This document shows positions 1 to 64,000 of a DNA stretch of 64,000 nt, piece after piece (positions within the stretch are counted from its first letter, which is position 1; the number at the start of each line of letters is the position of its first letter). The notes below the pieces were generated by a model, which was not told the DNA's origin, did not search any database, and saw only the letters and a program-made list of their open reading frames with translations. The stretch is from Spirosoma oryzae (GTDB lineage Bacteria; Bacteroidota; Bacteroidia; Cytophagales; Spirosomataceae). Location: the NCBI RefSeq assembly GCF_003002825.1, contig NZ_PVTE01000005.1:62001-126000 (forward strand), in the 5' to 3' direction. A program made the translations under genes and the position numbers.

Positions 1-460
1 TTAGGGGAATCTTGAGGTCGAGCCTGCGCCCTAATTTCCCGGCTTTAAGACTATCCAACGACTGATCGTCGTCAATCAGATCCTGCATATCAATTTTTAC
101 GATGTCGCTACGCTTCAACTCATGGATAGATTCCTCTAGCTGATGGTCGGCGAACTTGCCAATCAGAAAGAAGAAAATAACGCTGACGAACACGTAAAGC
201 CGGGCAGGTGGCACGTAGCGGGCGCGTTTCCCCTCCAGAAACTCAGCTGTCATTTTACCGGGGCGCGTGAAAATGGCTTTCAGCGAATTCCAGAGCTTGT
301 TATCGAAGTGCGTAATGCTCTCGACAAACTCATAGCCAATATGACTAAGTGGTAGTTTAACTTCGTGATTCTCCTGACCGCAGTTGGGGCAAAAGTTAGT
401 GTCGTGTCCGAGATGGGTACCGCAATTGGGACAAACGTCGAGTTTGTGGTGAGCAGACAT
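1..460 (-). CDS. DUF3667-type zinc-ribbon membrane protein (partial, C-terminus outside window)
   Basis: The reading frame starts at an ATG at 458-460 and stays open to the window edge, so about 153 N-terminal residues are visible. Residues 10-27 form a zinc ribbon with Cys10, Cys13, Cys24 and Cys27 (CPNC...CPNC). A conserved-looking stretch (FTRPGKMTAEFLEGKRARY) leads into a hydrophobic segment around residues 95-112. This order, an N-terminal zinc ribbon followed by an RxxYxxPxRLY-like entry into a membrane helix, is what I know as the DUF3667 family of Bacteroidota. Its function is unknown. It lies downstream of recA on the same strand but behind a terminator, so it is probably transcribed separately. 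Family assignment is by pattern only. Confidence 0.75.
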   Translation of the reverse strand, partial: MSAHHKLDVCPNCGTHLGHDTNFCPNCGQENHEVKLPLSHIGYEFVESITHFDNKLWNSLKAIFTRPGKMTAEFLEGKRARYVPPARLYVFVSVIFFFLIGKFADHQLEESIHELKRSDIVKIDMQDLIDDDQSLDSLKAGKLGRRLDLKIPL

Positions 461-500
461 GCAGTCAGTAGTCGTTAGCAGGCGGGAGCGAAAACACAAA

Positions 501-538
501 AATAAAAAAAGAGGTGGCCGGACAATGCCAGCCACCTC
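501..538 (-). terminator. Intrinsic terminator downstream of recA
   Basis: An 8-bp stem (GAGGTGGC / GCCACCTC) at 511-538 is followed, on the minus strand, by a run of T residues at 510-501. It sits 25 bases past the recA stop codon and closes that transcript. Confidence 0.85.
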
Positions 539-563
539 TCAGTATGCAAAAGATAAATAAGGC

Positions 564-1658
564 TTAATCGTCGATTTCGCCTTCGTCGTCATCTTCGGTC
601 GCTGCCAGAACCGGGTCGAGCAGCGCGTTCTGATCTTCCGAAATCTTGGTCCGGATCTTCGTTTCCAGTTCAGCCATCAGTTCCGGATTGTCAAGCAGCA
701 GTTCCTTCACGGCGTCGCGGCCCTGTGCCAGCCGGCTGGTACCATACGAGAACCACGAGCCTGACTTCTTCACAATCTCCATTTCGACAGCCAGATCAAG
801 GATCTCACCTACTTTGGAAACCCCCTGACCGTACATGATGTCGAACTCAACGACTTTAAACGGAGCCGCCAGTTTGTTCTTCACCACTTTCACTTTCGTG
901 CGGTTACCGATCACATTGTCGGCCCCTTCTTTGATCTGCCCGATCCGGCGAATGTCCAGACGAACCGAGGAGTAGAACTTCAGCGCGTTACCACCGGTAG
1001 TCGTTTCGGGGTTACCGAACATGACACCGATTTTCTCGCGAAGCTGGTTGATGAAAATACAGCAGCAGCCCGTTTTGTTGATCGTACCGGTCAGCTTCCG
1101 CAATGCCTGCGACATCAGGCGAGCCTGTAAACCCATTTTGCTCTCACCCATTTCGCCTTCGATTTCGGCTTTCGGTACGAGGGCTGCAACGGAGTCGATA
1201 ACGATAATGTCGATGGCACCCGAGCTGATGAGGTGCTCGGCAATTTCAAGCGCCTGCTCACCATTGTCAGGCTGCGAGATCAGGAGGTTCTTGGTATCAA
1301 TGCCCAGCTTCTCCGCGTATACGCGATCGAATGCGTGTTCGGCGTCGATGAAAGCCGCCAGACCACCGTTTTTCTGTGCTTCCGCAATGCAGTGCATGGT
1401 CAGCGTGGTTTTACCCGACGATTCAGGTCCGTAGATTTCAACGATCCGACCGCGAGGTACACCACCAATACCCAATGCAAGGTCAAGGCCCAGCGAACCT
1501 GTCGAGATTACCGGAACATCGACCACCTTGCTCTCGCTCAACCGCATTACGGTACCTTTACCGAAGGCTTTGTCGAGCTTCTCAATGGTCGTTTGCAGCG
1601 CTTTTAGTTTACTGTCATTAGCAGATGCTGTGGCTTGCGCCGTATCTGATTTCGCCAT
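564..1658 (-). CDS. recA: Recombinase RecA
   Basis: RecA is the ATP-dependent strand-exchange protein of homologous recombination and the co-protease of the SOS response. At 364 residues it has normal length. The Walker A motif GPESSGKTT lies at about residues 77-85, followed by the FIDAEHA segment, the Walker B region ([17 protein letters not shown]), the L1 loop with [14 protein letters not shown], and the L2 loop region [15 protein letters not shown]. The acidic C-terminal tail ([10 protein letters not shown]) is typical. The ATG at 1656-1658 gives the expected N-terminus. It is monocistronic: terminators flank it at 501-538 and 1857-1896. No LexA-type operator is obvious upstream. Confidence 0.98.
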
Positions 1659-1683
1659 GTTGGGATGGTTGTTTTTAAACAGA

Positions 1684-1714
1684 TAAAATTAACCAGAAAC
1701 GACCAGAAAATCAA
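1684..1714 (-). promoter_or_regulatory. Possible recA promoter (Bacteroidota type)
   Basis: On the minus strand, TAATTTTA (1691-1684) resembles the TAnnTTTG -7 box and a TTG lies 20 bases upstream (1714-1712). The spacing is close to the usual 19. It is 25 bases upstream of the recA ATG. Confidence 0.35.
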
Positions 1715-1856
1715 GCCTTTTTTTAAAAGAAAACGGGGGTTTGAGTTCTATTTTCTGTATCGAAAAAATATAACTTAACTGATTGACTAACAGGGTATTG
1801 TTGCTATAAAAATGGGTTGCCTGCAAGTCGTCTGAGAAGTAGCTGACGTTACAACC

Positions 1857-1896
1857 AAAAAAGCGGGCGATTCCACCTAGAGTCGCCCGCTTTTTT
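1857..1896. terminator. Bidirectional terminator between the 166-residue protein gene and recA
   Basis: The arms GCGGGCGA and TCGCCCGC pair around a short loop. A-rich sequence on one side and T-rich sequence on the other make it functional in both directions. It ends the upstream minus-strand transcript before recA. Confidence 0.8.
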
Positions 1897-1925
1897 GCAT
1901 TATTTGGTAGTCCTCCGGCTATCAC

Positions 1926-2426
1926 TTACAGTACCGAATCGGGTACCGTCTGCTGCTGCGTTGGTTGTTGCTGACCCGGCTGCTGCGAATAGTTCTGCTG
2001 AGGGTAACCCTGCTGCTGTTGTGGGTAATTTTGCTGACCAGGGTAACCGTAAGCACCCGGTGGCGGGCTGACCGCTTCGACGTTGGTAATGTAATATTTG
2101 GTTTCGCCGTTCCAGGGTAACCGAAGCATTTTTTCTTCGTAATGCAGGGTCACCCGTTGGCCAGTCTTGACCGCATCCGTAATCTGCTTGGCGACATTAT
2201 CGTCTTTCACTGAGAAGTCGAAAAACTGGGGGGTCAGCGAGCCGGTTTCACCCGAGAAACCGCCGACGTTCAGTACACCCTCGTAGGTTTTGAAGATGTA
2301 GCCCCGACGGCTGAATTTAGACACGGTGCCAGCTCGTTCGCCGTCGCTGAAACTCCAGCCGGTGAGCACGTACAGGATGCCGAGAACGACAAACAGGAAA
2401 AGTAGGAAGTACAGTAATCCGCGCAT
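1926..2426 (-). CDS. Single-span membrane protein with Gln/Pro-rich tail
   Basis: Starting at the ATG at 2424-2426 the product has 166 residues. The frame is open further upstream, but that would overlap the permease gene, and the chosen start places a hydrophobic helix (LLYFLLFLFVVLGILYVLTGW) at residues 3-24. It is followed by a soluble part with SFSDGERAGTVSKFSRRGY, which I associate with a small protein family of Cytophagales of unknown role. From about residue 118 the tail is low complexity, rich in Gln, Pro, Gly and Tyr. It lies 127 bases downstream of the permease gene on the same strand and may be co-transcribed. No enzymatic motif is visible. Confidence 0.7.
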   Translation of the reverse strand: MRGLLYFLLFLFVVLGILYVLTGWSFSDGERAGTVSKFSRRGYIFKTYEGVLNVGGFSGETGSLTPQFFDFSVKDDNVAKQITDAVKTGQRVTLHYEEKMLRLPWNGETKYYITNVEAVSPPPGAYGYPGQQNYPQQQQGYPQQNYSQQPGQQQPTQQQTVPDSVL

Positions 2427-2553
2427 GAATGTGGTTGTTTGGTTGCGGTTGATACGCTCAAATAGACGATTGGTTTGGTAATGCGTCAACAGATAGCAAC
2501 GGTAACCCCGATAAAATGTTTGCGTATACGGGTCGGATGGGCACGTTTCAGCC

Positions 2554-3795
2554 TTATTTGGCCCGAATCGCAATGACCGGATTAAGCCGGGAAGCCGAAA
2601 ACGCCGGGATAATGCCAGACAGAATACCGATAACACTGGACACGCCCAGTCCCAGCAGGATGTTGCTCGTGGTGAGCTGTAAGTCCAGCGTGCCGAACGG
2701 AATCAGCGACAACAGATAGACGAGCACAATACCACCCAAACCACCAACGAGACTGAGTAGCACGGCTTCGAACAGAAACTGAAACAGGATGAAATAATTC
2801 TTGGCACCCAGCGACTTCTGAATGCCAATGATGTTGGTGCGCTCCTTTACCGACACGAACATAATGTTGGCAATGCCAAAGCCACCGATCAGGATGGAAA
2901 AGCCACCGATAACCCAGCCTGCCAGCGTCAGGACGGTGAAAATGGCGCTGACGAACTTGACGGCTGCTTCGGGTCGGTTGATGGCGAAATTGTCGTCCTG
3001 CGTCGGCCGTAACCCGCGCCGGGCACGGAGTAGCCCCTGCACTTCGCTTTCGAGTTCGAGCAGTCCTTCATCACCTTCGTAACCCTTGATCGCTACGTCG
3101 AAGGTAGGAACGCCCGAGTTGAAGAGTTTCGAAAAGATCAGGTAGGGAATGATGCATTTGATATCGGGTTGATTACCGCCCACGCTGACCAGGCTCTTAC
3201 CTTTTAGCTCCTGTACGCCGATCACCAGGAAGTTCATGCCACCGATCTTGATGGTTTTACCAACGGCTTCCTGCCCGTTGAACAGGTCGTCGGCAACGGT
3301 CGCGCCAATGATCGTTACCGGCCGACCGACGGCCATTTCCTGCGGAGTGAAGTACCGCCCGCTGGCAATCGTTACGTCGGAAATCTGATTGTAATCGTAA
3401 GTGGTGCCTTGTACCTGCGACGATGTGCTGTTGTTGCCGTATTTGACAACGGTTCGCTTGAAGTCCAGAATCGCCATTGCCTGCGCATTCTCAAGCTGAT
3501 CGTTCAGATACCGGAATTCACTGTATTTGGTCTCGGGCCGCTGAAAGTATTTCCACCACTGGTATTCGCCCCCAAACGACCACGGCCATTTGCTGAGGTA
3601 GACCACGCGGTCGCCGACAAACGACAGGCTGGTTTTTACGTTACGTTCGAGCGAATCGACTAACGTAAAGACGGCGATGATGGCGAAGATTCCGATCGTT
3701 ACGCCCAGCAGTGAGAGCAGTGTACGCAGCAGATTCGAGCGTAGCGCCTGCCACGCAAACCGAAAACTTTCCAGAATCTGACGTAGAAAAGACAT
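2554..3795 (-). CDS. ABC transporter permease, MacB/FtsX family
   Basis: 413 residues. An N-terminal membrane helix (about 20-45) is followed by a MacB-type periplasmic core domain (about 50-270) and three C-terminal helices (about 285-400). The FtsX-family signatures are visible: KERTNIIGIQKSLGAK after the second helix and PAFSASRLNPVIAIRAK at the end. Such permeases pair with an ATPase to move lipoproteins, peptides or drugs, or to transmit force to envelope enzymes, without carrying substrate through the membrane. No ATPase subunit is adjacent here, so its partner is encoded elsewhere. The substrate is unknown. Confidence 0.9.
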   Translation of the reverse strand: MSFLRQILESFRFAWQALRSNLLRTLLSLLGVTIGIFAIIAVFTLVDSLERNVKTSLSFVGDRVVYLSKWPWSFGGEYQWWKYFQRPETKYSEFRYLNDQLENAQAMAILDFKRTVVKYGNNSTSSQVQGTTYDYNQISDVTIASGRYFTPQEMAVGRPVTIIGATVADDLFNGQEAVGKTIKIGGMNFLVIGVQELKGKSLVSVGGNQPDIKCIIPYLIFSKLFNSGVPTFDVAIKGYEGDEGLLELESEVQGLLRARRGLRPTQDDNFAINRPEAAVKFVSAIFTVLTLAGWVIGGFSILIGGFGIANIMFVSVKERTNIIGIQKSLGAKNYFILFQFLFEAVLLSLVGGLGGIVLVYLLSLIPFGTLDLQLTTSNILLGLGVSSVIGILSGIIPAFSASRLNPVIAIRAK

Positions 3796-3979
3796 GCTAT
3801 CGATGGGGTATACGAGTCAAACAAAGAAACAAACAAACGCGTTGCGGCCCAATGCGTTTTCGATAAGCCTGGCCGGTAATCGGATAGGCGGTCGATAGAA
3901 TATACGGTTGTGGGAAGTGCAGGCAAACTTGCCTTTTCGTAGTTTAGGGTTTCTAACAACCTGTACTACCTACGATTTT

Positions 3980-5782
3980 ATGAAAAAACTGTATCAGTAT
4001 GCTGCCTGTCTGCTCATCGGCGGGCTCGTGGCTACGGCCTGCAAAACCACAAAGTCGCCCAGTGGTCAGGCGGGTGGCGTTCGGCAGGGGCAGGGCGTTT
4101 ACCAGTATCGGGAAGAAGACCCGCTGACGAAGCCGTTCTACTCGGATCGGAAGGGCGTAATCGGGCGCAATGGCATGGTCGCGTCGGCGCATCCCGAAGC
4201 GTCTCAGGTCGGACTGACTATTTTGCAGGCTGGCGGTAACGCTGTCGACGCGGCTGTAGCGGTACAATTCGCCCTGGCGGTTGTCTATCCAAACGCCGGG
4301 AATGTCGGTGGCGGTGGGTTCATGGTGTATCGCGACCGTTCTGGAAAAGCGTACAGCCTTGATTACCGGGAAAAAGCCCCTGGTCGGTCGACGGCCAACA
4401 TGTATCTCGACTCGGCCGGTAACGTACGACCCGGCCTGAGTACAAGCGGGCATCTGGCAAGTGGCGTACCGGGTTCGGTCGATGGGATGGTCGAAGCACA
4501 CAAGCGGTTCGGCAAGCTGACATGGGCGCAGGTGTTGCAGCCCGCTATCGATCTGGCCACTAACGGCTACGCGCTGACCGAGCGGGATGCGACGGGGCTA
4601 AACCGCATTCGGAAGGAGTTACAGACAATCAACCCCGGTAAAGCGTACTTTCTGAAAAGCACGACCGACACGTCGAGCCGCTGGAAACAGGGCGACAAAC
4701 TCGTTCAGGCCGATCTGGCCCGAACACTACAGCGTATTCAGCAGCAGGGACGGGCGGGTTTTTACGAAGGCGAAACGGCGCGGCTGCTCACCGACGAGAT
4801 GAAGCGGGGCGGTGGTATCATTAGCGAGGAAGATCTGAAAAATTACCATGCTGTCTGGCGCGACCCATTGCAGGCAACCTATAAGGAGTACAACGTAATT
4901 ACGATGCCGCCGACTTCCAGCGGTGGCGTGGCTCTGATTCAACTGATGCGTCTGTCAGAGCAGTATCCGCTGCGCCGGTGGGGCTGGAACCGCGACAGTA
5001 CGGTACAGGTAATGATCGAAGCCGAACGACGCGTGTATGCCGATCGGGCCAAGTTTCTGGGCGACCCCGACTTCCTCAAAATTCCCGTTGCGCAACTAAT
5101 CGACCCGGCATATCTGCGGAGCCGCTGGCAGGATTTTTCGTTTGCTCACGCTACGGATAGCCGAAACGTCCGGGGAGGAACGCTACCCGGCTACGAGAGT
5201 CTGGAAACGACCCATTTCTCAATTGTCGATAAGGAGGGCAACGCGGTCAGTATCACCACGACACTCAACGGGGGCTACGGTAGCCGCGTGGTCATCGGCG
5301 GGGCCGGGTTCTTTATGAACAATGAGATGGATGACTTCAGTGTAAAGCCCGGTGTGCCGAATATGTTTGGCTTGACTGGTAATCAGGCCAACGCCATTGC
5401 GCCCAACAAGCGGATGCTGTCGTCGATGACACCGACGATCCTGGAAAAAGACGGGAAGCTGTTTATGGTTGTCGGTACGCCCGGCGGCTCGACGATTATC
5501 ACGTCGGTATACCAGACGATCCTGAACGTGATCGAGCACGGAATGACCATGCAGCAATCCGTCAACGCGCTGAAGTTTCACCATCAGTGGTTACCCGACA
5601 AGACGATCTTCGAACAGGGGGCTTTCACCGAGCCAACCACGCAGACGCTCATCAGCCGAGGGTACATCCTCGAACGGCTTACCAATACGCTCGGTCGCAT
5701 GGATTGCGTACTGGTCCGCCCGGACGGTTCCTACGAAGGAGCCTCCGACCCCCGCGCTGATAACACAGCAAGAGGGTATTAG
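3980..5782 (+). CDS. ggt: Gamma-glutamyltransferase, lipoprotein
   Basis: An N-terminal-nucleophile enzyme that cleaves gamma-glutamyl bonds, for example in glutathione. From the ATG at 3980 the precursor has 600 residues. It starts with a lipoprotein signal ending in LVATAC, so it is probably anchored in the periplasm or outer membrane. The family block VGLTILQAGGNAVDAAVA...GNVGGGGFMVYRD is present. The autoprocessing site and nucleophile threonine lie in the ETTHFSIVDKEGNAVS segment, followed by the GYGSRVVIGGAGFFMNNEMDDF loop elements and the GTPGGSTIITSVYQTILNVI segment. An upstream in-frame start would add 24 residues ahead of the signal peptide and was rejected. It is transcribed divergently from the permease gene. 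Confidence 0.93.
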   Translation: MKKLYQYAACLLIGGLVATACKTTKSPSGQAGGVRQGQGVYQYREEDPLTKPFYSDRKGVIGRNGMVASAHPEASQVGLTILQAGGNAVDAAVAVQFALAVVYPNAGNVGGGGFMVYRDRSGKAYSLDYREKAPGRSTANMYLDSAGNVRPGLSTSGHLASGVPGSVDGMVEAHKRFGKLTWAQVLQPAIDLATNGYALTERDATGLNRIRKELQTINPGKAYFLKSTTDTSSRWKQGDKLVQADLARTLQRIQQQGRAGFYEGETARLLTDEMKRGGGIISEEDLKNYHAVWRDPLQATYKEYNVITMPPTSSGGVALIQLMRLSEQYPLRRWGWNRDSTVQVMIEAERRVYADRAKFLGDPDFLKIPVAQLIDPAYLRSRWQDFSFAHATDSRNVRGGTLPGYESLETTHFSIVDKEGNAVSITTTLNGGYGSRVVIGGAGFFMNNEMDDFSVKPGVPNMFGLTGNQANAIAPNKRMLSSMTPTILEKDGKLFMVVGTPGGSTIITSVYQTILNVIEHGMTMQQSVNALKFHHQWLPDKTIFEQGAFTEPTTQTLISRGYILERLTNTLGRMDCVLVRPDGSYEGASDPRADNTARGY

Positions 5783-5789
5783 AAAGGTA

Positions 5790-5821
5790 GAAGAAAGAGA
5801 AAAGAGATAAGAAGAAAGACG
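5790..5821 (+). repeat. Copy A of the GAAGAAAGA-type 32-bp repeat
   Basis: The purine-rich unit (GAAGAAAGAG, then AAAAGAGATAA, then GAAGAAAGACG) matches the reverse complement of 6502-6534 at about 28 of 32 positions, and closely matches both arms of the hairpin at 23843-23918. It sits between ggt and the orphan gene, just upstream of the latter. Confidence 0.8.
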
Positions 5822-5841
5822 ATTAAAGGCTTGATCGTGCG

Positions 5842-6546
5842 ATGCAAATAAAGTCCACTGATTTCACGATCGATCTTTTCGAGGACCTAACTTATGATCC
5901 CCAATCAGCTGATAACGTCGTCAAATACGACTACTATTACGCACCAGAAGATCAGCAGTACAGATTACTCCAGCGGGGCATCTGCGTGACTGATGAAGAA
6001 CAGCAGGTAATACGACAGGTGTATATAGCTGCGTCGGGAGGAAACACGAGTATTAATGAACATTCATACGTTCTGTTCGAGGAAGGGCTGGCTGTTTGTT
6101 GTGGCGACTCTGTCTTTTGTCTGGCAGTTCCAGATCTTACGCTGCTGTGGCAAACGAAAGCGGATACAATAACGTGTTTCGGCGTCTTTGCCCACGAAAA
6201 TGATCTGATTGTTCATGGTGAACTATCAATTAGTAGGCTTACTAAAGAAGGTGCAATTATCTGGCAGTTTTCTGCGAGCGATATCTTTGTTTCTCTAACG
6301 AGTACTATCAACTTTAGAATTGAAGGACGTACTATTTACGTAATCGACTGGGATGGAATAATGTACGAAGTAGATGCTGAAACGGGTCGTCTCTTAAGAG
6401 AATACAGAGAACAGCCTTCTGCCGATCAGTTACGCGCCACGGCTAATATCGATACAGAAAAAGACGTAAGAGGAAAACTGGAGTCTTTAAGCAAAGGGCT
6501 CCGGTCTTTGTTCTTACGTCTTTTGTCTTTCTTCCGAAACGATTAA
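5842..6546 (+). CDS. Orphan protein of unknown function, AT-rich gene
   Basis: 234 residues, no signal peptide and no recognised enzyme motif. The middle part (about residues 65-200) reads as short beta-strands with repeats such as FEEGLAVCCGDSVFCLAVPDLTLLWQ and IYVIDWDGIMYEVDAETGRLL, which recall one or two blades of a PQQ/WD-like beta-propeller. The gene is clearly more AT-rich than its neighbours, suggesting transfer or recent acquisition. It is bracketed by inverted copies of one 32-bp repeat, and the right copy encodes the last residues (RSLFLRLLSFF). Its stop codon overlaps the convergent maeB stop by a few bases. An immunity or contact-dependent role is possible, but nothing nearby supports it. 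Confidence 0.6.
   Translation: MQIKSTDFTIDLFEDLTYDPQSADNVVKYDYYYAPEDQQYRLLQRGICVTDEEQQVIRQVYIAASGGNTSINEHSYVLFEEGLAVCCGDSVFCLAVPDLTLLWQTKADTITCFGVFAHENDLIVHGELSISRLTKEGAIIWQFSASDIFVSLTSTINFRIEGRTIYVIDWDGIMYEVDAETGRLLREYREQPSADQLRATANIDTEKDVRGKLESLSKGLRSLFLRLLSFFRND
6502..6534 (-). repeat. Copy B of the GAAGAAAGA-type repeat, inside a coding region
   Basis: Inverted relative to copy A at 5790-5821, with about four mismatches over 32 bases. It lies inside the 3' end of the orphan gene and supplies about eleven of its C-terminal codons. Confidence 0.8.
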
Positions 6547-8813
6547 TCGGCTACGGCGATCGTCACCATGTTAACGACTTCGCGGACGGTACTGCCCAAC
6601 TGAAGCACGTATACCGGTTTGCGGATTCCCATCAGGACGGGGCCAATCTTCTCGATCCGGCCGATCTCTTTCAGCAGGTTGTACGCGATGTTCGACGCCG
6701 ACAGGTTTGGGAAAATCAGCACGTTGGCCGGTTGTTCCGCTAACGACGAGAACGGATAGGTTTCGCGGAGCAACTCCTGGTTGAAGGGTAAGTGCGCCTG
6801 CATTTCGCCGTCGACAATCCAGTCGGGGTGGCGTTGTTGCAAAATGGCCGTGGCCTGCTGCATTTTCTCGGCGTCTTCGCCCGACGCACTACCAAACGTA
6901 GAGTAGGAGAGCAGGGCGATGCGCGGCTGAATTTTCAGTCGTTGCACCTCACGGGCGGTCGTTTCGGCAATCTCGACAATCTCTTCCATCGTCGGATTTA
7001 CGTTGACGGTCGTGTCGGCGAGGAACAGTGGGCCGAAGCGCGACATCAGCACGTACATACCCGACACTTTCTTGATACCCGGCTGTCGGCCGATTACCTG
7101 TAGCGCCGGACGGAGCGTTTGCGGGTAGTTGCGCGTCAGCCCCGAAATCAGGACGTCGGCTTCGCCCGTTTCGAGCATCACGGCACCGAAATAGTTCCGG
7201 TCGCGCATCAGGGCCTGCGCTTCGGTCAGGGTCAGTCCTTTGCGTTTCCGTTTCTCGTATAGTACCTGCGCATACCGCTCCCGAACCTCCGCCTGCTCGC
7301 TGGAACGCTGGTCGATGATTCGGACATTGCCCAGATTCAGCCGGAAGTCGTTGAGCATCGTCCGGATGGTATCGGGGTTACCCAGCAGGATCGGGACGGC
7401 GATGCGTTGTTCCAGCACGTCGGCGACGGCACGCAGAACGGTCGGGTTTTCGCCGTCGGTAAAGACAACCCGTTTCGGCGACCGCTGCGCCTGCGCCAGC
7501 AAACCACGGGTAAGCGAATTGTCCTGCCCCAACCGACGCGATAGTTGCAGGTCGTAATCGTTCCAGTCGTTGATCGGCTGCTGCGCAACCCCCGACTCCA
7601 TAGCCGCTTTGGCAACGGCCGGGGCCACGGTCATTAGCAGACGCGGGTCGGTAGGTTTCGGCAGAATGTAAGTCCGGCTGAACACCAGCCCTTCCTGTCC
7701 GTAGCTACGGCTGACGCTTTCCGGAACGGCTTTCTTGGCCAGATCAGCCAGCGCGCGCACGGCTGCCAGCTTCATGGCTTCATTAATTTCTGTTGCCCGT
7801 ACGTCGAGCGCACCCCGGAAAATGTAGGGGAAGCCCAGTACGTTGTTGACCTGATTGGGGAAATCGGAGCGACCCGTGGCCATGATGATGTCCGGACGGG
7901 CGGCTGTTGCGATGTCATAACTGATCTCCGGATTCGGATTCGCCATGGCGAACACGATCGGGTTGTCGGCCATTGTCTTGACCATATCGCCCGTAACGAC
8001 ATTCCCGACCGACAAGCCCAGAAAGACATCGGCACCCTGCAGCGCATCGGCCAATGTCCAGTTGCTGGGGCAGCGATCGGTCGTGTATTTGTATTGGTTG
8101 GGGGCCAGGTTCGTCCGGTCTTTGGTGAGCAGCCCGTCTTTGTCGAACACGATGATGTTGTCCGGCGATACGCCCAGACTGACGTAGAGGTTCATGCAGG
8201 AAATAGCCGCAGCCCCCGCGCCGTTGACAACCAGTCGGATTTCCTCGATTTTCTTCCCGGCCAGTTCCAGCGCGTTGAGCAGTGCAGCCGCCGACGTGAT
8301 GGCGGTGCCGTGCTGATCGTCGTGCATGACCGGAATATTCAACTCCTGCTTTAGCCGTTGTTCGATGATGAAGCAGTCGGGCGCGGCAATGTCTTCCAGG
8401 TTTACCCCGCCAAAGGTGGGTTCCAGAATCTTGACCGTCCGCACAAACTCATCGACATTGGTCGTGTCGAGTTCGATGTCGAAAGCGTCGATGTCCGCGT
8501 AGAGTTTGAACAGCAGGCTTTTCCCTTCCATGACGGGCTTCGACGCGACTGGCCCGATGTTTCCCAGTCCCAGCACGGCGGTACCGTTGCTGATTACCGC
8601 CACCAGGTTGCCTTTAGCCGTGTAGTCGTAGGCTTTGGCCGGTGTCTCGGCAATAGCCAGACAGGGTTCGGCTACGCCCGGTGAGTAGGCCAGCGATAGA
8701 TCGCGCTGATTGGCTGTCTCTTTGGTGGGTGTAATTTCAATCTTCCCCGGTCGACCTTTAGCGTGGTAATACAGCGCGTCTTCCCGGAGCTTATCCGTAG
8801 GATTCGTTGTCAT
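6543..8813 (-). CDS. maeB: NADP-type malic enzyme with phosphotransacetylase domain (MaeB)
   Basis: Oxidatively decarboxylates malate to pyruvate, feeding NADPH and pyruvate pools. 756 residues from the ATG at 8811-8813; an upstream TTG is less likely. Residues 1 to about 420 are the malic enzyme part: [15 protein letters not shown], the metal and substrate region [11 protein letters not shown], and the nucleotide-binding [16 protein letters not shown]. From about residue 430 on there is a phosphotransacetylase-like domain ([34 protein letters not shown]), which in MaeB proteins is thought to be regulatory rather than catalytic. The full two-domain length matches the family. It is monocistronic, converging on the orphan gene. 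Confidence 0.96.
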
Positions 8814-8871
8814 TGTCAAATAGTTACATAAAATCGAACGGCCGTGTTGACCCCGTTCGCCGATTAGTGTG

Positions 8872-8879
8872 CAAACCTA
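8872..8879 (-). promoter_or_regulatory. Candidate -7 box for maeB
   Basis: TAGGTTTG on the minus strand is an exact match to TAnnTTTG and lies about 60 bases upstream of the maeB ATG. No convincing -33 TTG is seen at 19 bases. Confidence 0.45.
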
Positions 8880-8944
8880 ACGGATTCTGTTGGTAAAGTC
8901 CCGTTCATTCAGCAACTGTCTGAAGCCATACCTGGGGTTGGGTA

Positions 8945-9129
8945 CTCTTTCAGGGTATCCGGACTGTTAAGTTCTAGACCGTCTACCCCCCAGCCCCCTG
9001 AAGGGGGAGTTGTTTTTTCGCGGAACGCTCCCCCTTTAGGGGGCTGGGGGGTAAATGGACCGAAGGAAATTTGGCTAACGTCAGTGTCAATTCAAGAACT
9101 TAACAGCCCCGCTCTTTTAGGGTATCCGG
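8945..9129. repeat. Nested inverted/direct repeat element
   Basis: The core is a large near-perfect inverted repeat, 8984-9009 against 9028-9053, made of CCCCCCAGCCCCCT...AGGGGGAG arms around an 18-base loop. Outside it, CTGTTAAGTTCT (8964-8975) is inverted as AGAACTTAACAG (9095-9106). Outside that, CTCTTTCAGGGTATCCGG (8945-8962) recurs in direct orientation, with one mismatch, at 9112-9129. This onion-like order suggests a small mobile palindromic repeat with duplicated flanks. Confidence 0.75.
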
Positions 9130-9228
9130 GCCTGGTTCGGAGTACGATACTGATTGGAAAGCGCAGGCAGGGGAAAGTAAGTGTGGTACTCGCGACAGGC
9201 TGCGGTTTAATAGCAGCTATTAACAAAA

Positions 9229-9268
9229 ATTGGTTTAGCGCAGCTGATAGCGTACACGCTAAACCAAT
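9229..9268. repeat. 12-bp perfect hairpin
   Basis: ATTGGTTTAGCG (9229-9240) pairs perfectly with CGCTAAACCAAT (9257-9268) around a 16-base loop. There is no T-run on either side, so it is not a typical terminator. Its role is unknown. Confidence 0.6.
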
Positions 9269-9415
9269 GGGAGCAGCGAAATCGGTGGTAGGCCAAAGAG
9301 CGGGCAGGTCAACTATGACACCCGCATTCGCAAAAGGCTGGAAGTGGGGATAGTTCGCTTGTTACTGTATTGAATGACATACTAGCAATGCAGCCAGTAA
9401 TAGAGCGCGTTCGGA

Positions 9416-9586
9416 TCAGAACGAGCCGGCGTATTTCTCGTAGACTTTGGCTTTGTACTGGGCCAGCAGTCGCTTGAACGTATCCAGTTCTGATGCTGAA
9501 TAGTCGGCGGATGAATCGGCTGTTTCCTTGGCCGGCTTGTTGGGCTGATGCGATTGAGGGAGATGGTTATCCTTTACTGGTTTCAT
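9416..9586 (-). CDS. 56-residue charged protein, unknown function
   Basis: A short gene starting at the ATG at 9584-9586 and ending with TGA at 9416-9418. The product begins MKPVKDNHLPQSHQ and ends in an amphipathic Lys/Tyr-rich helix (ELDTFKRLLAQYKAKVYEKY). Third-codon positions are mostly G/C, like real genes here. An exact Bacteroidota -7 box (TATATTTG) lies 27 bases upstream, which supports real transcription. There is no signal peptide or cysteine. The N-terminal half looks disordered. It may be a small DNA- or ribosome-associated protein, but no family is recognised. Confidence 0.6.
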   Translation of the reverse strand: MKPVKDNHLPQSHQPNKPAKETADSSADYSASELDTFKRLLAQYKAKVYEKYAGSF

Positions 9587-9612
9587 GGATGTGGCTGTTA
9601 CGACGTGTTTTA

Positions 9613-9620
9613 CAAATATA
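9613..9620 (-). promoter_or_regulatory. Promoter -7 box of the 56-residue gene
   Basis: TATATTTG on the minus strand matches TAnnTTTG exactly. A TTTG lies upstream, 23 bases away, slightly longer than the usual spacer. The expected transcript start is about 20 bases before the ATG. Confidence 0.6.
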
Positions 9621-9903
9621 CAGTTGACCTATGTCCTCGTTAACAAACGCATGTATACAGTTTGTTTTGTTGTACGAACAGGCCAAAAGCACACACGACC
9701 GACCGATTCGCGCGTAAACGGCACAGTAACAACAACTAAGCAGTACGGCTGTTTTGGCGGATAGCAGCGAAGAATAGGTAGCCGTGAACAAAATGCGATG
9801 CAGCAGTCGTCCCTGACTACGTGGTCGAAGCCAGTACCGGCCCCGGTAACGAAGTTGTGTAGTTACCGATGGTATAGCCCGATGATGCCGGTATGAGATA
9901 CGG
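9621..9903. other. Spacer downstream of the symporter gene
   Basis: About 280 bases between the symporter stop and the promoter of the 56-residue gene. Minus-strand frames crossing it overlap the symporter out of frame and look like shadows. No strong terminator, repeat or RNA gene is seen. Confidence 0.5.
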
Positions 9904-11232
9904 TTACTCTTCGCGGGTGGGCAGGACCGTCTGATTGTCTTCGCGAATATCTTCCAGATCGGGCGTTCGGGAAAAGGCGCGTTCCATCTGCGTTCGGTCG
10001 AGGGCGTTTTCATTGTTCGACAGCCAGATCGTGGCGACACCATTGCCAATAAAATTCGTAATGCTCCGCGCTTCCGACATAAACCGGTCAACACCCAGCA
10101 GCAGCGCCAGTCCTTCGAGCGGAATGGCCTTAACGGCTGTCAACGTACTGGCCAGTACCACAAAGCCGCTACCCGTAACCCCCGCTGCCCCTTTCGACGT
10201 TACCATCAGAATGCCAATGATCGTCAGTGTCTGCGTCAGGTCGAGGTGGACGTTGAACACCTGCGCCAGAAAGATCGTGGCCATCGACAGGTAAATTGTC
10301 GTACCGTCGAGGTTGAACGAGTACCCCGCCGGTACGACCAGTCCCACAACCGATTTGGCACAACCCATCCGCTGTAACTTATCGATCAGAGAAGGCAGGG
10401 CGGCTTCCGACGACGACGTGCCGAGCACGATCAGCAATTCTTCGCGGATGTACCGCAGAAACTGGAGGATATTGACCCGGCACGAGCGCAGAATCAGGCC
10501 CAGTACGCCGAAGATAAAGACGGCCATCGTCGTATAGACCGTCCCCATCAGTTTGGCGAGTGGCAGCAAGGTGCCCAGGCCGTATTTGCCGACCGTGTAA
10601 GCCATGCCGCCCAGTGCTCCGATCGGTGCCAGAATCATGACTTTGTGCAAACCCCAGAAAATGTATTTCGATGCCAGGTTGAACCAGTCGACGATCCGGT
10701 CGCGACCGCTGTAGCGACTCAGTGCAACCCCGGTAAGAATCGCCAGCACGAGTACCTGTAACGTAACATTGTCGAGAAAAAACTGCCACCAGCTGAATTC
10801 CGTCGCGCCTTTGGTGTATTTGGAGATGTCGCCCCCTTTCAGCTGCGCCGTGGCTACACCGTCGCCGGGCCGGATAACGTTGGCTACGATCACGCCGATA
10901 ATCAGCGCTACGGTGGTAACGACTTCAAAGTAAAGCAGTGCCTTGGCCCCCACTTTTCCCACCTTCTTCAAGTCGCCCATGCTGACAATCCCCAGCGTGA
11001 TCGTCAGGAAAATAATTGGGCTGATAAACAGCTTGACCAGGCTGATGAATGTTCCGCTGAGCAGTTCACTGAATGTGGTGCCGATGGAGAGTTCCTGCCC
11101 CATAAAACGCGTTTTGATCGGCGCGTCGAGAACCGGTAGTAGCGCCAGGTCAGGGCGAAAGTGGCCCAGCAGGATACCCAGTGTGATAGCGGTCAGTACC
11201 CAGAAGGTGAGATTGGTGAAGAGCCGTTTCAT
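9904..11232 (-). CDS. Dicarboxylate/amino-acid:cation symporter (DctA/GltP family)
   Basis: Secondary transporter of C4-dicarboxylates or acidic amino acids coupled to protons or sodium. 442 residues, full length for the DAACS family. The serine-rich re-entrant hairpin HP1 is seen as GTSSSEAALPSL and the substrate/cation motif of TM7-HP2 as AGYSFNLDGTTIYLS. The first helix is at residues 9-27. GTSSSEAALP and FNLDGT fit DctA-like dicarboxylate carriers better than glutamate carriers, but the substrate is not certain. Its start codon lies one base beyond the stop of the upstream DUF4468 gene, so the two are an operon, with translational coupling likely. Confidence 0.92.
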   Translation of the reverse strand: MKRLFTNLTFWVLTAITLGILLGHFRPDLALLPVLDAPIKTRFMGQELSIGTTFSELLSGTFISLVKLFISPIIFLTITLGIVSMGDLKKVGKVGAKALLYFEVVTTVALIIGVIVANVIRPGDGVATAQLKGGDISKYTKGATEFSWWQFFLDNVTLQVLVLAILTGVALSRYSGRDRIVDWFNLASKYIFWGLHKVMILAPIGALGGMAYTVGKYGLGTLLPLAKLMGTVYTTMAVFIFGVLGLILRSCRVNILQFLRYIREELLIVLGTSSSEAALPSLIDKLQRMGCAKSVVGLVVPAGYSFNLDGTTIYLSMATIFLAQVFNVHLDLTQTLTIIGILMVTSKGAAGVTGSGFVVLASTLTAVKAIPLEGLALLLGVDRFMSEARSITNFIGNGVATIWLSNNENALDRTQMERAFSRTPDLEDIREDNQTVLPTREE

Positions 11233-11233
11233 G

Positions 11234-11761
11234 CTAGCTGTTCAGGGCGGTTTTCAGGTTGTCGAGTGTAGCGCGGCAGGCGGCTTCGAGCGCCTTGTAC
11301 AGGTCGGCCTGTTCCTTGGCGACAGCTTCGACAACTTCGGGCTTCGCTGCCTGACCACCTGCTTTCTGCATCTCTTCGACCGTTGCACTGGCTGGTTGAA
11401 TAGGCGACAGCAGCCCGTTGTTTTCACCTATCAGATCGGTGATGGTAGCCCGGTAACGCCCCGTCTTGGCTTCGATCAGCATTGTGAACCGGACAAATTG
11501 TTCGCCGATGGGGTACACCCCCCGCACAAACAGAACGCCGTGTTCCTGATCGGGCTGTATTTCCGGTTCGTTCGTCGGTTTAAAATAACGTTCCGCCCAC
11601 GCCTGGCTCTGGGTAAATACCTGTTTGGTCGACCGTGTCTTGTCGGTCAGGCGAACCAGTTCCTGAAATTGAACCTGCCCGTTGGCATCGGTGGGCAGTT
11701 GAACCTGGGCCAGCGCAGGATACGCAGCCATGAGAAGAAAAACGGCAAGAAGACGAAGCAT
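11234..11761 (-). CDS. Secreted DUF4468 domain protein
   Basis: 175 residues with a cleavable signal peptide (LLAVFLLMAAYPALA, cut near Ala18-Gln19). The mature N-terminal part LPTDANGQVQFQELVRLTDKTRSTKQVFTQSQAWAERYF matches the pattern of DUF4468, a TBP-like fold found in exported Bacteroidota proteins. The C-terminal third is helical and Ala-rich. It is the first gene of a two-gene operon with the symporter (one base between stop and start). Function unknown; a periplasmic accessory to the transporter is an inference from coupling only. Confidence 0.8.
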   Translation of the reverse strand: MLRLLAVFLLMAAYPALAQVQLPTDANGQVQFQELVRLTDKTRSTKQVFTQSQAWAERYFKPTNEPEIQPDQEHGVLFVRGVYPIGEQFVRFTMLIEAKTGRYRATITDLIGENNGLLSPIQPASATVEEMQKAGGQAAKPEVVEAVAKEQADLYKALEAACRATLDNLKTALNS

Positions 11762-11865
11762 AACGTCGAATGAAAAACATCAAAAGCTGCGACAATATAG
11801 CCATAGGTAATGAACCTGCGGCATACGGGCTTGGAAAGACGTAAATCAGTCGTGGTAGTCTACTG

Positions 11866-12459
11866 TCAGACAGTCCGCCTGGGGTTCTTGTCGACCAGTT
11901 CGAGCAACTGTTGGTAGACCGGGGCATGATCCAGTACGCTGGTCGTGCACTTGGCCCACAAGTCAACGTCATATTGCCGGAGGTATTCGGCTACGCAGGC
12001 CTGCACGTCAACGTTCTTTCTGAGTAACTGCTCGGCTAACAGCCGGATCGGGCCGGTTTGTTTGTTGAGATAAGGCAGCATGGGCATGAGCTGATACAGA
12101 ACGGCCTGCGGTAGAAAATGACAACCCAGTACGGTATCCTGCCGGTAGGTATGTACGCTGGCGTGTCGGTCGACGGTTTCGGGCAACCAGATTTTCAGGT
12201 GACTGGCCGTTTCGATCAGAATATAGCCCACTTCGAGAAAGCGTTGCTGGGTAAACTCCTGACTTATTTCGACAAGTGCCCACTCGCCGGGATGGAGCCG
12301 CTGCCAAACCGGATCGGGTGGGGGCGTCGGTAAACTCATCGTATGCTGACTGGAGCGACGGGCTTGCTGCCGGCAGGTAACTGAGCAATGGGTAGGGTTT
12401 AAGTCAAAAGAGCGAAATCGTTTCTGGCACTGTGAACACGTATACGTACTGTAAGCCAT
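11866..12459 (-). CDS. Zinc-ribbon protein of unknown function
   Basis: 197 residues. The N-terminus has a short Cys cluster (CSQCQKRF...THCSVTCRQQAR; cysteines near residues 8, 11, 25 and 29) typical of a treble-clef or HNH-like zinc site. A Ser/Pro linker follows, then a region with WQRLHPGEWALVEISQEF and a helical C-terminus. No nuclease His-Asn-His is visible. It is separated by about 100 bases from the DUF4468 gene on the same strand. No family is recognised. Confidence 0.65.
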   Translation of the reverse strand: MAYSTYTCSQCQKRFRSFDLNPTHCSVTCRQQARRSSQHTMSLPTPPPDPVWQRLHPGEWALVEISQEFTQQRFLEVGYILIETASHLKIWLPETVDRHASVHTYRQDTVLGCHFLPQAVLYQLMPMLPYLNKQTGPIRLLAEQLLRKNVDVQACVAEYLRQYDVDLWAKCTTSVLDHAPVYQQLLELVDKNPRRTV

Positions 12460-12721
12460 GGAAAAGTAATAGGGCGAGGAGTAAGTGGGAGGAATGTATA
12501 AATCGGTAACGTCTGCGGAATAAACATACGGGTGCTTGTCTATATATCACCAGAGTATTGGTTATTTTCTCGATTTTTAGCTGAATTGGTTACTAAACGG
12601 GTCGCCTGCTACCCCGATCTACCGGTATACCGTCGGTGCATCTGCAACTCACATTGTCATCTAAAATACGTCGTTCAAATACAAATCTGGTTTTGCTCGT
12701 TTTACGGGTGCGTATACCGCG

Positions 12722-12729
12722 CATCTTTG
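12722..12729 (+). promoter_or_regulatory. Candidate -7 box for the lipoprotein gene
   Basis: CATCTTTG differs from TAnnTTTG at one position and lies 28 bases upstream of the ATG at 12758. The -33 element is unclear. Confidence 0.35.
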
Positions 12730-12757
12730 CGACAACCTAACCGCAATTACTCCATCT

Positions 12758-13276
12758 ATGGCTTCTCCCAAACGTTCGTTTCTTTTCTCCGTTCTGCCCA
12801 GTGCTGTTATACTGGGGCTGCTACTGGTCGTCAGTTGTAAAAACGGCGATCCGACCACCACGACAACCAACAACTCGATTCAGGGTAGCTGGCGAATAAC
12901 GGCGGTCAACATCAGTCCGGCTGTCGTACAAAGCGGTGTTTCCTTTTCAGAAATTACCTCGCCATTGAATTTATTGGAAAACAACTGCATTGGCAGTACC
13001 ACGCTGACGTTCTCAAACGGGACGGTTACCAACAATTCAACGTCTATCTCGGCCTGTACAAATTCCACTAATTCGAAGCAGTTGGTCAATACATTTTTTG
13101 CTTCATCGACGAGTTATACGGAAACCGACAATCAGTTGACGGTTAGAGGCCCTCAGACGATAACAGCTACGAAAACGGTGAATAACGCGACGGCTACGCT
13201 CGTTACGTCCCTGTCTGTTAATCCGCTCAATCAGCCAACGCCGACGTCGTACACGATGGTACTGACGAAACAGTAA
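12758..13276 (+). CDS. Small lipoprotein, lipocalin-like
   Basis: 172 residues. The signal peptide ends in the lipobox LLVVSC at about residue 27. The mature part begins with a Thr/Asn linker, then SIQGSWRITAVNI, the opening strand pattern of lipocalin-like lipoproteins of Bacteroidota (GxWxx). Later strands contain NCIGSTTLTFSNGTVT with two cysteines that could form a disulfide. It is a single gene, with its own terminator at 13309-13343. Ligand and role are unknown. Confidence 0.75.
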   Translation: MASPKRSFLFSVLPSAVILGLLLVVSCKNGDPTTTTTNNSIQGSWRITAVNISPAVVQSGVSFSEITSPLNLLENNCIGSTTLTFSNGTVTNNSTSISACTNSTNSKQLVNTFFASSTSYTETDNQLTVRGPQTITATKTVNNATATLVTSLSVNPLNQPTPTSYTMVLTKQ

Positions 13277-13308
13277 GCAGTCAGTTCCCGGAAACGCTTC
13301 ATGTACAA

Positions 13309-13343
13309 ACAAAAATCACCCGGCTTAGTCGGGTGATTTTTGT
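13309..13343 (+). terminator. Terminator of the lipoprotein gene
   Basis: ACAAAAATCACCCG pairs with CGGGTGATTTTTGT around a short loop, ending in a T-run. It lies 33 bases after the stop codon. Confidence 0.85.
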
Positions 13344-13403
13344 TGAGGGGAAATTGCCAAAACGCTGACAGTACGATAATCGACAGACCCGTAAAACAAG
13401 GAA

Positions 13404-13434
13404 ACCCCACACAGATCGTGCAGGGCTTTTTTTA
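13404..13434. terminator. Terminator near the tRNA gene
   Basis: CCCCACAC and GTGCAGGG form an imperfect stem followed by seven T residues on the plus strand. On the minus strand it lies just past the tRNA 3' end and can stop that transcript too. Confidence 0.6.
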
Positions 13435-13444
13435 TTTACAGTAG

Positions 13445-13519
13445 TGGTGGTCGCGACGGGAATCGAACCCATATCAAACGTTTAGGAAACGTCTATTCTA
13501 TCCGTTGAACTACGCAACC
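13445..13519 (-). tRNA. tRNA-Arg, anticodon CCT
   Basis: 75 bases including an encoded CCA. The acceptor arm GGTTGCG pairs with CGCGACC (one G-T wobble). The anticodon stem GACGT/ACGTT encloses the loop TTCCTAA, giving anticodon CCT, which reads AGG. The T arm contains GGTTCGATTCC and the D arm GTTC...GAAT. On the minus strand upstream, TTG and TACTTAAA with 21 bases between them may be its promoter. Confidence 0.95.
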
Positions 13520-13605
13520 AATTCTTTAAGTACCCTTTACCGACGCCTGACTTCAACCAGATTTCTCGCTTCCTGGCATCTGGCCTAAACTCAGTTGTCA
13601 AGAAC

Positions 13606-13636
13606 AGGCCACCAATAACACCGTCATTGGTGGCCT
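13606..13636 (-). terminator. Terminator downstream of hflX
   Basis: AGGCCACCAAT pairs perfectly with ATTGGTGGCCT around a 9-base loop, 26 bases past the hflX stop. The T-run is weak, so efficiency is uncertain. Confidence 0.6.
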
Positions 13637-13661
13637 ATCAGACAAAAATACCGTAATGCGC

Positions 13662-14945
13662 TTAACCTGCCAAACCGTCGCCAAATTCAGCCGACTCCGA
13701 TAACGGAACGTTCACCCAGTTCGGATAAATGTAGTAGTGTTTCTCCCGAACGATGTCGTAGAGCAGTTCCCGCAGTTCGCTGATGTTTTCCCCGGTCTGC
13801 GCCGAAATAAACACCACATGGTCGGCTTGCTGGGTCAGATACGTCTTGCGCAGAAAGTCGAGCGCCGTTTTCCGCTTCACCGCTGCCGGTATCTCGGCAA
13901 TCTGCATGGGCTGATCCGCGTCGAACTCATCGTCTTCAGCCGGCAGGACGGTTTCCAGCCACTCGGCTTTCGGCTCGAACTGATCCATCTTGTTGAAGAC
14001 CAGAATCGTTGGTTTGTCGGCCGCGCCAATGTCCGCCAACGTCGACTGCACGACGCTGATCTGCTCCTCAAACAGCGGGTGCGACACGTCAACGACGTGC
14101 ACCAGAATATCGGCTTCGCGTACCTCGTCCAGCGTCGACTTAAAGGCCTCGATCAGCGTGGTCGGCAGCTTGCGGATGAAACCGACGGTGTCGGTCAGCA
14201 GAAACGGGATATTGCCCAGCGTAACTTTCCGCACGGTCGAGTCGACGGTGGCAAACAGTTTGTTCTCAGCGAAAACGTCGGTTTTAGCCATTGTGCGCAT
14301 CAGCGTCGACTTACCGACGTTGGTATACCCAACCAGGGCTACCCGCACCAGCCGGTCGCGTTCTTTCCGGCGCGTCTGGCTTTGCTTGTCAATCTTGCTT
14401 AGCTTCTCTTTCAGGAAAGCGATCCGGTCTTTTACAATCCGGCGGTCGGTTTCCAGCTCTTTTTCCCCCGGTCCGCGCATCCCCGTTCCCCCTTTCTGGC
14501 GGCTCAAGTGCGTCCACATCCGGGTCAGGCGTGGGTACAGATACTGGTATTGCGCCAGCTCGACCTGCACACGGGCCTGCGCGGTCTGCGCGCGCATGGA
14601 GAAGATGTTCAGAATCAGCAGGCTGCGGTCGAGCACTTTGATTTCCTTGAACTCCGCTTCGAGGTTACGTACCTGCGCGGGCGTTAGGTCATCGTCAAAG
14701 ATGATCGTGTCGACGGGGTTAGCCAGGATAAACTGCTGAATCTCTTCCAGCTTTCCCTTGCCCACAAACGTGCGGGTGTCGGGGCGGTCGAGTTTCTGGG
14801 TAAACGATTTTTTGGTTTCTACCCCCGATGTTTCGGCCAGAAAAGCCAGTTCATCCAGGTATTCACGCGTCTGTTCGGCGGTCTGCTTTTGCGTAATCAG
14901 CGCGACGAGAACAGCGGTTTCGGGTTGTTTATGTGTTTCGATCAA
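13662..14945 (-). CDS. hflX: GTPase HflX
   Basis: Ribosome-associated GTPase that splits stalled ribosomes, especially under stress. 427 residues. The N-terminal GTP_bdg_N region (KKSFTQKLDRPDTRTFVGKGKLEEI) precedes the helical linker with GPGEKELETDRR. The G domain shows G1 GYTNVGKST, G3 DTVGFIRKLP and G4 NKMD. The gene apparently starts with TTG at 14943-14945: an in-frame TAA lies 15 bases upstream and no earlier ATG exists, while the conserved region begins only about ten residues in. It is flanked downstream by a hairpin terminator. Confidence 0.95.
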   Translation of the reverse strand: MIETHKQPETAVLVALITQKQTAEQTREYLDELAFLAETSGVETKKSFTQKLDRPDTRTFVGKGKLEEIQQFILANPVDTIIFDDDLTPAQVRNLEAEFKEIKVLDRSLLILNIFSMRAQTAQARVQVELAQYQYLYPRLTRMWTHLSRQKGGTGMRGPGEKELETDRRIVKDRIAFLKEKLSKIDKQSQTRRKERDRLVRVALVGYTNVGKSTLMRTMAKTDVFAENKLFATVDSTVRKVTLGNIPFLLTDTVGFIRKLPTTLIEAFKSTLDEVREADILVHVVDVSHPLFEEQISVVQSTLADIGAADKPTILVFNKMDQFEPKAEWLETVLPAEDDEFDADQPMQIAEIPAAVKRKTALDFLRKTYLTQQADHVVFISAQTGENISELRELLYDIVREKHYYIYPNWVNVPLSESAEFGDGLAG

Positions 14946-15149
14946 GGTAGTTCGTGTTTATAGTGTGTCGGTTTTAACAGGGGTGGATTGGACCACCGGG
15001 TGCTATGCACCGGGCGTCAGGAAGCAGGAATGATCGTTCCGGACCCGTTGTGGTTTTTTCTTAAATCATTGGTGTAAACCGGCTAAAAATAACGGCCCCT
15101 CAGGGGTAAAAGTTTCGATACAAACCGACGATGTTCAGGCCCTTCAGTA

Positions 15150-16535
15150 CTATACCTGAACACCTTTCCAGCGCCCCCGCCGGAAGACGAAAACGGCCAG
15201 CACAGCCAGCAGGGTTTCGCTAATCGCAACGGACCAGAACACACCCGTTGGTCCCCAGTTGAACGTATGCGCCAGCGTGTAGGCGAGTGGAATCTCAACC
15301 AGCCAGAAGCTGACGATGTTGATGATTGTCGGGGTTCGGGTGTCGCCCGCGCCGTTCAGTGCCTGACTCAGTACCATGCCGTACGCAAAGAATACATAGC
15401 CTGCGCAGAAGATGTGCAACGCGTCGACGGCAACCGAAACAACAGCCGGATTCGAATTGAACAGCTGGACGATCGTTGTCGCGCCGAGGAAAAACGCGAT
15501 CCCAACCAAGGCCAGAAACACCATGTTGCAGGTGGCCGCACGCCAGGCGGAGGTTTCGGCCCGATCGGCCTGTCCCGCGCCCAGGTTCTGGCCCACCAGC
15601 GTTGCTGCAGCATTCGCCATACCCCACGACGGCAGAATCGTGAAGACGATAATGCGAATGGCAATGGTATACCCGGCTACGACATCGCTGCCGAAGGTCG
15701 ACAGAATCCGCGTCAGGAATACCCAACTGGCCGACGATACCAGAAACTGCCCCGTCCCACCGGCTGCCAGACCCAGCAAACTCCGGATCAGAGCCGGGTT
15801 CGGTGTTACGTCCGCGCGCCGAATCTGGACCGTACTACCCGGCCTGGTCAGCGCGTACAGCTGATACAACACCCCGACCGTTCGACCAATGGTCGTGGCT
15901 ACGGCCGAGCCCATAACGCCTAGCTCGGGAATGGGTCCCCAGCCAAAAATCAGCAGCGGACACAGCACGATATTGACGCCGTTAGCCAGCCAAAGCGACC
16001 GCATGGCGTCGGAAGCACGGCCCGCACCGCGCAGGCAACCGCTCAGCGTGTACAGCAGCATGATGGCGGGTGCGCTGGCAAAGATCATGCGGGTGAAGCC
16101 GGCACCGTTGGCAATCAGGTGCGCGTCGCCCCCCATAAGACTCAGAATCTGCTCGGCGAACAGCACGCCCGTCAGGCTCATCAGCACTGCCAGCGACAGC
16201 GAAATCAGGATGACCTGCCCGACGGCAGCGCTGGCCCCGGCTCGATCGGTTTCACCCACACGCCGGGCCACCAGTGCCGTAGCTGCCGTACTCAGGCCGA
16301 TGGCGACGGAATACACCAATGTCAGTACCGATTCCGTCAGGCCGACGGTGGCAACAGCTTCAGTACCGATCTGCGCGACGAAAAAGATGTCGACGATAGC
16401 AAACAGCGACTCCATGACCATTTCCAGAATCATGGGTACCGACAGAAGAAATAAAGCCCGGTTGATGTTGCCGGACGTAAAATTGGTTTCGGAACCGCGC
16501 AACGCGGCCACGAATAACCGGATGAATCGGGTCAT
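15150..16535 (-). CDS. MATE family efflux transporter
   Basis: Multidrug/toxic compound extrusion antiporter using sodium or proton gradients. From the ATG at 16533-16535 it has 461 residues and twelve predicted helices in two repeats, beginning NRALFLLSVPMILEMVMESLFAIVDIFFV and, in the second half, NPALIRSLLGLAAGGTGQF. The VGLTESV and AATTIGRTVG segments are family-like. An upstream in-frame TTG would add 57 residues without a membrane role and was rejected. The substrate cannot be deduced. Confidence 0.9.
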   Translation of the reverse strand: MTRFIRLFVAALRGSETNFTSGNINRALFLLSVPMILEMVMESLFAIVDIFFVAQIGTEAVATVGLTESVLTLVYSVAIGLSTAATALVARRVGETDRAGASAAVGQVILISLSLAVLMSLTGVLFAEQILSLMGGDAHLIANGAGFTRMIFASAPAIMLLYTLSGCLRGAGRASDAMRSLWLANGVNIVLCPLLIFGWGPIPELGVMGSAVATTIGRTVGVLYQLYALTRPGSTVQIRRADVTPNPALIRSLLGLAAGGTGQFLVSSASWVFLTRILSTFGSDVVAGYTIAIRIIVFTILPSWGMANAAATLVGQNLGAGQADRAETSAWRAATCNMVFLALVGIAFFLGATTIVQLFNSNPAVVSVAVDALHIFCAGYVFFAYGMVLSQALNGAGDTRTPTIINIVSFWLVEIPLAYTLAHTFNWGPTGVFWSVAISETLLAVLAVFVFRRGRWKGVQV

Positions 16536-16868
16536 TTGAACAGACAGATACACTACGGCCGATGGCCACAGCAAGGGTAAACAAACGAATTTGAGGAAAG
16601 ACCACCGGGCAAACCGGAGACGGGCGGGTGGCTTACTGTAAAGGAAAAGACCAGCGGAGGGTCTTACAGAAAGAAAATCATCGGCGTAGGTGGCCTGCCT
16701 GTGCAAGGCGCTAATGCGGTGACAAAGGTAACAAGAATAAAACGGAAAAATCAGATCGTCCTGACAGCCAGCACCTTTTTTGTCGATAGTGCCGGTTTAT
16801 TGGCAAACTCTACCGGTTGATACTAGTTATCTACGAATCACTCTGGCCCGGCCAGTTTCAACAACGCA
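16536..16868. other. Divergent intergenic region with candidate MATE promoter
   Basis: About 330 bases between MATE and the NIF3-like gene. On the minus strand TACCTTTG (16730-16723) is an exact -7 box match, which would give a 5' leader of about 180 bases for MATE. Nothing else convincing is seen. Confidence 0.45.
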
Positions 16869-17615
16869 ATGAATAACATAACGCTGTCGCTTACGGACAT
16901 CAGCGATTTTCTTCGGAACGAACTCGCTGTTGAGCGGTACCCGGCCGATGAGCAGGGGGGAATCTATCGGCCGGGTAACCGACCCATCGCCCGACTGGGA
17001 ATTGCCCTGGAGCCATTTGTGGGCCTGGCCGATTGGGTTGAGCAGGAACAACTCGACGCGCTGTGGCTGCACCGCCCCTGGCATCTACAGGCCGACACGT
17101 TACCACCGGATGTGGGTGTGCTGTATCATCATCTTCCCTTCGATGAGACCCTGACAATCGGCTACTGCGAACCGCTGGCGTCACAACTCGATGCGACGAG
17201 CGATCTCGAACCAATTGGCTACAAACAGGCGGTAACCAAGACCGGTGAACCCTTACCCAAGCGGGCTATCGGTATGCTACTCGACATCAACGGGCAGGAG
17301 TTCGACGAATGTCTCGACCACGTCAAAGACCTACTCGGTAACTACGACCGGGCCGAAGCAGGCCGTCAGCATGACGTCGACCGGATCGCCGTGGTCGGGG
17401 CTATGACGGATGAGCTGGTGCGGGAAGCGGCTGAACGCGGGGCCAACGTTTACCTGACGGGGCAGTACCGCAAACCAGCGCAGGATGCCGTTAACGAAAC
17501 GGGTATGGCCGTAATCGCCGTGGGGCACCGGCGCAGCGAAGAATGGGGCCTTGGGGCGCTGGCCGATCTGTTACGCACCCGCTGGCCCGACCTGACGGTG
17601 CTTGTACACGCGTAG
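16869..17615 (+). CDS. NIF3-like dinuclear metal-binding protein (DUF34)
   Basis: 248 residues, matching the NIF3/YbgI size without the middle insertion domain. Likely metal ligands are in the HRPWHLQ and YHHLPFDE segments of the N-terminal half, and in ITGQ/GH-like elements at the end, here YLTGQYRKPAQ and AVGHRRSEEWGL. The last pair (GH...E) is the usual C-terminal metal signature. Family members bind two metal ions; some are proposed GTP cyclohydrolase-like or metal chaperone proteins, but the biological role remains unsettled. It precedes the DUF305-like gene by 97 bases on the same strand. Confidence 0.8.
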   Translation: MNNITLSLTDISDFLRNELAVERYPADEQGGIYRPGNRPIARLGIALEPFVGLADWVEQEQLDALWLHRPWHLQADTLPPDVGVLYHHLPFDETLTIGYCEPLASQLDATSDLEPIGYKQAVTKTGEPLPKRAIGMLLDINGQEFDECLDHVKDLLGNYDRAEAGRQHDVDRIAVVGAMTDELVREAAERGANVYLTGQYRKPAQDAVNETGMAVIAVGHRRSEEWGLGALADLLRTRWPDLTVLVHA

Positions 17616-17711
17616 AAATAGCCGGCGCGTTAAACCATTTTATTGTTCATTTGTCTTTTAGGCGGACCAACGAAAAAAGGTCGCCAGTTGCATAACCATT
17701 CAACAAAAGCA

Positions 17712-18359
17712 ATGAAAACGAACGTAAATCCACTGATCCTAGGCTTCTTTGTATTGAGTTTATCGGCTAGCTCGCTGGCAGCCTGCGCACAGGCCACAAC
17801 GGGCGTTGCGACGACGAGCAAGCCCGTCACCGACACGAATAAAATTGCCGTGATTACGCCCATGCGGCAGATGATGTCGCGCCTGACCAAACTTGAACCC
17901 ACCGGCGATCCTGATTTTGACTACGCTCTACAGGCGCGCGTGCAGACGCAGGGACAGCTCGATCTGCTGAAGCAGGAAGCACAAAGCGGCAAGGATACCT
18001 CGCTTCGTAAAATGGCGCAGACGATGATCCCTACCGTGCAGGCCGATATCGATATGATCAACAATCTGGCTCGTCAGTTGCGTCCGTCGCGTCCCAATCA
18101 GGCATTCATGCAGGCACAGAATCAGAATATCAAGGCCATGGCGTTGAAGTTTCAGGCGGGCGGTAATACGGAGAACAAACTGACCAGTAATTTCGATGAT
18201 AATTTCGTGACGGTGATGCTCGACCAGCGGCAGGATGCTATCGACCTGGCGAACACCTACCTGAAATACGGCAGCAACGATACACTGAAAAAGTACGCTC
18301 AGGACCTGACGACGAAGGCCCAGCAGCAGATGAACAGCATCAAACAGACGATTAAGTAG
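17712..18359 (+). CDS. DUF305-like lipoprotein, two helical repeats
   Basis: 215 residues from the ATG at 17712. The signal peptide ends in SSLAAC, so it is likely a lipoprotein. Two similar helical units follow: DFDYALQARVQTQGQLDLL...RKMAQTM (about 68-115) and DNFVTVMLDQRQDAIDLANTYL...LKKYAQDL (about 155-205). Both resemble DUF305, a ferritin-like helical domain, but the usual His-His pair is replaced (QTQ and DQR). The metal site may therefore be lost. DUF4142 is an alternative name for such proteins. It directly precedes the rhodopsin gene, with a strong hairpin between them. Confidence 0.65.
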   Translation: MKTNVNPLILGFFVLSLSASSLAACAQATTGVATTSKPVTDTNKIAVITPMRQMMSRLTKLEPTGDPDFDYALQARVQTQGQLDLLKQEAQSGKDTSLRKMAQTMIPTVQADIDMINNLARQLRPSRPNQAFMQAQNQNIKAMALKFQAGGNTENKLTSNFDDNFVTVMLDQRQDAIDLANTYLKYGSNDTLKKYAQDLTTKAQQQMNSIKQTIK

Positions 18360-18376
18360 TCGAACAAATAGCAGTT

Positions 18377-18421
18377 ATCGCGTGTAGCGTCAGGGAAACC
18401 TGATACTACACGCGATTTTTT
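18377..18421 (+). terminator. Strong hairpin between the DUF305-like gene and the rhodopsin gene
   Basis: ATCGCGTGTAG pairs with CTACACGCGAT, extended inside by TCAGG/CCTGA and a GAAA loop, and followed by six T residues. As sequence it is a textbook terminator. Yet the T-run ends at base 18421 and the rhodopsin ATG begins at 18422. It could end the upstream transcript, act as an attenuator, or fold over the rhodopsin initiation region. Confidence 0.8.
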
Positions 18422-19210
18422 ATGGAGTTATCCGAAACGTTTGTTCCAACGGCAGGCACGGTTGGCTTGCTGCCTATGCTCACCTATTACAGCCTGATCG
18501 TTACGGGGCTGGTCTTTCTGGCGCAGGCCGCTTTCGTGTTTACTACCCGCCCGTTGGTCGAGCCAAAACACCAGGCAGCACACATCCTGAGTGGCGTCAT
18601 CGCGCTGGTAGCGGGTGTGGCTTATTTCCAGATGCAGGACATCTACCGCGATATGCTGGCTGAACTGGCCACCGTCGTTGACGCCACCGATCGGCAAACC
18701 TTAATGCGGGAAGCGTACCCGGCTGTCAGTCAATATCGCTATATGGATTGGGCTATTACCACCCCGCTGTTGCTGTTGACTATGGTGCGGCTACTGAACG
18801 TGTCGCTGCGCAGCATCGCCCGGCCGGTTGCGTTGATGCTGGTTGCCGATCTGTTTATGATCGTTACCGGCTACATTGGTGAGCAGCAATTGACGTTTGA
18901 TCAGGAAGCTATCGTCAGCGCCAAACTTATCTGGGGGGCCGTGTCGACGCTGGGCTATGCCGTTGTCCCCTGGACGTTGTATAAGCTGTACCGACAGTAC
19001 GGCGCAGTCCCGTCGCTCGACCGATCATTCCGGCTGGTCGCGCTGACAACGATCACGTTCTGGGGCATTTACCCAATTGGCTATATTTTGTCAGCGACCG
19101 GTGTCGACACGAATGTCATTCATATCGGCTTTTGCATTGGTGACGTGATTAATAAAACGGGCGTCGCGGCCCTGCTCTTTCTGACAACCCACCGGCGGGA
19201 GACAGTCTAA
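18422..19210 (+). CDS. Microbial (type 1) rhodopsin with D-T-T helix-C signature
   Basis: 262 residues, seven helices. The Schiff-base lysine is Lys245 in DVINK, with Asp241 as second counterion, as in proteorhodopsin. Helix C reads RYMDWAITTPLLLLT: Arg106, Asp109 (primary counterion), Thr113, and Thr120 where proton pumps of the proteorhodopsin type carry Glu. The motif is therefore D-T-T, with no carboxylate donor. Leu117 is at the proteorhodopsin tuning position and predicts green absorption. Gly172 replaces the bacteriorhodopsin Trp138, the site that opens the carotenoid window in xanthorhodopsin. By my alignment the helix-B His of proteorhodopsin is Ala67. Transport direction or a sensory role cannot be decided. 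No retinal-forming oxygenase gene lies in the window. Confidence 0.93.
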   Translation: MELSETFVPTAGTVGLLPMLTYYSLIVTGLVFLAQAAFVFTTRPLVEPKHQAAHILSGVIALVAGVAYFQMQDIYRDMLAELATVVDATDRQTLMREAYPAVSQYRYMDWAITTPLLLLTMVRLLNVSLRSIARPVALMLVADLFMIVTGYIGEQQLTFDQEAIVSAKLIWGAVSTLGYAVVPWTLYKLYRQYGAVPSLDRSFRLVALTTITFWGIYPIGYILSATGVDTNVIHIGFCIGDVINKTGVAALLFLTTHRRETV

Positions 19211-19239
19211 CCAACGTTCTCACCGCTGATTTTGCGCGG

Positions 19240-19279
19240 AACAACCTTGGTCGCCAAACAATTGCTGACCAAGGCTGTT
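19240..19279 (+). terminator. Hairpin after the rhodopsin gene
   Basis: AACAACCTTGGTC pairs with GACCAAGGCTGTT (one mismatch) around a 14-base loop. The T-run is weak (CTAGTTT). It could be a leaky terminator or a leader structure of the next gene, whose ATG is at 19314. Confidence 0.5.
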
Positions 19280-19313
19280 CTAGTTTCCAACTACCATTTT
19301 GAACTCAACTATC

Positions 19314-19762
19314 ATGATTAAGAACGAAGAAATCGTTGATGATCTCAACGACCTGGTAAAAATCAACAACGACCGGATTCAGGGTTACGAAAAAGCAATC
19401 GAAGACACGAAAGATGCTGATCTGGACGAACTGTTCCGCCATAGCATCATTCAAAGCCAGAAGTTCCGCAGCCAACTGGCCGACCATATTGTCCGGATCG
19501 ACGGCACCGCCGTGTCTGACGCAACGACGAGCGATCTGTCAAGCAAAATCCACCGCGCCTGGATCGACATCAAGGCAGCCGTTACGGGCAAGGACCGGAG
19601 CACCGTACTAAGCTCGGTCGAATACGGCGAAAATGCAGCCGTCGAAGCGTATCAGGATGCCATCGAGAAAGACCACATCCCAGCTTACATCAAAGAAGAT
19701 CTGCAAGCACAACTCAGCGAATTGAAGGCAACCGCCGACAAAATGAGCACGCTGAAATAGTC
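19314..19762 (+). CDS. PA2169-family four-helix-bundle protein (DUF2383)
   Basis: 148 residues from the ATG at 19314; an upstream TTG is less likely. The start EEIVDDLNDLVKINNDRIQGYEKAI, the region LDELFRHSIIQSQKFRSQL, and the repeat-like second half (SSVEYGENAAVEAYQDAIEKDHIP) are the helical pattern of DUF2383, a ferritin-like four-helix bundle with Glu/His ligands. Such proteins are usually linked to envelope or oxidative stress, but no activity is established. It follows the rhodopsin gene by about 100 bases on the same strand. Confidence 0.85.
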
Positions 19763-19767
19763 AGTGA

Positions 19768-19846
19768 TTGAATGACGGATTGGTTGAATGATTGAATGGT
19801 CTGGCAAAGGCGCTCTATTCAATCATTCAACCAATCCGTCATTCAA
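19768..19846. repeat. 30-bp perfect inverted repeat made of TTGAATGA words
   Basis: The arms 19768-19797 and 19817-19846 are perfectly complementary over 30 bases with a 19-base loop. Each arm is built from variants of TTGAATGA and GATTGG. It lies right after the DUF2383 stop and abuts the next hairpin. Confidence 0.9.
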
Positions 19847-19921
19847 CCGCTTCCTAATTGATAAAAGCAGAGGAGTCAGGCAATTTGCCTGACTCCTCTG
19901 CTTTTATCAATTAGGAAGCGG
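19847..19921. terminator. 37-bp perfect palindrome overlapping the 3' end of the aldo/keto reductase gene
   Basis: The arms 19847-19883 and 19885-19921 pair perfectly with a single-base loop. The right arm contains the last codons and the stop of the convergent aldo/keto reductase gene, so the left arm is an inverted duplicate of that gene end. It probably terminates transcription in both directions. Confidence 0.85.
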
Positions 19922-20773
19922 CATATCCTGAAAGTCTTCGTCGGTCAACTTGAGCGTGGCACCCAGCACGTTTTCCTCCAGGTGTTTGACTGACGACGTC
20001 CCGGCGATTGGCAGCATAACCGGCGAAGCGGCCAAAAGCCACGCCAGCGCTACCTGATAGTCGGTCGCGCCGTGGCGTTTGGCCACTTTGCTGATAGCTT
20101 CTTCGGCACTCAGGTTACCACTTGCCAGCGGATACCACGGAATGAAGGCGATATTCTCCTGCTCGCAGAACTTGAGCACGTCGTTCCACTTTTGCTGGCC
20201 GAAGTTGTACATGTTCTGTACCGACACTACCTCAAAATACTGCTGTGCCTGTTTAATCTGGTCGACACCGACTTCCGACAAACCGATATGCCGGATCTTA
20301 CCCGCTTGCTGGGCTTCCTGCAAAAAGCCGAGGTACTCTTCCGCAGGTACTTTGTCGTCGAAGCGGTGTAACTGATACAAATCGATACGGTCCAGTTTCA
20401 GGCGTTTCAAGCTGCCGTCCAGGGCTTCTTCCAGATGTTTCCGGCTGCCATCGACCGGCCACTGATTCGGGCCGGTACGCAGCAAACCGCCTTTGGTGCC
20501 AATGACCAGCCCGTCGGGGTAAGGATGCAGGGCTTCGGCAATCAATTCTTCCGATACGTAAGGTCCGTAACTGTCGGCAGTGTCGATGAAATTGATGCCT
20601 AGTTCGAGCGCGCGTTTCAGAACCCGAATGGCTTCATCATGGTCTTTGGGTGGCCCCCAGATACCGTCGCCGGTGATACGCATAGCCCCGTAGGCCATCC
20701 GGTTGACGGTCAGATCGCCACCCAGCGTAATTGTGCCGGCTTCGAGTGCCGGTTGTTGTGTGTTGGCTTGCAT
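19907..20773 (-). CDS. Aldo/keto reductase
   Basis: NADPH-dependent oxidoreductase of carbonyl compounds. 288 residues, a TIM barrel. The catalytic tetrad is visible: Asp and Tyr in FIDTADSYGP, Lys in IGTKGG, and His in LYQLHRFD. The cofactor region near the C-terminus reads LPIAGTSSVKHLEENV. It resembles the YdbC/Tas-like group of oxidoreductases. The end of the gene is part of a perfect 37-bp palindrome. Natural substrate unknown. Confidence 0.92.
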   Translation of the reverse strand: MQANTQQPALEAGTITLGGDLTVNRMAYGAMRITGDGIWGPPKDHDEAIRVLKRALELGINFIDTADSYGPYVSEELIAEALHPYPDGLVIGTKGGLLRTGPNQWPVDGSRKHLEEALDGSLKRLKLDRIDLYQLHRFDDKVPAEEYLGFLQEAQQAGKIRHIGLSEVGVDQIKQAQQYFEVVSVQNMYNFGQQKWNDVLKFCEQENIAFIPWYPLASGNLSAEEAISKVAKRHGATDYQVALAWLLAASPVMLPIAGTSSVKHLEENVLGATLKLTDEDFQDMPLPN

Positions 20774-21039
20774 AGGTTTTGTGTACTGTGTTTTCTTCTA
20801 TGACTAGCCAGCTACCTAAACTGTTCGACAGATCAGGTAGATACATCGATTTATAATCAGTTCGGTATGGTACGGCTAAACGGCTTAGTTACGTATCATT
20901 TGTTCTATATAACCTGTTGGTTATGTTAAGTTTATGGTAGGTGTTAAAAAGTAAAATTATTTTCGGTTTGTTCGATAAATGGCAATCTATTTGGGATGTA
21001 CAGTAGCAGAACGTCTATAAGTGGAAAAAACAGAGACCC

Positions 21040-23835
21040 ATGCGAAAACTACTACTGGCCATCTTACTGCTTGCAGCCCCTCTGTTTACGCACGCACAAA
21101 CGGAAGAAGTTATTACGCGGGTGTCGGTTACCACCAGCGAAAAGACGGATCAGGACTTCAGACCGTGGCTAAACGATGACGTGAACGACCTGATTCCAAA
21201 GGCGTGGCAGGGTAATATGAAGTACATCGAGGTAACGCTCAAACTAGGTAAAACCTGCAAAATCACTCGGTTATCACTCTATGATTACGAGGATGTGTTT
21301 ATCAATCAGCCGGCTGAGTTATATGCACTAAGCGGTACGCGGAAAACACTGATCGGAAAGTTCGAAGGACGCGATTACATGCGGTGGGTGGAGATGAAGC
21401 CTTCGACTCCGCTACAGGCCGATGCAATCGTTGTGCGGAAGTTCGGTAACAATTTTCCGCAGAAAATTAAAGTGTTTGGCATAGCTGTTGCTACGTCGGC
21501 GCCGGTTTCGTCAACCCCTGTCGTTACCACACCCCCTGCGTCGACAACAACCGCTACTACTACGCCCGTCGCATCGACAACGGGCGCTACAGCTACACAG
21601 TCGCCTAAAATTCCCATCGAAGCTGCGCGCTGGTATCAGGTTAATAATACCACGAACGGACTGGACGGTCTGTTCGATGGTCGGATCGATCAACCCGTCA
21701 ACACGGGCTGGGGCAAAATTCTGACAAATTACGACGCCTATTACCCGCTGAATCCCGGTGAAACGATGGTTATCGACCGAATCCGGTTCTACGATGGGCA
21801 GGGTACGAACGAAGATGCACCATTGACCCTATCAGTCATTACCGACGACTGGAAGCGGGTGCCAATTGCGCAGTTTATTGGTACGCAATACAACGCCTGG
21901 GTTGGTCCGAATCCCAGCCAGCAGAGCGATTTCTCCGTTAAGACGACCGTTAGGAATGCCCGCTATCTCGTCATCAACACATCGGGTGCGTATCCAAACG
22001 AACTCGAACTGTACGGTAGCTACACCGCTCCGGTCAGTGCGTTGCGTACTGCCGCACGGGTATCGGCTTCGCCCCTGGTGCAGCAGTTTGGCGTGAACGC
22101 GTTCGAATGGAATGTCGAAGATGCAGGCTCGCCCTGGCAGGTCGACGAGTCAAGCGTAAAGGCTGTTAAAAACTTCTCCGCAATCCGGCACTACATGGAC
22201 TGGGAAAAGCTGGAGTCGACGCAGGGCGAGTACACGTTCAACCCAACACTCAGTGGTAGCTGGAACTACGATGCCATCTACGAACGGATGAAGGCAGAAA
22301 ACGTCGACGTGCTGGCTTGTCTGAAAACCATTCCGAAATGGATGGAGAATACCTACCCCGCCGGGCAGCGTGATTACGAAAATATCCCGACCGTGTACGG
22401 CCGTGATCTGAGCGCTCCGGCATCCTATATTGAACAGGCGAAGGTGGCTTTTCAGTACATGGCGCGCTACGGCCACAACAAAAACATTGATCCGTCGCTG
22501 GTTAAGGTAAGCTCGGTGAAAACGTGGGCGGGCGTAAACACGGTAAAGATTGGTCTGGGTCTGATTAACTACATTGAGTGCGACAACGAGCGCGACAAAA
22601 CCTGGAAAGGGCGACAGGCGTATCAGTCGGCTCGGGAGTATGCAGCCAATCTGTCGGCGTTCTACGACGGACACAAAAATACGCTGGGGGCAGGCGTTGG
22701 TGCTAAAAACGCCGATCCATCGGTCAAAGTAGTGATCGGGGGGATTGCCTCCTCGTCGACGGACTATCTCCGGGCGATGATCGACTGGTGTAAAGAATTC
22801 CGGGGCTACAAGGCCGACGGCTCGGTCAACCTTTGCTGGGATGTCATCAACCAACACCTGTATTCCAACGATGCCAAGTCGTCGCAGAATGGTGGCGGCT
22901 CGCGCGGGGCGGCACCGGAACTGTCGGGTACGGGCGAGCAGGCTGCGGCTTTCGTAGCGATTGGCCAACAGTATAACCTGCCGGTCTGGATTACCGAAGC
23001 GGGCTACGATCAGAATCAGGGAAGTCCGTTCCGGGCTATGCCAATCGGTACTAAAACCGTCGAGCAGACACAGGCGGACTGGATTCTGCGAACGGCGCTC
23101 ATGTACAGCCGTGTTGGTATCGACCGCCTGTTTTTCTACCAGATGCACGACGACAACGCGGCTATTCCGGTACAGTTCTATTCGATGGGGCTGATCAATG
23201 ACAACAAAACCCGCAAGCCCGCTGCTGACTATCTATATCAGGTGAAAAACCTGCTTGGCGCTTACACGTACAAAGAGACGCTGAACACCGATCCGCTTGT
23301 CGATCGCTACGAACTGACGAGCAACGGACAGACGCGTCAGGCATACATGCTGGTAGTGCCCGACGAGAAAGGACGCACGGCAACCTATGAACTGTCGGTG
23401 GGTACGGGAACGGTGAAGCTGTACACGCCGAAGATTGGCAGCGACGACATGACGGTAACGACGCTGATGCCGGGTAGTACTGGCAAGGTAAAGGTTGCGG
23501 TTAGTGAAACGCCGGTCTTCGTGCTGGTAACCCCCGCATCGGGTGCCCGGACGGCTGCCGAGGTAATTGAACCGGCGCTGGGTTCGCTTCAGGTATTTCC
23601 GAACCCCACTACCGACTACATCGAACTAACGATTGACAACGCGGATAGCCGCCCCGTAACGGCGCTGCTTTACGACGCATCGACCGGCCGTATCCACAAG
23701 CAAACCGCGTTCGAGAAGCCGTCGCAGCAACTGCGGGAGCGAATCGATACAAGCGCGTTGCCAACCGGTCTGTATCTACTGGATGTTCGGCAGGGTGCCG
23801 ACCGCGCTGTGCGCAAGGTGATTAAGGTACAATAG
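21040..23835 (+). CDS. Secreted clan-A glycoside hydrolase with T9SS sorting domain
   Basis: 931 residues. A signal peptide (cut near THAQ, residue 20) is followed by two discoidin-like beta domains (about 22-150 and 190-330), separated by a Thr/Pro/Val linker. A TIM barrel then spans about 345-735. The likely acid/base is Glu517 in IECDNERDKTW and the nucleophile Glu653 in VWITEAGYD, the NE...TE arrangement of clan GH-A. A C-terminal beta domain and the sorting signal LQVFPNPTTDYIELT follow from about 855. It is exported through T9SS and probably acts on polysaccharide at the surface. The exact GH family cannot be set without a search. It is a single gene, ending in a 30-bp hairpin. Confidence 0.85.
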   Translation: MRKLLLAILLLAAPLFTHAQTEEVITRVSVTTSEKTDQDFRPWLNDDVNDLIPKAWQGNMKYIEVTLKLGKTCKITRLSLYDYEDVFINQPAELYALSGTRKTLIGKFEGRDYMRWVEMKPSTPLQADAIVVRKFGNNFPQKIKVFGIAVATSAPVSSTPVVTTPPASTTTATTTPVASTTGATATQSPKIPIEAARWYQVNNTTNGLDGLFDGRIDQPVNTGWGKILTNYDAYYPLNPGETMVIDRIRFYDGQGTNEDAPLTLSVITDDWKRVPIAQFIGTQYNAWVGPNPSQQSDFSVKTTVRNARYLVINTSGAYPNELELYGSYTAPVSALRTAARVSASPLVQQFGVNAFEWNVEDAGSPWQVDESSVKAVKNFSAIRHYMDWEKLESTQGEYTFNPTLSGSWNYDAIYERMKAENVDVLACLKTIPKWMENTYPAGQRDYENIPTVYGRDLSAPASYIEQAKVAFQYMARYGHNKNIDPSLVKVSSVKTWAGVNTVKIGLGLINYIECDNERDKTWKGRQAYQSAREYAANLSAFYDGHKNTLGAGVGAKNADPSVKVVIGGIASSSTDYLRAMIDWCKEFRGYKADGSVNLCWDVINQHLYSNDAKSSQNGGGSRGAAPELSGTGEQAAAFVAIGQQYNLPVWITEAGYDQNQGSPFRAMPIGTKTVEQTQADWILRTALMYSRVGIDRLFFYQMHDDNAAIPVQFYSMGLINDNKTRKPAADYLYQVKNLLGAYTYKETLNTDPLVDRYELTSNGQTRQAYMLVVPDEKGRTATYELSVGTGTVKLYTPKIGSDDMTVTTLMPGSTGKVKVAVSETPVFVLVTPASGARTAAEVIEPALGSLQVFPNPTTDYIELTIDNADSRPVTALLYDASTGRIHKQTAFEKPSQQLRERIDTSALPTGLYLLDVRQGADRAVRKVIKVQ

Positions 23836-23842
23836 GCTTGGG

Positions 23843-23918
23843 GAAGAAAGAGGAAAGACGTAAGAAGAAAGAGGCTGGCGCATTCCAGTCTTTCTTCTTA
23901 CGTCTTTCCTCTTTCTTC
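23843..23918. terminator. 30-bp perfect hairpin of the GAAGAAAGA repeat family
   Basis: Arms 23843-23872 and 23889-23918 are perfectly complementary over 30 bases. Each arm is a copy of the repeat also present at 5790-5821 and 6502-6534. It separates the convergent hydrolase and tyrA genes and can terminate both. Confidence 0.85.
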
Positions 23919-23923
23919 TACAC

Positions 23924-24781
23924 TCACTTCTTCTCGATACCGTCGAGTACCCGGCGGATGACGTTGGCCTGCTGCATGAAATCGAGCGAGGCCGAGACGT
24001 CCTGTTCATCGATGACTTTCTTGAACTGCTGGAGAAACTCGATGTAAGCCGTTAACGCATCGGAAACGTTGACGCGGTTCTGATCGAAGATAGGGGCCCA
24101 CATCTGCGGGGAGCTTTTCGCCAGCCGGACCGTACTGCTGAAACCGGTACTGGCCATGTCGAAAATGGCCCGCTCGTCTTTTTCCTTTTCCAGTACGGTA
24201 AGGCCCAGCGCAAAGGCGCTGATATGGCTCAGGTGCGACACGTACGCCAGGTGCAGGTCATGTTCTTTGGGCGTCATGTAGAACAAGCGCATACCGGCAT
24301 CACGGAACAGACTTTCAACCAGCGCCAGGCTATCCGGCGCACTTTTCTGCCGGTCGCAGATGATCAGGTTTTTGCCGGGGAGCAAGTCGCGGAAGGCGGC
24401 ACCGGGACCGGAATTTTCCGTGCCAGCCATCGGATGGGCCGCCACGAACTGGCTCCGCCGGGGGTGCGCGTCGGCAATCTCGCAGATCAACCCCTTCGTC
24501 GAACCCAGGTCAACGACCGTCGCATTGGGGGGGAGCAGGTCGAGGATGGTCGGCAGCAGGTTCATCAGTACGTTGACGGGTGTCGCCAGCACAACCAGTT
24601 CGCTCTGGGCAATGGCTTCGTCCAGCGGTAATACGTCGTCGACGATACCTTTGGCCAGGGCCAGTTGCCCGTTAACAACCGATGTGTCGACGCCGATAAA
24701 CCGCATCTTGGGGTATTTCTCGCGCAGAATCAGGGCGAATGAACCGCCTAGCAGGCCGATACCAACGATGGAGACTGTCAT
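23924..24781 (-). CDS. tyrA: Prephenate dehydrogenase
   Basis: Converts prephenate to 4-hydroxyphenylpyruvate for tyrosine synthesis. 285 residues, the single-domain TyrA size without chorismate mutase or ACT domain. The NAD-binding GIGLLGGS is at residues 7-14. The substrate region includes VDLGSTKG, the catalytic FVAAHPMAGTENSG, and HDLHLAYVSHLSHISAFAL. Its start overlaps the stop of the upstream aminotransferase gene by four bases (ATGA type), so the two are translated together and probably perform consecutive steps. Confidence 0.95.
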   Translation of the reverse strand: MTVSIVGIGLLGGSFALILREKYPKMRFIGVDTSVVNGQLALAKGIVDDVLPLDEAIAQSELVVLATPVNVLMNLLPTILDLLPPNATVVDLGSTKGLICEIADAHPRRSQFVAAHPMAGTENSGPGAAFRDLLPGKNLIICDRQKSAPDSLALVESLFRDAGMRLFYMTPKEHDLHLAYVSHLSHISAFALGLTVLEKEKDERAIFDMASTGFSSTVRLAKSSPQMWAPIFDQNRVNVSDALTAYIEFLQQFKKVIDEQDVSASLDFMQQANVIRRVLDGIEKK

Positions 24782-25950
24782 GCTTGTAAGCGGTTAACGG
24801 CTTCTTCGATGCGCTCTTTGGGCACACAGAGGGAGACGCGGATGTAGCGCTCACCCTTGGGTCCGAAAATGAAGCCGGGAGCAATGAAAATATGTTTTTC
24901 GTACAGCAGCTGATTGACCAGTGCTTCCGCCGACAGAATGCTATCGGGTAGTTTGGCCCAGATAAACATGCCTTCCTGATCGGTTGCGTAGGTGCAATCA
25001 AGCGTATCGAGCAGGGCATGCACCGCGTCGAGCCGCCCCTGATACACGGCGTTGCGGGCACGGTGCCAGTCGTCGGAATTGGCCAGGGCTTCGGTCGCAG
25101 CATCCATCAGCGGCTTAAACTGACCGGAGTCGACATTGCTCTTGATCGTCAATACGGCGTCAATGTACGGTTTGGCCGCTGCCAGCCAGCCCATGCGCCA
25201 GCCCGCCATGTTGTGCGACTTGCTGAGTGAATTCAGTTCGACGCCCACTTCTTTCGCCCCATCGACCGAGAGCAGACTAATCGGGGCCTTCTTGTTCAGA
25301 ATCAGGCTGTACGGGTTGTCGTGACACAGCAGAATCTTGTGATCGTGGGCAAAACGAACCGCCTGGTCAAACAATTCTTTCGTCGCCGGTGCCCCCGTCG
25401 GCATGTGTGGGTAGTTGAGCCACAGCAGCTTTGTCGGATTAGGCGAACCAACTGGTTGTACGAGTTCGGCCAGTGCTGCCCAGTCGGGTTGCCAGCCTGC
25501 GTGTTCGAGCAGCGGATACTCCTGCACCCGTGCCCCGACCATCTGACTGACAGCGCGGTATGCCGGGTAACCCAATTCGGGTACGAGCACGCCGTCGCCT
25601 TCGTTCAGAAACGTCAGCGACAGGTGCGTAATACCTTCTTTCGACCCGATCAGCGGCAGTAATTCCGTTTCGGGATCGAGCGTGACACCGTATGTATGGG
25701 CATAGAACCGAGCAATGGCCTGTCGTAGCGCGGGGGTACCTTTATAGGATTGATACCCGTGAGCGGTCGGTTGTTGCGCCGACTTGGTCAGCGCATCGAG
25801 GGTAGCCTCAGACGGCATCATGTCGGGATTGCCGATGCCGATGTTGATCACGTCGTGGCCCTGTGCCAGCAACTGACGTACTTCAGCCAGCTTCACCGAG
25901 AAGTAATACTCCTGTGTTTGATCAGCGCGTTGCGCCAGTGGGATAATCAT
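24778..25950 (-). CDS. PLP-dependent aminotransferase, probably aromatic/aspartate type
   Basis: 390 residues, fold-type I. The PLP lysine lies in SLSKSHNMAGWRMGW, the phosphate and ring contacts in NIGIGNPD, LWLNYPHMPTGAP and LLCHDNPY, and the carboxylate arginine in RYIRVSLCVP. Operon coupling to tyrA (four-base overlap) suggests transamination of prephenate, hydroxyphenylpyruvate or phenylpyruvate. The sequence also resembles LL-diaminopimelate aminotransferase-like enzymes, so the exact substrate is open. Confidence 0.88.
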   Translation of the reverse strand: MIIPLAQRADQTQEYYFSVKLAEVRQLLAQGHDVINIGIGNPDMMPSEATLDALTKSAQQPTAHGYQSYKGTPALRQAIARFYAHTYGVTLDPETELLPLIGSKEGITHLSLTFLNEGDGVLVPELGYPAYRAVSQMVGARVQEYPLLEHAGWQPDWAALAELVQPVGSPNPTKLLWLNYPHMPTGAPATKELFDQAVRFAHDHKILLCHDNPYSLILNKKAPISLLSVDGAKEVGVELNSLSKSHNMAGWRMGWLAAAKPYIDAVLTIKSNVDSGQFKPLMDAATEALANSDDWHRARNAVYQGRLDAVHALLDTLDCTYATDQEGMFIWAKLPDSILSAEALVNQLLYEKHIFIAPGFIFGPKGERYIRVSLCVPKERIEEAVNRLQA

Positions 25951-26239
25951 GCAATCAACTAGTTGCCGGTCAAGGGAGCCGGGCAGATGACGAATTACAA
26001 ACCTCGGGTGTTGATGAAACCGTAAAATTACGAAGCAGGCGGGGAGTTTGGTCGGTTTCGCGTGGTTGGTTTACGCCTTTCGGGGAATAGTATTGGTTCA
26101 TGCGATTGAAATAGAGCGCTTTCCGGTTGACCACAGCGTACTGTAAACCAGCTTCCGTAAACAGTAGCTGGTTCTCCGTAAACTGGCCCGTAGTTTGCGG
26201 TTTTTTAGTTATTCTCCGGCTTTGGCCGTGTCCTCTCTC
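25951..26239. other. Divergent upstream region with CGTAAAC-type words
   Basis: About 290 bases between the aminotransferase start and the large T9SS gene. Around 26143-26182 the words CTGTAAACC, CCGTAAACAG and CCGTAAACTG recur, and AACCAGC/GCTGGTT form a hairpin. The same words build the inverted repeats at 31.3 kb and 43.4 kb. No exact promoter box was found. Confidence 0.5.
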
Positions 26240-29200
26240 ATGCGATTACATCTACTTACCGGCTTACTACTCATTGGTTGTCTGTTGTCGGCCGGCAGGC
26301 TGTTGGGCCAACGTATTGACCCCGCCACCATCAGCGATCCGGTCTGCCTGGGGGCATCGTTGACTGTGCCATTTACCGTACAGGGTCGGTTTACGGATAG
26401 CAACGTCTTTAGTGTGCAACTGCGCAACAGCACGACGGGCGCGGTGATCCTGACGTCGGCAACCGTTACCACCAGCCCGGCTAAACTGCAACTACCGGCT
26501 ACGCTACCCGGCTTTACCGACGTTAGCCGCTACCAGTATCGTATCGTCAGCACCAGCCCGGCCGCCACCAGCGACTGGCAACGATTCAGCGCCATTCAGT
26601 CCCCCGCGTCGGTAACCCTTGTCAGCGGACTGATCCCGCTGGCCAATCCGGGACAACCGTATGAACTACGGACGATCGGGCAAGGGACGGCTCCGATCAG
26701 CATTACCCTCAGCGACGGTAGTCAGCACACCCTGACGAACTGCTGCGCCGATGCGTTCGAACAGCGTATTACGATCAATCCACAAACGTCGGGTACGTAT
26801 ACGATCAAGGCAGTTCAAAATAGTTGTGGCACGGGTAAAAGCACCGGTACGGCATCGGTGTCGGTCAATGCAGTATCGTTCAAAACGACATCGGTAACGC
26901 CGGCGGTGGTTTGTTCAGACGGAACGATTTCAGTGGCGTATTCGCAGACGGGTGACGCGTTTGGGAGTGGTACGCCCCTTAAAATCCGACTGACGACTAG
27001 TAATCCATTTTCGCAAAGCGCCACGGCTGCCGATAAGTACTATGATCTCGATGCCACGCCCGTTGCCGGCGGGCTGAAAGCGGTCGTTCCCGCCAGCGTC
27101 ACGACCGACGGTGCCGCTACGTACTTCGTGCAGGTGATCGCTGGTTCGCCCGCCGTCAGCAGCGACCCCGGTACCGCTACCGTGCGTGTTTCACCGGGTA
27201 TTACGGCGCAGATTCTCACGCCCCCGACGACGATCGATGTAGGACAGACGTTACCGCTGCGCGTGGTGCTTAACGGACGAGGACCGGGCGAGGTGGTTCT
27301 GAACGATAGTTTGTCGGTACCGATTGGCGATTTCGGAACGGAAACCAACGAAACGACGATCCGGCTGCGGCCCCGGCAAAGCACGATTTTCCGCATCACA
27401 CGCATTCAGAGTACGTGCGGCATTCAGTCGGTGACGAATACTGTCGGAACAACGATCGGGGTTCGGCCGGGTATTGCGATCGATTCGCTGCCGGGAACGG
27501 GCTTTATCCGTGGGCCGGTATGCGAAGGGCAGCCGCTTACCTTACCCATCAGCACCAATAGCACGTTTACGGCCGATACTCAGGTCTTCGTCGAATTTCG
27601 CTACGGTACGACGGGCGATGTTATCAAGTTCACCCCCGCCACTATACAGGGTGGAAACAAGCTGGTGTTTACCGTGCCTGAACTGCCTTCCGATACGGTA
27701 AACTTCTTTGGTCGGCGGCAGTATGGCATCCGCGTGCTGACGTTGAACCCAACGACGGCCAGTGCCAGCGATCCTAGTTACGTGTTGGCCGTAACGACCA
27801 AACCCCGCCCGCTTTTCGCACAGGCCGATCAGCAAACGGTACTTGCCAAACCCGGCGTTGCCACGGTTCGGATTCAGCATGTTGGTGGTGGACCGTATGA
27901 ACTGAAACTGTCGAACGGTCAGGTACTGACCAGCACCTGTCTCGATTGCGACGACGTCAACGCGACCATCTATGCCAGCCAGAATAAGACGGTGCGGATA
28001 CTGTATGCGCAGAACGGATGCGGCCGGGTAGATAACCCGGCGTCGGCAACCGCAACGTTCACGGTGCAGAATTCGGCAACTGCCGGTATCGAAATCGATT
28101 CGGTTGAACAGAACAAGTGCAATTCCGACAGCATCCGGGTCTTTTTTCACACTACCGGTCTGAGTTCGCAAACCGTAGTCGTGCAGGCGGCTTCGGTAGG
28201 CTACGGCGTAGGCGAGGGCTGGACAACGGCACCCGTCGTGGGTGGGGGTAGCGGTAGCCCGGTACGGATCAAGCTGGATGATGTCAGTAAAATCCGCATC
28301 AGCGGAAGCGGTCAGGTCAGTAATGAGGTCCGGGTAGATGTCAATAAGAAACCGGTTGCCGAGATCAATTACACCCCCCCCGCAACGGCGTATCTGTTCG
28401 GAGCCGAACCCAACACGATTCTGCCGGGAACAGCCGTAACACTCAGTACGATTTATGCATCGGGGCAGGGGCCCTACCGTACGGTGTACACCGACGGTAC
28501 CACTGATTACATAGCGCCAAACGGTGGTACGATGGTCAGTGTAGTGCCCACGCAGCGGACTACATACCGGCTCAAGTCGATTTCAAACGCCTGTGGAACG
28601 GGTACTGTGTCTGGCCCCGGTATTACGTATAATCCGATGCCCTTTGCGATTAAAGTACCCGCCCAACTTACAGATCTCTACTATTATTCGCTCTGCGCCG
28701 GTACCAGTCAGACCATTCCGTTTATCACCAGTCCGGCTGCGCCGACGGGCGTTACCTATGCGCTGCAACTGGCCTCGCGTCGGGATTCGGTTTTCTCGGA
28801 TTTGGCTACTACAGCCGCGTCGCCGTTTGGCGTAACGATACCCGCTTCCCTGACGACTGGTGACTACTACCTGCGGATCATTGCTAAAAATACGGATGCG
28901 AGGACAGCGGCTCTGCTCACGCGGATTTCACAGACGCCAACGGTGGTTTTGAGCAGTGTCGCCAGTAGCACCGTAGTTGATGCCGGTAGTGCGCTGTCAC
29001 TACAACTGACGCTGACGGGGTCGGCGCCCTGGCAGGTGCAGTACAGCGACCTTGCCACGCAGACCGTTACAAGTGCTTCTGCTACCCGCGAGGTTCGACC
29101 GACGACAGGGCAGACGTACAGCATTCGTAGCGTTTCGAACGCTTGTGGGTACGGTACAGCATCGGGTAGTGTCAACGTGCAGGTGAAACCACAGCTTCGC

Positions 29201-30571
29201 GTGGCTGCGAGCGTGACAAAGCCAGTGTGTGTTGGGGGGACCATGCCTGTTTCGCTGACGGCACTCGGCGATTTTACCAGTGCATCGACGGTGCAACTGG
29301 CCCTGATTCCGCCGACGGGCAGCGCCGATATTGCGCTGTCGAGCGTACCGGCTACTAGTGGTACGGTGTCGCTTACTGTCCCCAACAGCGTGTCGGCGGG
29401 CTCGTACCGACTGCGGGCAACGGCATCGGGTGGACAGACCGAATCGATCAGCAGCGCGTTCGACCTGAGTGCGCCCCCTGTTTATACGCTATCGGGCAGT
29501 ACGACCGTCAACGCGGGCGGTACCACTTTCCTGACATTGAAAGGCGCAAACATGAATGCCCTGCCGACGACGTATACGCTTTCGGATGGATACCAAGGGA
29601 GTTTCTTCACCAGCAGCGGACAGACCAGCATGCGGGTTGATCCCTTGCAAACGACTACCTACACGGTATCATCAATTGCTAACGGATGTGGAACGGGCGT
29701 AGCATCCGGCAGTGCTGTCGTAACCGTATTGCCGGCCAGTGATAGAACGATCGACCTGACCGGTATTGGCGATGGCTTTACCTGCTCGGGGTCCACGATA
29801 ACGGTGCTGTTTCAGACAACGGGTAGCTTTTCGGCGGATAATACATTCACGCTTCAGATCTCCGATTCGACCGGGGCGAATTTCCGAAACATCGCTACCG
29901 CTACCGCGATCAATGCCATTCAGGCAACGATTCCGACTGACCTGCCCGCTGGTTATGGGTACCGACTGCGTATCCTGTCGTCGGATGGGTCGATGAGTAA
30001 TACCATTCCATCGCCGTTTACACTGCGGGCTGGTGGGGCAACGGCAACGTTCAGCGCAGCTTCGTTTACCATACGGCCCGATAACATTGTACCGTTAACG
30101 GTAAATTTCACCGGACAGGGCCCCTGGTACTATACGATTCAGAATGGGACTGCGAGCCAGAACTTGCAGACGACAAGCACCCCGGCTATCGTTGAACTGC
30201 CCTTCTCCGGAACGACAGCGTTTACGCTGACAACGGTGAGTAACGGCTGCGGTCTCGGCAAGATCGGTGCTATACCCACAGCGCAGGCCTTGATTATCAC
30301 CGCTGAAGAACCGCTGCTGACACCCAGTATCAACATTTATCCGAATCCCACCGTCGATCGTGTGCAGGTCGACCTGACCAACTGGACAGGTGGTCCGGCC
30401 CGGCTGGAACTGATCGACGCGACGGGGCAACGATTGAGCGAACAGACGATCACGGGTGCGTCGGGTGAAGTTTGGCTGAACAAGTGGCCGGGTCGCCTGT
30501 TTTTCTTACGAATCAGCAGCACTCGTACCGATTTTCGGGCTACCTACCGGATCGTGCGGCAAGAACGCTGA
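26240..30571 (+). CDS. Large modular secreted protein with seven repeats and T9SS sorting domain
   Basis: 1443 residues from the ATG at 26240; an earlier TTG would place 15 residues ahead of the signal peptide. After the signal (cut near LLGQ) there are seven tandem modules of about 180-200 residues. Each opens with a Cys motif followed by beta strands (VCLGASLTV, VCSDGTISV, VCEGQPLTL, KCNSDSIRV, LCAGTSQTI, VCVGGTMPV, TCSGSTITV). Each ends with a TYxIxSVxNxCGxG strand. The two cysteines per module may form disulfides. The C-terminus has INIYPNPTVDRVQVDL, a type A sorting domain. No catalytic motif is visible; an adhesin or surface-layer role is likely. Confidence 0.85.
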   Translation: MRLHLLTGLLLIGCLLSAGRLLGQRIDPATISDPVCLGASLTVPFTVQGRFTDSNVFSVQLRNSTTGAVILTSATVTTSPAKLQLPATLPGFTDVSRYQYRIVSTSPAATSDWQRFSAIQSPASVTLVSGLIPLANPGQPYELRTIGQGTAPISITLSDGSQHTLTNCCADAFEQRITINPQTSGTYTIKAVQNSCGTGKSTGTASVSVNAVSFKTTSVTPAVVCSDGTISVAYSQTGDAFGSGTPLKIRLTTSNPFSQSATAADKYYDLDATPVAGGLKAVVPASVTTDGAATYFVQVIAGSPAVSSDPGTATVRVSPGITAQILTPPTTIDVGQTLPLRVVLNGRGPGEVVLNDSLSVPIGDFGTETNETTIRLRPRQSTIFRITRIQSTCGIQSVTNTVGTTIGVRPGIAIDSLPGTGFIRGPVCEGQPLTLPISTNSTFTADTQVFVEFRYGTTGDVIKFTPATIQGGNKLVFTVPELPSDTVNFFGRRQYGIRVLTLNPTTASASDPSYVLAVTTKPRPLFAQADQQTVLAKPGVATVRIQHVGGGPYELKLSNGQVLTSTCLDCDDVNATIYASQNKTVRILYAQNGCGRVDNPASATATFTVQNSATAGIEIDSVEQNKCNSDSIRVFFHTTGLSSQTVVVQAASVGYGVGEGWTTAPVVGGGSGSPVRIKLDDVSKIRISGSGQVSNEVRVDVNKKPVAEINYTPPATAYLFGAEPNTILPGTAVTLSTIYASGQGPYRTVYTDGTTDYIAPNGGTMVSVVPTQRTTYRLKSISNACGTGTVSGPGITYNPMPFAIKVPAQLTDLYYYSLCAGTSQTIPFITSPAAPTGVTYALQLASRRDSVFSDLATTAASPFGVTIPASLTTGDYYLRIIAKNTDARTAALLTRISQTPTVVLSSVASSTVVDAGSALSLQLTLTGSAPWQVQYSDLATQTVTSASATREVRPTTGQTYSIRSVSNACGYGTASGSVNVQVKPQLRVAASVTKPVCVGGTMPVSLTALGDFTSASTVQLALIPPTGSADIALSSVPATSGTVSLTVPNSVSAGSYRLRATASGGQTESISSAFDLSAPPVYTLSGSTTVNAGGTTFLTLKGANMNALPTTYTLSDGYQGSFFTSSGQTSMRVDPLQTTTYTVSSIANGCGTGVASGSAVVTVLPASDRTIDLTGIGDGFTCSGSTITVLFQTTGSFSADNTFTLQISDSTGANFRNIATATAINAIQATIPTDLPAGYGYRLRILSSDGSMSNTIPSPFTLRAGGATATFSAASFTIRPDNIVPLTVNFTGQGPWYYTIQNGTASQNLQTTSTPAIVELPFSGTTAFTLTTVSNGCGLGKIGAIPTAQALIITAEEPLLTPSINIYPNPTVDRVQVDLTNWTGGPARLELIDATGQRLSEQTITGASGEVWLNKWPGRLFFLRISSTRTDFRATYRIVRQER

Positions 30572-30659
30572 TGTCAATTTTGGTGATTCACATATGAGCA
30601 GCCCGTCTGCTTTCGTTCTGTAAGGGCTTGTTTATGCCTTATCTGTACCAACCGTTCTA

Positions 30660-31244
30660 ATGAGAAACTGGCTTATTGCGTTTGTTGCGTTTTGCTGTCT
30701 CACAGCTTGTCAGCGCCCCGTTGCTTATTTTCAACGAACGGCTCATGTCCCCGCTGCCCGCCTAAATAAATCAATTGAAGCGATACCAATGCCCGCCGTT
30801 GAAGCTGTAGCCGAACCGGTCGTGCCGGTAGAGAACCTACCGGAATCTGCCGACGTATTGGTCGCGTCGACAACCCAGCGGCTGGTCGGCGAAAATGCAC
30901 AGCAGGTCAGACAGCACACGCAGCGGATAAGCCGCTTCCTGACGAATTCGGTGACTACTGAAGCCCAGGTGGTCGGTCAGCAGCAGCCGAAACCGAAGCC
31001 AAAACCCAAGATGCGACTGGGTAACAAGATTCGTGACGCACTGGGTATGCCGTTGCGGCAAGAACTGAACTGGTGGCAGCGTATCAGCTGGAAGCTGAAA
31101 GCATCGGTGATCATCATCCTGGTGGCCGTGCTATTTGCGATCTTCCACATCACCATTCTGGCCATAATCTTCGGCATCGTAGCCGCCTTCCTGCTCATCA
31201 GCGGATTGCGTCGCTCGTTCAAAGTCCGTCGGCCGTGGTTTTAA
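30660..31244 (+). CDS. Lipoprotein with C-terminal membrane helices
   Basis: 194 residues. The signal ends in CCLTAC (Cys17), a lipobox. A proline- and valine-rich linker and a KPKPKPK stretch (about 120) lead to an amphipathic region and two strongly hydrophobic helices (about 147-182), ending in basic RRSFKVRRPWF. The combination of an N-terminal lipid anchor with C-terminal membrane helices is unusual. It may instead be an inner-membrane protein with an uncleaved first helix. No family is recognised. Confidence 0.65.
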   Translation: MRNWLIAFVAFCCLTACQRPVAYFQRTAHVPAARLNKSIEAIPMPAVEAVAEPVVPVENLPESADVLVASTTQRLVGENAQQVRQHTQRISRFLTNSVTTEAQVVGQQQPKPKPKPKMRLGNKIRDALGMPLRQELNWWQRISWKLKASVIIILVAVLFAIFHITILAIIFGIVAAFLLISGLRRSFKVRRPWF

Positions 31245-31250
31245 ATATGG

Positions 31251-31371
31251 TTTACGGTTTTCAGTACACAGTTTACGGTTGACTTACGTGCGCAATCGTC
31301 GGTAGTCAAACTAAGAACGACAAAAGACCACTTGCAAACCGTAAACTGACTACCGAAAACCGTACACCGAC
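31251..31371. repeat. Inverted repeat of CAGTTTACGG words
   Basis: The left arm (TTTACGGTTTTCAG, then ACAGTTTACGG) and the right arm (CAAACCGTAAACTG, then CCGAAAACCGTA) pair imperfectly over about 28 bases. The 16-mer TGCAAACCGTAAACTG at 31333-31348 recurs exactly at 43454-43469. It lies between convergent genes and may terminate both. Confidence 0.7.
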
Positions 31372-31372
31372 A

Positions 31373-32158
31373 CTAGTCCGGCTGTGAGGGAAGCTGTTCG
31401 GCGTCGTTGCTCTTGCGGATGATGCGGAAGATAACGGACAGCACCAGGTTATTTTTTCCTGCCGATACGATCGGTGTAAACTGATTCTGCGTGAACGATG
31501 CTGCGCTGTAGTTCGTCTGATTGACCCAGCCAACCTGCGCAACCCAACGCGGACTAAACTGATACCCAAGCCCGCCGTACAAACGGTTTCGCTCAAATAC
31601 AGGCCCTTTGGGGTTTAGGAAAATCTCGTCATAGACCGACGCGAACACAGTACCCGTGCCAATTTTGGGACTGTTAAGGGGAATAAACAGGTTCAGTCGG
31701 TACCGGAAACGATTGCGGAATTCGGTTGTATTCCCCCGGAAGTCGAACCACCGCTGTTCCAGTCGGTAGCGATGTTCGAACCGAATCCGGTCTAGGTACT
31801 GATTCAGCACCAACTGTTCCCAGACGCGCTTTTCCACGTTCAGCGGCCCCGTCGATAGGTCCTGATAGTCGTTCGTCTGGTAACGACCAGCGGCCGCCAT
31901 TACCTGCACGTTGCGGTCGAGATCATAGCTGATACCGCCTTTTAACTCGTTGTAGAAATACTGGTTGAATACACCGTTGGAACGGGCCTGCACTTCGACG
32001 TAACCACCCCATCGGGTGCTGGGTGACGCGGGCATCAGGACGGTACCGATAAACCAGGTCCCCCACGTATTGGTCGGTTGTGAAACAGTCTGTGCAAAGG
32101 CTACAGACGAAGAAACTAAACTGATTAGCAGAAGCCAGAGACGGCGGGTGTCGAACAT
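31373..32158 (-). CDS. DUF2490 outer-membrane beta-barrel-like protein
   Basis: 261 residues from the ATG at 32156-32158, with a signal peptide (SSVAFAQ). The body alternates aromatic and charged residues in strands (GGYVEVQARSNGVFNQYFY; IRFEHRYRLEQRWFDF; FRNRFRYRLNLFIPL), the pattern of DUF2490, a predicted outer-membrane barrel of Bacteroidota. It ends with strands VLSVIFRI. The family has no settled function. TATTTTTG at 32171-32164 on the minus strand is an exact -7 box but lies only five bases from this ATG, so it could give a leaderless transcript. Confidence 0.8.
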   Translation of the reverse strand: MFDTRRLWLLLISLVSSSVAFAQTVSQPTNTWGTWFIGTVLMPASPSTRWGGYVEVQARSNGVFNQYFYNELKGGISYDLDRNVQVMAAAGRYQTNDYQDLSTGPLNVEKRVWEQLVLNQYLDRIRFEHRYRLEQRWFDFRGNTTEFRNRFRYRLNLFIPLNSPKIGTGTVFASVYDEIFLNPKGPVFERNRLYGGLGYQFSPRWVAQVGWVNQTNYSAASFTQNQFTPIVSAGKNNLVLSVIFRIIRKSNDAEQLPSQPD

Positions 32159-32199
32159 ACCCGCAAAAATACATCCCGACTCGTACACATAGTAGCATA

Positions 32200-32239
32200 T
32201 AGCCCAGACCTAGAGCCACGCGGTGGCCGGTCTGGGCTA
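32200..32239 (-). terminator. Hairpin downstream of the Gfo/Idh/MocA gene
   Basis: TAGCCCAGACC (32200-32210) pairs perfectly with GGTCTGGGCTA (32229-32239). It lies just past the stop of the minus-strand oxidoreductase gene. Confidence 0.65.
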
Positions 32240-32261
32240 CACTTCTCTAGGATATACTACA

Positions 32262-33383
32262 CTATGCTTTCAGATCGATTTTGCGACCGGTTTCGGCGGC
32301 CTGGTAGATCGCCTGTAGCAGTTTGACGTCGCGCATACCTTCGGCCCCCGTAATATGATCGGGGAGGGTCTTGTTCTGGAGCAGTACCTCGCAGACACCG
32401 TCCATGTGCATCGCCTGGTGATTGACAATGGGTTTCTCGATGGGGCCTTTACTGGTACGGCCTTTCAGCGGACCGTAGCCAAAGGCAGGCGACAGTTCGA
32501 ACCAGCCGTCCTGACAACTGGCGTAAAGCCGCTCGACACCGGCTGTGTAGCTGGTCGTTGAATTGCTGACGGCACCGCTCGGAAACTGAAACTGCCAGAA
32601 CAACGTCTCTTCGACGTCTTTGAATTTTTGGGGTTCGGTCTTCGGGCCAAACTGGGCGGTTACCGAAATGGGTTCTTCACCCGTGACGTACCGTGCGCCC
32701 TGCACGGCGTAGATGCCCACGTCCATCAGCGGACCACCGCCGGCCAGTGCCTTTTTCATCCTCCATTGACCCGGATCGCCAATGCGGAACCCGTCGCTCG
32801 ACTCGACAAACTTGATCGGGCCGAACACTTTCTGCTGACCCAGCCGCATGGCTTCCTGCGTGAATGGTTCGTAGTGAAGCCGGTAACCGACGGCCAACTG
32901 CTTATTCGCTTTCTTGCAGGCGTCGATCATTTCCTGGCATTCCTGCGGCATAATCGCCATCGGTTTTTCGCAGATCACGTGCTTGCCCGCCTGAGCCGCC
33001 CGCACAACGTATTCACGGTGCATCGAGTTAGGTAATACCACATACACTACGTCGATGTCTTTATTGTCGGCGATACGGTCGAACGTTTTGTAGTCGTAGA
33101 CGTTGGCTTTCGGGATGTCGTATTTTTTCATCCACTCCTCGGCTTTCGCCGGAGTACCCGTGACAATACCTGCCAGTCGGCAGTTCTTTGTCTGCTGGAG
33201 TGCCGGTGCCAGTTGATTCTTGCTGTAGCTACCCAGGCCGACCAGTGCGATACCTAGTTTACGACCGGGTTGCGCTGTGGGTAACGGATTACCAAAAGCA
33301 TCCGTTAGTGAAGGGAGTGTTAAGGCCGATGCACCTACGCCCGCCAGAAACTGACGACGGGAGAAAGTAGAAAGTTGAGTCAT
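32262..33383 (-). CDS. Tat-exported Gfo/Idh/MocA family oxidoreductase
   Basis: 373 residues. The N-terminus has a twin-arginine signal (SRRQFLAGVGASALTLPS), so a folded cofactor-bound protein is exported. The Rossmann fold starts at LGIALVGLGSYSKNQLAPAL. The family motif EKP is in HVICEKPMA, and the C-terminal substrate domain contains RLHYEPFTQEA and GGGPLMDVGIYAVQGARYV. It resembles glucose-fructose oxidoreductase-like proteins, with tightly held NADP acting on sugars. The substrate is unknown. Terminator-like hairpins lie on both sides, so it is probably monocistronic. Confidence 0.92.
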   Translation of the reverse strand: MTQLSTFSRRQFLAGVGASALTLPSLTDAFGNPLPTAQPGRKLGIALVGLGSYSKNQLAPALQQTKNCRLAGIVTGTPAKAEEWMKKYDIPKANVYDYKTFDRIADNKDIDVVYVVLPNSMHREYVVRAAQAGKHVICEKPMAIMPQECQEMIDACKKANKQLAVGYRLHYEPFTQEAMRLGQQKVFGPIKFVESSDGFRIGDPGQWRMKKALAGGGPLMDVGIYAVQGARYVTGEEPISVTAQFGPKTEPQKFKDVEETLFWQFQFPSGAVSNSTTSYTAGVERLYASCQDGWFELSPAFGYGPLKGRTSKGPIEKPIVNHQAMHMDGVCEVLLQNKTLPDHITGAEGMRDVKLLQAIYQAAETGRKIDLKA

Positions 33384-33436
33384 GGTATACGGGGTCTAGC
33401 CGGAGTCAGGTAAAACTACAAAGGCCTGCCGACTAA

Positions 33437-33470
33437 AAAACCTACTAACCTGGGTCGGTTAATAGGTTTT
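33437..33470 (-). terminator. Hairpin between the GyrI-like and Gfo/Idh/MocA genes
   Basis: AAAACCTACTAACC pairs with GGTTAATAGGTTTT (one mismatch) around a six-base loop. On the minus strand it lies about 70 bases after the stop of the GyrI-like gene. Confidence 0.6.
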
Positions 33471-33536
33471 CAATGGGTCGGAGGTATGCTATGGTAACGA
33501 TCGCTCCTACCTAACGAGTAGGGGTTGGGGTGCCAA

Positions 33537-34019
33537 CTAAACGATACCAATCTGTACCTCTGTAACACACTGCGCTGGCTGTTCCAGATCAGCTACGATG
33601 TGCACCTCCCGCACGACAGTGCCTTCCGAATAGCCATCACGGTAAAACTGGGAAAATAACTGATCATACACGGCCGGCATGTCGCTCCAGGCCCCCGTGT
33701 GCGCGTGGCTTACACATGAAAACGCAGGTAGTTCGTTATATACAAACGTCTCTGACGGCGGACCGGCATGCTGAATGGGCAGGACCACATCCAGTTGAAA
33801 TTCCTGATTGTCGTCGCCCGATGCGCCGATATAATGCCATTGTGATGGTCCCGTGATTGTCAGCCCAAGCCGGGCAGCTTCGGCGTACAACGACTGCATA
33901 ACGGGCACGCATTCGTTGAGCCGTTTGAGCGTAACGCGTACACTGCTGACAATGGCGAGGAAAGGCGGAACGGTTTTGAGGGCGAGGATAATCGACGGGC
34001 TTTGTGCTTCAGTTGTCAT
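33537..34019 (-). CDS. GyrI-like effector-binding domain protein
   Basis: 160 residues, no DNA-binding domain. The region from FLAIVSSVRVTLKRLNECVPVMQSLYAEAARLGLTITGP through FQLDVVLPI to the end fits the stand-alone GyrI-like/SOUL fold that binds small hydrophobic or cationic ligands. It lies about 95 bases downstream of a WYL-type regulator on the same strand, so it may bind the regulator's ligand or detoxify it. The role is an inference from fold and position. Confidence 0.75.
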   Translation of the reverse strand: MTTEAQSPSIILALKTVPPFLAIVSSVRVTLKRLNECVPVMQSLYAEAARLGLTITGPSQWHYIGASGDDNQEFQLDVVLPIQHAGPPSETFVYNELPAFSCVSHAHTGAWSDMPAVYDQLFSQFYRDGYSEGTVVREVHIVADLEQPAQCVTEVQIGIV

Positions 34020-34113
34020 CGTTGTAGGAATTTAGTGTGCCCTACAAAGGTCTGAGCGACTACTGACAGCCTTATGTCAGTATGGTTTGTCAAGCGCAAT
34101 AAATAAGCTAGCC

Positions 34114-35067
34114 CTACACCATTGGCAGTTCGTAGTGCTCGACCATTTCCTGAATGTAATGCCGCATAATCTCGTTCAGCTCAGTTGGATGCTCGACGCG
34201 AATGGAATTGCCGTACATCAGCAGCCAGCGACCCAGTGTTTTCAGGCATTGCGTCAGGAACGTCATACGTACTCCGTCCAGCGTTTCTTCCTGCGAAATG
34301 AAGCCAAACGAATACCGCTCATCGTGCGTAAACCGGGCCATTTTGCGGCTGAACGTGATGACTACTTCCTGTAAGTCCTGCTCCTGCTTCAGCCGGTCCA
34401 GATAACCCTGCAAGGTCAGCCGCGACTGCCGGGGAAAAGGCTCACTTAGCTCTGCCAGCTGTTGAATCCGATCGACGCGAAAATCACGGTAGTCGTCGCG
34501 GAGCCGACAGTAAGCAATCAGGTGCCAGCCGATACCGTAGTGACACAGGCCGATGGGTTCGATGGTGCGCTGCGTCTGACTATCGTTGTAACCCGCCCGA
34601 TACACAATTGTCAGGCGGTGGCCCCGTACCAGCGCCCCTTGAATGGCGTACAGCAGTTGATCGGAGTAGGGCTGTGGACGTGTTGGGTTTAGGATTTCAA
34701 TCTGACCGGCCAGCTCATCCAGATGGTCCTTCTCTGACCGCGACAATACCGCTTTGATCTTATACAGTGCCGACTCGTAGGGCGTCCGTAACGATTCATC
34801 GGCCATTTGTGCGAGTAGCTTGCCGCCAACCTGTAGCGCGCTGGCTTCCGCGTTGGTAAACATCACCGGGGGCAGGTGGTAATCCGTCAGGAAATAACCA
34901 ATGCCCGCTTCGGCACCGATGGGAACGCCCGCTTCCTCCAGCGCCCGAATGTCCCGGTAAATCGTCCGCAGGCTCAGGTCAAACCGGTCGGCCAGTTCCT
35001 GCGCTTTCACGACCCGTTTCGTTTGCAGGTGAATCAGAATGGCGGTCAACCGGTCGATGCGATTCAT
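34114..35067 (-). CDS. YafY-type transcriptional regulator (HTH-11, WYL, WCX)
   Basis: 317 residues. The N-terminal winged HTH (residues 1-60) reads RLTAILIHLQTKRVVKAQELADRF...RTIYRDIRALEEAGVPIGAE. The WYL domain (about 140-210) contains RGHRLTIVYRAGYND and IGWHLIAYCRLRDDYRDFRVDRI. A WCX-like C-terminal region follows. WYL domains sense nucleic-acid or small-molecule ligands. It is first in a probable two-gene operon with a GyrI-like protein. Target genes cannot be read from the sequence. Confidence 0.92.
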   Translation of the reverse strand: MNRIDRLTAILIHLQTKRVVKAQELADRFDLSLRTIYRDIRALEEAGVPIGAEAGIGYFLTDYHLPPVMFTNAEASALQVGGKLLAQMADESLRTPYESALYKIKAVLSRSEKDHLDELAGQIEILNPTRPQPYSDQLLYAIQGALVRGHRLTIVYRAGYNDSQTQRTIEPIGLCHYGIGWHLIAYCRLRDDYRDFRVDRIQQLAELSEPFPRQSRLTLQGYLDRLKQEQDLQEVVITFSRKMARFTHDERYSFGFISQEETLDGVRMTFLTQCLKTLGRWLLMYGNSIRVEHPTELNEIMRHYIQEMVEHYELPMV

Positions 35068-35170
35068 GGGTGGAGAGGAGGTTGTTTATCGCGCAAGTTA
35101 AGGACTTCTACCACCCTGGAACCAACTTTACACCCTTATAACTTTACAGCGCTGCTACTTTTCAAAACAA

Positions 35171-35201
35171 CAAAGGCGGCTCTGAGTCAGAACCGCCTTT
35201 G
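35171..35201 (-). terminator. Terminator downstream of the acyl-CoA dehydrogenase gene
   Basis: CAAAGGCGG pairs with CCGCCTTTG, extended inside by TCTG/CAGA, with a T-rich minus-strand tail. It lies about 50 bases past the stop codon. Confidence 0.75.
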
Positions 35202-35249
35202 CACCTTTTCGTTGTTGATGGATTACTAGCTATATCCACCCGACCCTCC

Positions 35250-37061
35250 TTAAAAAATGTATTTATTCTCCGCGATCATGGCGTCAGCGATGGTCCGGCG
35301 CGCATCCTTGAGGTTCAGCGGTTCTATTTTGGTGAAGCGTTTCATTCCCATCAGCATACCACGCAACTCGTCGCCCTCGGCAAACGACGTGACCGCCTGA
35401 CGGCCAACGTTGTTGATTTTCTCGACGGCTTCGTGCAGGTACACCAGTGCGATCTGCTTTTGCAGCTTCATCGCTTCGTCACCCCTGACGCCGATCAGCT
35501 TCTCAACGCGCAGTAGCACTGATTCGGCCGCGTAGATTTCGATGACCATGTCGGCGATGTTCATCAGAATCTCCTGCTCGTTCGAGAGGGTCATCATGAA
35601 CTTCTGCACGGCGGCACCGGCGACCATGAGCGCGGCTTTTTTCAGGTTCTTCAGCACCTTCTTCTCGGCGACGAACAGGCCTTCTTCCTCTTCCGTGTTG
35701 AAGTCAGGAATCGACATGATTTCCTTGGCCACGCCCATTGCCGGACCCATCAGGTCGAGCTCGCCTTTCATCGCCCGCTTCAGCAGCATGTCGACGACAA
35801 GCATCCGGTTGATCTCGTTGGTACCTTCGAAAATCCGGTTGATCCGTGCATCGCGGTAAGCGCGGTCCATGGGTGCGTCGGCTGAATAGCCCATCCCGCC
35901 ATAGACCTGTACGCCTTCATCGACCACGTAATCGAGCGCTTCCGAACCATGCACTTTCATGATGGCACACTCAATGGCGAACTGTTCCAGCGCCTGTAGC
36001 TTGGCAGTAACGTCGTTGATTCCCTGACTTTTCAGGTCCTCGATCATGTCGTCGATGTTCTGACCCGCGCGGTAGCTGGCCGATTCCGACGCGTAGACTT
36101 TAACGGCCATTTCGGCCAGTTTGTGCTTAATCGCGCCAAACTGGGCAATTGGCGTTTTGAATTGCTTCCGCTCGTTGGCGTAGTTGACGGCGTTGTTGAT
36201 TACTTCCTTGCTGCCGCCTACCGCAGCAACACCCAGTTTGATACGGCCAATGTTGAGGATGTTGACGGCGATCTTGAAACCATTGCCCCGATCAGACAGC
36301 AGGTTGTCAACAGGCACTTTCACATCGTTGAAGAAAATCTGTCGTGTGTCCGAACCTTTGATCCCCATTTTGTGCTCGGGCTCGTTCATCGTGATTCCAT
36401 CGAATCCTTTTTCCAGGATGAAGGCCGACAGGTTCTTGTCGACCTGACCGTTTTCCTCGATCTTGGCGAACACGATAAACACATCGGCGAAACCACCGTT
36501 GGTGATCCACATTTTCTGCCCGTTGAGCACATAGTGTTTGCCGTCTTCCGACAGCTTCGCTCGGCTCTTGCCCGAGTTGGCATCCGAACCAGAGTCCGGC
36601 TCAGTCAGGCAATAGGCGGCTTTCCACTCACCGGTTGCCAGCTTGGGCAGGTATTTGGCTTTCTGCTCATCGTTGCCGTAGTACACAATCGGCAGCGTAC
36701 CGATACCGGTATGCGCTGAGAGCGCAACGGAAAATGAATGGCCTGCACCCGTTACTTCAGCGACCAGCATCGAGGTGTTGAAACTCATGCCGAAGCCGCC
36801 GTATTCTTCGGGTACGCCCGTACCGAGCAGACCCAGTTCACCGGCTTTGTCCATCAGCGACGAGATCAACTCGGGCGACTTCGCCTTGTCGATTTCATCG
36901 AGTCGTGGCCATATTTCGCGTTCCAGAAATTCACGGCAGGTAGCCGCAATCATCTGTTGCTCTTCAGAAAACTCTTCGGGTATAAAAACCTGCGCTGCGC
37001 TGGTTTCTTTAATGAGGAATTCGCCCCCTTTAATGGATGCTTTCGGTTCGGTCGCAATCAT
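35250..37061 (-). CDS. Acyl-CoA dehydrogenase, long (VLCAD-like) form
   Basis: FAD enzyme for the first step of fatty-acid beta-oxidation. 603 residues: the standard N-terminal, middle and C-terminal ACAD domains (about 30-425) plus an extra C-terminal helical domain (about 440-600), as in very-long-chain and VLCAD-like enzymes. Family blocks are GTGVPEEYGGFGMSF, YCLTEPDSGSDA, MWITNGGFADVF, and IFEGTNEINRML carrying the catalytic Glu. Two near-palindromic sites at 37076-37139 lie in its promoter and match one site before the thiolase gene, so it is probably regulated with that gene. Confidence 0.95.
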   Translation of the reverse strand: MIATEPKASIKGGEFLIKETSAAQVFIPEEFSEEQQMIAATCREFLEREIWPRLDEIDKAKSPELISSLMDKAGELGLLGTGVPEEYGGFGMSFNTSMLVAEVTGAGHSFSVALSAHTGIGTLPIVYYGNDEQKAKYLPKLATGEWKAAYCLTEPDSGSDANSGKSRAKLSEDGKHYVLNGQKMWITNGGFADVFIVFAKIEENGQVDKNLSAFILEKGFDGITMNEPEHKMGIKGSDTRQIFFNDVKVPVDNLLSDRGNGFKIAVNILNIGRIKLGVAAVGGSKEVINNAVNYANERKQFKTPIAQFGAIKHKLAEMAVKVYASESASYRAGQNIDDMIEDLKSQGINDVTAKLQALEQFAIECAIMKVHGSEALDYVVDEGVQVYGGMGYSADAPMDRAYRDARINRIFEGTNEINRMLVVDMLLKRAMKGELDLMGPAMGVAKEIMSIPDFNTEEEEGLFVAEKKVLKNLKKAALMVAGAAVQKFMMTLSNEQEILMNIADMVIEIYAAESVLLRVEKLIGVRGDEAMKLQKQIALVYLHEAVEKINNVGRQAVTSFAEGDELRGMLMGMKRFTKIEPLNLKDARRTIADAMIAENKYIF

Positions 37062-37075
37062 GACGTTGCAGTTTG

Positions 37076-37139
37076 TTATGCTTGCATACTAATTTGTACA
37101 AAGAACGAAGAATATAGATTAGTATGCAAGCATACTAAT
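37076..37139 (-). promoter_or_regulatory. Two operator sites upstream of the acyl-CoA dehydrogenase gene
   Basis: Site 1 (37076-37093) has TTATGCTTGCATACTAAT and site 2 (37118-37139) has TTAGTATGCAAGCATACTAA. Both share the core TATGCnnGCATA. Site 1 is 15 bases before the ATG and site 2 is 42 bases farther upstream, so a bound protein could cover the promoter. A similar core occurs before the thiolase gene at 42133-42144. A TetR-type fatty-acid repressor is a natural candidate. Confidence 0.7.
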
Positions 37140-37219
37140 AACAATTTTTTCTCCATAAAATGCATGCTCGTGTTGTGTTCGCTGTAAACCGAAAAGATGG
37201 CTAACAATTTGCTTTTGAC

Positions 37220-38552
37220 GATAGATTATAGGCGACGCAAGCCCCGCGCCTTTAGCGGACGTCGCGCGGGCCGGGGATAGGAGCCGAACGCACGAATCCT
37301 ATTTTGTTTTTGCAATAGATTTTTTATTTGTGTCAAGTTGAGCATCTTTCAATTATGATTAAAGCATACAAATACGAGTTGGCTCCAACACCCGAACAGG
37401 CTAATCACCTGAACCGGATAATGGGTTCATGTCGGTTTGTGTATAATTTAGCCTTAGATACGAAGATTCACGCTTACACAAAAGGCGTGTCCGTTAACTG
37501 TTTTGAATTAATGAAGCAGTTGACCGACCTGAAAGCTGAGTACGACTGGCTGTATGAGTCTCCGACTCACGCCCTGCAACACGCTATTTCCAATCTGGAT
37601 AACGCATTCACCAACTTTTTCAAAGGCAGGGCTAAATTTCCCCGTTTCAAATCCAAGAAGCATAAACAATCATTTCATATTCCGCAAGGGGTAAAGGTTG
37701 ATTGGGAAAAAGGAAGTGTGTTTTTGCCTAAACTCAAGTGGGTGAAGCTAATTGTTTCGCGCCAGTTCGTGGGCAGTATTCGTAATGCCACTGTCAGCAA
37801 GACGCCAACCGGGAAGTTCTTGGTCTCAGTACTGGTTGAGACGGGCGCAGACGTACCAGCGAAGCGACCAATGTCGCATGAGACGGCAGTAGGCGTGGAC
37901 GTTGGACTCAAGACCTTTGCGACGCTCTCAGACGGCACTAGCATCGCTAACCCTAAACTGCTGTTCCACTCGTTGAAGCGGTTACGGGTCGAGCAACGGA
38001 CGCTCAAACGTCGGTCTAAGAAAGGCGCAAAGGCGCAAAGCAAGGGCTACCATAAACAAAGACTTGTCGTTGCGAAACTGCATGAGAAAGTAAGTAATCA
38101 ACGTAAGGATTTTCTACACAAAGCATCGACTGCGATAGTCAAGGAGTATGATACGATTGTGCTGGAAGATTTGAACGTGGCGGGTATGGTGAAGAACCGT
38201 CATTTGAGCCGGGCCATCAGCGATGTAGGCTGGGGGATGTTTGAGGGCTTTATCCGTTACAAATGTGAGTGGCACGGGAAGCACTTTGAGCAGATCGGTC
38301 GGTTTGAACCAAGTTCTAAAATCTGTTCTACGTGCGGCCATCAAAAAGGCGAATTGAGTTTAACCGAACGGGAATGGACGTGTATTAAGTGTGAAACTAA
38401 ACACGATAGAGACCAAAACGCGGCTATCAATATCCGAAACTTTGGCCTATCAAAGACTTTCCGGTTGGGGACTCAGCCGTTGCGAGTTAAGACGGGGCAG
38501 TAGCCCGAATCTTTCGCAAGAATCCCCCTGCTTTAGCGGGGGGAGTAGTCAA
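37220..38552 (+). mobile_element. IS200/IS605-type element carrying only tnpB (IS1341-like)
   Basis: The left end probably begins after TTGAC (37215-37219), followed by GC-rich sequence able to fold (GCCCCGCGC...GCGCGGGCCGGGG, 37230-37276). The right end has a CCCCCTGC/GCGGGGGG hairpin at 38524-38543 and ends near AGTAGTCAA (38552). No tnpA Y1 transposase lies in it or nearby. Boundaries are estimates, because IS605-type elements have no terminal inverted repeats or target duplications. Confidence 0.7.
37355..38503 (+). CDS. tnpB: TnpB, RNA-guided endonuclease of IS200/IS605 family
   Basis: 382 residues from the ATG at 37355. The RuvC-like centre appears complete: Asp in VGVDVGLKTFA (about 182), Glu in IVLEDLNV (about 271), and Asp in DRDQNAAINI (about 353). 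The zinc ribbon has four cysteines (CSTCG...CIKC, about 324-346). The N-terminal REC/WED part begins IKAYKYELAPTPEQA, with the usual FPRFKSKK segment near residue 100. TnpB proteins cut DNA next to a short TAM, guided by an RNA from the element's right end. The catalytic residues are intact, so it may be active. It lies between fatty-acid and cell-wall genes without disrupting either. Confidence 0.93.
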   Translation: MIKAYKYELAPTPEQANHLNRIMGSCRFVYNLALDTKIHAYTKGVSVNCFELMKQLTDLKAEYDWLYESPTHALQHAISNLDNAFTNFFKGRAKFPRFKSKKHKQSFHIPQGVKVDWEKGSVFLPKLKWVKLIVSRQFVGSIRNATVSKTPTGKFLVSVLVETGADVPAKRPMSHETAVGVDVGLKTFATLSDGTSIANPKLLFHSLKRLRVEQRTLKRRSKKGAKAQSKGYHKQRLVVAKLHEKVSNQRKDFLHKASTAIVKEYDTIVLEDLNVAGMVKNRHLSRAISDVGWGMFEGFIRYKCEWHGKHFEQIGRFEPSSKICSTCGHQKGELSLTEREWTCIKCETKHDRDQNAAINIRNFGLSKTFRLGTQPLRVKTGQ

Positions 38553-38570
38553 TAGATCGGCATTTTAACA
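38440..38570 (+). ncRNA. Predicted omega-RNA region and guide of TnpB
   Basis: By analogy with characterised TnpB systems, the RNA spans the 3' end of tnpB and the right end. Here it would include the 8-bp hairpin at 38524-38543 and end with a guide copied from flanking DNA after 38552, starting TAGATCGGCATTTTAA. This is an inference from position and structure; the exact ends are unknown. Confidence 0.4.
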
Positions 38571-38648
38571 GCCTGTGATCGTATTATCAAAATACACGAT
38601 AACGGGCACATTCCGACAGGCGGCATCGGACGATGCGTGAATAATTGA

Positions 38649-38656
38649 TATTTTTG
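38649..38656 (+). promoter_or_regulatory. Candidate -7 box for the LysM protein gene
   Basis: TATTTTTG matches TAnnTTTG exactly, 41 bases before the ATG. No clear -33 TTG is seen. Confidence 0.45.
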
Positions 38657-38696
38657 GCGATTCAGGCCGTTGGCCTAATCAGATAACTGAGTAAGA

Positions 38697-40784
38697 ATGA
38701 AACGAACTAGCTGGAAACAACTGGTATTTGGCTGCCTGCTAGTCGTGCGTTGGTTCGCGGCCGATGGACAGACGGTGCCGCAGGTTTCATTTGACGTCGA
38801 GTTCGCGGGGGTGACGGTACATATCAACGAAGCTGCCCGGACACTGATTCAGCAGGAAATCAACACCATGTATGCGGATCGGCCTGCGTTGCTGCGCGAT
38901 CTGGAAGCACTGCGGCAACTGACCCCCCTGCTCGAAGCCCGTCTTGCCGACGATAAATTACCCATCGACTTCCGCTACGTATCCCTGCCGTTCAGTACTA
39001 CATCCGACGTTGGTTACTGGGGGCTGACCATCGATGAGGCTGGTAAGTTAAAGCTACGAATCGACCCATCGGTTGATGAGCGGCTGCATCCGATTCTGTC
39101 GACCGACGCGGTCGTAGACCGGCTGTCGGAGTTACAACTTCAGTCGGGAAACTATGCGCAGACCCTGTTGTACTATTTACAGGGTGTATCGCCAGCCGAT
39201 CGCAAACCGGGCAGCCGATACGCGACCTACCTGCTGCTGACGGAGAAAAATCCGCCCTTATTGTGGAAAATCCTGGCCCGTAAGTTCGTCGTCGAGCGTG
39301 AAGAGCCAACCTTTCGGCCGGGACAGCTCTATGTGCTGTTCGATTACCCCAACGGTAGTGGCCAAACCATTGCATCCATCGCCCGGCAGCTCGGGCTTGA
39401 CGAAGATCGCTTTGAACCGTTCAACCAATGGCTGAAGACAACGGTTATTCCAACCGAAAAACGATACCCGGTTCTGGTGCGGGTTACTGCCGAGGAGTTT
39501 CCACAGGTAAGAAGTTTGTCGCAGGGAAAGGCTCAGGCAGGCAATAAGCAACCGGCCGATGTGGGCTTCCCGGTTCTGGTGAAGAAACCGCTGGCACCCA
39601 CAAGTCTGTACGGCCAGGCCGTGTACTACACCATCAACGGCTTACCGGGGATTCAGGCGCAATCCTGTGACAACGTGATTACGCTGGCTTATTACGGAAG
39701 AAAACCGGTGGAACGGTTTATTGCCGATAACGACCTTACTGCACAAGACGTTATTCTGCCAGGGCAGATTTATTACCTGGCGCGAAAAGCCAAACGGGCG
39801 AAGGTACCGTTTCACGTCGTGCAGCGTGGGCAGACCTTGCGTGAGGTGGCTAATATGTACGGTGTTCGGCTGAAATCATTGCTGAAATTCAATCGTATTC
39901 CGGCCAATCAGCGCGTGCAGACCGGGCGTATCGTCTGGCTGCAGCGAAAGCGCCCGGCCCGCCGACCCGTCGAATACCAACAGCTCCCCGAAACACCCCG
40001 CCAATACGATACACCGGCCGACGAACCAGTTGCTGTGACACGACCGGTCACGCCTGCGCCTGATACGCTTACCAAGCGAACCGTCATTATCAATCCGGCT
40101 CCGTCAGTTGCCCGTTCAACAACGGCTGCTGCACCAGTTCGAGTTAGCTCAGCCCCTGCGTCGACTGTTCGCGCCGGGCAAGTGACCGGGCCAGTAAGAC
40201 GGACTGCCCCATCTCCGACACCGGGCAAATCCATAGAAACCAGTACGCAACGCCCGACAAAACTATCGCCGAACGAGCCGTCAACCGCTACTGCTGCTCC
40301 CGTTCAGCCCGACACGGCGCGGGCTGAACCTCGGGAAATCGTTCGCCTGCACATTGTTAAGGCGGGACAGACCTATTCGTCTATTGCCCGTCAGTACGGT
40401 GTAGCGGTGGGTCAGCTGTATGCCTGGAACAATCTGTCGGAACGCTACCCATTGGAAGCTGGTCAGGAAATCATTGTCGGTGTCGTGAAAGTACCCGCTT
40501 CCATTGTCGCGCGCCCGGCCACCCGGCAATCGGCAAAACCTACCTTCGTCGCCGAGCCAAAACCAACGGTAGTAACGACAGCGCCAGTAACGACAGCATC
40601 GTCGTCGCCGGCCCCAGCCCCAACTGCGGATACAAAAGTTTATTACCACGTCGTGCAGCCCGGACAGACAGCCTACCGGATTGCGCTGATCAACAAGGTA
40701 CCCGTCAATGAGTTGGCACGCTGGAATAATCTAAAAAACTACACCATCGAAGTGGGGCAGCGGCTGATCATCCGTAAGAAATGA
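38697..40784 (+). CDS. LysM protein with degenerate lytic-transglycosylase domain
   Basis: 695 residues with a signal peptide (cut near DGQ, residue 25). Residues 80-175 follow the MltD-like lysozyme fold (LPIDFRYVSLPFS...YWGLTID...VDERLHPILSTDAVVDRL...QTLLYYLQG), but the catalytic Glu expected in the ES motif is replaced, as the segment reads LPFS. Three LysM peptidoglycan-binding modules follow: FHVVQRGQTLREVANMYGV (about 375), LHIVKAGQTYSSIARQYGV (about 553) and YHVVQPGQTAYRIALINKV (about 652), joined by Pro/Thr/Ala-rich linkers. It probably binds rather than cuts cell wall. Monocistronic with a strong terminator. Confidence 0.85.
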   Translation: MKRTSWKQLVFGCLLVVRWFAADGQTVPQVSFDVEFAGVTVHINEAARTLIQQEINTMYADRPALLRDLEALRQLTPLLEARLADDKLPIDFRYVSLPFSTTSDVGYWGLTIDEAGKLKLRIDPSVDERLHPILSTDAVVDRLSELQLQSGNYAQTLLYYLQGVSPADRKPGSRYATYLLLTEKNPPLLWKILARKFVVEREEPTFRPGQLYVLFDYPNGSGQTIASIARQLGLDEDRFEPFNQWLKTTVIPTEKRYPVLVRVTAEEFPQVRSLSQGKAQAGNKQPADVGFPVLVKKPLAPTSLYGQAVYYTINGLPGIQAQSCDNVITLAYYGRKPVERFIADNDLTAQDVILPGQIYYLARKAKRAKVPFHVVQRGQTLREVANMYGVRLKSLLKFNRIPANQRVQTGRIVWLQRKRPARRPVEYQQLPETPRQYDTPADEPVAVTRPVTPAPDTLTKRTVIINPAPSVARSTTAAAPVRVSSAPASTVRAGQVTGPVRRTAPSPTPGKSIETSTQRPTKLSPNEPSTATAAPVQPDTARAEPREIVRLHIVKAGQTYSSIARQYGVAVGQLYAWNNLSERYPLEAGQEIIVGVVKVPASIVARPATRQSAKPTFVAEPKPTVVTTAPVTTASSSPAPAPTADTKVYYHVVQPGQTAYRIALINKVPVNELARWNNLKNYTIEVGQRLIIRKK

Positions 40785-40797
40785 GTGCCATCGCGTT

Positions 40798-40842
40798 AAA
40801 AAAGGGGCGGGCTACCAGCACTGGTAGCCCGCCCCTTTTTTG
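40798..40842. terminator. Bidirectional terminator between the LysM and thiolase genes
   Basis: GGGGCGGGCTACCAG pairs with CTGGTAGCCCGCCCC around two bases. It is flanked by A-runs on the left and T-runs on the right, so it serves both convergent genes. Confidence 0.9.
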
Positions 40843-40864
40843 TAAGTCTATTCTGGCCGATAGC

Positions 40865-42043
40865 TTAGTTCAGACGTTCAAAAATACCGGCTACGCCCTG
40901 ACCTCCGCCTACACAGGCCGATACCATGCCGTATTTATCATTCTGCCGACGCATTTCGTTTAACAACTGTACAGTGAGTCGGGCACCGGTTGAACCCAGC
41001 GCGTGCCCCAACGCAATAGCACCACCATTCGGGTTGATCTTGCTGCGGTCCAACCCCAGCTCCTGAATAACCGCCAGCGACTGGGCCGCGAACGCTTCGT
41101 TCAGCTCGATCATATCGATATCGTCCTGTTTTAGACCCGCCTTTTGCAGCGCGATCGGAATAGCGGCTACCGGTCCGATACCCATGATCTTGGGCTCGAC
41201 TCCTGCCGATGCATACGACATCATCCGGGCTACCGGCTTTAGGTTCAGTTCATTCACCAGCCGCTCCGACATCACGATGACGAATGCAGCACCGTCCGAA
41301 GTTTGTGAGGAGTTCCCAGCCGTAACCGACCCACCTGCTGCAAAAACAGGTTTGAGTTTTGCCAGTCCGTCGGCGCTTGTGTCCTTACGAGGGCCTTCGT
41401 CCTGCGCTACGGTCCACTCCCGGTTTTTCTTCTTGTTGCTTTCGGCGTCGAAGTAAGTTTCCGTGACCTTGATCGGCACGATTTCGTCGGTGAACTTACC
41501 GTCGCGCTGAGCGGCCAGTGCTTTCTGGTGCGACTCCAGCGCGAACTCGTCTTGCGCGTCGCGGCTGATATTGAACTGCTGCGCTACCTGCTCGGCTGTC
41601 AAACCCATGCCGATGTAATAGTCGGGGTGCGCTTTGGCGATTTCATAATTGAGAGCCGTCTTCCAGCCCATGACTGGCACCATCGACATCGATTCGGTAC
41701 CGCCCGCAATGATACAGTCGGCCAAACCAGCGTGAATTTTGGCCGATGCGATGGCGATGGCTTCCAGACCAGACCCGCAATAGCGGTTGATCGTGAAGCC
41801 GGGAACACTGTTAGGCAACGATAGCAATGCGATGTAACGGGCAATCTGCATACCCTGTTCTGCTTCGGGTACGGCGTTCCCCACGATAAGATCTTCGACC
41901 CGTGCCGGGTCAAGAGCAGGTACCTGACGGAGTAGGTGCTTGATGACTTCTGCGGCCATATCGTCAGGACGGGTTAACCGTAACCCACCCCGTGGCGCCT
42001 TACCGACCGCCGTACGATAGCCAGCAACAATATATGCGTCCAT
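40865..42043 (-). CDS. Acetyl-CoA acyltransferase (thiolase)
   Basis: Cleaves 3-ketoacyl-CoA in the last step of beta-oxidation, or runs in reverse as an acetyl-CoA acetyltransferase. 392 residues. Catalytic Cys89 lies in NRYCGSGLEAI, His347 in GGAIALGHALGSTGAR, and the second Cys377 in SACVGGGQG. The length and the PGFTINRYCGSGL block fit the FadA/degradative thiolase group. An operator core shared with the acyl-CoA dehydrogenase gene lies about 90 bases upstream (42133-42144). A terminator separates it from the upstream nuo operon. Confidence 0.95.
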   Translation of the reverse strand: MDAYIVAGYRTAVGKAPRGGLRLTRPDDMAAEVIKHLLRQVPALDPARVEDLIVGNAVPEAEQGMQIARYIALLSLPNSVPGFTINRYCGSGLEAIAIASAKIHAGLADCIIAGGTESMSMVPVMGWKTALNYEIAKAHPDYYIGMGLTAEQVAQQFNISRDAQDEFALESHQKALAAQRDGKFTDEIVPIKVTETYFDAESNKKKNREWTVAQDEGPRKDTSADGLAKLKPVFAAGGSVTAGNSSQTSDGAAFVIVMSERLVNELNLKPVARMMSYASAGVEPKIMGIGPVAAIPIALQKAGLKQDDIDMIELNEAFAAQSLAVIQELGLDRSKINPNGGAIALGHALGSTGARLTVQLLNEMRRQNDKYGMVSACVGGGQGVAGIFERLN

Positions 42044-42130
42044 GTATTACTAGGTTTATTGGCTTTTAGGCTTGAACTATAGCGCAATAACTTACTTTTT
42101 GCGGGAAAAATTACCAGACTAGTGGAAATT

Positions 42131-42148
42131 ATTATGCACGCATACTAT
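42131..42148 (-). promoter_or_regulatory. Operator upstream of the thiolase gene
   Basis: ATTATGCACGCATACTAT has the same TATGCnnGCATA core and the same flanking A/T pattern as the two sites before the acyl-CoA dehydrogenase gene. It lies about 90 bases upstream of the thiolase ATG. Confidence 0.65.
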
Positions 42149-42182
42149 TTCTGCTAGAATCACATACTGAACTATAGCGGCA

Positions 42183-42212
42183 TAAAAAAAGCCGCCCAAG
42201 CAGGCGGCTTCG
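42183..42212 (-). terminator. Terminator after nuoJ
   Basis: AAGCCGCC pairs with GGCGGCTT around a short loop and, on the minus strand, runs into seven T residues. It lies 22 bases past the nuoJ stop and ends the nuo operon before any nuoK. Confidence 0.88.
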
Positions 42213-42233
42213 TACGGATTGGTGTAGCGATGA

Positions 42234-42788
42234 CTAGAAATGACGGTCGCCCGCTTCGCGCTTACCGAGCATGACGGCACCTACCATAGCGATTAGAAAC
42301 AGCACCGATGCCAGTTCGAATGGCAGGATGTAACTGCCATAAAGCAGATGGCCGAGATTTTCGACCATTCCTGTGTTGGGCTCGAAGCCGACAGTACTTC
42401 CTACCGGCAACTGCGACGATTTCGCCCGGAAGATCATAATCAGCATCACCATCAGCGTACCGCCGACGATGACCGATGCGATCTTGGTCAGGTTTGTTTT
42501 TGCTTCTTCATCCTCTCTCCGCAGATTCAGGAACATGATCGTAAACAGAAAGAGTACCATGATGGCACCCGCGTAGACGATGATATTGACGGCTGCCAGA
42601 AACTGAGCATTCAGGAGAATATAATGGCCCGACAGGCAGAAGAAGGTAGCAATCAGCGCCAGTACGCTGTAGATCGGGTTGCGGGCGGTAACGACGCCCA
42701 TAGCGCTGATAACCGTCAGGGCTGTCAGCAACAGAAACAAATAGCCGGTCGGCGTGAGTGTCTTGAAAAACGCTAGAAATTCAGTCAT
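42234..42788 (-). CDS. nuoJ: NADH-quinone oxidoreductase subunit J
   Basis: Membrane-arm subunit of complex I. 184 residues with five hydrophobic helices. The conserved third helix region reads VNIIVYAGAIMVLFLFTIMFLNL, including the pi-bulge helix important for coupling. The start is the ATG at 42786-42788, 42 bases after nuoI. It is the last gene of the nuo operon here; nuoK would normally follow but a terminator does instead. Confidence 0.95.
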   Translation of the reverse strand: MTEFLAFFKTLTPTGYLFLLLTALTVISAMGVVTARNPIYSVLALIATFFCLSGHYILLNAQFLAAVNIIVYAGAIMVLFLFTIMFLNLRREDEEAKTNLTKIASVIVGGTLMVMLIMIFRAKSSQLPVGSTVGFEPNTGMVENLGHLLYGSYILPFELASVLFLIAMVGAVMLGKREAGDRHF

Positions 42789-42830
42789 AACTTAATGCTA
42801 TACAGAAACGGATAGGAGAGGCTGCCGCTA

Positions 42831-43394
42831 CTACGTTGTTGACCGGGTAAGGCTGGGTTCGGTCGGTGTTGTTTTGACTTCCGAGTTTTTCCGAATATAC
42901 CGGTCATCCAGTTTCTCGACCAGCCGATCTTTGCCGTAAATCACTTCGTCGCGCTCCTGAAATACAGGAACCATGCGATCGTGACGCAGGTACACGGCCT
43001 GCTTGGGGCAGGCTTCTTCACAAAGCCCGCAGAAGATGCAGCGAAGCATGTTGATCTCGTATACGGCTGCGTATTTCTCTTCTCTGTACAGCGCTTCTTC
43101 GCCTTTTTTACGCTCGGCGGCTACCATCGAAATGGCTTCGGCGGGGCAGGCTACGGCACACAGGCCACAAGCCGTGCAGCGCTCCCGGCCCTGTTCGTCC
43201 CGCTTCAATACGTGATGACCGCGATAGATGGGCCCCAGGTATTTTTTTACCTCCGGGTACTGAATCGTCGGCTTTTTGCGGAAGAAGTGCTTGATGGTGA
43301 TGGCGAGCCCACCTACCACTGCCGGCAGATACATTTTCTCTGCCAGCGTCATTTCCTTGTTGCTGACCTGCTTCGCGCGATTGGTAAGTTGCAT
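42831..43394 (-). CDS. nuoI: NADH-quinone oxidoreductase subunit I
   Basis: Peripheral-arm subunit carrying two 4Fe-4S clusters (N6a, N6b) that pass electrons toward NuoB. 187 residues. The two ferredoxin motifs are CTACGLCAVACPAEAI (about residues 71-86) and CIFCGLCEEACPKQAV (about 117-132). Each begins CxxCxxC and includes the CP that binds the other cluster. The C-terminal tail rich in Thr/Ser/Pro is not conserved. Confidence 0.96.
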   Translation of the reverse strand: MQLTNRAKQVSNKEMTLAEKMYLPAVVGGLAITIKHFFRKKPTIQYPEVKKYLGPIYRGHHVLKRDEQGRERCTACGLCAVACPAEAISMVAAERKKGEEALYREEKYAAVYEINMLRCIFCGLCEEACPKQAVYLRHDRMVPVFQERDEVIYGKDRLVEKLDDRYIRKNSEVKTTPTEPSLTRSTT

Positions 43395-43475
43395 AGTGTA
43401 TTTGTTTCGGTTTACAGTTTACAGTTTTCTGTTGAAATGAGCCCCCAGTTTACTGCAAACCGTAAACTGTATACC
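43395..43475. repeat. CAGTTTACGG-family inverted repeat between nuoI and nuoH
   Basis: The left arm CGGTTTACAGTTTACAG and right arm CGTAAACTGTATACC...TTAAACCG pair imperfectly. The 16-mer TGCAAACCGTAAACTG (43454-43469) is identical to 31333-31348. It lies inside an operon, where a strong terminator would be harmful, so it may tune mRNA stability. Confidence 0.65.
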
Positions 43476-44645
43476 TTAAACCGTTCTCTGTGGCACAACC
43501 TGCTGTTTGGGCGCTTTGGCCTGCGACATAACTGCCAATACGGTCATAACAACCACAATCAGCCAGGATGAGTACTTGAAATCATAAAGCAGACCGGCAC
43601 CCGTCACGACGACGTTGAGAATCGATAGTGGGATGAAAATTTTCCAGCCCAGGTTCATCAGTTGGTCGTACCGGAAGCGGGGCAGGGTCCAGCGTACCCA
43701 CATAAAGAAGAAGATGAAGAACAGAATCTTACCGAAAAAGACGAGGAAGCCGATTGCGGTAGCCAGGTTATGGCCCGTCACGGCACCCATTGACTTCTCC
43801 AGCGCGCCGTTCACTTCATTCATGAAAGGATAATGGAAGCCGCCGAAATACAGCGCTGAAATAAACGCCGATGAGACAAACATGTTGATATACTCCGAGA
43901 ACAGATAAAGTCCCAGTTTCATCGAGCTATATTCGGTGTGATAACCGCCGACGAGTTCCGTTTCACATTCCGGTAAATCAAAAGGCGTCCGGTTACACTC
44001 CGCAAAGGAGCAGGTCAGGAAAATAATAAAGCCCAATGGCTGCGTAAAGACGTTCCATTCGAAGAAGGTAGCCTGCTCATTCACGATCTGCCGTACCGAC
44101 AGCGAACCCGTCATCATCAGAATCGCAATCATCGACAGACCCAGCGCAATCTCGTAGCTGATGTTCTGCGAAGCCGCCCGAATGGCACCCAGCAACGAAA
44201 ACTTGTTGTTCGATGCCCAGCCACCAACCATAACACCATACACGCCCAGCGACACTACGCCAAAGATGTACAGTACGCCGATGTTGATCTCGATACCCTG
44301 CACGTTAACGTCATAATTCACATTATCCCATGCGAATCGGATGCTGTCGCCAAATGGGATTACCGCACTCGACATAAGCGCAGTGAACATAGCCAGGGAT
44401 GGTCCTAGGATGAACAGCCACTTACTGGCCTGAGACGGGATAAAGTCTTCTTTGAAGAACAACTTACCGGCATCCGCAATCGGCTGTAAAAGCCCCCACG
44501 GACCTGCCCGGTTGGGACCAATCCGATCTTGCAGAAAAGCCGCTACTTTACGCTCGGCGTAGGTCGAGTAGGTAGCGATCAGGAGCGAAATTCCGAAGAT
44601 GACCAGAATTATCAGCCCTTTGGTTAATAGAATGGGTAAGGCCAT
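43476..44645 (-). CDS. nuoH: NADH-quinone oxidoreductase subunit H
   Basis: Membrane subunit at the quinone-binding junction. 389 residues and eight or nine helices. Landmarks are YAERKVAAFLQDRIGPNRAGPWGLLQPIADAGKLFFKED and SFAECNRTPFDLPECETELVGGYHTEYSSMK, the acidic loop lining the quinone cavity. The longer middle part (about residues 100-125) is typical of some Bacteroidota. It is followed by nuoI after an 81-base spacer carrying a repeat. Confidence 0.97.
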   Translation of the reverse strand: MALPILLTKGLIILVIFGISLLIATYSTYAERKVAAFLQDRIGPNRAGPWGLLQPIADAGKLFFKEDFIPSQASKWLFILGPSLAMFTALMSSAVIPFGDSIRFAWDNVNYDVNVQGIEINIGVLYIFGVVSLGVYGVMVGGWASNNKFSLLGAIRAASQNISYEIALGLSMIAILMMTGSLSVRQIVNEQATFFEWNVFTQPLGFIIFLTCSFAECNRTPFDLPECETELVGGYHTEYSSMKLGLYLFSEYINMFVSSAFISALYFGGFHYPFMNEVNGALEKSMGAVTGHNLATAIGFLVFFGKILFFIFFFMWVRWTLPRFRYDQLMNLGWKIFIPLSILNVVVTGAGLLYDFKYSSWLIVVVMTVLAVMSQAKAPKQQVVPQRTV

Positions 44646-44688
44646 TACTAGGTTATTTTTCGTTTAATGAGACCGAATTCGGCTTCGA

Positions 44689-45774
44689 TCAGGGTTCTGG
44701 CTCGACGGCCGAAGGCAATGTTTTGGCAAAGCGCTCGGGCGGAAGCTGTTGAATACTGAGCTGCGACGTATCCCGCTCATCATGAATAGGCTTGTATTCG
44801 GCAGCAGCCAACCGCTTACCAAAGCTAGGCTTCTCCAGATCGGCCCGGTACTTGTTCGCCGAAATTACCGACGACCGCGACACCTTCGTTGGCCCTTCGA
44901 TAACCCAGTCGCTGGTTTTCTTTGTCTCGAACCGGCAGGTGTTGCAGATAAACTCCGTTACCTCGTTCCACTCATTTTTGCGGGCCGTTACGCGAATTAC
45001 TTCATCGCCCCGGTACCAGAGCGTAACCTTGCCGGAGCAGGTTGGGCAATCGCGGTGTGCATCGACCGGTTTGGTAAACCATACCCGGTTTTTGAACCGG
45101 TAAGTCTTATCGGTCAGTGCGCCGACGGGGCAGACATCGATAACGTTCCCCGAGAAATCGTTGTCGATTGCTTTCTCGATGTACGTTCCGATTTCCGACG
45201 CATCGCCCCGGCCCAATACACCATGAACGCGCTTTTCGGTAATCTGGTCGGCGGTGTACACACAGCGGTAGCACAGGATGCAACGCGTCATGTGCAGCTG
45301 AATGTACGGGCCAATATCTTTCTTCTCGAACGTCCGGCGATCTTCTTCGTACCGAGTCGTCGCCTTGCCGTGGTCGAAGGCAAAGTTTTGCAGGTCGCAC
45401 TCGCCAGCTTGGTCGCAAACCGGGCAGTCGAGCGGATGATTCAGCAGCAGAAACTCGACGATACCATTCCGGGCGTCGACAACCTGCGGATTGGTTGTAT
45501 TCTCGACCACCATACCGTCCTGAACGGCTGTCAGGCAGGAAGCGACCAGTTTCGGCATAGGCCGGGGGTCTTTCGTCGATCCGGCAGCCACGCGTACCAG
45601 ACAGGCGCGGCATTTACCCCCGCTGCCTTTCAGCGGCTGGTAATAGCACATCGCCGGTGGTGCCACGTCCGGCCCGATCTTGCGGGCTGCCTGTAGGATA
45701 GTGGTTCCGGGCTCTACCTCAACGGCAATGCCGTCAATCGTGACGGTCAGCAACTGTGGTTTTGTATCTTCCAT
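44689..45774 (-). CDS. nuoG: NADH-quinone oxidoreductase subunit G, short form
   Basis: 361 residues from the ATG at 45772-45774; a longer frame adds nine doubtful residues. It holds the N-terminal 2Fe-2S domain (MCYYQPLKGSGGKCRACLVRV), the His/Cys cluster region (HPLDCPVCDQAGECDLQ), the two 4Fe-4S segment (CILCYRCVYTADQ...VIDVCPVGALTDKTYRF), and a partial region with CPTCSGKVTLWYRGDEVIRV...CNTCRFE. The large molybdopterin-oxidoreductase-like domain of E. coli NuoG (about 900 residues in total) is absent. All clusters for electron flow to NuoI appear retained. Whether this short form is family-typical or a truncation needs comparison. Confidence 0.93.
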   Translation of the reverse strand: MEDTKPQLLTVTIDGIAVEVEPGTTILQAARKIGPDVAPPAMCYYQPLKGSGGKCRACLVRVAAGSTKDPRPMPKLVASCLTAVQDGMVVENTTNPQVVDARNGIVEFLLLNHPLDCPVCDQAGECDLQNFAFDHGKATTRYEEDRRTFEKKDIGPYIQLHMTRCILCYRCVYTADQITEKRVHGVLGRGDASEIGTYIEKAIDNDFSGNVIDVCPVGALTDKTYRFKNRVWFTKPVDAHRDCPTCSGKVTLWYRGDEVIRVTARKNEWNEVTEFICNTCRFETKKTSDWVIEGPTKVSRSSVISANKYRADLEKPSFGKRLAAAEYKPIHDERDTSQLSIQQLPPERFAKTLPSAVEPEP

Positions 45775-45874
45775 TAGTCTAAAGTCGCTATATGTCAATC
45801 GATGCGTTTACGAGCCAGTCTGTCGATCGTTGTCAGATTCAACAACGAGCTGTAAAACACGTCTACTGTACTAT

Positions 45875-47215
45875 CTACACCAAAGCCATCTCACCCCGAT
45901 AAACAGCTCCCGGCTGGGTGGCTTCGGTCGGGTGGTCGATGTGCCACTGGAATTCATCACGGAAATGCCGGATAGCACTGGCAACTGGCCAGGCAGCAGC
46001 ATCGCCGAGTGGGCAAATGGTGTTTCCTTCGATCTTCTTCGACACGTCGACCAGCAGATCGATGTCGTGCTGATGGCCGTGACCATGCTCGATGCGGTGC
46101 AGGACTTTTTCCATCCAGCCCGTTCCTTCCCGGCAGGGACTGCATTGACCGCACGACTCGTGGTGGTAGAACCGTGAGAAATTCCAGGTGTTCTTCACGA
46201 TACAGGATGTTTCGTCGAACAGGATGAAGCCGCCCGAACCAAGCATCGTACCGGTAGCAAACCCACCGTCGGATAAGGATTCATAGCTCATCAGCCGCTT
46301 TTCGCCGTTGGCCAGTGTCAGCGCCAGATTGGCGGGCAGGATGGGGACTGATGAACCACCGGCAACCAGGGCTTTGAATTTATGACCGGGCCGGATGCCA
46401 CCGCACCATTCGTCGGCGTAGATGAAATCTTCAACGGGTAAACCCAGCTCGATTTCGTACACGCCCGGCTTGCGCATGTGGCCTGACGCGGAAATCAGCT
46501 TGGTGCCAGTGCTACGACCGATACCGATAGCCGCGTATGCATCACCACCGTTGTTGATAATCCACGATGTAGTGGCGATCGACTCGACGTTGTTGACTAC
46601 CGTTGGGCACTGATACAGTCCTTTGACAGCGGGGAACGGTGGTTTATTCCGTGGGTTGCCACGCTTGCCTTCCAGCGATTCGAGCAGGGCTGTCTCTTCT
46701 CCGCAGATGTACGCACCGCCACCGGGTTGCACAACCAGTTCGAGGTCGTAGCCGCTGCCGAGGATGTTTTTACCCAGAAAACCCTTTGCTTTCGCTTCGG
46801 CAATGGCTTTTTCCAGAATTCGGATAACATACATCAGTTCACCCCGTACGTAGATGAACGACTTATTGGCCCCCAGCGCAAACGACGAGACGATCATCCC
46901 CTCGATCAGCAGGTGGGGAATATGCTTCATCAGGTAGTGGTCTTTGAACGTACCCGGCTCCGACTCATCGGCATTACAAACCAGGTACCGGGGAACACCT
47001 TCCGGTTTCGCCAGAAAGCTCCACTTCATACCCATCGGGAAACCGGCACCACCCCGACCCCGAACGCCGGCTTTTTTTACTTCTTCGACGATCTCATCGG
47101 GCGTCATGGTTTTCAGCGCCTTTTCAACCGCCGTATAACCACCCTGCTGCCGGTAAACGTCGAACGTCTCGATACCCGGAACGTTAATATGCTCCGTTAA
47201 GATTTTCTTTGTCAT
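45875..47215 (-). CDS. nuoF: NADH-quinone oxidoreductase subunit F
   Basis: Carries FMN, the NADH site and cluster N3. 446 residues. Motifs are GRGGAGFPMGMKW and AYICGEETALLESLEGKRGNPR for FMN and NADH binding, and SCGQCSPCREGTGW for the 4Fe-4S cluster with a later Cys in NTICPLGDAAAWP. Its start lies two bases after the nuoE stop, indicating tight coupling. Confidence 0.97.
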   Translation of the reverse strand: MTKKILTEHINVPGIETFDVYRQQGGYTAVEKALKTMTPDEIVEEVKKAGVRGRGGAGFPMGMKWSFLAKPEGVPRYLVCNADESEPGTFKDHYLMKHIPHLLIEGMIVSSFALGANKSFIYVRGELMYVIRILEKAIAEAKAKGFLGKNILGSGYDLELVVQPGGGAYICGEETALLESLEGKRGNPRNKPPFPAVKGLYQCPTVVNNVESIATTSWIINNGGDAYAAIGIGRSTGTKLISASGHMRKPGVYEIELGLPVEDFIYADEWCGGIRPGHKFKALVAGGSSVPILPANLALTLANGEKRLMSYESLSDGGFATGTMLGSGGFILFDETSCIVKNTWNFSRFYHHESCGQCSPCREGTGWMEKVLHRIEHGHGHQHDIDLLVDVSKKIEGNTICPLGDAAAWPVASAIRHFRDEFQWHIDHPTEATQPGAVYRGEMALV

Positions 47216-47217
47216 GG

Positions 47218-47718
47218 TTACGCTTGTTTCGACAGTTCGTCAATGATTTCGTCGACCCGGTCGTTGGTCAGGTGCATGTAATACTGCTCACGAACCTGAA
47301 AGACAGGACCCATACCACAGGCTGCCAGACACTCTACTTCCTTCAGCGTAAACTGCCCATCGACCGTAGTTTGTCCCGTTTCGATACCAAGCCGCTGTTT
47401 CAAGTGCGCCAAGACATCGTCGCCACCCATCAGGCAGCAGGGCCCCGTCCGGCAGTATTCAATCACGTGCTTGCCAACGGGCTGCACATGGTACATTGTG
47501 TAGAACGTGGCGACTTCGTACACCTCGATTGGCTGGATGTCGAGCATACGCGCTATGTAGTCCATCCCTTCGGTGCTCGTCCAGCCTTCCTGCTCCTGCA
47601 TCAGGTGCAGCAACGGAAGAAGTGCCGATTTTTGCCGTCCTTCCGGGTAGCGGGCAATGATTTCTTTCGCTTCAGCCAGCCGTTCCGGCGTAAACTGTAT
47701 GGTGGATTCGGTGGTCAT
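47218..47718 (-). CDS. nuoE: NADH-quinone oxidoreductase subunit E
   Basis: Thioredoxin-like subunit with the 2Fe-2S cluster N1a. 166 residues. The four cysteines are in EYCRTGPCCLMGG and in VECLAACGMGPV. The N-terminal helical bundle has RYPEGRQKSALLPLLHLMQEQEGW. It forms a module with NuoF, two bases away. Confidence 0.96.
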   Translation of the reverse strand: MTTESTIQFTPERLAEAKEIIARYPEGRQKSALLPLLHLMQEQEGWTSTEGMDYIARMLDIQPIEVYEVATFYTMYHVQPVGKHVIEYCRTGPCCLMGGDDVLAHLKQRLGIETGQTTVDGQFTLKEVECLAACGMGPVFQVREQYYMHLTNDRVDEIIDELSKQA

Positions 47719-47749
47719 AAATCAACGAAAATGGTCAATGAAGCAGGAG

Positions 47750-48982
47750 TTACCCGTCTAGTTCGCCTGCGATTACGTTCATGCTACTCATGATAACGAT
47801 AGCATCCGACAGCGTCAGGCCTTTGCACATTTCGGGATAAGCTTGGTAGTAAATGAAGCAGGGACGCCGGAAGTGTAGCCGGTACGGCGCGCGCCCCCCG
47901 TCACTAATGAGGTAAAAGCCAAGTTCGCCATTACCGCCTTCAACGGCGTGATATACCTCGCCAACCGGTGCGTCGATTTCACCCATCACAATTTTAAAGT
48001 GATAGATGAGGGCTTCCATGTTCTTGTACACTTCCTGTTTGGGCGGCAGGTAGTACTGGGGTGCATCAGCATAGAACGGGCCTTCCGGCAGGTTGTCCAT
48101 TGCCTGCTGAATGATGCGCATACTTTGCCACATCTCCTCGTTCCGCACCATAAACCGATCGTATGTGTCGCCACTCTGACCGACGGGAATATCAAATTCG
48201 AAATCCTGATACGACGAATATGGATTCATCACACGGACATCGTAGTCAACACCCGCAGCCCGGAGATTCGGCCCGGTGAAGCCGTAACTGAGCGCGCGTT
48301 CAGCCGAGATGCCGCCTACGCCAACGACACGATCCATGAAAATCCGGTTCCGGTTGAACAGGCTTTCAAACTCGCGCAGCACCGCTGGGAAGCGTTTCAG
48401 AAACTCGTTGATTTTACGGATTGCGGTGGGCGAGAGGTCACGCTCCATACCACCAATCCGGCCCATGTTCGTCGTCAGGCGGGCACCGCAGATTTCCTCG
48501 TAGATTTCGTAGATGTTTTCCCGCTCCTGATAGATATACAGAAAGCCGGTGAACGCACCCGTGTCTACACCAAGAATACCGTTGCAGATGATGTGGTCGG
48601 CAATACGGGCCAGTTCCATCATAATTACCCGGATATACTGGGCTCGTTTGGGAATGTCGATGCCCAGCAGCTTTTCGACCGTCATGTGCCACCCCATGTT
48701 GTTGATCGGCGACGAACAGTAGTTCATCCGATCCGTCAGGGTCGTGATCTGGTAGAAGGGCCGGCGCTCGGCAATTTTTTCGAACGCGCGGTGGATATAG
48801 CCAATCGTCTGCTCACCCGATACGATTTTCTCCCCGTCCATCTGGAGCACGTTCTGGAAAATACCGTGCGTGGCGGGGTGCGTGGGGCCGAGGTTAAGGG
48901 TCGTTAGTTCGTTGACGTACTGAACCGGCCCCTGCTCGGCGGGTAAGTTTTGCTTTGTTGTATCGAGTTCTTCAGAAACCAT
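47750..48982 (-). CDS. nuoD: NADH-quinone oxidoreductase subunit D
   Basis: 49-kDa subunit lining the quinone-reduction site. 410 residues, separate from NuoC (not fused as in some bacteria). Landmarks are [23 protein letters not shown], the loop carrying the quinone-binding His, and [13 protein letters not shown]. The C-terminal part contains [24 protein letters not shown] and [22 protein letters not shown]. The ATG is at 48980-48982. Confidence 0.97.
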
Positions 48983-49084
48983 AAGACTGAAGTTGTATGG
49001 TTATAGAGTTGTATAGTTGTAAAGTTTAATAGGTCGTTCAAATGAGCTTTATAACTCTACAACCGACCAACGCTACAACTTTTT
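48983..49084. repeat. AGTTGTA-word hairpin between nuoD and nuoC
   Basis: The words AGTTGTATGG, GAGTTGTATAG and AGTTGTAAAG on the left face ACTCTACAACC and GCTACAACT on the right. The arms pair imperfectly over about 18 bases. It is inside the operon, like the spacers after nuoB and nuoH. Confidence 0.6.
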
Positions 49085-49585
49085 TTACCGGCCAAACAGG
49101 GCGTCGATTTTGTCTTCACGCGTAGCGTCTTCCAGCGGATACTCCTTGCGCATCGGATGGTAATCCATCTCTTCCATGTTAAGAATCCGGCGCAGATCCG
49201 GGTGACCATCGAAGAGAATACCGAAGTAATCAAAGGTTTCCCGTTCCATCCAATTGGCCCCGGCAAACAGCGGTACCATCGTTGGTATGTGCATGTCATC
49301 GGCCGTCAAAAAGACCTTGATGCGCAACCGGAAATTATTGACGAAGCTGTGCAGGTGATACACAACGCAGTACTCTTTACCGGGCGAATCCGGGTAGTGA
49401 ACGGCGGTAATGTCCGTAAGAAAATTGACCTGTAGGGCCGGCTCGTCGCGCAGGTAAGTAATAAGTGCGACAATCTGCTCCCGTGTGGTTGAAAACGTCA
49501 GCAGGTCATACGGATCGTCGAAGTCACTGACGGCATCGCCAAACTGATTGATGATATGCTGCGCTAGTTGCTCGTTGGTGAACAT
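49085..49585 (-). CDS. nuoC: NADH-quinone oxidoreductase subunit C
   Basis: 30-kDa peripheral subunit without cofactor, bridging NuoD and NuoB. 166 residues. The 30-kDa signature is seen as ANWMERETFDYFGILFDGHPDLRRILNMEEMDYHPMRKEYPLE at the C-terminus (ERExxDxxGxxFxGHPxLRRIL). Confidence 0.96.
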   Translation of the reverse strand: MFTNEQLAQHIINQFGDAVSDFDDPYDLLTFSTTREQIVALITYLRDEPALQVNFLTDITAVHYPDSPGKEYCVVYHLHSFVNNFRLRIKVFLTADDMHIPTMVPLFAGANWMERETFDYFGILFDGHPDLRRILNMEEMDYHPMRKEYPLEDATREDKIDALFGR

Positions 49586-49600
49586 GGCGGACGGGATCGA

Positions 49601-49661
49601 CTGGTAGACTGACTAATTGATTCGAATCCCTATTCGGGTAATTCAATTTGTCAGCTTACCA
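49601..49661. repeat. Inverted repeat between nuoC and nuoB
   Basis: Left arm TGGTAGACTGACTAATTGA (ending at 49620) pairs with right arm TCAATTTGTCAGCTTACCA (49643-49661), with three mismatches. It lies inside the operon. Confidence 0.65.
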
Positions 49662-49666
49662 CTCAG

Positions 49667-50212
49667 TTATTGAATGCTATATGAATTGAGCAGTTTCTGG
49701 TACTCTTCGGTATTCCGTCGGCGCAAGGACTCGTTTTTGGCCAACTCCTGTACCTGCATCACCCCTTCGAGAATCTGCTCCGGGCGCGGGGGGCACCCTG
49801 GTACATACACGTCGACGGGGATAATCCGGTCGATACCCTGCAAGACGCTGTACGTATCGAAGATACCACCACTCGACGCACAGGCCCCAATAGCGATAAC
49901 CCAGCGGGGCTCGGCCATTTGCAGGTATACCTGCTTGACAACGGGGCCCATCTTTTTGGCAATCGTACCGGCTACCAGGAGCATATCGGCCTGCCGGGGG
50001 GAGAAGCTGGGACGTTCCGAACCAAAGCGGGCAAGGTCAAATGTCGACGCCATCGTCGACATAAACTCGATGCCGCAGCAGGAAGTCGCGAACGGAAGTG
50101 GCCACAGCGAGTTTGCTCTTGCCAGACCGATTATTTTATCGAAGGAAGTTGCCTGAAAACCAGCGCCATCGTAGCTGTCAGGACCTTCTACCATTTTGAT
50201 ATTACTAGCCAT
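49667..50212 (-). CDS. nuoB: NADH-quinone oxidoreductase subunit B
   Basis: Carries the terminal cluster N2 that reduces quinone. 181 residues. The cluster ligands are the tandem cysteines in SCCGIEFMS, a Cys in IGACASSGG, and a Cys in YVPGCPPRPEQI. The tail after about residue 160 is variable. Confidence 0.97.
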   Translation of the reverse strand: MASNIKMVEGPDSYDGAGFQATSFDKIIGLARANSLWPLPFATSCCGIEFMSTMASTFDLARFGSERPSFSPRQADMLLVAGTIAKKMGPVVKQVYLQMAEPRWVIAIGACASSGGIFDTYSVLQGIDRIIPVDVYVPGCPPRPEQILEGVMQVQELAKNESLRRRNTEEYQKLLNSYSIQ

Positions 50213-50274
50213 AGTAAACGAGCGAATTGTCTACTTATATAACAGACAAAACTGTGTTATGATTCGGTTGTAGA

Positions 50275-50646
50275 CTATTCCCACTTCAGAACACCCTTAC
50301 GGATGATGTAGAAGAAACCAGCCAGCAGCAAGCCCATGAAGAGGACCATTTCGATAAAGCCAGTCATGCCCAGCCCTTTGAAATTAACGGCCCAGGGGTA
50401 CAGAAAGATGACTTCTACATCGAATAGTACAAAGAGAATGGCAATCAGAAAATATTTGATGGAGATCGGTGTACGAGCGTCCCCCTGAACCGGGATACCA
50501 CACTCAAACGGATCGTCTTTCTTAACACTGTGACGCTTCGGACCAATGGCATGAGTAACCAGCATCGTCGTAACGATAAAGCCGAGCGCCAGGCCCATCT
50601 GAATTAGAATAGGCAGGTAATCGGCGGGTACGTAGGTTGTGTTCAT
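50275..50646 (-). CDS. nuoA: NADH-quinone oxidoreductase subunit A
   Basis: Small membrane subunit with three helices, 123 residues. The conserved loop after the first helix reads DPFECGIPVQGDARTPISIKYFLIAILFVLFDVEVIFLYPWAV. First gene of the nuo block, with a promoter box about 25 bases upstream. Confidence 0.97.
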   Translation of the reverse strand: MNTTYVPADYLPILIQMGLALGFIVTTMLVTHAIGPKRHSVKKDDPFECGIPVQGDARTPISIKYFLIAILFVLFDVEVIFLYPWAVNFKGLGMTGFIEMVLFMGLLLAGFFYIIRKGVLKWE

Positions 50647-50669
50647 CAGTTGATTGGGAAATACGCGAC

Positions 50670-50677
50670 CAAAGGTA
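50670..50677 (-). promoter_or_regulatory. Candidate -7 box of the nuo operon
   Basis: TACCTTTG on the minus strand matches TAnnTTTG exactly, 24 bases before the nuoA ATG. The -33 element is unclear. Confidence 0.5.
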
Positions 50678-50802
50678 AGGATAAAACCGATTGGCCTTCG
50701 CGCCCGAACGAACGCAAAGGTGAACTCTAGTCAAAAATACAAAAATCCGCCTAGTTCAGCAAGCGGCAGGCGGGGTACACACGGACGCGCAGGACCCATA
50801 AC

Positions 50803-50835
50803 GCGACTGGCCTCCCAGTAAGAGAGGCCAGTCGC
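50803..50835. terminator. Hairpin downstream of the first esterase gene
   Basis: GCGACTGGCCT pairs perfectly with AGGCCAGTCGC, 26 bases past the minus-strand stop codon. The T-run is short. Confidence 0.6.
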
Positions 50836-50860
50836 ATTACCACAAAAAGGGGGCAGCGGA

Positions 50861-53023
50861 TCAGGGGTTGACGATGACCCGCCGTGAGATGTTGAAGCTT
50901 TCCGATTTGACCTGAATCAAATACTCGCCGGGAGCAAGGCCACCCAGATCGACAGCCTGACGGTTGTCGAAAACAGGGACAAGCGACGTTGACAGTTGAC
51001 GACCGTCCATCGAGAAGATAGCAACCTGTGCGTTCACCAGATTTTCGAGCGTTTCAATCGTCACCTTCCCATCAGCCGTAGGGTTGGGATAAACGCTTAC
51101 ACCACCAATGCTGGAATCGAAGGTGAACGGTTGGGGCGAACTGTAAGCCGAAGCACACGTCAGGCTGCTCCCATCGCTCAGGGTAAACGTAGACTTGGTA
51201 CGCGCCGTATAGTTGGCGCTGACGACTACCTTCACTTCCGCGCCGTTTTGCGGAATCAGCTCTCCCGACCGGCGCCAGTCGAATCGGTCCAACTGCGCCC
51301 CTGTCGAGCTGGGCAGGTTCGCGCGTAATGTATAGGTTCCCACCTGCTCAATGCTGGGCGTTGGTACTTTCGGGCGAACCGTCAGCGTAATGTTACTCGA
51401 TTGCCCAGACCGGCAACCGTAAACATTAAGCGTACGGGCTGAATACGTACCCGCTGTGCTAACCGCCAGACTTTTCCCGACAAACCCGTTGCTCCATTGC
51501 AGTACGCTATTATCCGGTAGGTTCGCCGTTAGGTTGAGCACGGAGTCGGCACAGATTTGCTGTTGACTGGAGGCTGCCTGACCCGTTTGACTGCTCAATG
51601 TCAACGTTGGTGTAACTGGCTGAATCGCTGATTGAACGTCGACAGTTGGCGCAAGGTATGTATTGCCATAGCGGTCTTTCAGCGTGGCCTGGTACGTACC
51701 GGTTGAACTGACAGATATGGTCTGACTCTGCTGTCCGGTTTTCCAGTTGTAGCTGCTGTACAGCGAGGGGAGCGATAACGTCAATGCATTGTTGTTCGTA
51801 TTGCAGGCCACCGTGACGGTTGGCTGAAGCAGCGGGCGCGACGGTTGTGAAACACTGAAGAATACGGCATTCAGGCTGTTAAACCAGGCTTGGCCTAGCT
51901 GATTGAGTCCTTCGTTACCAGGCGCATTTCCAAAGTGAACCTGCCCTTCATAGCGCGGAACCTGAATATTATCCGTGTACGGGCCAGCGAAGACGTTGTT
52001 GTTATACGTATTGATAACGTCGTTTTGTGCCTGAATGATGTCCTGGCTGGTTTGGCCCGCGTTGTATGATGATCGTGCCAATACCCAGGCCGGATATCGA
52101 TTCAAGTCAGCCCGGGTTTTATTGACCAGGTACTGCATGTCAGTACGATATGTCTCCCGGGTAGAGTGGAGGGGAACGTTGTCGTTTTCGCCCTGCTGCC
52201 AAAGTACAGCCCGCAACCCTTGTAGGGATGCGTAGTAACGCAATGCAATAACTAGGTTGGCGTAGGGCATACCTGTTGGGAAATTCTCGTCGGGCGTTCC
52301 CAGGGCAAAAATATTTTTCGTGATCTGTCCGTCGGAGCTTTCTTTCCAGTTTCGAATCACGGTCCCTTGCCAGGCCGTGTTGATGAATAGGACCGGTACG
52401 TTATACTGCTTCGCGATTAAATCACCCAACACCCCCCAGCACCAGGCACTCTGGCCACGAGGGCCGATCAAGGCGTCGGCAGATAGCTGTTGAAACGACG
52501 GGGCTGGCGGATCGGCTAGTGAGTTCGCTTTGGAATTGTCGTAGGTAACGCAATTGACCCGGTCGTCGGCTGCTCCAACCGCACCGAAACCCTGAAAGCC
52601 TTGCGCGTTTGACTGACCTGTGATGATGAAAACTTCGCCAACCCCTACTTTACGGACGGCGTCGCTACCCAGCACGGTACCGCCGGCAAACGCTTGTACT
52701 TCGAGCCGGTACCAGCCACCTTGTACGCGTAACGAGCCCTGGAATACGCCCCCCGACGGGTTGCGCTGAACGGTTGTCCAGTTAGTATTCAATCCTTGTC
52801 CGGTTACTTCTGCCACGACACGAGCCTGTATACTATCGACAGGCTGGTAGTAATTTCCAGACAGGTAGATGATCGAGGTATTATCATTTTCCCGTTGAAA
52901 AACGGCCCGGCTACCGGGATAGGTAATGCGAATGGGTTGTGTGTTTTGGGCAAAGGCACAAAATGAACTGGTTAATGTGCTCACCAATAACAACCCTAAA
53001 AAACGAGTGTATAGGTTCTTCAT
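50861..53023 (-). CDS. Secreted SGNH esterase (sialate O-acetylesterase-like) with T9SS sorting domain
   Basis: 720 residues with a signal peptide (CAFAQ). A first beta domain (about 30-128) precedes the SGNH hydrolase domain: GQSNAQG with Ser138 as nucleophile, the block WQQGENDN (about 276-283), and the His in VHFGN (His363). This is the SASA/DUF303 pattern of carbohydrate acetylesterases. Two Ig-like modules follow. The end is a T9SS sorting domain with VSVYPNPTADGKVTIETLENL. The gene downstream of the other esterase (53177-56152) is a paralogue, arising by tandem duplication. Likely removes acetyl groups from polysaccharides; the substrate is unknown. Confidence 0.85.
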   Translation of the reverse strand: MKNLYTRFLGLLLVSTLTSSFCAFAQNTQPIRITYPGSRAVFQRENDNTSIIYLSGNYYQPVDSIQARVVAEVTGQGLNTNWTTVQRNPSGGVFQGSLRVQGGWYRLEVQAFAGGTVLGSDAVRKVGVGEVFIITGQSNAQGFQGFGAVGAADDRVNCVTYDNSKANSLADPPAPSFQQLSADALIGPRGQSAWCWGVLGDLIAKQYNVPVLFINTAWQGTVIRNWKESSDGQITKNIFALGTPDENFPTGMPYANLVIALRYYASLQGLRAVLWQQGENDNVPLHSTRETYRTDMQYLVNKTRADLNRYPAWVLARSSYNAGQTSQDIIQAQNDVINTYNNNVFAGPYTDNIQVPRYEGQVHFGNAPGNEGLNQLGQAWFNSLNAVFFSVSQPSRPLLQPTVTVACNTNNNALTLSLPSLYSSYNWKTGQQSQTISVSSTGTYQATLKDRYGNTYLAPTVDVQSAIQPVTPTLTLSSQTGQAASSQQQICADSVLNLTANLPDNSVLQWSNGFVGKSLAVSTAGTYSARTLNVYGCRSGQSSNITLTVRPKVPTPSIEQVGTYTLRANLPSSTGAQLDRFDWRRSGELIPQNGAEVKVVVSANYTARTKSTFTLSDGSSLTCASAYSSPQPFTFDSSIGGVSVYPNPTADGKVTIETLENLVNAQVAIFSMDGRQLSTSLVPVFDNRQAVDLGGLAPGEYLIQVKSESFNISRRVIVNP

Positions 53024-53176
53024 AGTCGGATAAAAAGCTGCTACTCACTACTATTGTCGCTACGTACGCGAAGACATATCAGTCAGCGACAGATACGTAT
53101 TACAGCGGGCTATTTCCCGATAAAGTCCAATAGCCAATACGGTAGACATTGACTGAACGGCAGAATGGCATTTAAA

Positions 53177-56152
53177 TTACAACCCGACTAAAATTCGCCG
53201 GGACACGTTGTAATCGGCTGCGCGAACCATAACCACGTAAACACCACCTGACAGGCCGCTCAACGTAATCTGACGGCGTTCATCGAATGTTGGTATCGTT
53301 GTCGAGTAGACGAGCTGACCGGTCAGTGCGTAAACGGTAACCGTAGCATTGATCAAATTCTGCTGGGTTTCGATCGTAAGCACCTTGTCGGGGCTGGGAT
53401 TCGGGTAGATGCTGAGACCCTGAAGACTTGCGTCGACCGTGTAGGTATACGCAGATGAAGGTAGCGAATAACAGGTCAAGGTATTCGAGTAAACCGTTGT
53501 TGCCTGTGCCGAGTACACCCCGCTCTGACTTGCTTTTAGAATGGCGCTCGTGGTGCTTAGGGTGTCGTTACCCAGCTTCCACCGGAAGAGTGGGCTGTTG
53601 GTCGAGCTTACGGCTTCCAGCGTGAACGTACCGACTGTATTGACGGTAGGGGCCGGGGGGAGCGCACGAAGTTCGACCGCAGTAGCGGCCGATTGGGAAG
53701 ACAGACAGCCGTTAACATCGCGAACGCGGGCTGTGTAGTTGCCGGCCTGTCCGGTTGTGATACTGCGGGCAGTATCGCCAGTCGACCAGTATACCGTGTA
53801 TGGACCGCTCACGCTGAACGTAACCCGATCGCCTTCGCACAAGATCGGTGATTTGTTGGTCAGCAGGGTTGGCGCGGCCGGTAGGGGATTAACCTGAACC
53901 GTGATGAATGACGAGAACGGAGACAGGCAACCGTTACCATCCTGCGCCTGTGCTGCGTAGTTACCCGACTGATTGACCGTAATTGTCTTGGACGTCTGAC
54001 CGCTCGACCAGACTGCGTTTTGCGTGGTTGCCGCCGATAGCGATACGGTGTTACCCGCACAGAAGGTTGTCACTCCAGCCGCCGAAATTGTTGGCGTGGC
54101 CGGTAGCGGGTTGACCGTGACATTGAGTACGTCGGACTGCGTCGATTGACAGCCAAACTGATTCGTGACGCGCACCGCAAAATTGCCTGATTGATTTACC
54201 GTCTGGGCCCGCACTGTCTGCCCATTTGTCCAGCTATACGAGGTTGCTTCGGGGGCCGTCAGCGTCAGGGTTCGGTCGGCACAGAAGGTAGTCGGGCCGT
54301 TGGTTGAAATGGTTGGTTTTGCCGGAACCGGGTTGGCCGTTACCGAGATCGCGTTCGATCCTGGGGAAGTACATCCGTTTTGGTCGGTGACGGTCAGCGT
54401 ATACGCTCCGGACGAACCCACTGTAATTGCTTTGCCCGACTGACCATCGCTCCAGTTGTAGCGTACGTTATCCGACGAGGCCCGCAATACTGTATTGTCG
54501 CCCTGACAAAACGTGGTTGGTTTCTCTGCGGTAACCGTGGGAGCTGGTGGTAGTGGATTGACGGACGGTGTCAGTACGTTCGACGTGAAGGTACAGCCGC
54601 TAACGTCGTTGTAGCGGAAATAATACCCGTTAGCTGTACTGACGCTAACTTGTCTCGTATTGGCAACGACGGCATTTGTCTGCTGATTTACCCACGACAC
54701 GCCATCGTAATTGGCGGTCAGCGCCAGTGAACTACCCACGCAGATGGAAGCTGGACCATTGCCTACTACGGAGGCAACCGGTGCATCGCTCACGCGTACA
54801 TAACTCGTAAACGACGTATTACCGGCAGCATCTTTCACCTTGGCCCGATACAGGCCAGCCCCTTTTGTAATGCTGCGACCTGTTTCGCCAGACTCCCATT
54901 GAAATGAGCTGTAGTTTCCGTTGACGCTTAGCGTCAGATTGTTACCGGCACAGGCAACGGAAAGAGTAGGCGATGCCGTGGGAGACTGTGGAGTCGATTG
55001 TTGGAAGAACGTGTCGTTCAGACTACCATTCCAGGCGTTGGCCACTTCTACAAGCCCATCATAGTCAAAGTGAAATCCTTCCGGATCATACAGGGGGGGA
55101 CGCGTGCGTGGTATCTGGATATTGTCGGTAGATGGCCCTGCAAATACATTTGGTCCGGCACTAATGACGTTGTTCTGAGCTGTGATAACGGCTTGGCTGA
55201 CGCGGCCCGGCACCCGATCGCCGTAGCTGGCCCGTGCTACCACCCAGCTCATATTTCGACCAAAGTCCTGTCGGCTTTTAGTAATAACATATTGAAGATC
55301 GCTGACGTAACTGGCTGTTGGTGTGTTGATTAGATTGTCTGCTTCACCCTGTTGCCAAAGAACAGCCCGTATCCCCAACGTGTTTGCGTAAAATTGAAGA
55401 GCGAGTTTAAGGTTGATATAAGGCTGACGGGAGGGATAGAGTAAAGACGGGTCGTAGACACTAACTGCAACCCCGCCGTCGGGAGCACTTTGTCGCCAGT
55501 TCTGAACGGCTGTTCCGGTGAAAGCGCTGTTGAAGAACATGATGGGAACGTTCAAGCGGCTGGCCAGCAGATCGCCCAGTCGTCCCCAGCACCAGCTACC
55601 ATCACCTCGCGGTGCAATGGTAAACCCTGTTGTATTATCGAGATGAGAGAAAACGGGCGTCGGTGGCTCATTAGGAAACCCATTGTCTGGGTACCGATAA
55701 TTGACGCAGTTGACCCGGTCATCGGTTGACACAGGAGCACTCTGGTGAATACCCTGTGCGTTCGACTGACCAGCAATAACAAAGACTTCGCCAACGCCAA
55801 CCCGATCAACTGTAAAGCTACCGACCTGCTGATCGCCATTCATGCCGCGCACATCAAGCGAGTACCAGCCACCTGATGCCGTCAGATCCCCTGCGAATAC
55901 CCCTCCTGACGGATTCGTCTGGATGGTTTGCCAATCGGTCGATGATCCCTGTCCGTCACGGGCTGTTAACCGGGCGTCGATACGGGTTACCGTGGTGGTG
56001 TAGTACCCCGTAATTCTGAACGTTGCCTGATTCGCGTTGTTACGCTGGAAAACAGCACGGCTAGTTGGAAACGATACCTGAATCTGCGCTACGGTTAGCA
56101 AGGGCAACAATAGACAGACCACTACACCGGCAGCCAGCAAAACGTGTTTCAT
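53177..56152 (-). CDS. Secreted SGNH esterase paralogue with multiple Ig-like repeats and T9SS domain
   Basis: 991 residues, with a signal peptide (LLTVAQ). It shares the N-terminal beta domain and the SGNH core with the neighbouring gene: GQSNAQG (Ser130), WQQGEADN and FHFDYDG. Between the hydrolase and the end it carries about six Ig-like modules of roughly 80 residues, each with the pattern FCxGxxVxLxA...WSxGQTxxTITVxxSGNYxxxVxDxNGC and the linker NPLPAxPT. The T9SS sorting signal is LSIYPNPSPDKVLTIETQQNL. The extra repeats extend the reach from the surface. It lies 153 bases upstream of its paralogue and is probably co-transcribed. Confidence 0.85.
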   Translation of the reverse strand: MKHVLLAAGVVVCLLLPLLTVAQIQVSFPTSRAVFQRNNANQATFRITGYYTTTVTRIDARLTARDGQGSSTDWQTIQTNPSGGVFAGDLTASGGWYSLDVRGMNGDQQVGSFTVDRVGVGEVFVIAGQSNAQGIHQSAPVSTDDRVNCVNYRYPDNGFPNEPPTPVFSHLDNTTGFTIAPRGDGSWCWGRLGDLLASRLNVPIMFFNSAFTGTAVQNWRQSAPDGGVAVSVYDPSLLYPSRQPYINLKLALQFYANTLGIRAVLWQQGEADNLINTPTASYVSDLQYVITKSRQDFGRNMSWVVARASYGDRVPGRVSQAVITAQNNVISAGPNVFAGPSTDNIQIPRTRPPLYDPEGFHFDYDGLVEVANAWNGSLNDTFFQQSTPQSPTASPTLSVACAGNNLTLSVNGNYSSFQWESGETGRSITKGAGLYRAKVKDAAGNTSFTSYVRVSDAPVASVVGNGPASICVGSSLALTANYDGVSWVNQQTNAVVANTRQVSVSTANGYYFRYNDVSGCTFTSNVLTPSVNPLPPAPTVTAEKPTTFCQGDNTVLRASSDNVRYNWSDGQSGKAITVGSSGAYTLTVTDQNGCTSPGSNAISVTANPVPAKPTISTNGPTTFCADRTLTLTAPEATSYSWTNGQTVRAQTVNQSGNFAVRVTNQFGCQSTQSDVLNVTVNPLPATPTISAAGVTTFCAGNTVSLSAATTQNAVWSSGQTSKTITVNQSGNYAAQAQDGNGCLSPFSSFITVQVNPLPAAPTLLTNKSPILCEGDRVTFSVSGPYTVYWSTGDTARSITTGQAGNYTARVRDVNGCLSSQSAATAVELRALPPAPTVNTVGTFTLEAVSSTNSPLFRWKLGNDTLSTTSAILKASQSGVYSAQATTVYSNTLTCYSLPSSAYTYTVDASLQGLSIYPNPSPDKVLTIETQQNLINATVTVYALTGQLVYSTTIPTFDERRQITLSGLSGGVYVVMVRAADYNVSRRILVGL

Positions 56153-56209
56153 AGCAAGTAGGTACTAGGCCATCGCGCTAGCAATGGCCGATGCGAATAT
56201 GCAGCTAGT

Positions 56210-57220
56210 TTACGCGACTGATTCCGGCGTTTGCGTGAGCTGATGCCAAATCATGTCCTTTAACTCGTTAAGACCTTTCTGACTGACTGCGGATATAAAC
56301 GCGACAGGTAGCTTATCGGGTAACTCTCCCCGTATACGATCGAGCTCAGTCGCATCCACCAGATCAATTTTGGATATAGCCAGCAGTCGATCCTTATCCA
56401 TCAGTTCCGGATTGTATTCCCGCAACTCATTCAACAGCGTGTTGTATTCATGGCGAACGTCTTCAGTGTCAGCCGGAATAACGAACAACAACACTGAGTT
56501 ACGTTCGATGTGACGCAGGAAGCGTAGCCCCAGGCCCTTGCCTTGCGATGCGCCCTCGATGATGCCGGGAATATCAGCCATAACGAACGACTTGTAGTCC
56601 CGGTACGCTACGACCCCTAAATTGGGTACGAGGGTTGTAAACGGATAGTCGGCAATTTCGGGCCGAGCCGCCGACACGACGGATAACAGTGTCGACTTAC
56701 CCGCATTCGGAAAACCAACCAAACCAACGTCGGCTAGCAGTTTGAGTTCAAGAATGATCCATTCTTCCTGACCAGGTTCTCCTGGCTGAGCGTGTTCAGG
56801 GGCCTGTAACGTCGACGATTTAAAGTGATCGTTGCCCAGACCTCCGCGTCCTCCCGGCAGCAGAATGACCTCCTGACCATCAGCCGTAATCTCCTGCAAC
56901 TGCTCGCCCGTGTCCGGGTTGCGGGCTATTGTTCCCAGCGGTACTTCAAGAATGATATCTTCACCCTGCGCTCCACTCCGTCTGCCACCCTCACCATTTC
57001 CGCCACTACTGGCTTTCACGTGCTTGCGGTATTTCAGGTGAAGTAACGTCCACATCTGGGCGTTACCGCGCAGGATGATATGGCCACCACGACCGCCATC
57101 CCCCCCATCAGGCCCACCTTTTGGTACGTGCTTCTCCCGTCGAAAATGAACCGACCCGGCTCCGCCCGCACCTGAGCGGCAGTTGATCTTAACATAGTCG
57201 ATGAAATTGGAAGAAGCCAT
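56210..57220 (-). CDS. obg: GTPase Obg (CgtA)
   Basis: Essential ribosome-associated GTPase for 50S maturation. 336 residues. The glycine-rich Obg fold is at 1-158 ([30 protein letters not shown]). The G domain shows G1 [12 protein letters not shown]3 [10 protein letters not shown] and G4 as SKID (in ISKIDLVD) instead of NKxD. The C-terminal OCT domain is absent, as in many Bacteroidota. It precedes adk on the same strand by 36 bases; Obg and Adk are a common pair. Confidence 0.96.
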
Positions 57221-57256
57221 AATAGGGGGTATGAATGCAGCGGGCTAAGGTTCCGC

Positions 57257-57844
57257 TTAGTTAGTTTGTCCGGTTACCTGTTCGATTTGCTGCGAGATCA
57301 AATCGAAAATTGTGTCAATGTCGCCAATCCCGTCGATCGTTGCCAGTTTTTGCTGGCCGGCATAGTAATCCGCAACGGGCGTTGTTTTTTCGTTGTACTC
57401 GTTTACCCGTCTACGAATCAGCTCTTCATTCTGGTCGTCGGGCCGGCCTGACGTCTGTCCACGAATCAACAGTCGCCGGGTTAGTTCTTCGTCGTCAACC
57501 ATCAACGCCACCATAAGGGTGATGCTTGTCCGGTATTGACTCAGCAATTCATCCAATGCTGCTGCCTGAGGAACGGTACGGGGAAACCCATCAAAAATGA
57601 AACCGGATGCATCCTGGTTTTCGCGAAGTTTACTTTCGATCATACCGATCACCACTTCGTCGGGTACCAACAAACCTTGGTCCATCAATTGTTTAGCGCG
57701 AATCCCCAGTTCGGTACCGGCGGCAATTTGTGACCGCAGCAGATCACCCGTCGACAGGTGTACCAGCCGGTATTTCTGAATGAGTCGTTCACTTTGGGTA
57801 CCCTTACCAGCACCCGGTGGGCCAAACAGTACAAGATTGAGCAT
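57257..57844 (-). CDS. adk: Adenylate kinase
   Basis: Interconverts AMP, ADP and ATP. 195 residues from the ATG at 57842-57844; an upstream frame of 57 residues lacks conservation and was rejected. P-loop GPPGAGKGT is at residues 8-16, the NMP region LSTGDLLR follows, then FIFDGFPRT. The LID is the short form without a zinc site (RGQTSGRPDDQNEELIRRRVNEY). Probably co-transcribed with obg. Confidence 0.96.
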   Translation of the reverse strand: MLNLVLFGPPGAGKGTQSERLIQKYRLVHLSTGDLLRSQIAAGTELGIRAKQLMDQGLLVPDEVVIGMIESKLRENQDASGFIFDGFPRTVPQAAALDELLSQYRTSITLMVALMVDDEELTRRLLIRGQTSGRPDDQNEELIRRRVNEYNEKTTPVADYYAGQQKLATIDGIGDIDTIFDLISQQIEQVTGQTN

Positions 57845-57966
57845 TGCAGAACAAGAAAGTGTAGTGGGTCTAAAGTTGCCACCTGCAAAGGTACAATACG
57901 CCCGTGAAAAAAAATGCGTGGCGACCAAGGGCCTATTTATTGGTACCACACACCCCGTAAAATACA

Positions 57967-57993
57967 AAAGCACCGAGATTATCCCGGTGCTTT
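57967..57993 (-). terminator. Terminator downstream of the TPR protein gene
   Basis: AAAGCACCG pairs with CGGTGCTTT around nine bases, followed by TTTTGTATTTT on the minus strand. It lies 26 bases past the stop. Confidence 0.75.
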
Positions 57994-58018
57994 GTCCCTT
58001 GTTACTATCAGTCAAAAA

Positions 58019-59782
58019 CTATTTTTTGACCGCTTTCTTCGTCGCAGGTGCAGCCTTCGATGGTGCTGCCTTTGCCGGAGTGGGGTTAAGTGCTTTTTTC
58101 ACGTCCGCATCGTTCGGATCGAGTTCCAGCACTTTATTGAAGTATTCCTTCGCTTTCGCGTCGTCGTTCTTCGATCCATAGTACGAAGCCAGGAACTTAT
58201 ACGACGTGATGAGCGGCTTTTTGTACGAATCTTTCAGTTTTTGATCCGTTTCTGCGTTAGCCTGCTCAATAAACTTCTCATAATAAGGAACGGCCGTACC
58301 CCGTGCTAGCGAAACTGCTGATGGGAACGCGTAGTAGTTCGACTGTCCTTCGTAGTAGTAAGCAAGTGGGTATTTGCTGGTCGCAGCCGTATCCGCTTCG
58401 ATCTTGGCAGCCATCTTACCGAAAGCAGAGTCAGCGCGCATGAAGTACATCTGACGAGCCATCCGGATTTGCGCCGTGTCCATCGGTGCTTCGGTTGAGT
58501 CGCGGCCTACCCGGAAACCGTACTGGTAGTTAGCCAGACCCTGGTACAGGTAATCGTTGTTCAGCGGTTTTTTATCGGTCGAAACAACTTTACCGTAATA
58601 ATCAGCCGACTTGTTGTACTTCTTCATATCGTAGTACTTCTTGGCGATATCACGATACAGATTCTCGGTCGTATCAAGCGGAGCCGCTTTCTCTAGGTAA
58701 ACGATACTCATCGAGTCAGCCTGTGGCGTGTTAACCATACCATAAGCCCGGCCCAGATATTTGTAATCGTCATAGATTACTTTATCAGGAGCCGACGAGA
58801 TAAACTTATTCAGTGCATCGACAGATTGCTGCGGCTGATTCAGACCGTAGTATGCCCAGCCGTACATCCGATCCATGATCGGGTTGTTTACCTTACCTTT
58901 CAGTTGATCGAGGTACGACGTAGCACCTTGATAATCCTGCGCCAGGAAGCGATAGCGAGCTACGTCGAGCAAACGCTCAGGATCAGTCGTGCCACTCTTC
59001 TGAACGTACAGGTCATAGTTTTGCGCTGCGCTCTTGTATGACCGCGAGTTAGCCAAAGCATCGGCATAGGCTAAGTACGTAGGAGCAAACTCAGGATCGT
59101 TCTGGATAGCCAGTTTGAAGTATTCCTGTGCTTTGGTGTAGTTTTTACCACGAAGGTATAGACGACCAATTTTGTAGTTAGCTTCTGCCAGGTTCGGCTT
59201 CATTGCCAACGCATTCTCATACTTCGAAATAGCGTTGCCACCGTCGTTTTTCAGAAAGTAAGCGTCCCCCAATGCCATTTCGATTTCAGCATTTTCGTTC
59301 TTCTTGTCTTTCTCGTCGGCTATCGTCAGCAGGCGAACAGCTTCAGCGGGATCGTTTGTCTTATCCGAGAGCGTTAACATCTCACCGGCCCGGATCAGTA
59401 CATCCTGGTTTTTGCTTTTAGTTGCGTTGACCGCATTGTCGATCAGCGTTTTTCCCGTTGCCCGGTCGCCCTTCATAAAGGCCACACCTGCCAGACCGAC
59501 ATTGTTGAGCTGGTTTTTCCCGTCTGCGGCCAGGCCTTTTTCAAACGCTGCTTTTGCCTGATCGAGTTGCCCCGTTTTCAGGTAGTAGTAGCCAAGATAG
59601 AACTGATTTTCAGCTGATGGCGAGCTGTTTGCCAGTTGCGTGAATGTTTGGCCAGCCTTCGTAAACCGCTCAGCTTCCAGGTCTTCAAGACCCTTTTGCA
59701 CGTCCTGCGCATAAACCTGAGTGGTCATTGCAGCACCGACGAACAAGATAGTCATCAGCGATTTTTTCTGGTTGTTCATCAT
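58019..59782 (-). CDS. Exported tetratricopeptide repeat protein
   Basis: 587 residues with a signal peptide (AAMTTQVYAQ). It contains about ten TPR-like units, for example NQFYLGYYYLKTGQLDQAKAAFEKGLAA, ANYKIGRLYLRGKNYTKAQEYFKLAIQNDPEFAPTYLAYA and ASYYGSKNDDAKAKEYFNKVLELDPN. It ends in a Lys/Ala/Pro tail. TPR arrays bind protein partners; being exported and last in the exbBD-tonB-pstS series, it may be a periplasmic scaffold. Function is not determinable from sequence alone. Confidence 0.85.
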   Translation of the reverse strand: MMNNQKKSLMTILFVGAAMTTQVYAQDVQKGLEDLEAERFTKAGQTFTQLANSSPSAENQFYLGYYYLKTGQLDQAKAAFEKGLAADGKNQLNNVGLAGVAFMKGDRATGKTLIDNAVNATKSKNQDVLIRAGEMLTLSDKTNDPAEAVRLLTIADEKDKKNENAEIEMALGDAYFLKNDGGNAISKYENALAMKPNLAEANYKIGRLYLRGKNYTKAQEYFKLAIQNDPEFAPTYLAYADALANSRSYKSAAQNYDLYVQKSGTTDPERLLDVARYRFLAQDYQGATSYLDQLKGKVNNPIMDRMYGWAYYGLNQPQQSVDALNKFISSAPDKVIYDDYKYLGRAYGMVNTPQADSMSIVYLEKAAPLDTTENLYRDIAKKYYDMKKYNKSADYYGKVVSTDKKPLNNDYLYQGLANYQYGFRVGRDSTEAPMDTAQIRMARQMYFMRADSAFGKMAAKIEADTAATSKYPLAYYYEGQSNYYAFPSAVSLARGTAVPYYEKFIEQANAETDQKLKDSYKKPLITSYKFLASYYGSKNDDAKAKEYFNKVLELDPNDADVKKALNPTPAKAAPSKAAPATKKAVKK

Positions 59783-59868
59783 GTATTCTAGGTTGGAAAT
59801 TAAAAAGGTTATATACCACTAAAACAACACACAAATCTAAAAAAGTGCCGCTTAACCAAAAAAACTAC

Positions 59869-60804
59869 CTATTTCTGTAGGTTTATCTCCCGATTATAGC
59901 GTACAGAAGGCCATAAGCCAACTTTGTAAATGATTAACGATCCTGCGTCCCGTATCAAATAATTGACTAATCCTCCACCCAGTCCAGGGTGCGCTTCCCG
60001 GCTCAATATGTACACTGGTCGGCGGAGTGGGTAACGCTGCATACCAAGATCTTCCTGAAACGGCTGATAGTAGTCGGCACGACCCGTCGGATTTGGTTTT
60101 GACGACACTCCCATAACTCGCAAGTCAGCTGATAGTTCAGTTGTCAGCGGTTCGTCACCATCACTGATCCAGTTGACACCAATGAAACCCAGTGCTGACG
60201 GATTCTTACGCACGTACTCAATTACCTCTCTGTTTGATCGGGTTGTGAAAATGCGAAGGCCATCGACTGACTTGATTCCGAACGTGCTTAAAACGAAATC
60301 GAGGTTACTGGAATTGTTATTGTCAAAGACCAATGTAATCGGCTCGTTCTGATTACCTTTCAGCTGGCTCCATGTTTTTATTTTTCCCGTAAAAACAGCC
60401 CGCAGTTGATCCATCGTAATCAGACTATCTGTGTTTGCCTTATTGACGATCAAGGCTACACCGTCTGTCGCAATTTTGACAGCTCCGCCGATAATCTTGC
60501 GCTGATCGAGTGCGCGCTGCTCATTTTTGGTCAGTTTTCGGGTCGTGAAAGCTAACCGCGCGCTGTCGCGAAGCATCATATTGATGGCTTCCTGCTCGGG
60601 TCTAAAGACAAGAGTAAACTTTACGTTTGGGTAAATCCCTTCGTAGGCCGATGTTATTTGCGAAACAAGCGGTTTAAATGATTCGTCAGCCGCAATCGTA
60701 ATGGAACCTCGCGATGGATTATCGAGCGGGGCCTTCCCATTGTTACAGTTGGCCACTAGAGCAACAATAACTAGAAGCGCGCAATAGAGAATACTACGTT
60801 TCAT
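59869..60804 (-). CDS. PstS-like substrate-binding lipoprotein
   Basis: 311 residues. The lipoprotein signal ends in LVANC (Cys20). The fold matches phosphate-type periplasmic binding proteins: GSITIAADESFKPLVSQ, TRKLTKNEQRAL, DGVALIVNKANTDSLITMDQLRAVFTGKIKTWSQLKGN, LGFIGVNWISD and GGGLVNYLIRDAG. No pstCAB or phoU lies nearby. It sits at the end of the exbB-exbD-exbD-tonB series and overlaps the small membrane gene by 11 bases. A role linked to TonB energy transduction rather than an ABC importer is an inference. Confidence 0.85.
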   Translation of the reverse strand: MKRSILYCALLVIVALVANCNNGKAPLDNPSRGSITIAADESFKPLVSQITSAYEGIYPNVKFTLVFRPEQEAINMMLRDSARLAFTTRKLTKNEQRALDQRKIIGGAVKIATDGVALIVNKANTDSLITMDQLRAVFTGKIKTWSQLKGNQNEPITLVFDNNNSSNLDFVLSTFGIKSVDGLRIFTTRSNREVIEYVRKNPSALGFIGVNWISDGDEPLTTELSADLRVMGVSSKPNPTGRADYYQPFQEDLGMQRYPLRRPVYILSREAHPGLGGGLVNYLIRDAGSLIIYKVGLWPSVRYNREINLQK

Positions 60805-61015
60805 TCCGAATCTGTTGATAAGCCCGGAAGATCCGGAAGGTCCCGTAGACGATTAGCATAACAGCCATGCTGTACCGCAGCACGCCGGGCTCCGGAAACA
60901 CACCAAAAGACTGAGAGGAGGCTATCAGTGCGATGCCTCCTCCCAAATAAGCCAGCGACGCCAGAACCGCAATAAGCAATGTAAGACGAGCTGGACCTCC
61001 ATTTTGTCCGCGCAT
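60794..61015 (-). CDS. Small two-helix membrane protein
   Basis: 73 residues. Two hydrophobic helices (LLIAVLASLAYLGGGIALIA, about 13-32; YSMAVMLIVYGTFRIF, about 48-63), separated by a short loop with PEPG, and a basic tail. Start five bases after the tonB stop, end overlapping the PstS-like gene by 11 bases: translational coupling in the operon. Function unknown; no family recognised. Confidence 0.75.
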   Translation of the reverse strand: MRGQNGGPARLTLLIAVLASLAYLGGGIALIASSQSFGVFPEPGVLRYSMAVMLIVYGTFRIFRAYQQIRNET

Positions 61016-61020
61016 AGAAA

Positions 61021-61845
61021 CTATTCCAGCGTGAAGTTGATCGGCAGGTTAAATTTAACCCGTACCGGACGCCCTGATTGTTTACCTGGCCGCCATTTCG
61101 GCATGCCCTGCACTACGCGTTTCGCTTCTTCGTCCGTACCAAAGCCAAGACCTTTCAGTACTTGAACATCCTGAATACTACCGTCGGTGTTGACCACGAA
61201 GCTGACGAATACACGACCAGCGATGTTGGCACGTTGAGCAGCGGCAGGATAGCGGAGGTTTTTCTGAAGATACTGACCAAGGGCCGCATTACCGCCCGTG
61301 AATTCCGGCTGTTGCTCGACCACGGTGAAAACTTCTTCAACCTTTGGTGCTGCTTCTACGGCAACCTCCACTTTCGTTGGTCCAACCGACGCTTCAGGGG
61401 CTGCAATAACCTCTTCTGCGTTGGGGTCACCTTCCTGCGTCTTCTCAGCCGCAACGGCTTCCTTCAGTTCTTCAACAGCCGGTGGTGGCGTTTCTTCGGG
61501 CACTTCCTGATCCGGTTTTACTTCCGGTGGCAGGAATTTCACCGTGTTCACTTTCGGTGCTTCGACTGGTGGTGGTGGCGGTGGTGGTGGTTCGTTCGGG
61601 TCGATCGGCGGTGGTGGGATCTTCATCAGATCCACTTCTACCATTGCCTGTTCCTCTACTTCCGGAGTAAGCGCGGTGATGATTGTTGGTGTCAAAACAC
61701 CCAGTGTGAACAGAATACCGCCGATAATGAGGGCGCGGGTAACTGTTCTTGGGTACGTTTTCCGCAGATCGTAAGCACCATACGCCTTGTTCCGGTCGGC
61801 AAACACTATGTCATCAAGTGTCGCCTTTGAATCGAGTTCTGCCAT
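61021..61845 (-). CDS. tonB: TonB energy-transducer protein
   Basis: 274 residues. The cytoplasmic N-terminus (AELDSKATLDDIVFADRNKAYGAYDLRKTYPRTV) precedes one membrane helix (about 34-56), then a proline-rich spacer (PPPPPPPPVEAPK) and a Glu/Val-rich region. The C-terminal TonB domain (about 185-274) includes YPAAAQRANIAGRVFVSFVVNTDGSIQDVQVLKGLG. It contacts outer-membrane receptors in the periplasm. It follows exbD by four bases. Confidence 0.93.
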   Translation of the reverse strand: MAELDSKATLDDIVFADRNKAYGAYDLRKTYPRTVTRALIIGGILFTLGVLTPTIITALTPEVEEQAMVEVDLMKIPPPPIDPNEPPPPPPPPVEAPKVNTVKFLPPEVKPDQEVPEETPPPAVEELKEAVAAEKTQEGDPNAEEVIAAPEASVGPTKVEVAVEAAPKVEEVFTVVEQQPEFTGGNAALGQYLQKNLRYPAAAQRANIAGRVFVSFVVNTDGSIQDVQVLKGLGFGTDEEAKRVVQGMPKWRPGKQSGRPVRVKFNLPINFTLE

Positions 61846-61849
61846 GGCG

Positions 61850-62386
61850 TTAGATTTCTAGTTTAGCTTTTTCTTTAAGCAGCTTCTCCTCATCGGGGGT
61901 AAGCGCATCCACCAGTGCGTACCGCTTTGTCTTGGTGATCGCCATCTCATCCAGCACGTCAACCATGTTCTTATAGTTCGACACTTTGGTTGGCTTGATC
62001 ACGACAACAAATTTGTCGGCAGGTACTTTACGAGCGTTATCCTGAATGGCTTTCCGGAACTCGTAACCGTATCCAACTGTCTCCAGCTTCGGATCTTCAT
62101 TCGCGGCTTTCCCAAAAATATAGTAGGCCTTGTTGTTGTCCCCGAGGAAAACCGTCATTACGTTCGACGCTTTGATCGGTTCGGTCTCTTCTGTTTTTGT
62201 CTTGTCTGGTACGTTGAGCGTCATCGACGATGGTTTGCTCAAGGTGGTAGCCAAGATGAAGAAGGTGATTAGCAAGAATCCCAGGTCAACCATGGGCGTC
62301 ATGTCTATACGAGTAGACGCTTTCTTTGACCGTACCTTACCACCTTTACTCTTGCCACCACCGCCACCAGTGTTAATTTCTGCCAT
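61850..62386 (-). CDS. exbD: ExbD-type biopolymer transporter subunit (second copy)
   Basis: 178 residues. A basic N-terminus (KSKGGKVRSKKASTRIDMTPMVDLGFLLITFFILATTL) holds the conserved Asp in the membrane helix (DLGFLLITFF), the proton-conducting residue. The periplasmic part ends KTKRYALVDALTPDEEKLLKEK. It follows the first exbD by 49 bases. Two ExbD paralogues in one operon may form a heterodimer inside the ExbB ring. Confidence 0.92.
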   Translation of the reverse strand: MAEINTGGGGGKSKGGKVRSKKASTRIDMTPMVDLGFLLITFFILATTLSKPSSMTLNVPDKTKTEETEPIKASNVMTVFLGDNNKAYYIFGKAANEDPKLETVGYGYEFRKAIQDNARKVPADKFVVVIKPTKVSNYKNMVDVLDEMAITKTKRYALVDALTPDEEKLLKEKAKLEI

Positions 62387-62435
62387 GGCTTTTTTGGTTT
62401 ATCTTTAAGCAGAGCGATCTACTTAAAGTTGTGGA

Positions 62436-63062
62436 TTAGTCAGCTTTCCAGCCAGCTGGCGGAGCTTCCGTGCCCGTGATGAGGTTGAACTTGTTGATAT
62501 TCTGCGCCTGAAGCGTAGCCAACACGTTCTTGAACTCCGGAAATTTGGCCAGGTTGTCGCCTTTCAGGGCAATACGCAGACCGTTGTTAGCTTTCCGAGA
62601 GTTGAATACCCAATCTTTAAGCTCATTGGTTGCACCCGCACCCGTCGAATCGGTAGGAATACCGGGCTGTTTCACCTTGGCTTTCTGATCGTCAGGTAAA
62701 TCCAGATAGGCTTTCAACTGATTGATAGGAATACCAAAATTCGACATCAACGAGAAATCCTTCTTTTCCTTATCGGAAAATGTGATTCCTTTTAGAGCGG
62801 CTATGTTATCCAGCATCGTAATACGATCCTGCTGACTGTCAATGCCGAAATAAACCTTTCCGTCTTTGCCCAGCGCAATCGTCATGATGTCCTTGTCCGG
62901 AACTTTGATGCCAGAGATGGAAGACGGCGTTTCGATCGACGCGGCATCCTGAGATTTGAACTGAGCGGTTAGAATAAAGAACGTCAGTAACAGGAATGCA
63001 ACGTCAGTCATCGCGGTCATATCCACCGAAGAACTGGCGCGTTTTACTTTAACTGCAGGCAT
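62436..63062 (-). CDS. exbD: ExbD-type biopolymer transporter subunit (first copy)
   Basis: 208 residues. The membrane helix starts SSVDMTAMTDVAFLLLTFFILTAQF, with Asp in TDVAFLLL as the likely proton site. The periplasmic region is longer than in the second copy, with an insert around QPGIPTDSTGAGATNELKDWVF. It follows exbB by 66 bases. The two ExbD copies differ clearly, which suggests distinct jobs in one complex. Confidence 0.92.
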   Translation of the reverse strand: MPAVKVKRASSSVDMTAMTDVAFLLLTFFILTAQFKSQDAASIETPSSISGIKVPDKDIMTIALGKDGKVYFGIDSQQDRITMLDNIAALKGITFSDKEKKDFSLMSNFGIPINQLKAYLDLPDDQKAKVKQPGIPTDSTGAGATNELKDWVFNSRKANNGLRIALKGDNLAKFPEFKNVLATLQAQNINKFNLITGTEAPPAGWKAD

Positions 63063-63128
63063 GAAAGAGTCTGTTTCTGCCTGTCCAGCTCTCGAACTGG
63101 ACAGGCGGGTTTGTCAACGGAAAGAAAT

Positions 63129-63962
63129 CTAGTAGTGAGCAGCAAAGTTCTGCTGAATGCTCAGACCGATTTCGTCGATGTTGTACGTAAGAACGTCAAT
63201 ACGGCTCGTGAAGTAGCTGTACATGATCGTAGCGATAGCCGCCGTACCGATACCAAGAGCCGTATTTACAAGGGCCTCAGAGATACCCGTCGACAGAGCA
63301 CCCGTGTCAGGCTGACCGCCAGCACCCATGGCTGCGAACGCGCGAATCATACCAAGTACCGTTCCGAGCAGGGCGATCAGCGTCGATACCGAAGCCAGCG
63401 TAGCGATAATGGTCAGGTTTTTTTCCAGCATCGGCAACTCAAGCGTCGTCGCTTCTTCTACTTCTTTTTGAAGAGCGGCCAGTTTCTGGTCTTTGTCAAG
63501 GCTGGCGTCGGTAGCTAGTTGCTGATACTTTACCAGCGCTGTTTTAACAACGTTACCAATCGAACCTTTCTGGCGATCGCACTCCTGAATAGCAGCGGCT
63601 ACATCGTTACGGTCGAGCAGCGATTTGATCTTGCGAACGAAATCGTCAACTGAACCTGTACCATTGGCGCGGCCAATCGTGATGAAACGTTCGATCGAGA
63701 AAACCAATACCGTCAGGAAGCAAGTAAACAGAATCGGTACGATGAAACCACCTTTGTAAACGGTACCGAAGTAGTCGCCGGGCAGGGGCTCTTTTGTGTT
63801 ATCTCCATCCTGGAAGTGGCTAGCATCACCGAAAACGAACATGTAGGTAAGAATACCGATGACGAGTAGTACAGGAAGTACGAACGCTGGATTCAGACCA
63901 CCCGACTTCTTTTTTGGTGCTGCAGCTTTGGCTGGTGCTGGAGAAGGAGTTTGTGTTTTCAT
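63129..63962 (-). CDS. exbB: MotA/TolQ/ExbB proton-channel protein
   Basis: 277 residues. A Lys/Ala/Pro-rich N-terminus precedes the first helix (AFVLPVLLVIGILTYMFVF), then a second helix (GGFIVPILFTCFLTVLVFSIERFI) and a pair of helices in the C-terminal half (LTIIATLASVSTLIALLGTVLGMIRAFAAMG; ISEALVNTALGIGTAAIATIMYSYF). The last two match the MotA/TolQ/ExbB signature (LLGTVxGM, EALxxTAxGL). First gene of the exbB-exbD-exbD-tonB operon. The upstream promoter is at or beyond the window end. Confidence 0.95.
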   Translation of the reverse strand: MKTQTPSPAPAKAAAPKKKSGGLNPAFVLPVLLVIGILTYMFVFGDASHFQDGDNTKEPLPGDYFGTVYKGGFIVPILFTCFLTVLVFSIERFITIGRANGTGSVDDFVRKIKSLLDRNDVAAAIQECDRQKGSIGNVVKTALVKYQQLATDASLDKDQKLAALQKEVEEATTLELPMLEKNLTIIATLASVSTLIALLGTVLGMIRAFAAMGAGGQPDTGALSTGISEALVNTALGIGTAAIATIMYSYFTSRIDVLTYNIDEIGLSIQQNFAAHY

Positions 63963-64000
63963 TGGAACTGGACTGTAGGGTTAAAATGAAAGTTGGTTTG

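Follow-up and report, generated by a model that had tools for sequence, protein, structure and literature searches.

Can a proteorhodopsin-like protein reprotonate its Schiff base when the donor site holds no ionisable residue? A rhodopsin gene of Spirosoma oryzae, together with the branch to which it belongs, provides a test case. The gene occupies positions 18422..19210 on the plus strand of the window, i.e. the whole 64,000-nucleotide stretch of contig NZ_PVTE01000005.1 analyzed here, and encodes a protein of 262 aa. Its product was identified as a type-1 microbial rhodopsin by a match to the Bac_rhodopsin profile PF01036 (E 2e-32), by the seven helices of its AlphaFold2 model (mean pLDDT 91.4) and by Lys245 in helix G (codon 19154..19156, plus strand), which corresponds to the retinal Schiff-base residue Lys216 of bacteriorhodopsin (BR).

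A previous sequence-only reading proposed that this protein carries a D-T-T signature without a proton donor and lacks the helix-B His partner of the counterion. Sequence reading and alignment both confirmed the residues concerned: Asp109 (18746..18748) occupies the position of BR Asp85, the primary counterion and acceptor, Thr113 lies at 18758-18760, Thr120 (18779..18781) occupies the position of the donor BR Asp96, and Ala67 is encoded at 18620..18622, all on the plus strand. In a 119-row alignment, in which Arg106, Asp241 and the retained retinal Lys245 were also read, the column of Thr120 holds the donor Lys of Exiguobacterium sibiricum rhodopsin (ESR; DTK motif, PDB 4hyj) and Glu in Gloeobacter rhodopsin (GR) and xanthorhodopsin (XR), and the column of Ala67 holds His in all three. 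ESR was aligned via the DTK paralogue of the window genome, of which it is the best PDB sequence match. Thr120 therefore occupies the donor site and Ala67 that of the helix-B His; the alignment, chosen beforehand as the check able to overturn the assignment of Thr120, upholds it. Both residues occur in all nine rows of the DTT clade, and the Thr120 codon differs in each of the three DTT genomes whose DNA was read (ACT, ACC and ACG), so that Thr120 is not a chance error and a sequencing or assembly accident was ruled out.

Relatives and a shared locus

Motifs were read from the best 120 of 779 homologues, whose named organisms are mostly Spirosoma or Hymenobacter. They comprise 100 DTK, 10 DTT, 5 DTH, 1 DTQ, 2 DAQ and 1 DAK proteins; one (P0100) was unreadable by the motif pattern. 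The alignment consists of 70 of these 120 (four duplicates removed), genus-set proteins, some named loci, ESR, GR and XR; the broken G032 gene, G024b and P0001 lie outside it. After thinning of 32 near-duplicates, omission of G012a and P0025 and removal of the motif columns, 85 of the 119 rows entered the tree. The window protein falls in a nine-row DTT clade (support 100/100), nested in a 45-row Spirosoma clade (100/99) and, with it, in a 75-row set (100/99), whereas ESR and one further DTK protein fall outside this clade, next to DTE proteins. A second, separate DTT pair (P0112 and P0118) lies inside the DTK set and outside the Spirosoma clade. A search of viral contigs confirmed no relatives there.

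The tree placement that the sequence-only reading had called for thus leads to a Bacteroidota DTK clade rather than to the DTE proteorhodopsins with which the protein had been compared. Thr120 and Ala67 do set it apart from DTE proteins, which have a donor carboxylate and a helix-B His, but its nearest kin are Lys-donor rhodopsins. Likewise, the cytoplasmic carboxylate is indeed missing, but it is equally missing in the DTK relatives, whose donor is Lys; the absence therefore extends to those relatives, and what is new here is that Lys was lost. Ala67 at the His-partner site is correct as well, but the whole family is devoid of this His: among 67 DTK rows, the site holds Ser in 66 and Ala in one. 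The fold resembles that of ESR, whose Lys donor is common to the relatives of the window protein; relative to ESR, the window protein has Thr for Lys, Ala for His and a longer B-C segment, and although nested among DTK rows it does not have the donor Lys of ESR-type pumps.

Bac_rhodopsin matches were found in 35 of 36 Spirosoma genomes and in 63 of 150 genomes of the family. In 29 of the 36, a rhodopsin of this clade immediately follows the same DUF4142/DUF305 gene at a distance of 56-81 nt; in the window, this upstream gene is located at 17643..18359 on the plus strand and encodes a protein with a lipobox-like LAAC by our own reading. Given this shared neighbour and the shared clade, the 29 genes, that of the window included, were considered orthologous and assigned to a single Spirosoma locus within the Bacteroidota DTK clade, where the donor changed in place. 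The second DTK genes of the window genome (G000:C9), G018, G025 and G015 occupy other loci and belong to a different clade, which rules out a recent duplication of the genome's own DTK gene as the origin of the DTT gene. The DTS rhodopsin L051 of G012 has Pro, a xenorhodopsin-like feature, at the BR D212 position and a hairpin just before its ATG.

Losses at the locus and retinal supply

At the Spirosoma locus, six different residues occupy position 120 (K, T, H, Q, N or L), and the orthologues, some of them in named strains, span DTK, DTT, DTH, DTQ and ETN proteins as well as forms devoid of counterion and retinal Lys. Twelve orthologues lack both Asp109 (replaced by Ala, Gly or Ser) and Lys245 (replaced by Ile, Leu, Gln, Val or Cys); apart from the truncated P0025, no aligned row lacks just one of the two, and the two ETN rows retain Lys245. 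The Lys-less forms occur in S. endophyticum, S. terrae, S. spitsbergense and S. panaciterrae, among other named strains, and a further orthologue, G032, is interrupted by stops. Parsimony on the 85-row tree, with reversals allowed, requires at least four changes between Lys and any other non-Glu donor residue, at least three losses of Lys245 and at least three losses of the carboxylate at position 109. The latter two coincide in 3/3 independent pairs, which are too few for significance. In some branches the donor was lost while the retinal site and counterion stayed intact. Constraint persists in the Lys-less proteins (dN/dS 0.10-0.23, seven pairs), and that of S. endophyticum has a confident rhodopsin-like predicted model.

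The DTT branch itself is under strong purifying selection, with dN/dS of 0.05-0.08 (three pairs). The corresponding values are 0.04-0.10 for the DTK paralogue (4/6 pairs; two saturated), 0.08-0.13 for DTK proteins at the locus (2/3 pairs; one saturated), 0.14 for ETN (one pair) and 0.11-0.34 for DTQ (9/10 pairs; one saturated). The retinal Lys, both counterion Asps and the gating Arg are fixed in the branch, and the listed retinal-pocket residues are intact in 9/9 DTT rows; DTQ rows are changed at T114, S175, T176, W214 and N244. Twenty-three positions are fixed in DTT and rare in DTK proteins, including His54, Ser57, Ala67, Thr120, Cys238 and Thr246. His54 and Ser57, at the ends of codons 54-57 (18581..18592, plus strand), are present in 9/9 DTT rows, compared with no more than 5% of the 67 DTK rows. 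Counting from known landmarks maps them to BR positions 43 and 46, placing Ser57 at BR T46, the position of SpaR His37 and CryoR1 Arg57, and His54 one turn closer to the cytoplasm.

The extracellular parts of the locus proteins (N-terminus, B-C segment, D-E and F-G loops) are conserved at least as well as, and mostly better than, those of DTK genes elsewhere. The reverse holds for helices B, C, D, F and G, whose conservation is lower at the locus, Lys-less forms included, and this opposite trend is the sole internal control of the comparison, which set 28 locus rows (broken G032 left out) against 57 more diverse rows; helices A and E do not follow the trend. The pattern, part of which relatedness may explain, hints at an outer-face function that may outlive the chromophore. 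Because the DTT branch and its Lys-less relatives share one chromosomal spot, several intermediates between a light pump and something different can be seen there. We tentatively suggest, as a possible rather than a probable course, that the locus is turning a Lys-donor light pump into a retinal-independent membrane protein with a conserved periplasmic face, and that the DTT proteins form a stable, retinal-keeping side branch with a new half-channel of His54, Ser57, Thr120 and Thr246.

Donor-less and Lys-less rhodopsins are already known, but in separate groups in the part of the literature examined; Lys-less opsins, for instance, are described there from haloarchaea, fungi, betaproteobacteria and Guillardia. 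As in these Rh-noK and opsin-related proteins, Lys is missing from the 12 locus orthologues, whereas the window protein keeps Lys245. Our search found no literature on donor loss in Bacteroidota, no published report, judged mostly by title or abstract opening, that describes this Spirosoma locus or any such graded series within a single locus, and, for the wording DTT/DTH/DTQ, nothing on rhodopsins among the matches listed. Since orthologues at one syntenic locus span so many forms, the order of losses and the role of an opsin without retinal become directly testable.

With regard to retinal supply, Blh-type enzymes (PF15461) were found in 10/36 and carotenoid oxygenases (PF03055) in 6/36 Spirosoma genomes. 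All three DTT genomes carry a PF03055 gene; the profile search found no Blh-type enzyme in the window genome, where the PF03055 enzyme would be the one that produces retinal. This gene directly follows an NDQ (sodium-pump type) rhodopsin gene (G000:C7:271578-273938), with the same neighbourhood in G023, and the two are likely a retinal-forming pair. For Spirosoma, PMC7979833 gives one NaR. Lycopene-cyclase-family matches reached E 1e-47 or better in 35/36 Spirosoma genomes and just 3e-5 in G025; weak matches also occurred in 10/14 control genomes. Among the 29 locus genomes, nine, including the DTT genomes, have Blh or PF03055, and all nine have another rhodopsin, compared with 1 of the 20 without either enzyme (Fisher p 1e-6, kinship ignored). 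A Lys-less form is the sole rhodopsin match in 10 of the 12 genomes that have one, and a retinal enzyme occurs in one of the 12 (G030). G012, outside the 29, argues against a simple rule, having DTE and DTS rhodopsins yet neither enzyme. Intact DTK rhodopsins at the locus in G002, G013 and G031 (L056, L054 and L053), genomes without Blh or PF03055 matches, argue against it as well. Outside Spirosoma, nine of ten checked genomes with Lys-donor rhodopsin genes carry a Blh-type enzyme (six Hymenobacter, two Fibrella and one Lewinella; the exception is a Cyclobacteriaceae MAG). A related gene lies ~0.9 kb downstream of the rhodopsin at L071 and L077, and matching coordinates suggest that it is Blh.

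Proposed function of the DTT protein

We propose, with a probability of roughly 0.45, that the window protein is a retinal-binding, slow-cycling rhodopsin that is reprotonated without the usual donor and may act as a weak outward pump or as a sensor, between which sequence cannot decide. It would bind retinal and absorb green light, as Leu117 at the tuning site suggests, and the Schiff-base proton would move to Asp109. Reloading from the cytoplasm would be slow and would proceed via a rebuilt half-channel of Thr120, Ser57 and Thr246 with His54 at its mouth, replacing the Lys120 route; it is the branch-specific Ser57 and His54 that lead us to propose slow reprotonation through a more polar half-channel. 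His54 adjoins by one turn the position at which SpaR His37 acts, and its role is a guess. The deprotonated (M) state would be long-lived and the photocycle slow; the net activity would most likely be slow proton transport outward, with light sensing or modulation second in likelihood, and canonical pumping would fall to the DTK paralogue and, in the window genome, to the NDQ rhodopsin.

Published work is consistent with the earlier view that fast outward pumping is unlikely. The Lys donor of ESR takes a proton from the medium and hands it on, and M decay is slow and rate-limiting in the donor-disabled variants PR-E108Q and ESR-K96Q, from which no more than faint pumping is expected (PMC8387761). 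SAR11 DTT-T proteins in E. coli gave no light-driven pH change; their lack of apparent retinal binding there, and the abolition of pumping when working pumps were changed to DTT-T, speak against our proposal (PMC5864233). However, by analogy with a SAR11 DTQ-Q protein that acidified the medium (PMC5864233) and with SpaR (DTS), which pumps at acid pH (PMC10154332), the absence of a donor does not exclude pumping.

The DTT motif has been described before: SAR11 proteins and FArhodopsins carry it (PMC5864233, PMC10308929), as do some SpaR-like clade members and a single one of the MpR-like clade (PMC10154332). The window protein shares with FArhodopsins and SAR11 DTT-T proteorhodopsins the motif, a second rhodopsin in the genome and Lys-less relatives. 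Unlike them, it belongs to the Bacteroidota DTK clade (in a tree without SAR11 proteins) and has its listed pocket residues intact, and no flotillin gene as in FArhodopsins was found among the four neighbours scanned. With mirror proteorhodopsins (SpaR, DTS/DTG) it shares a non-ionisable donor position and a His located towards the cytoplasmic end of helix B. According to PMC10154332, however, SpaR His37 is at BR T46, where the window protein and all nine DTT rows have Ser57 by counting on BR, the His being at 54; Ser57 also differs from the Arg of CryoRhodopsins, of which CryoR1 Arg57 sits at this position (PMC12227055).

Of the other explanations, a photosensor whose long-lived M state signals to a partner, net transport being irrelevant, is rather unlikely, yet the most probable of them. 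It would fit the lengthening of M by donor loss (PMC8387761), the presence of a DTK paralogue in 3/3 DTT genomes and the well-conserved extracellular face at the Spirosoma locus; against it, neither a transducer nor a kinase is encoded by the four neighbouring genes scanned (DUF4142/DUF305, DUF2383, DUF34/NIF3 and aldo-keto reductase). We consider it improbable that decay is in progress, with the DTT protein as a stage that has lost its function or can do without the chromophore, like the retinal-free opsins of the same locus. The 12 orthologues without counterion and retinal Lys, the broken one and the donor changes in several branches point in that direction, but the low dN/dS and intact pocket of the DTT branch do not, nor does the tree, in which the DTT clade and the clades with Lys-less rows are separate and neither is nested in the other, though the fork joining them lacks resolution.

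Least probable of all is another ion or direction, i.e. inward proton transport, Na+/Li+ transport or a leak. An MpR-like DTG rhodopsin is reported to pump Na+/Li+, and one DTT protein lies in its clade (PMC10154332). The window protein, however, lacks by counting the cytoplasmic carboxylates of MpR-like proteins (residues 50, 51 and 53 are H, Q and A), has no NDQ motif and retains Asp241, whereas the DTS row G012a has Pro there.

Neighbouring genes and the upstream hairpin

The DUF2383 gene downstream of the rhodopsin (19299..19760, plus strand) belongs to a neighbour family found at the three DTT loci and at that of G031. Upstream, the DUF4142/DUF305 gene matched in 36/36 Spirosoma genomes, seven of which have no adjoining rhodopsin, and a strong hairpin (-28.6 kcal/mol) with a T run spans 18377..18421 on the plus strand and ends at the rhodopsin ATG; these observations weaken the case for a partnership of the two genes. 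With the family start codon as reference, hairpins of -16 kcal/mol or below precede 28 of the 29 locus genes, the exception being the weaker one of G006 (-11.3); the four DTK paralogues have no such hairpin before the ATG. In a 13-row subset, 9/16 pairs change on both sides, a level reached by 0/500 shuffles. With mechanically chosen starts, the hairpin passes in 16/28 locus genes versus 9/362 other genes. No Rfam match was found for it.

Inverted repeats also trail the DUF4142/DUF305 gene at the seven rhodopsin-free loci. In three of them (G019, G024 and G028) the 70 bases behind the gene form one long hairpin, and the remaining four have long inverted repeats, by eye, within 110 bases. In most of the seven, the long ORF that comes next has the opposite orientation and could likewise be served by the repeat. 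Because such repeats follow the gene where no rhodopsin follows, the hairpin is most simply and most likely the terminator of the upstream gene, and a regulatory RNA before the start codon was set aside. Expression of the rhodopsin is uncertain, since the gene begins right behind this terminator-like hairpin. In some orthologues, an in-frame ATG lies inside the hairpin.
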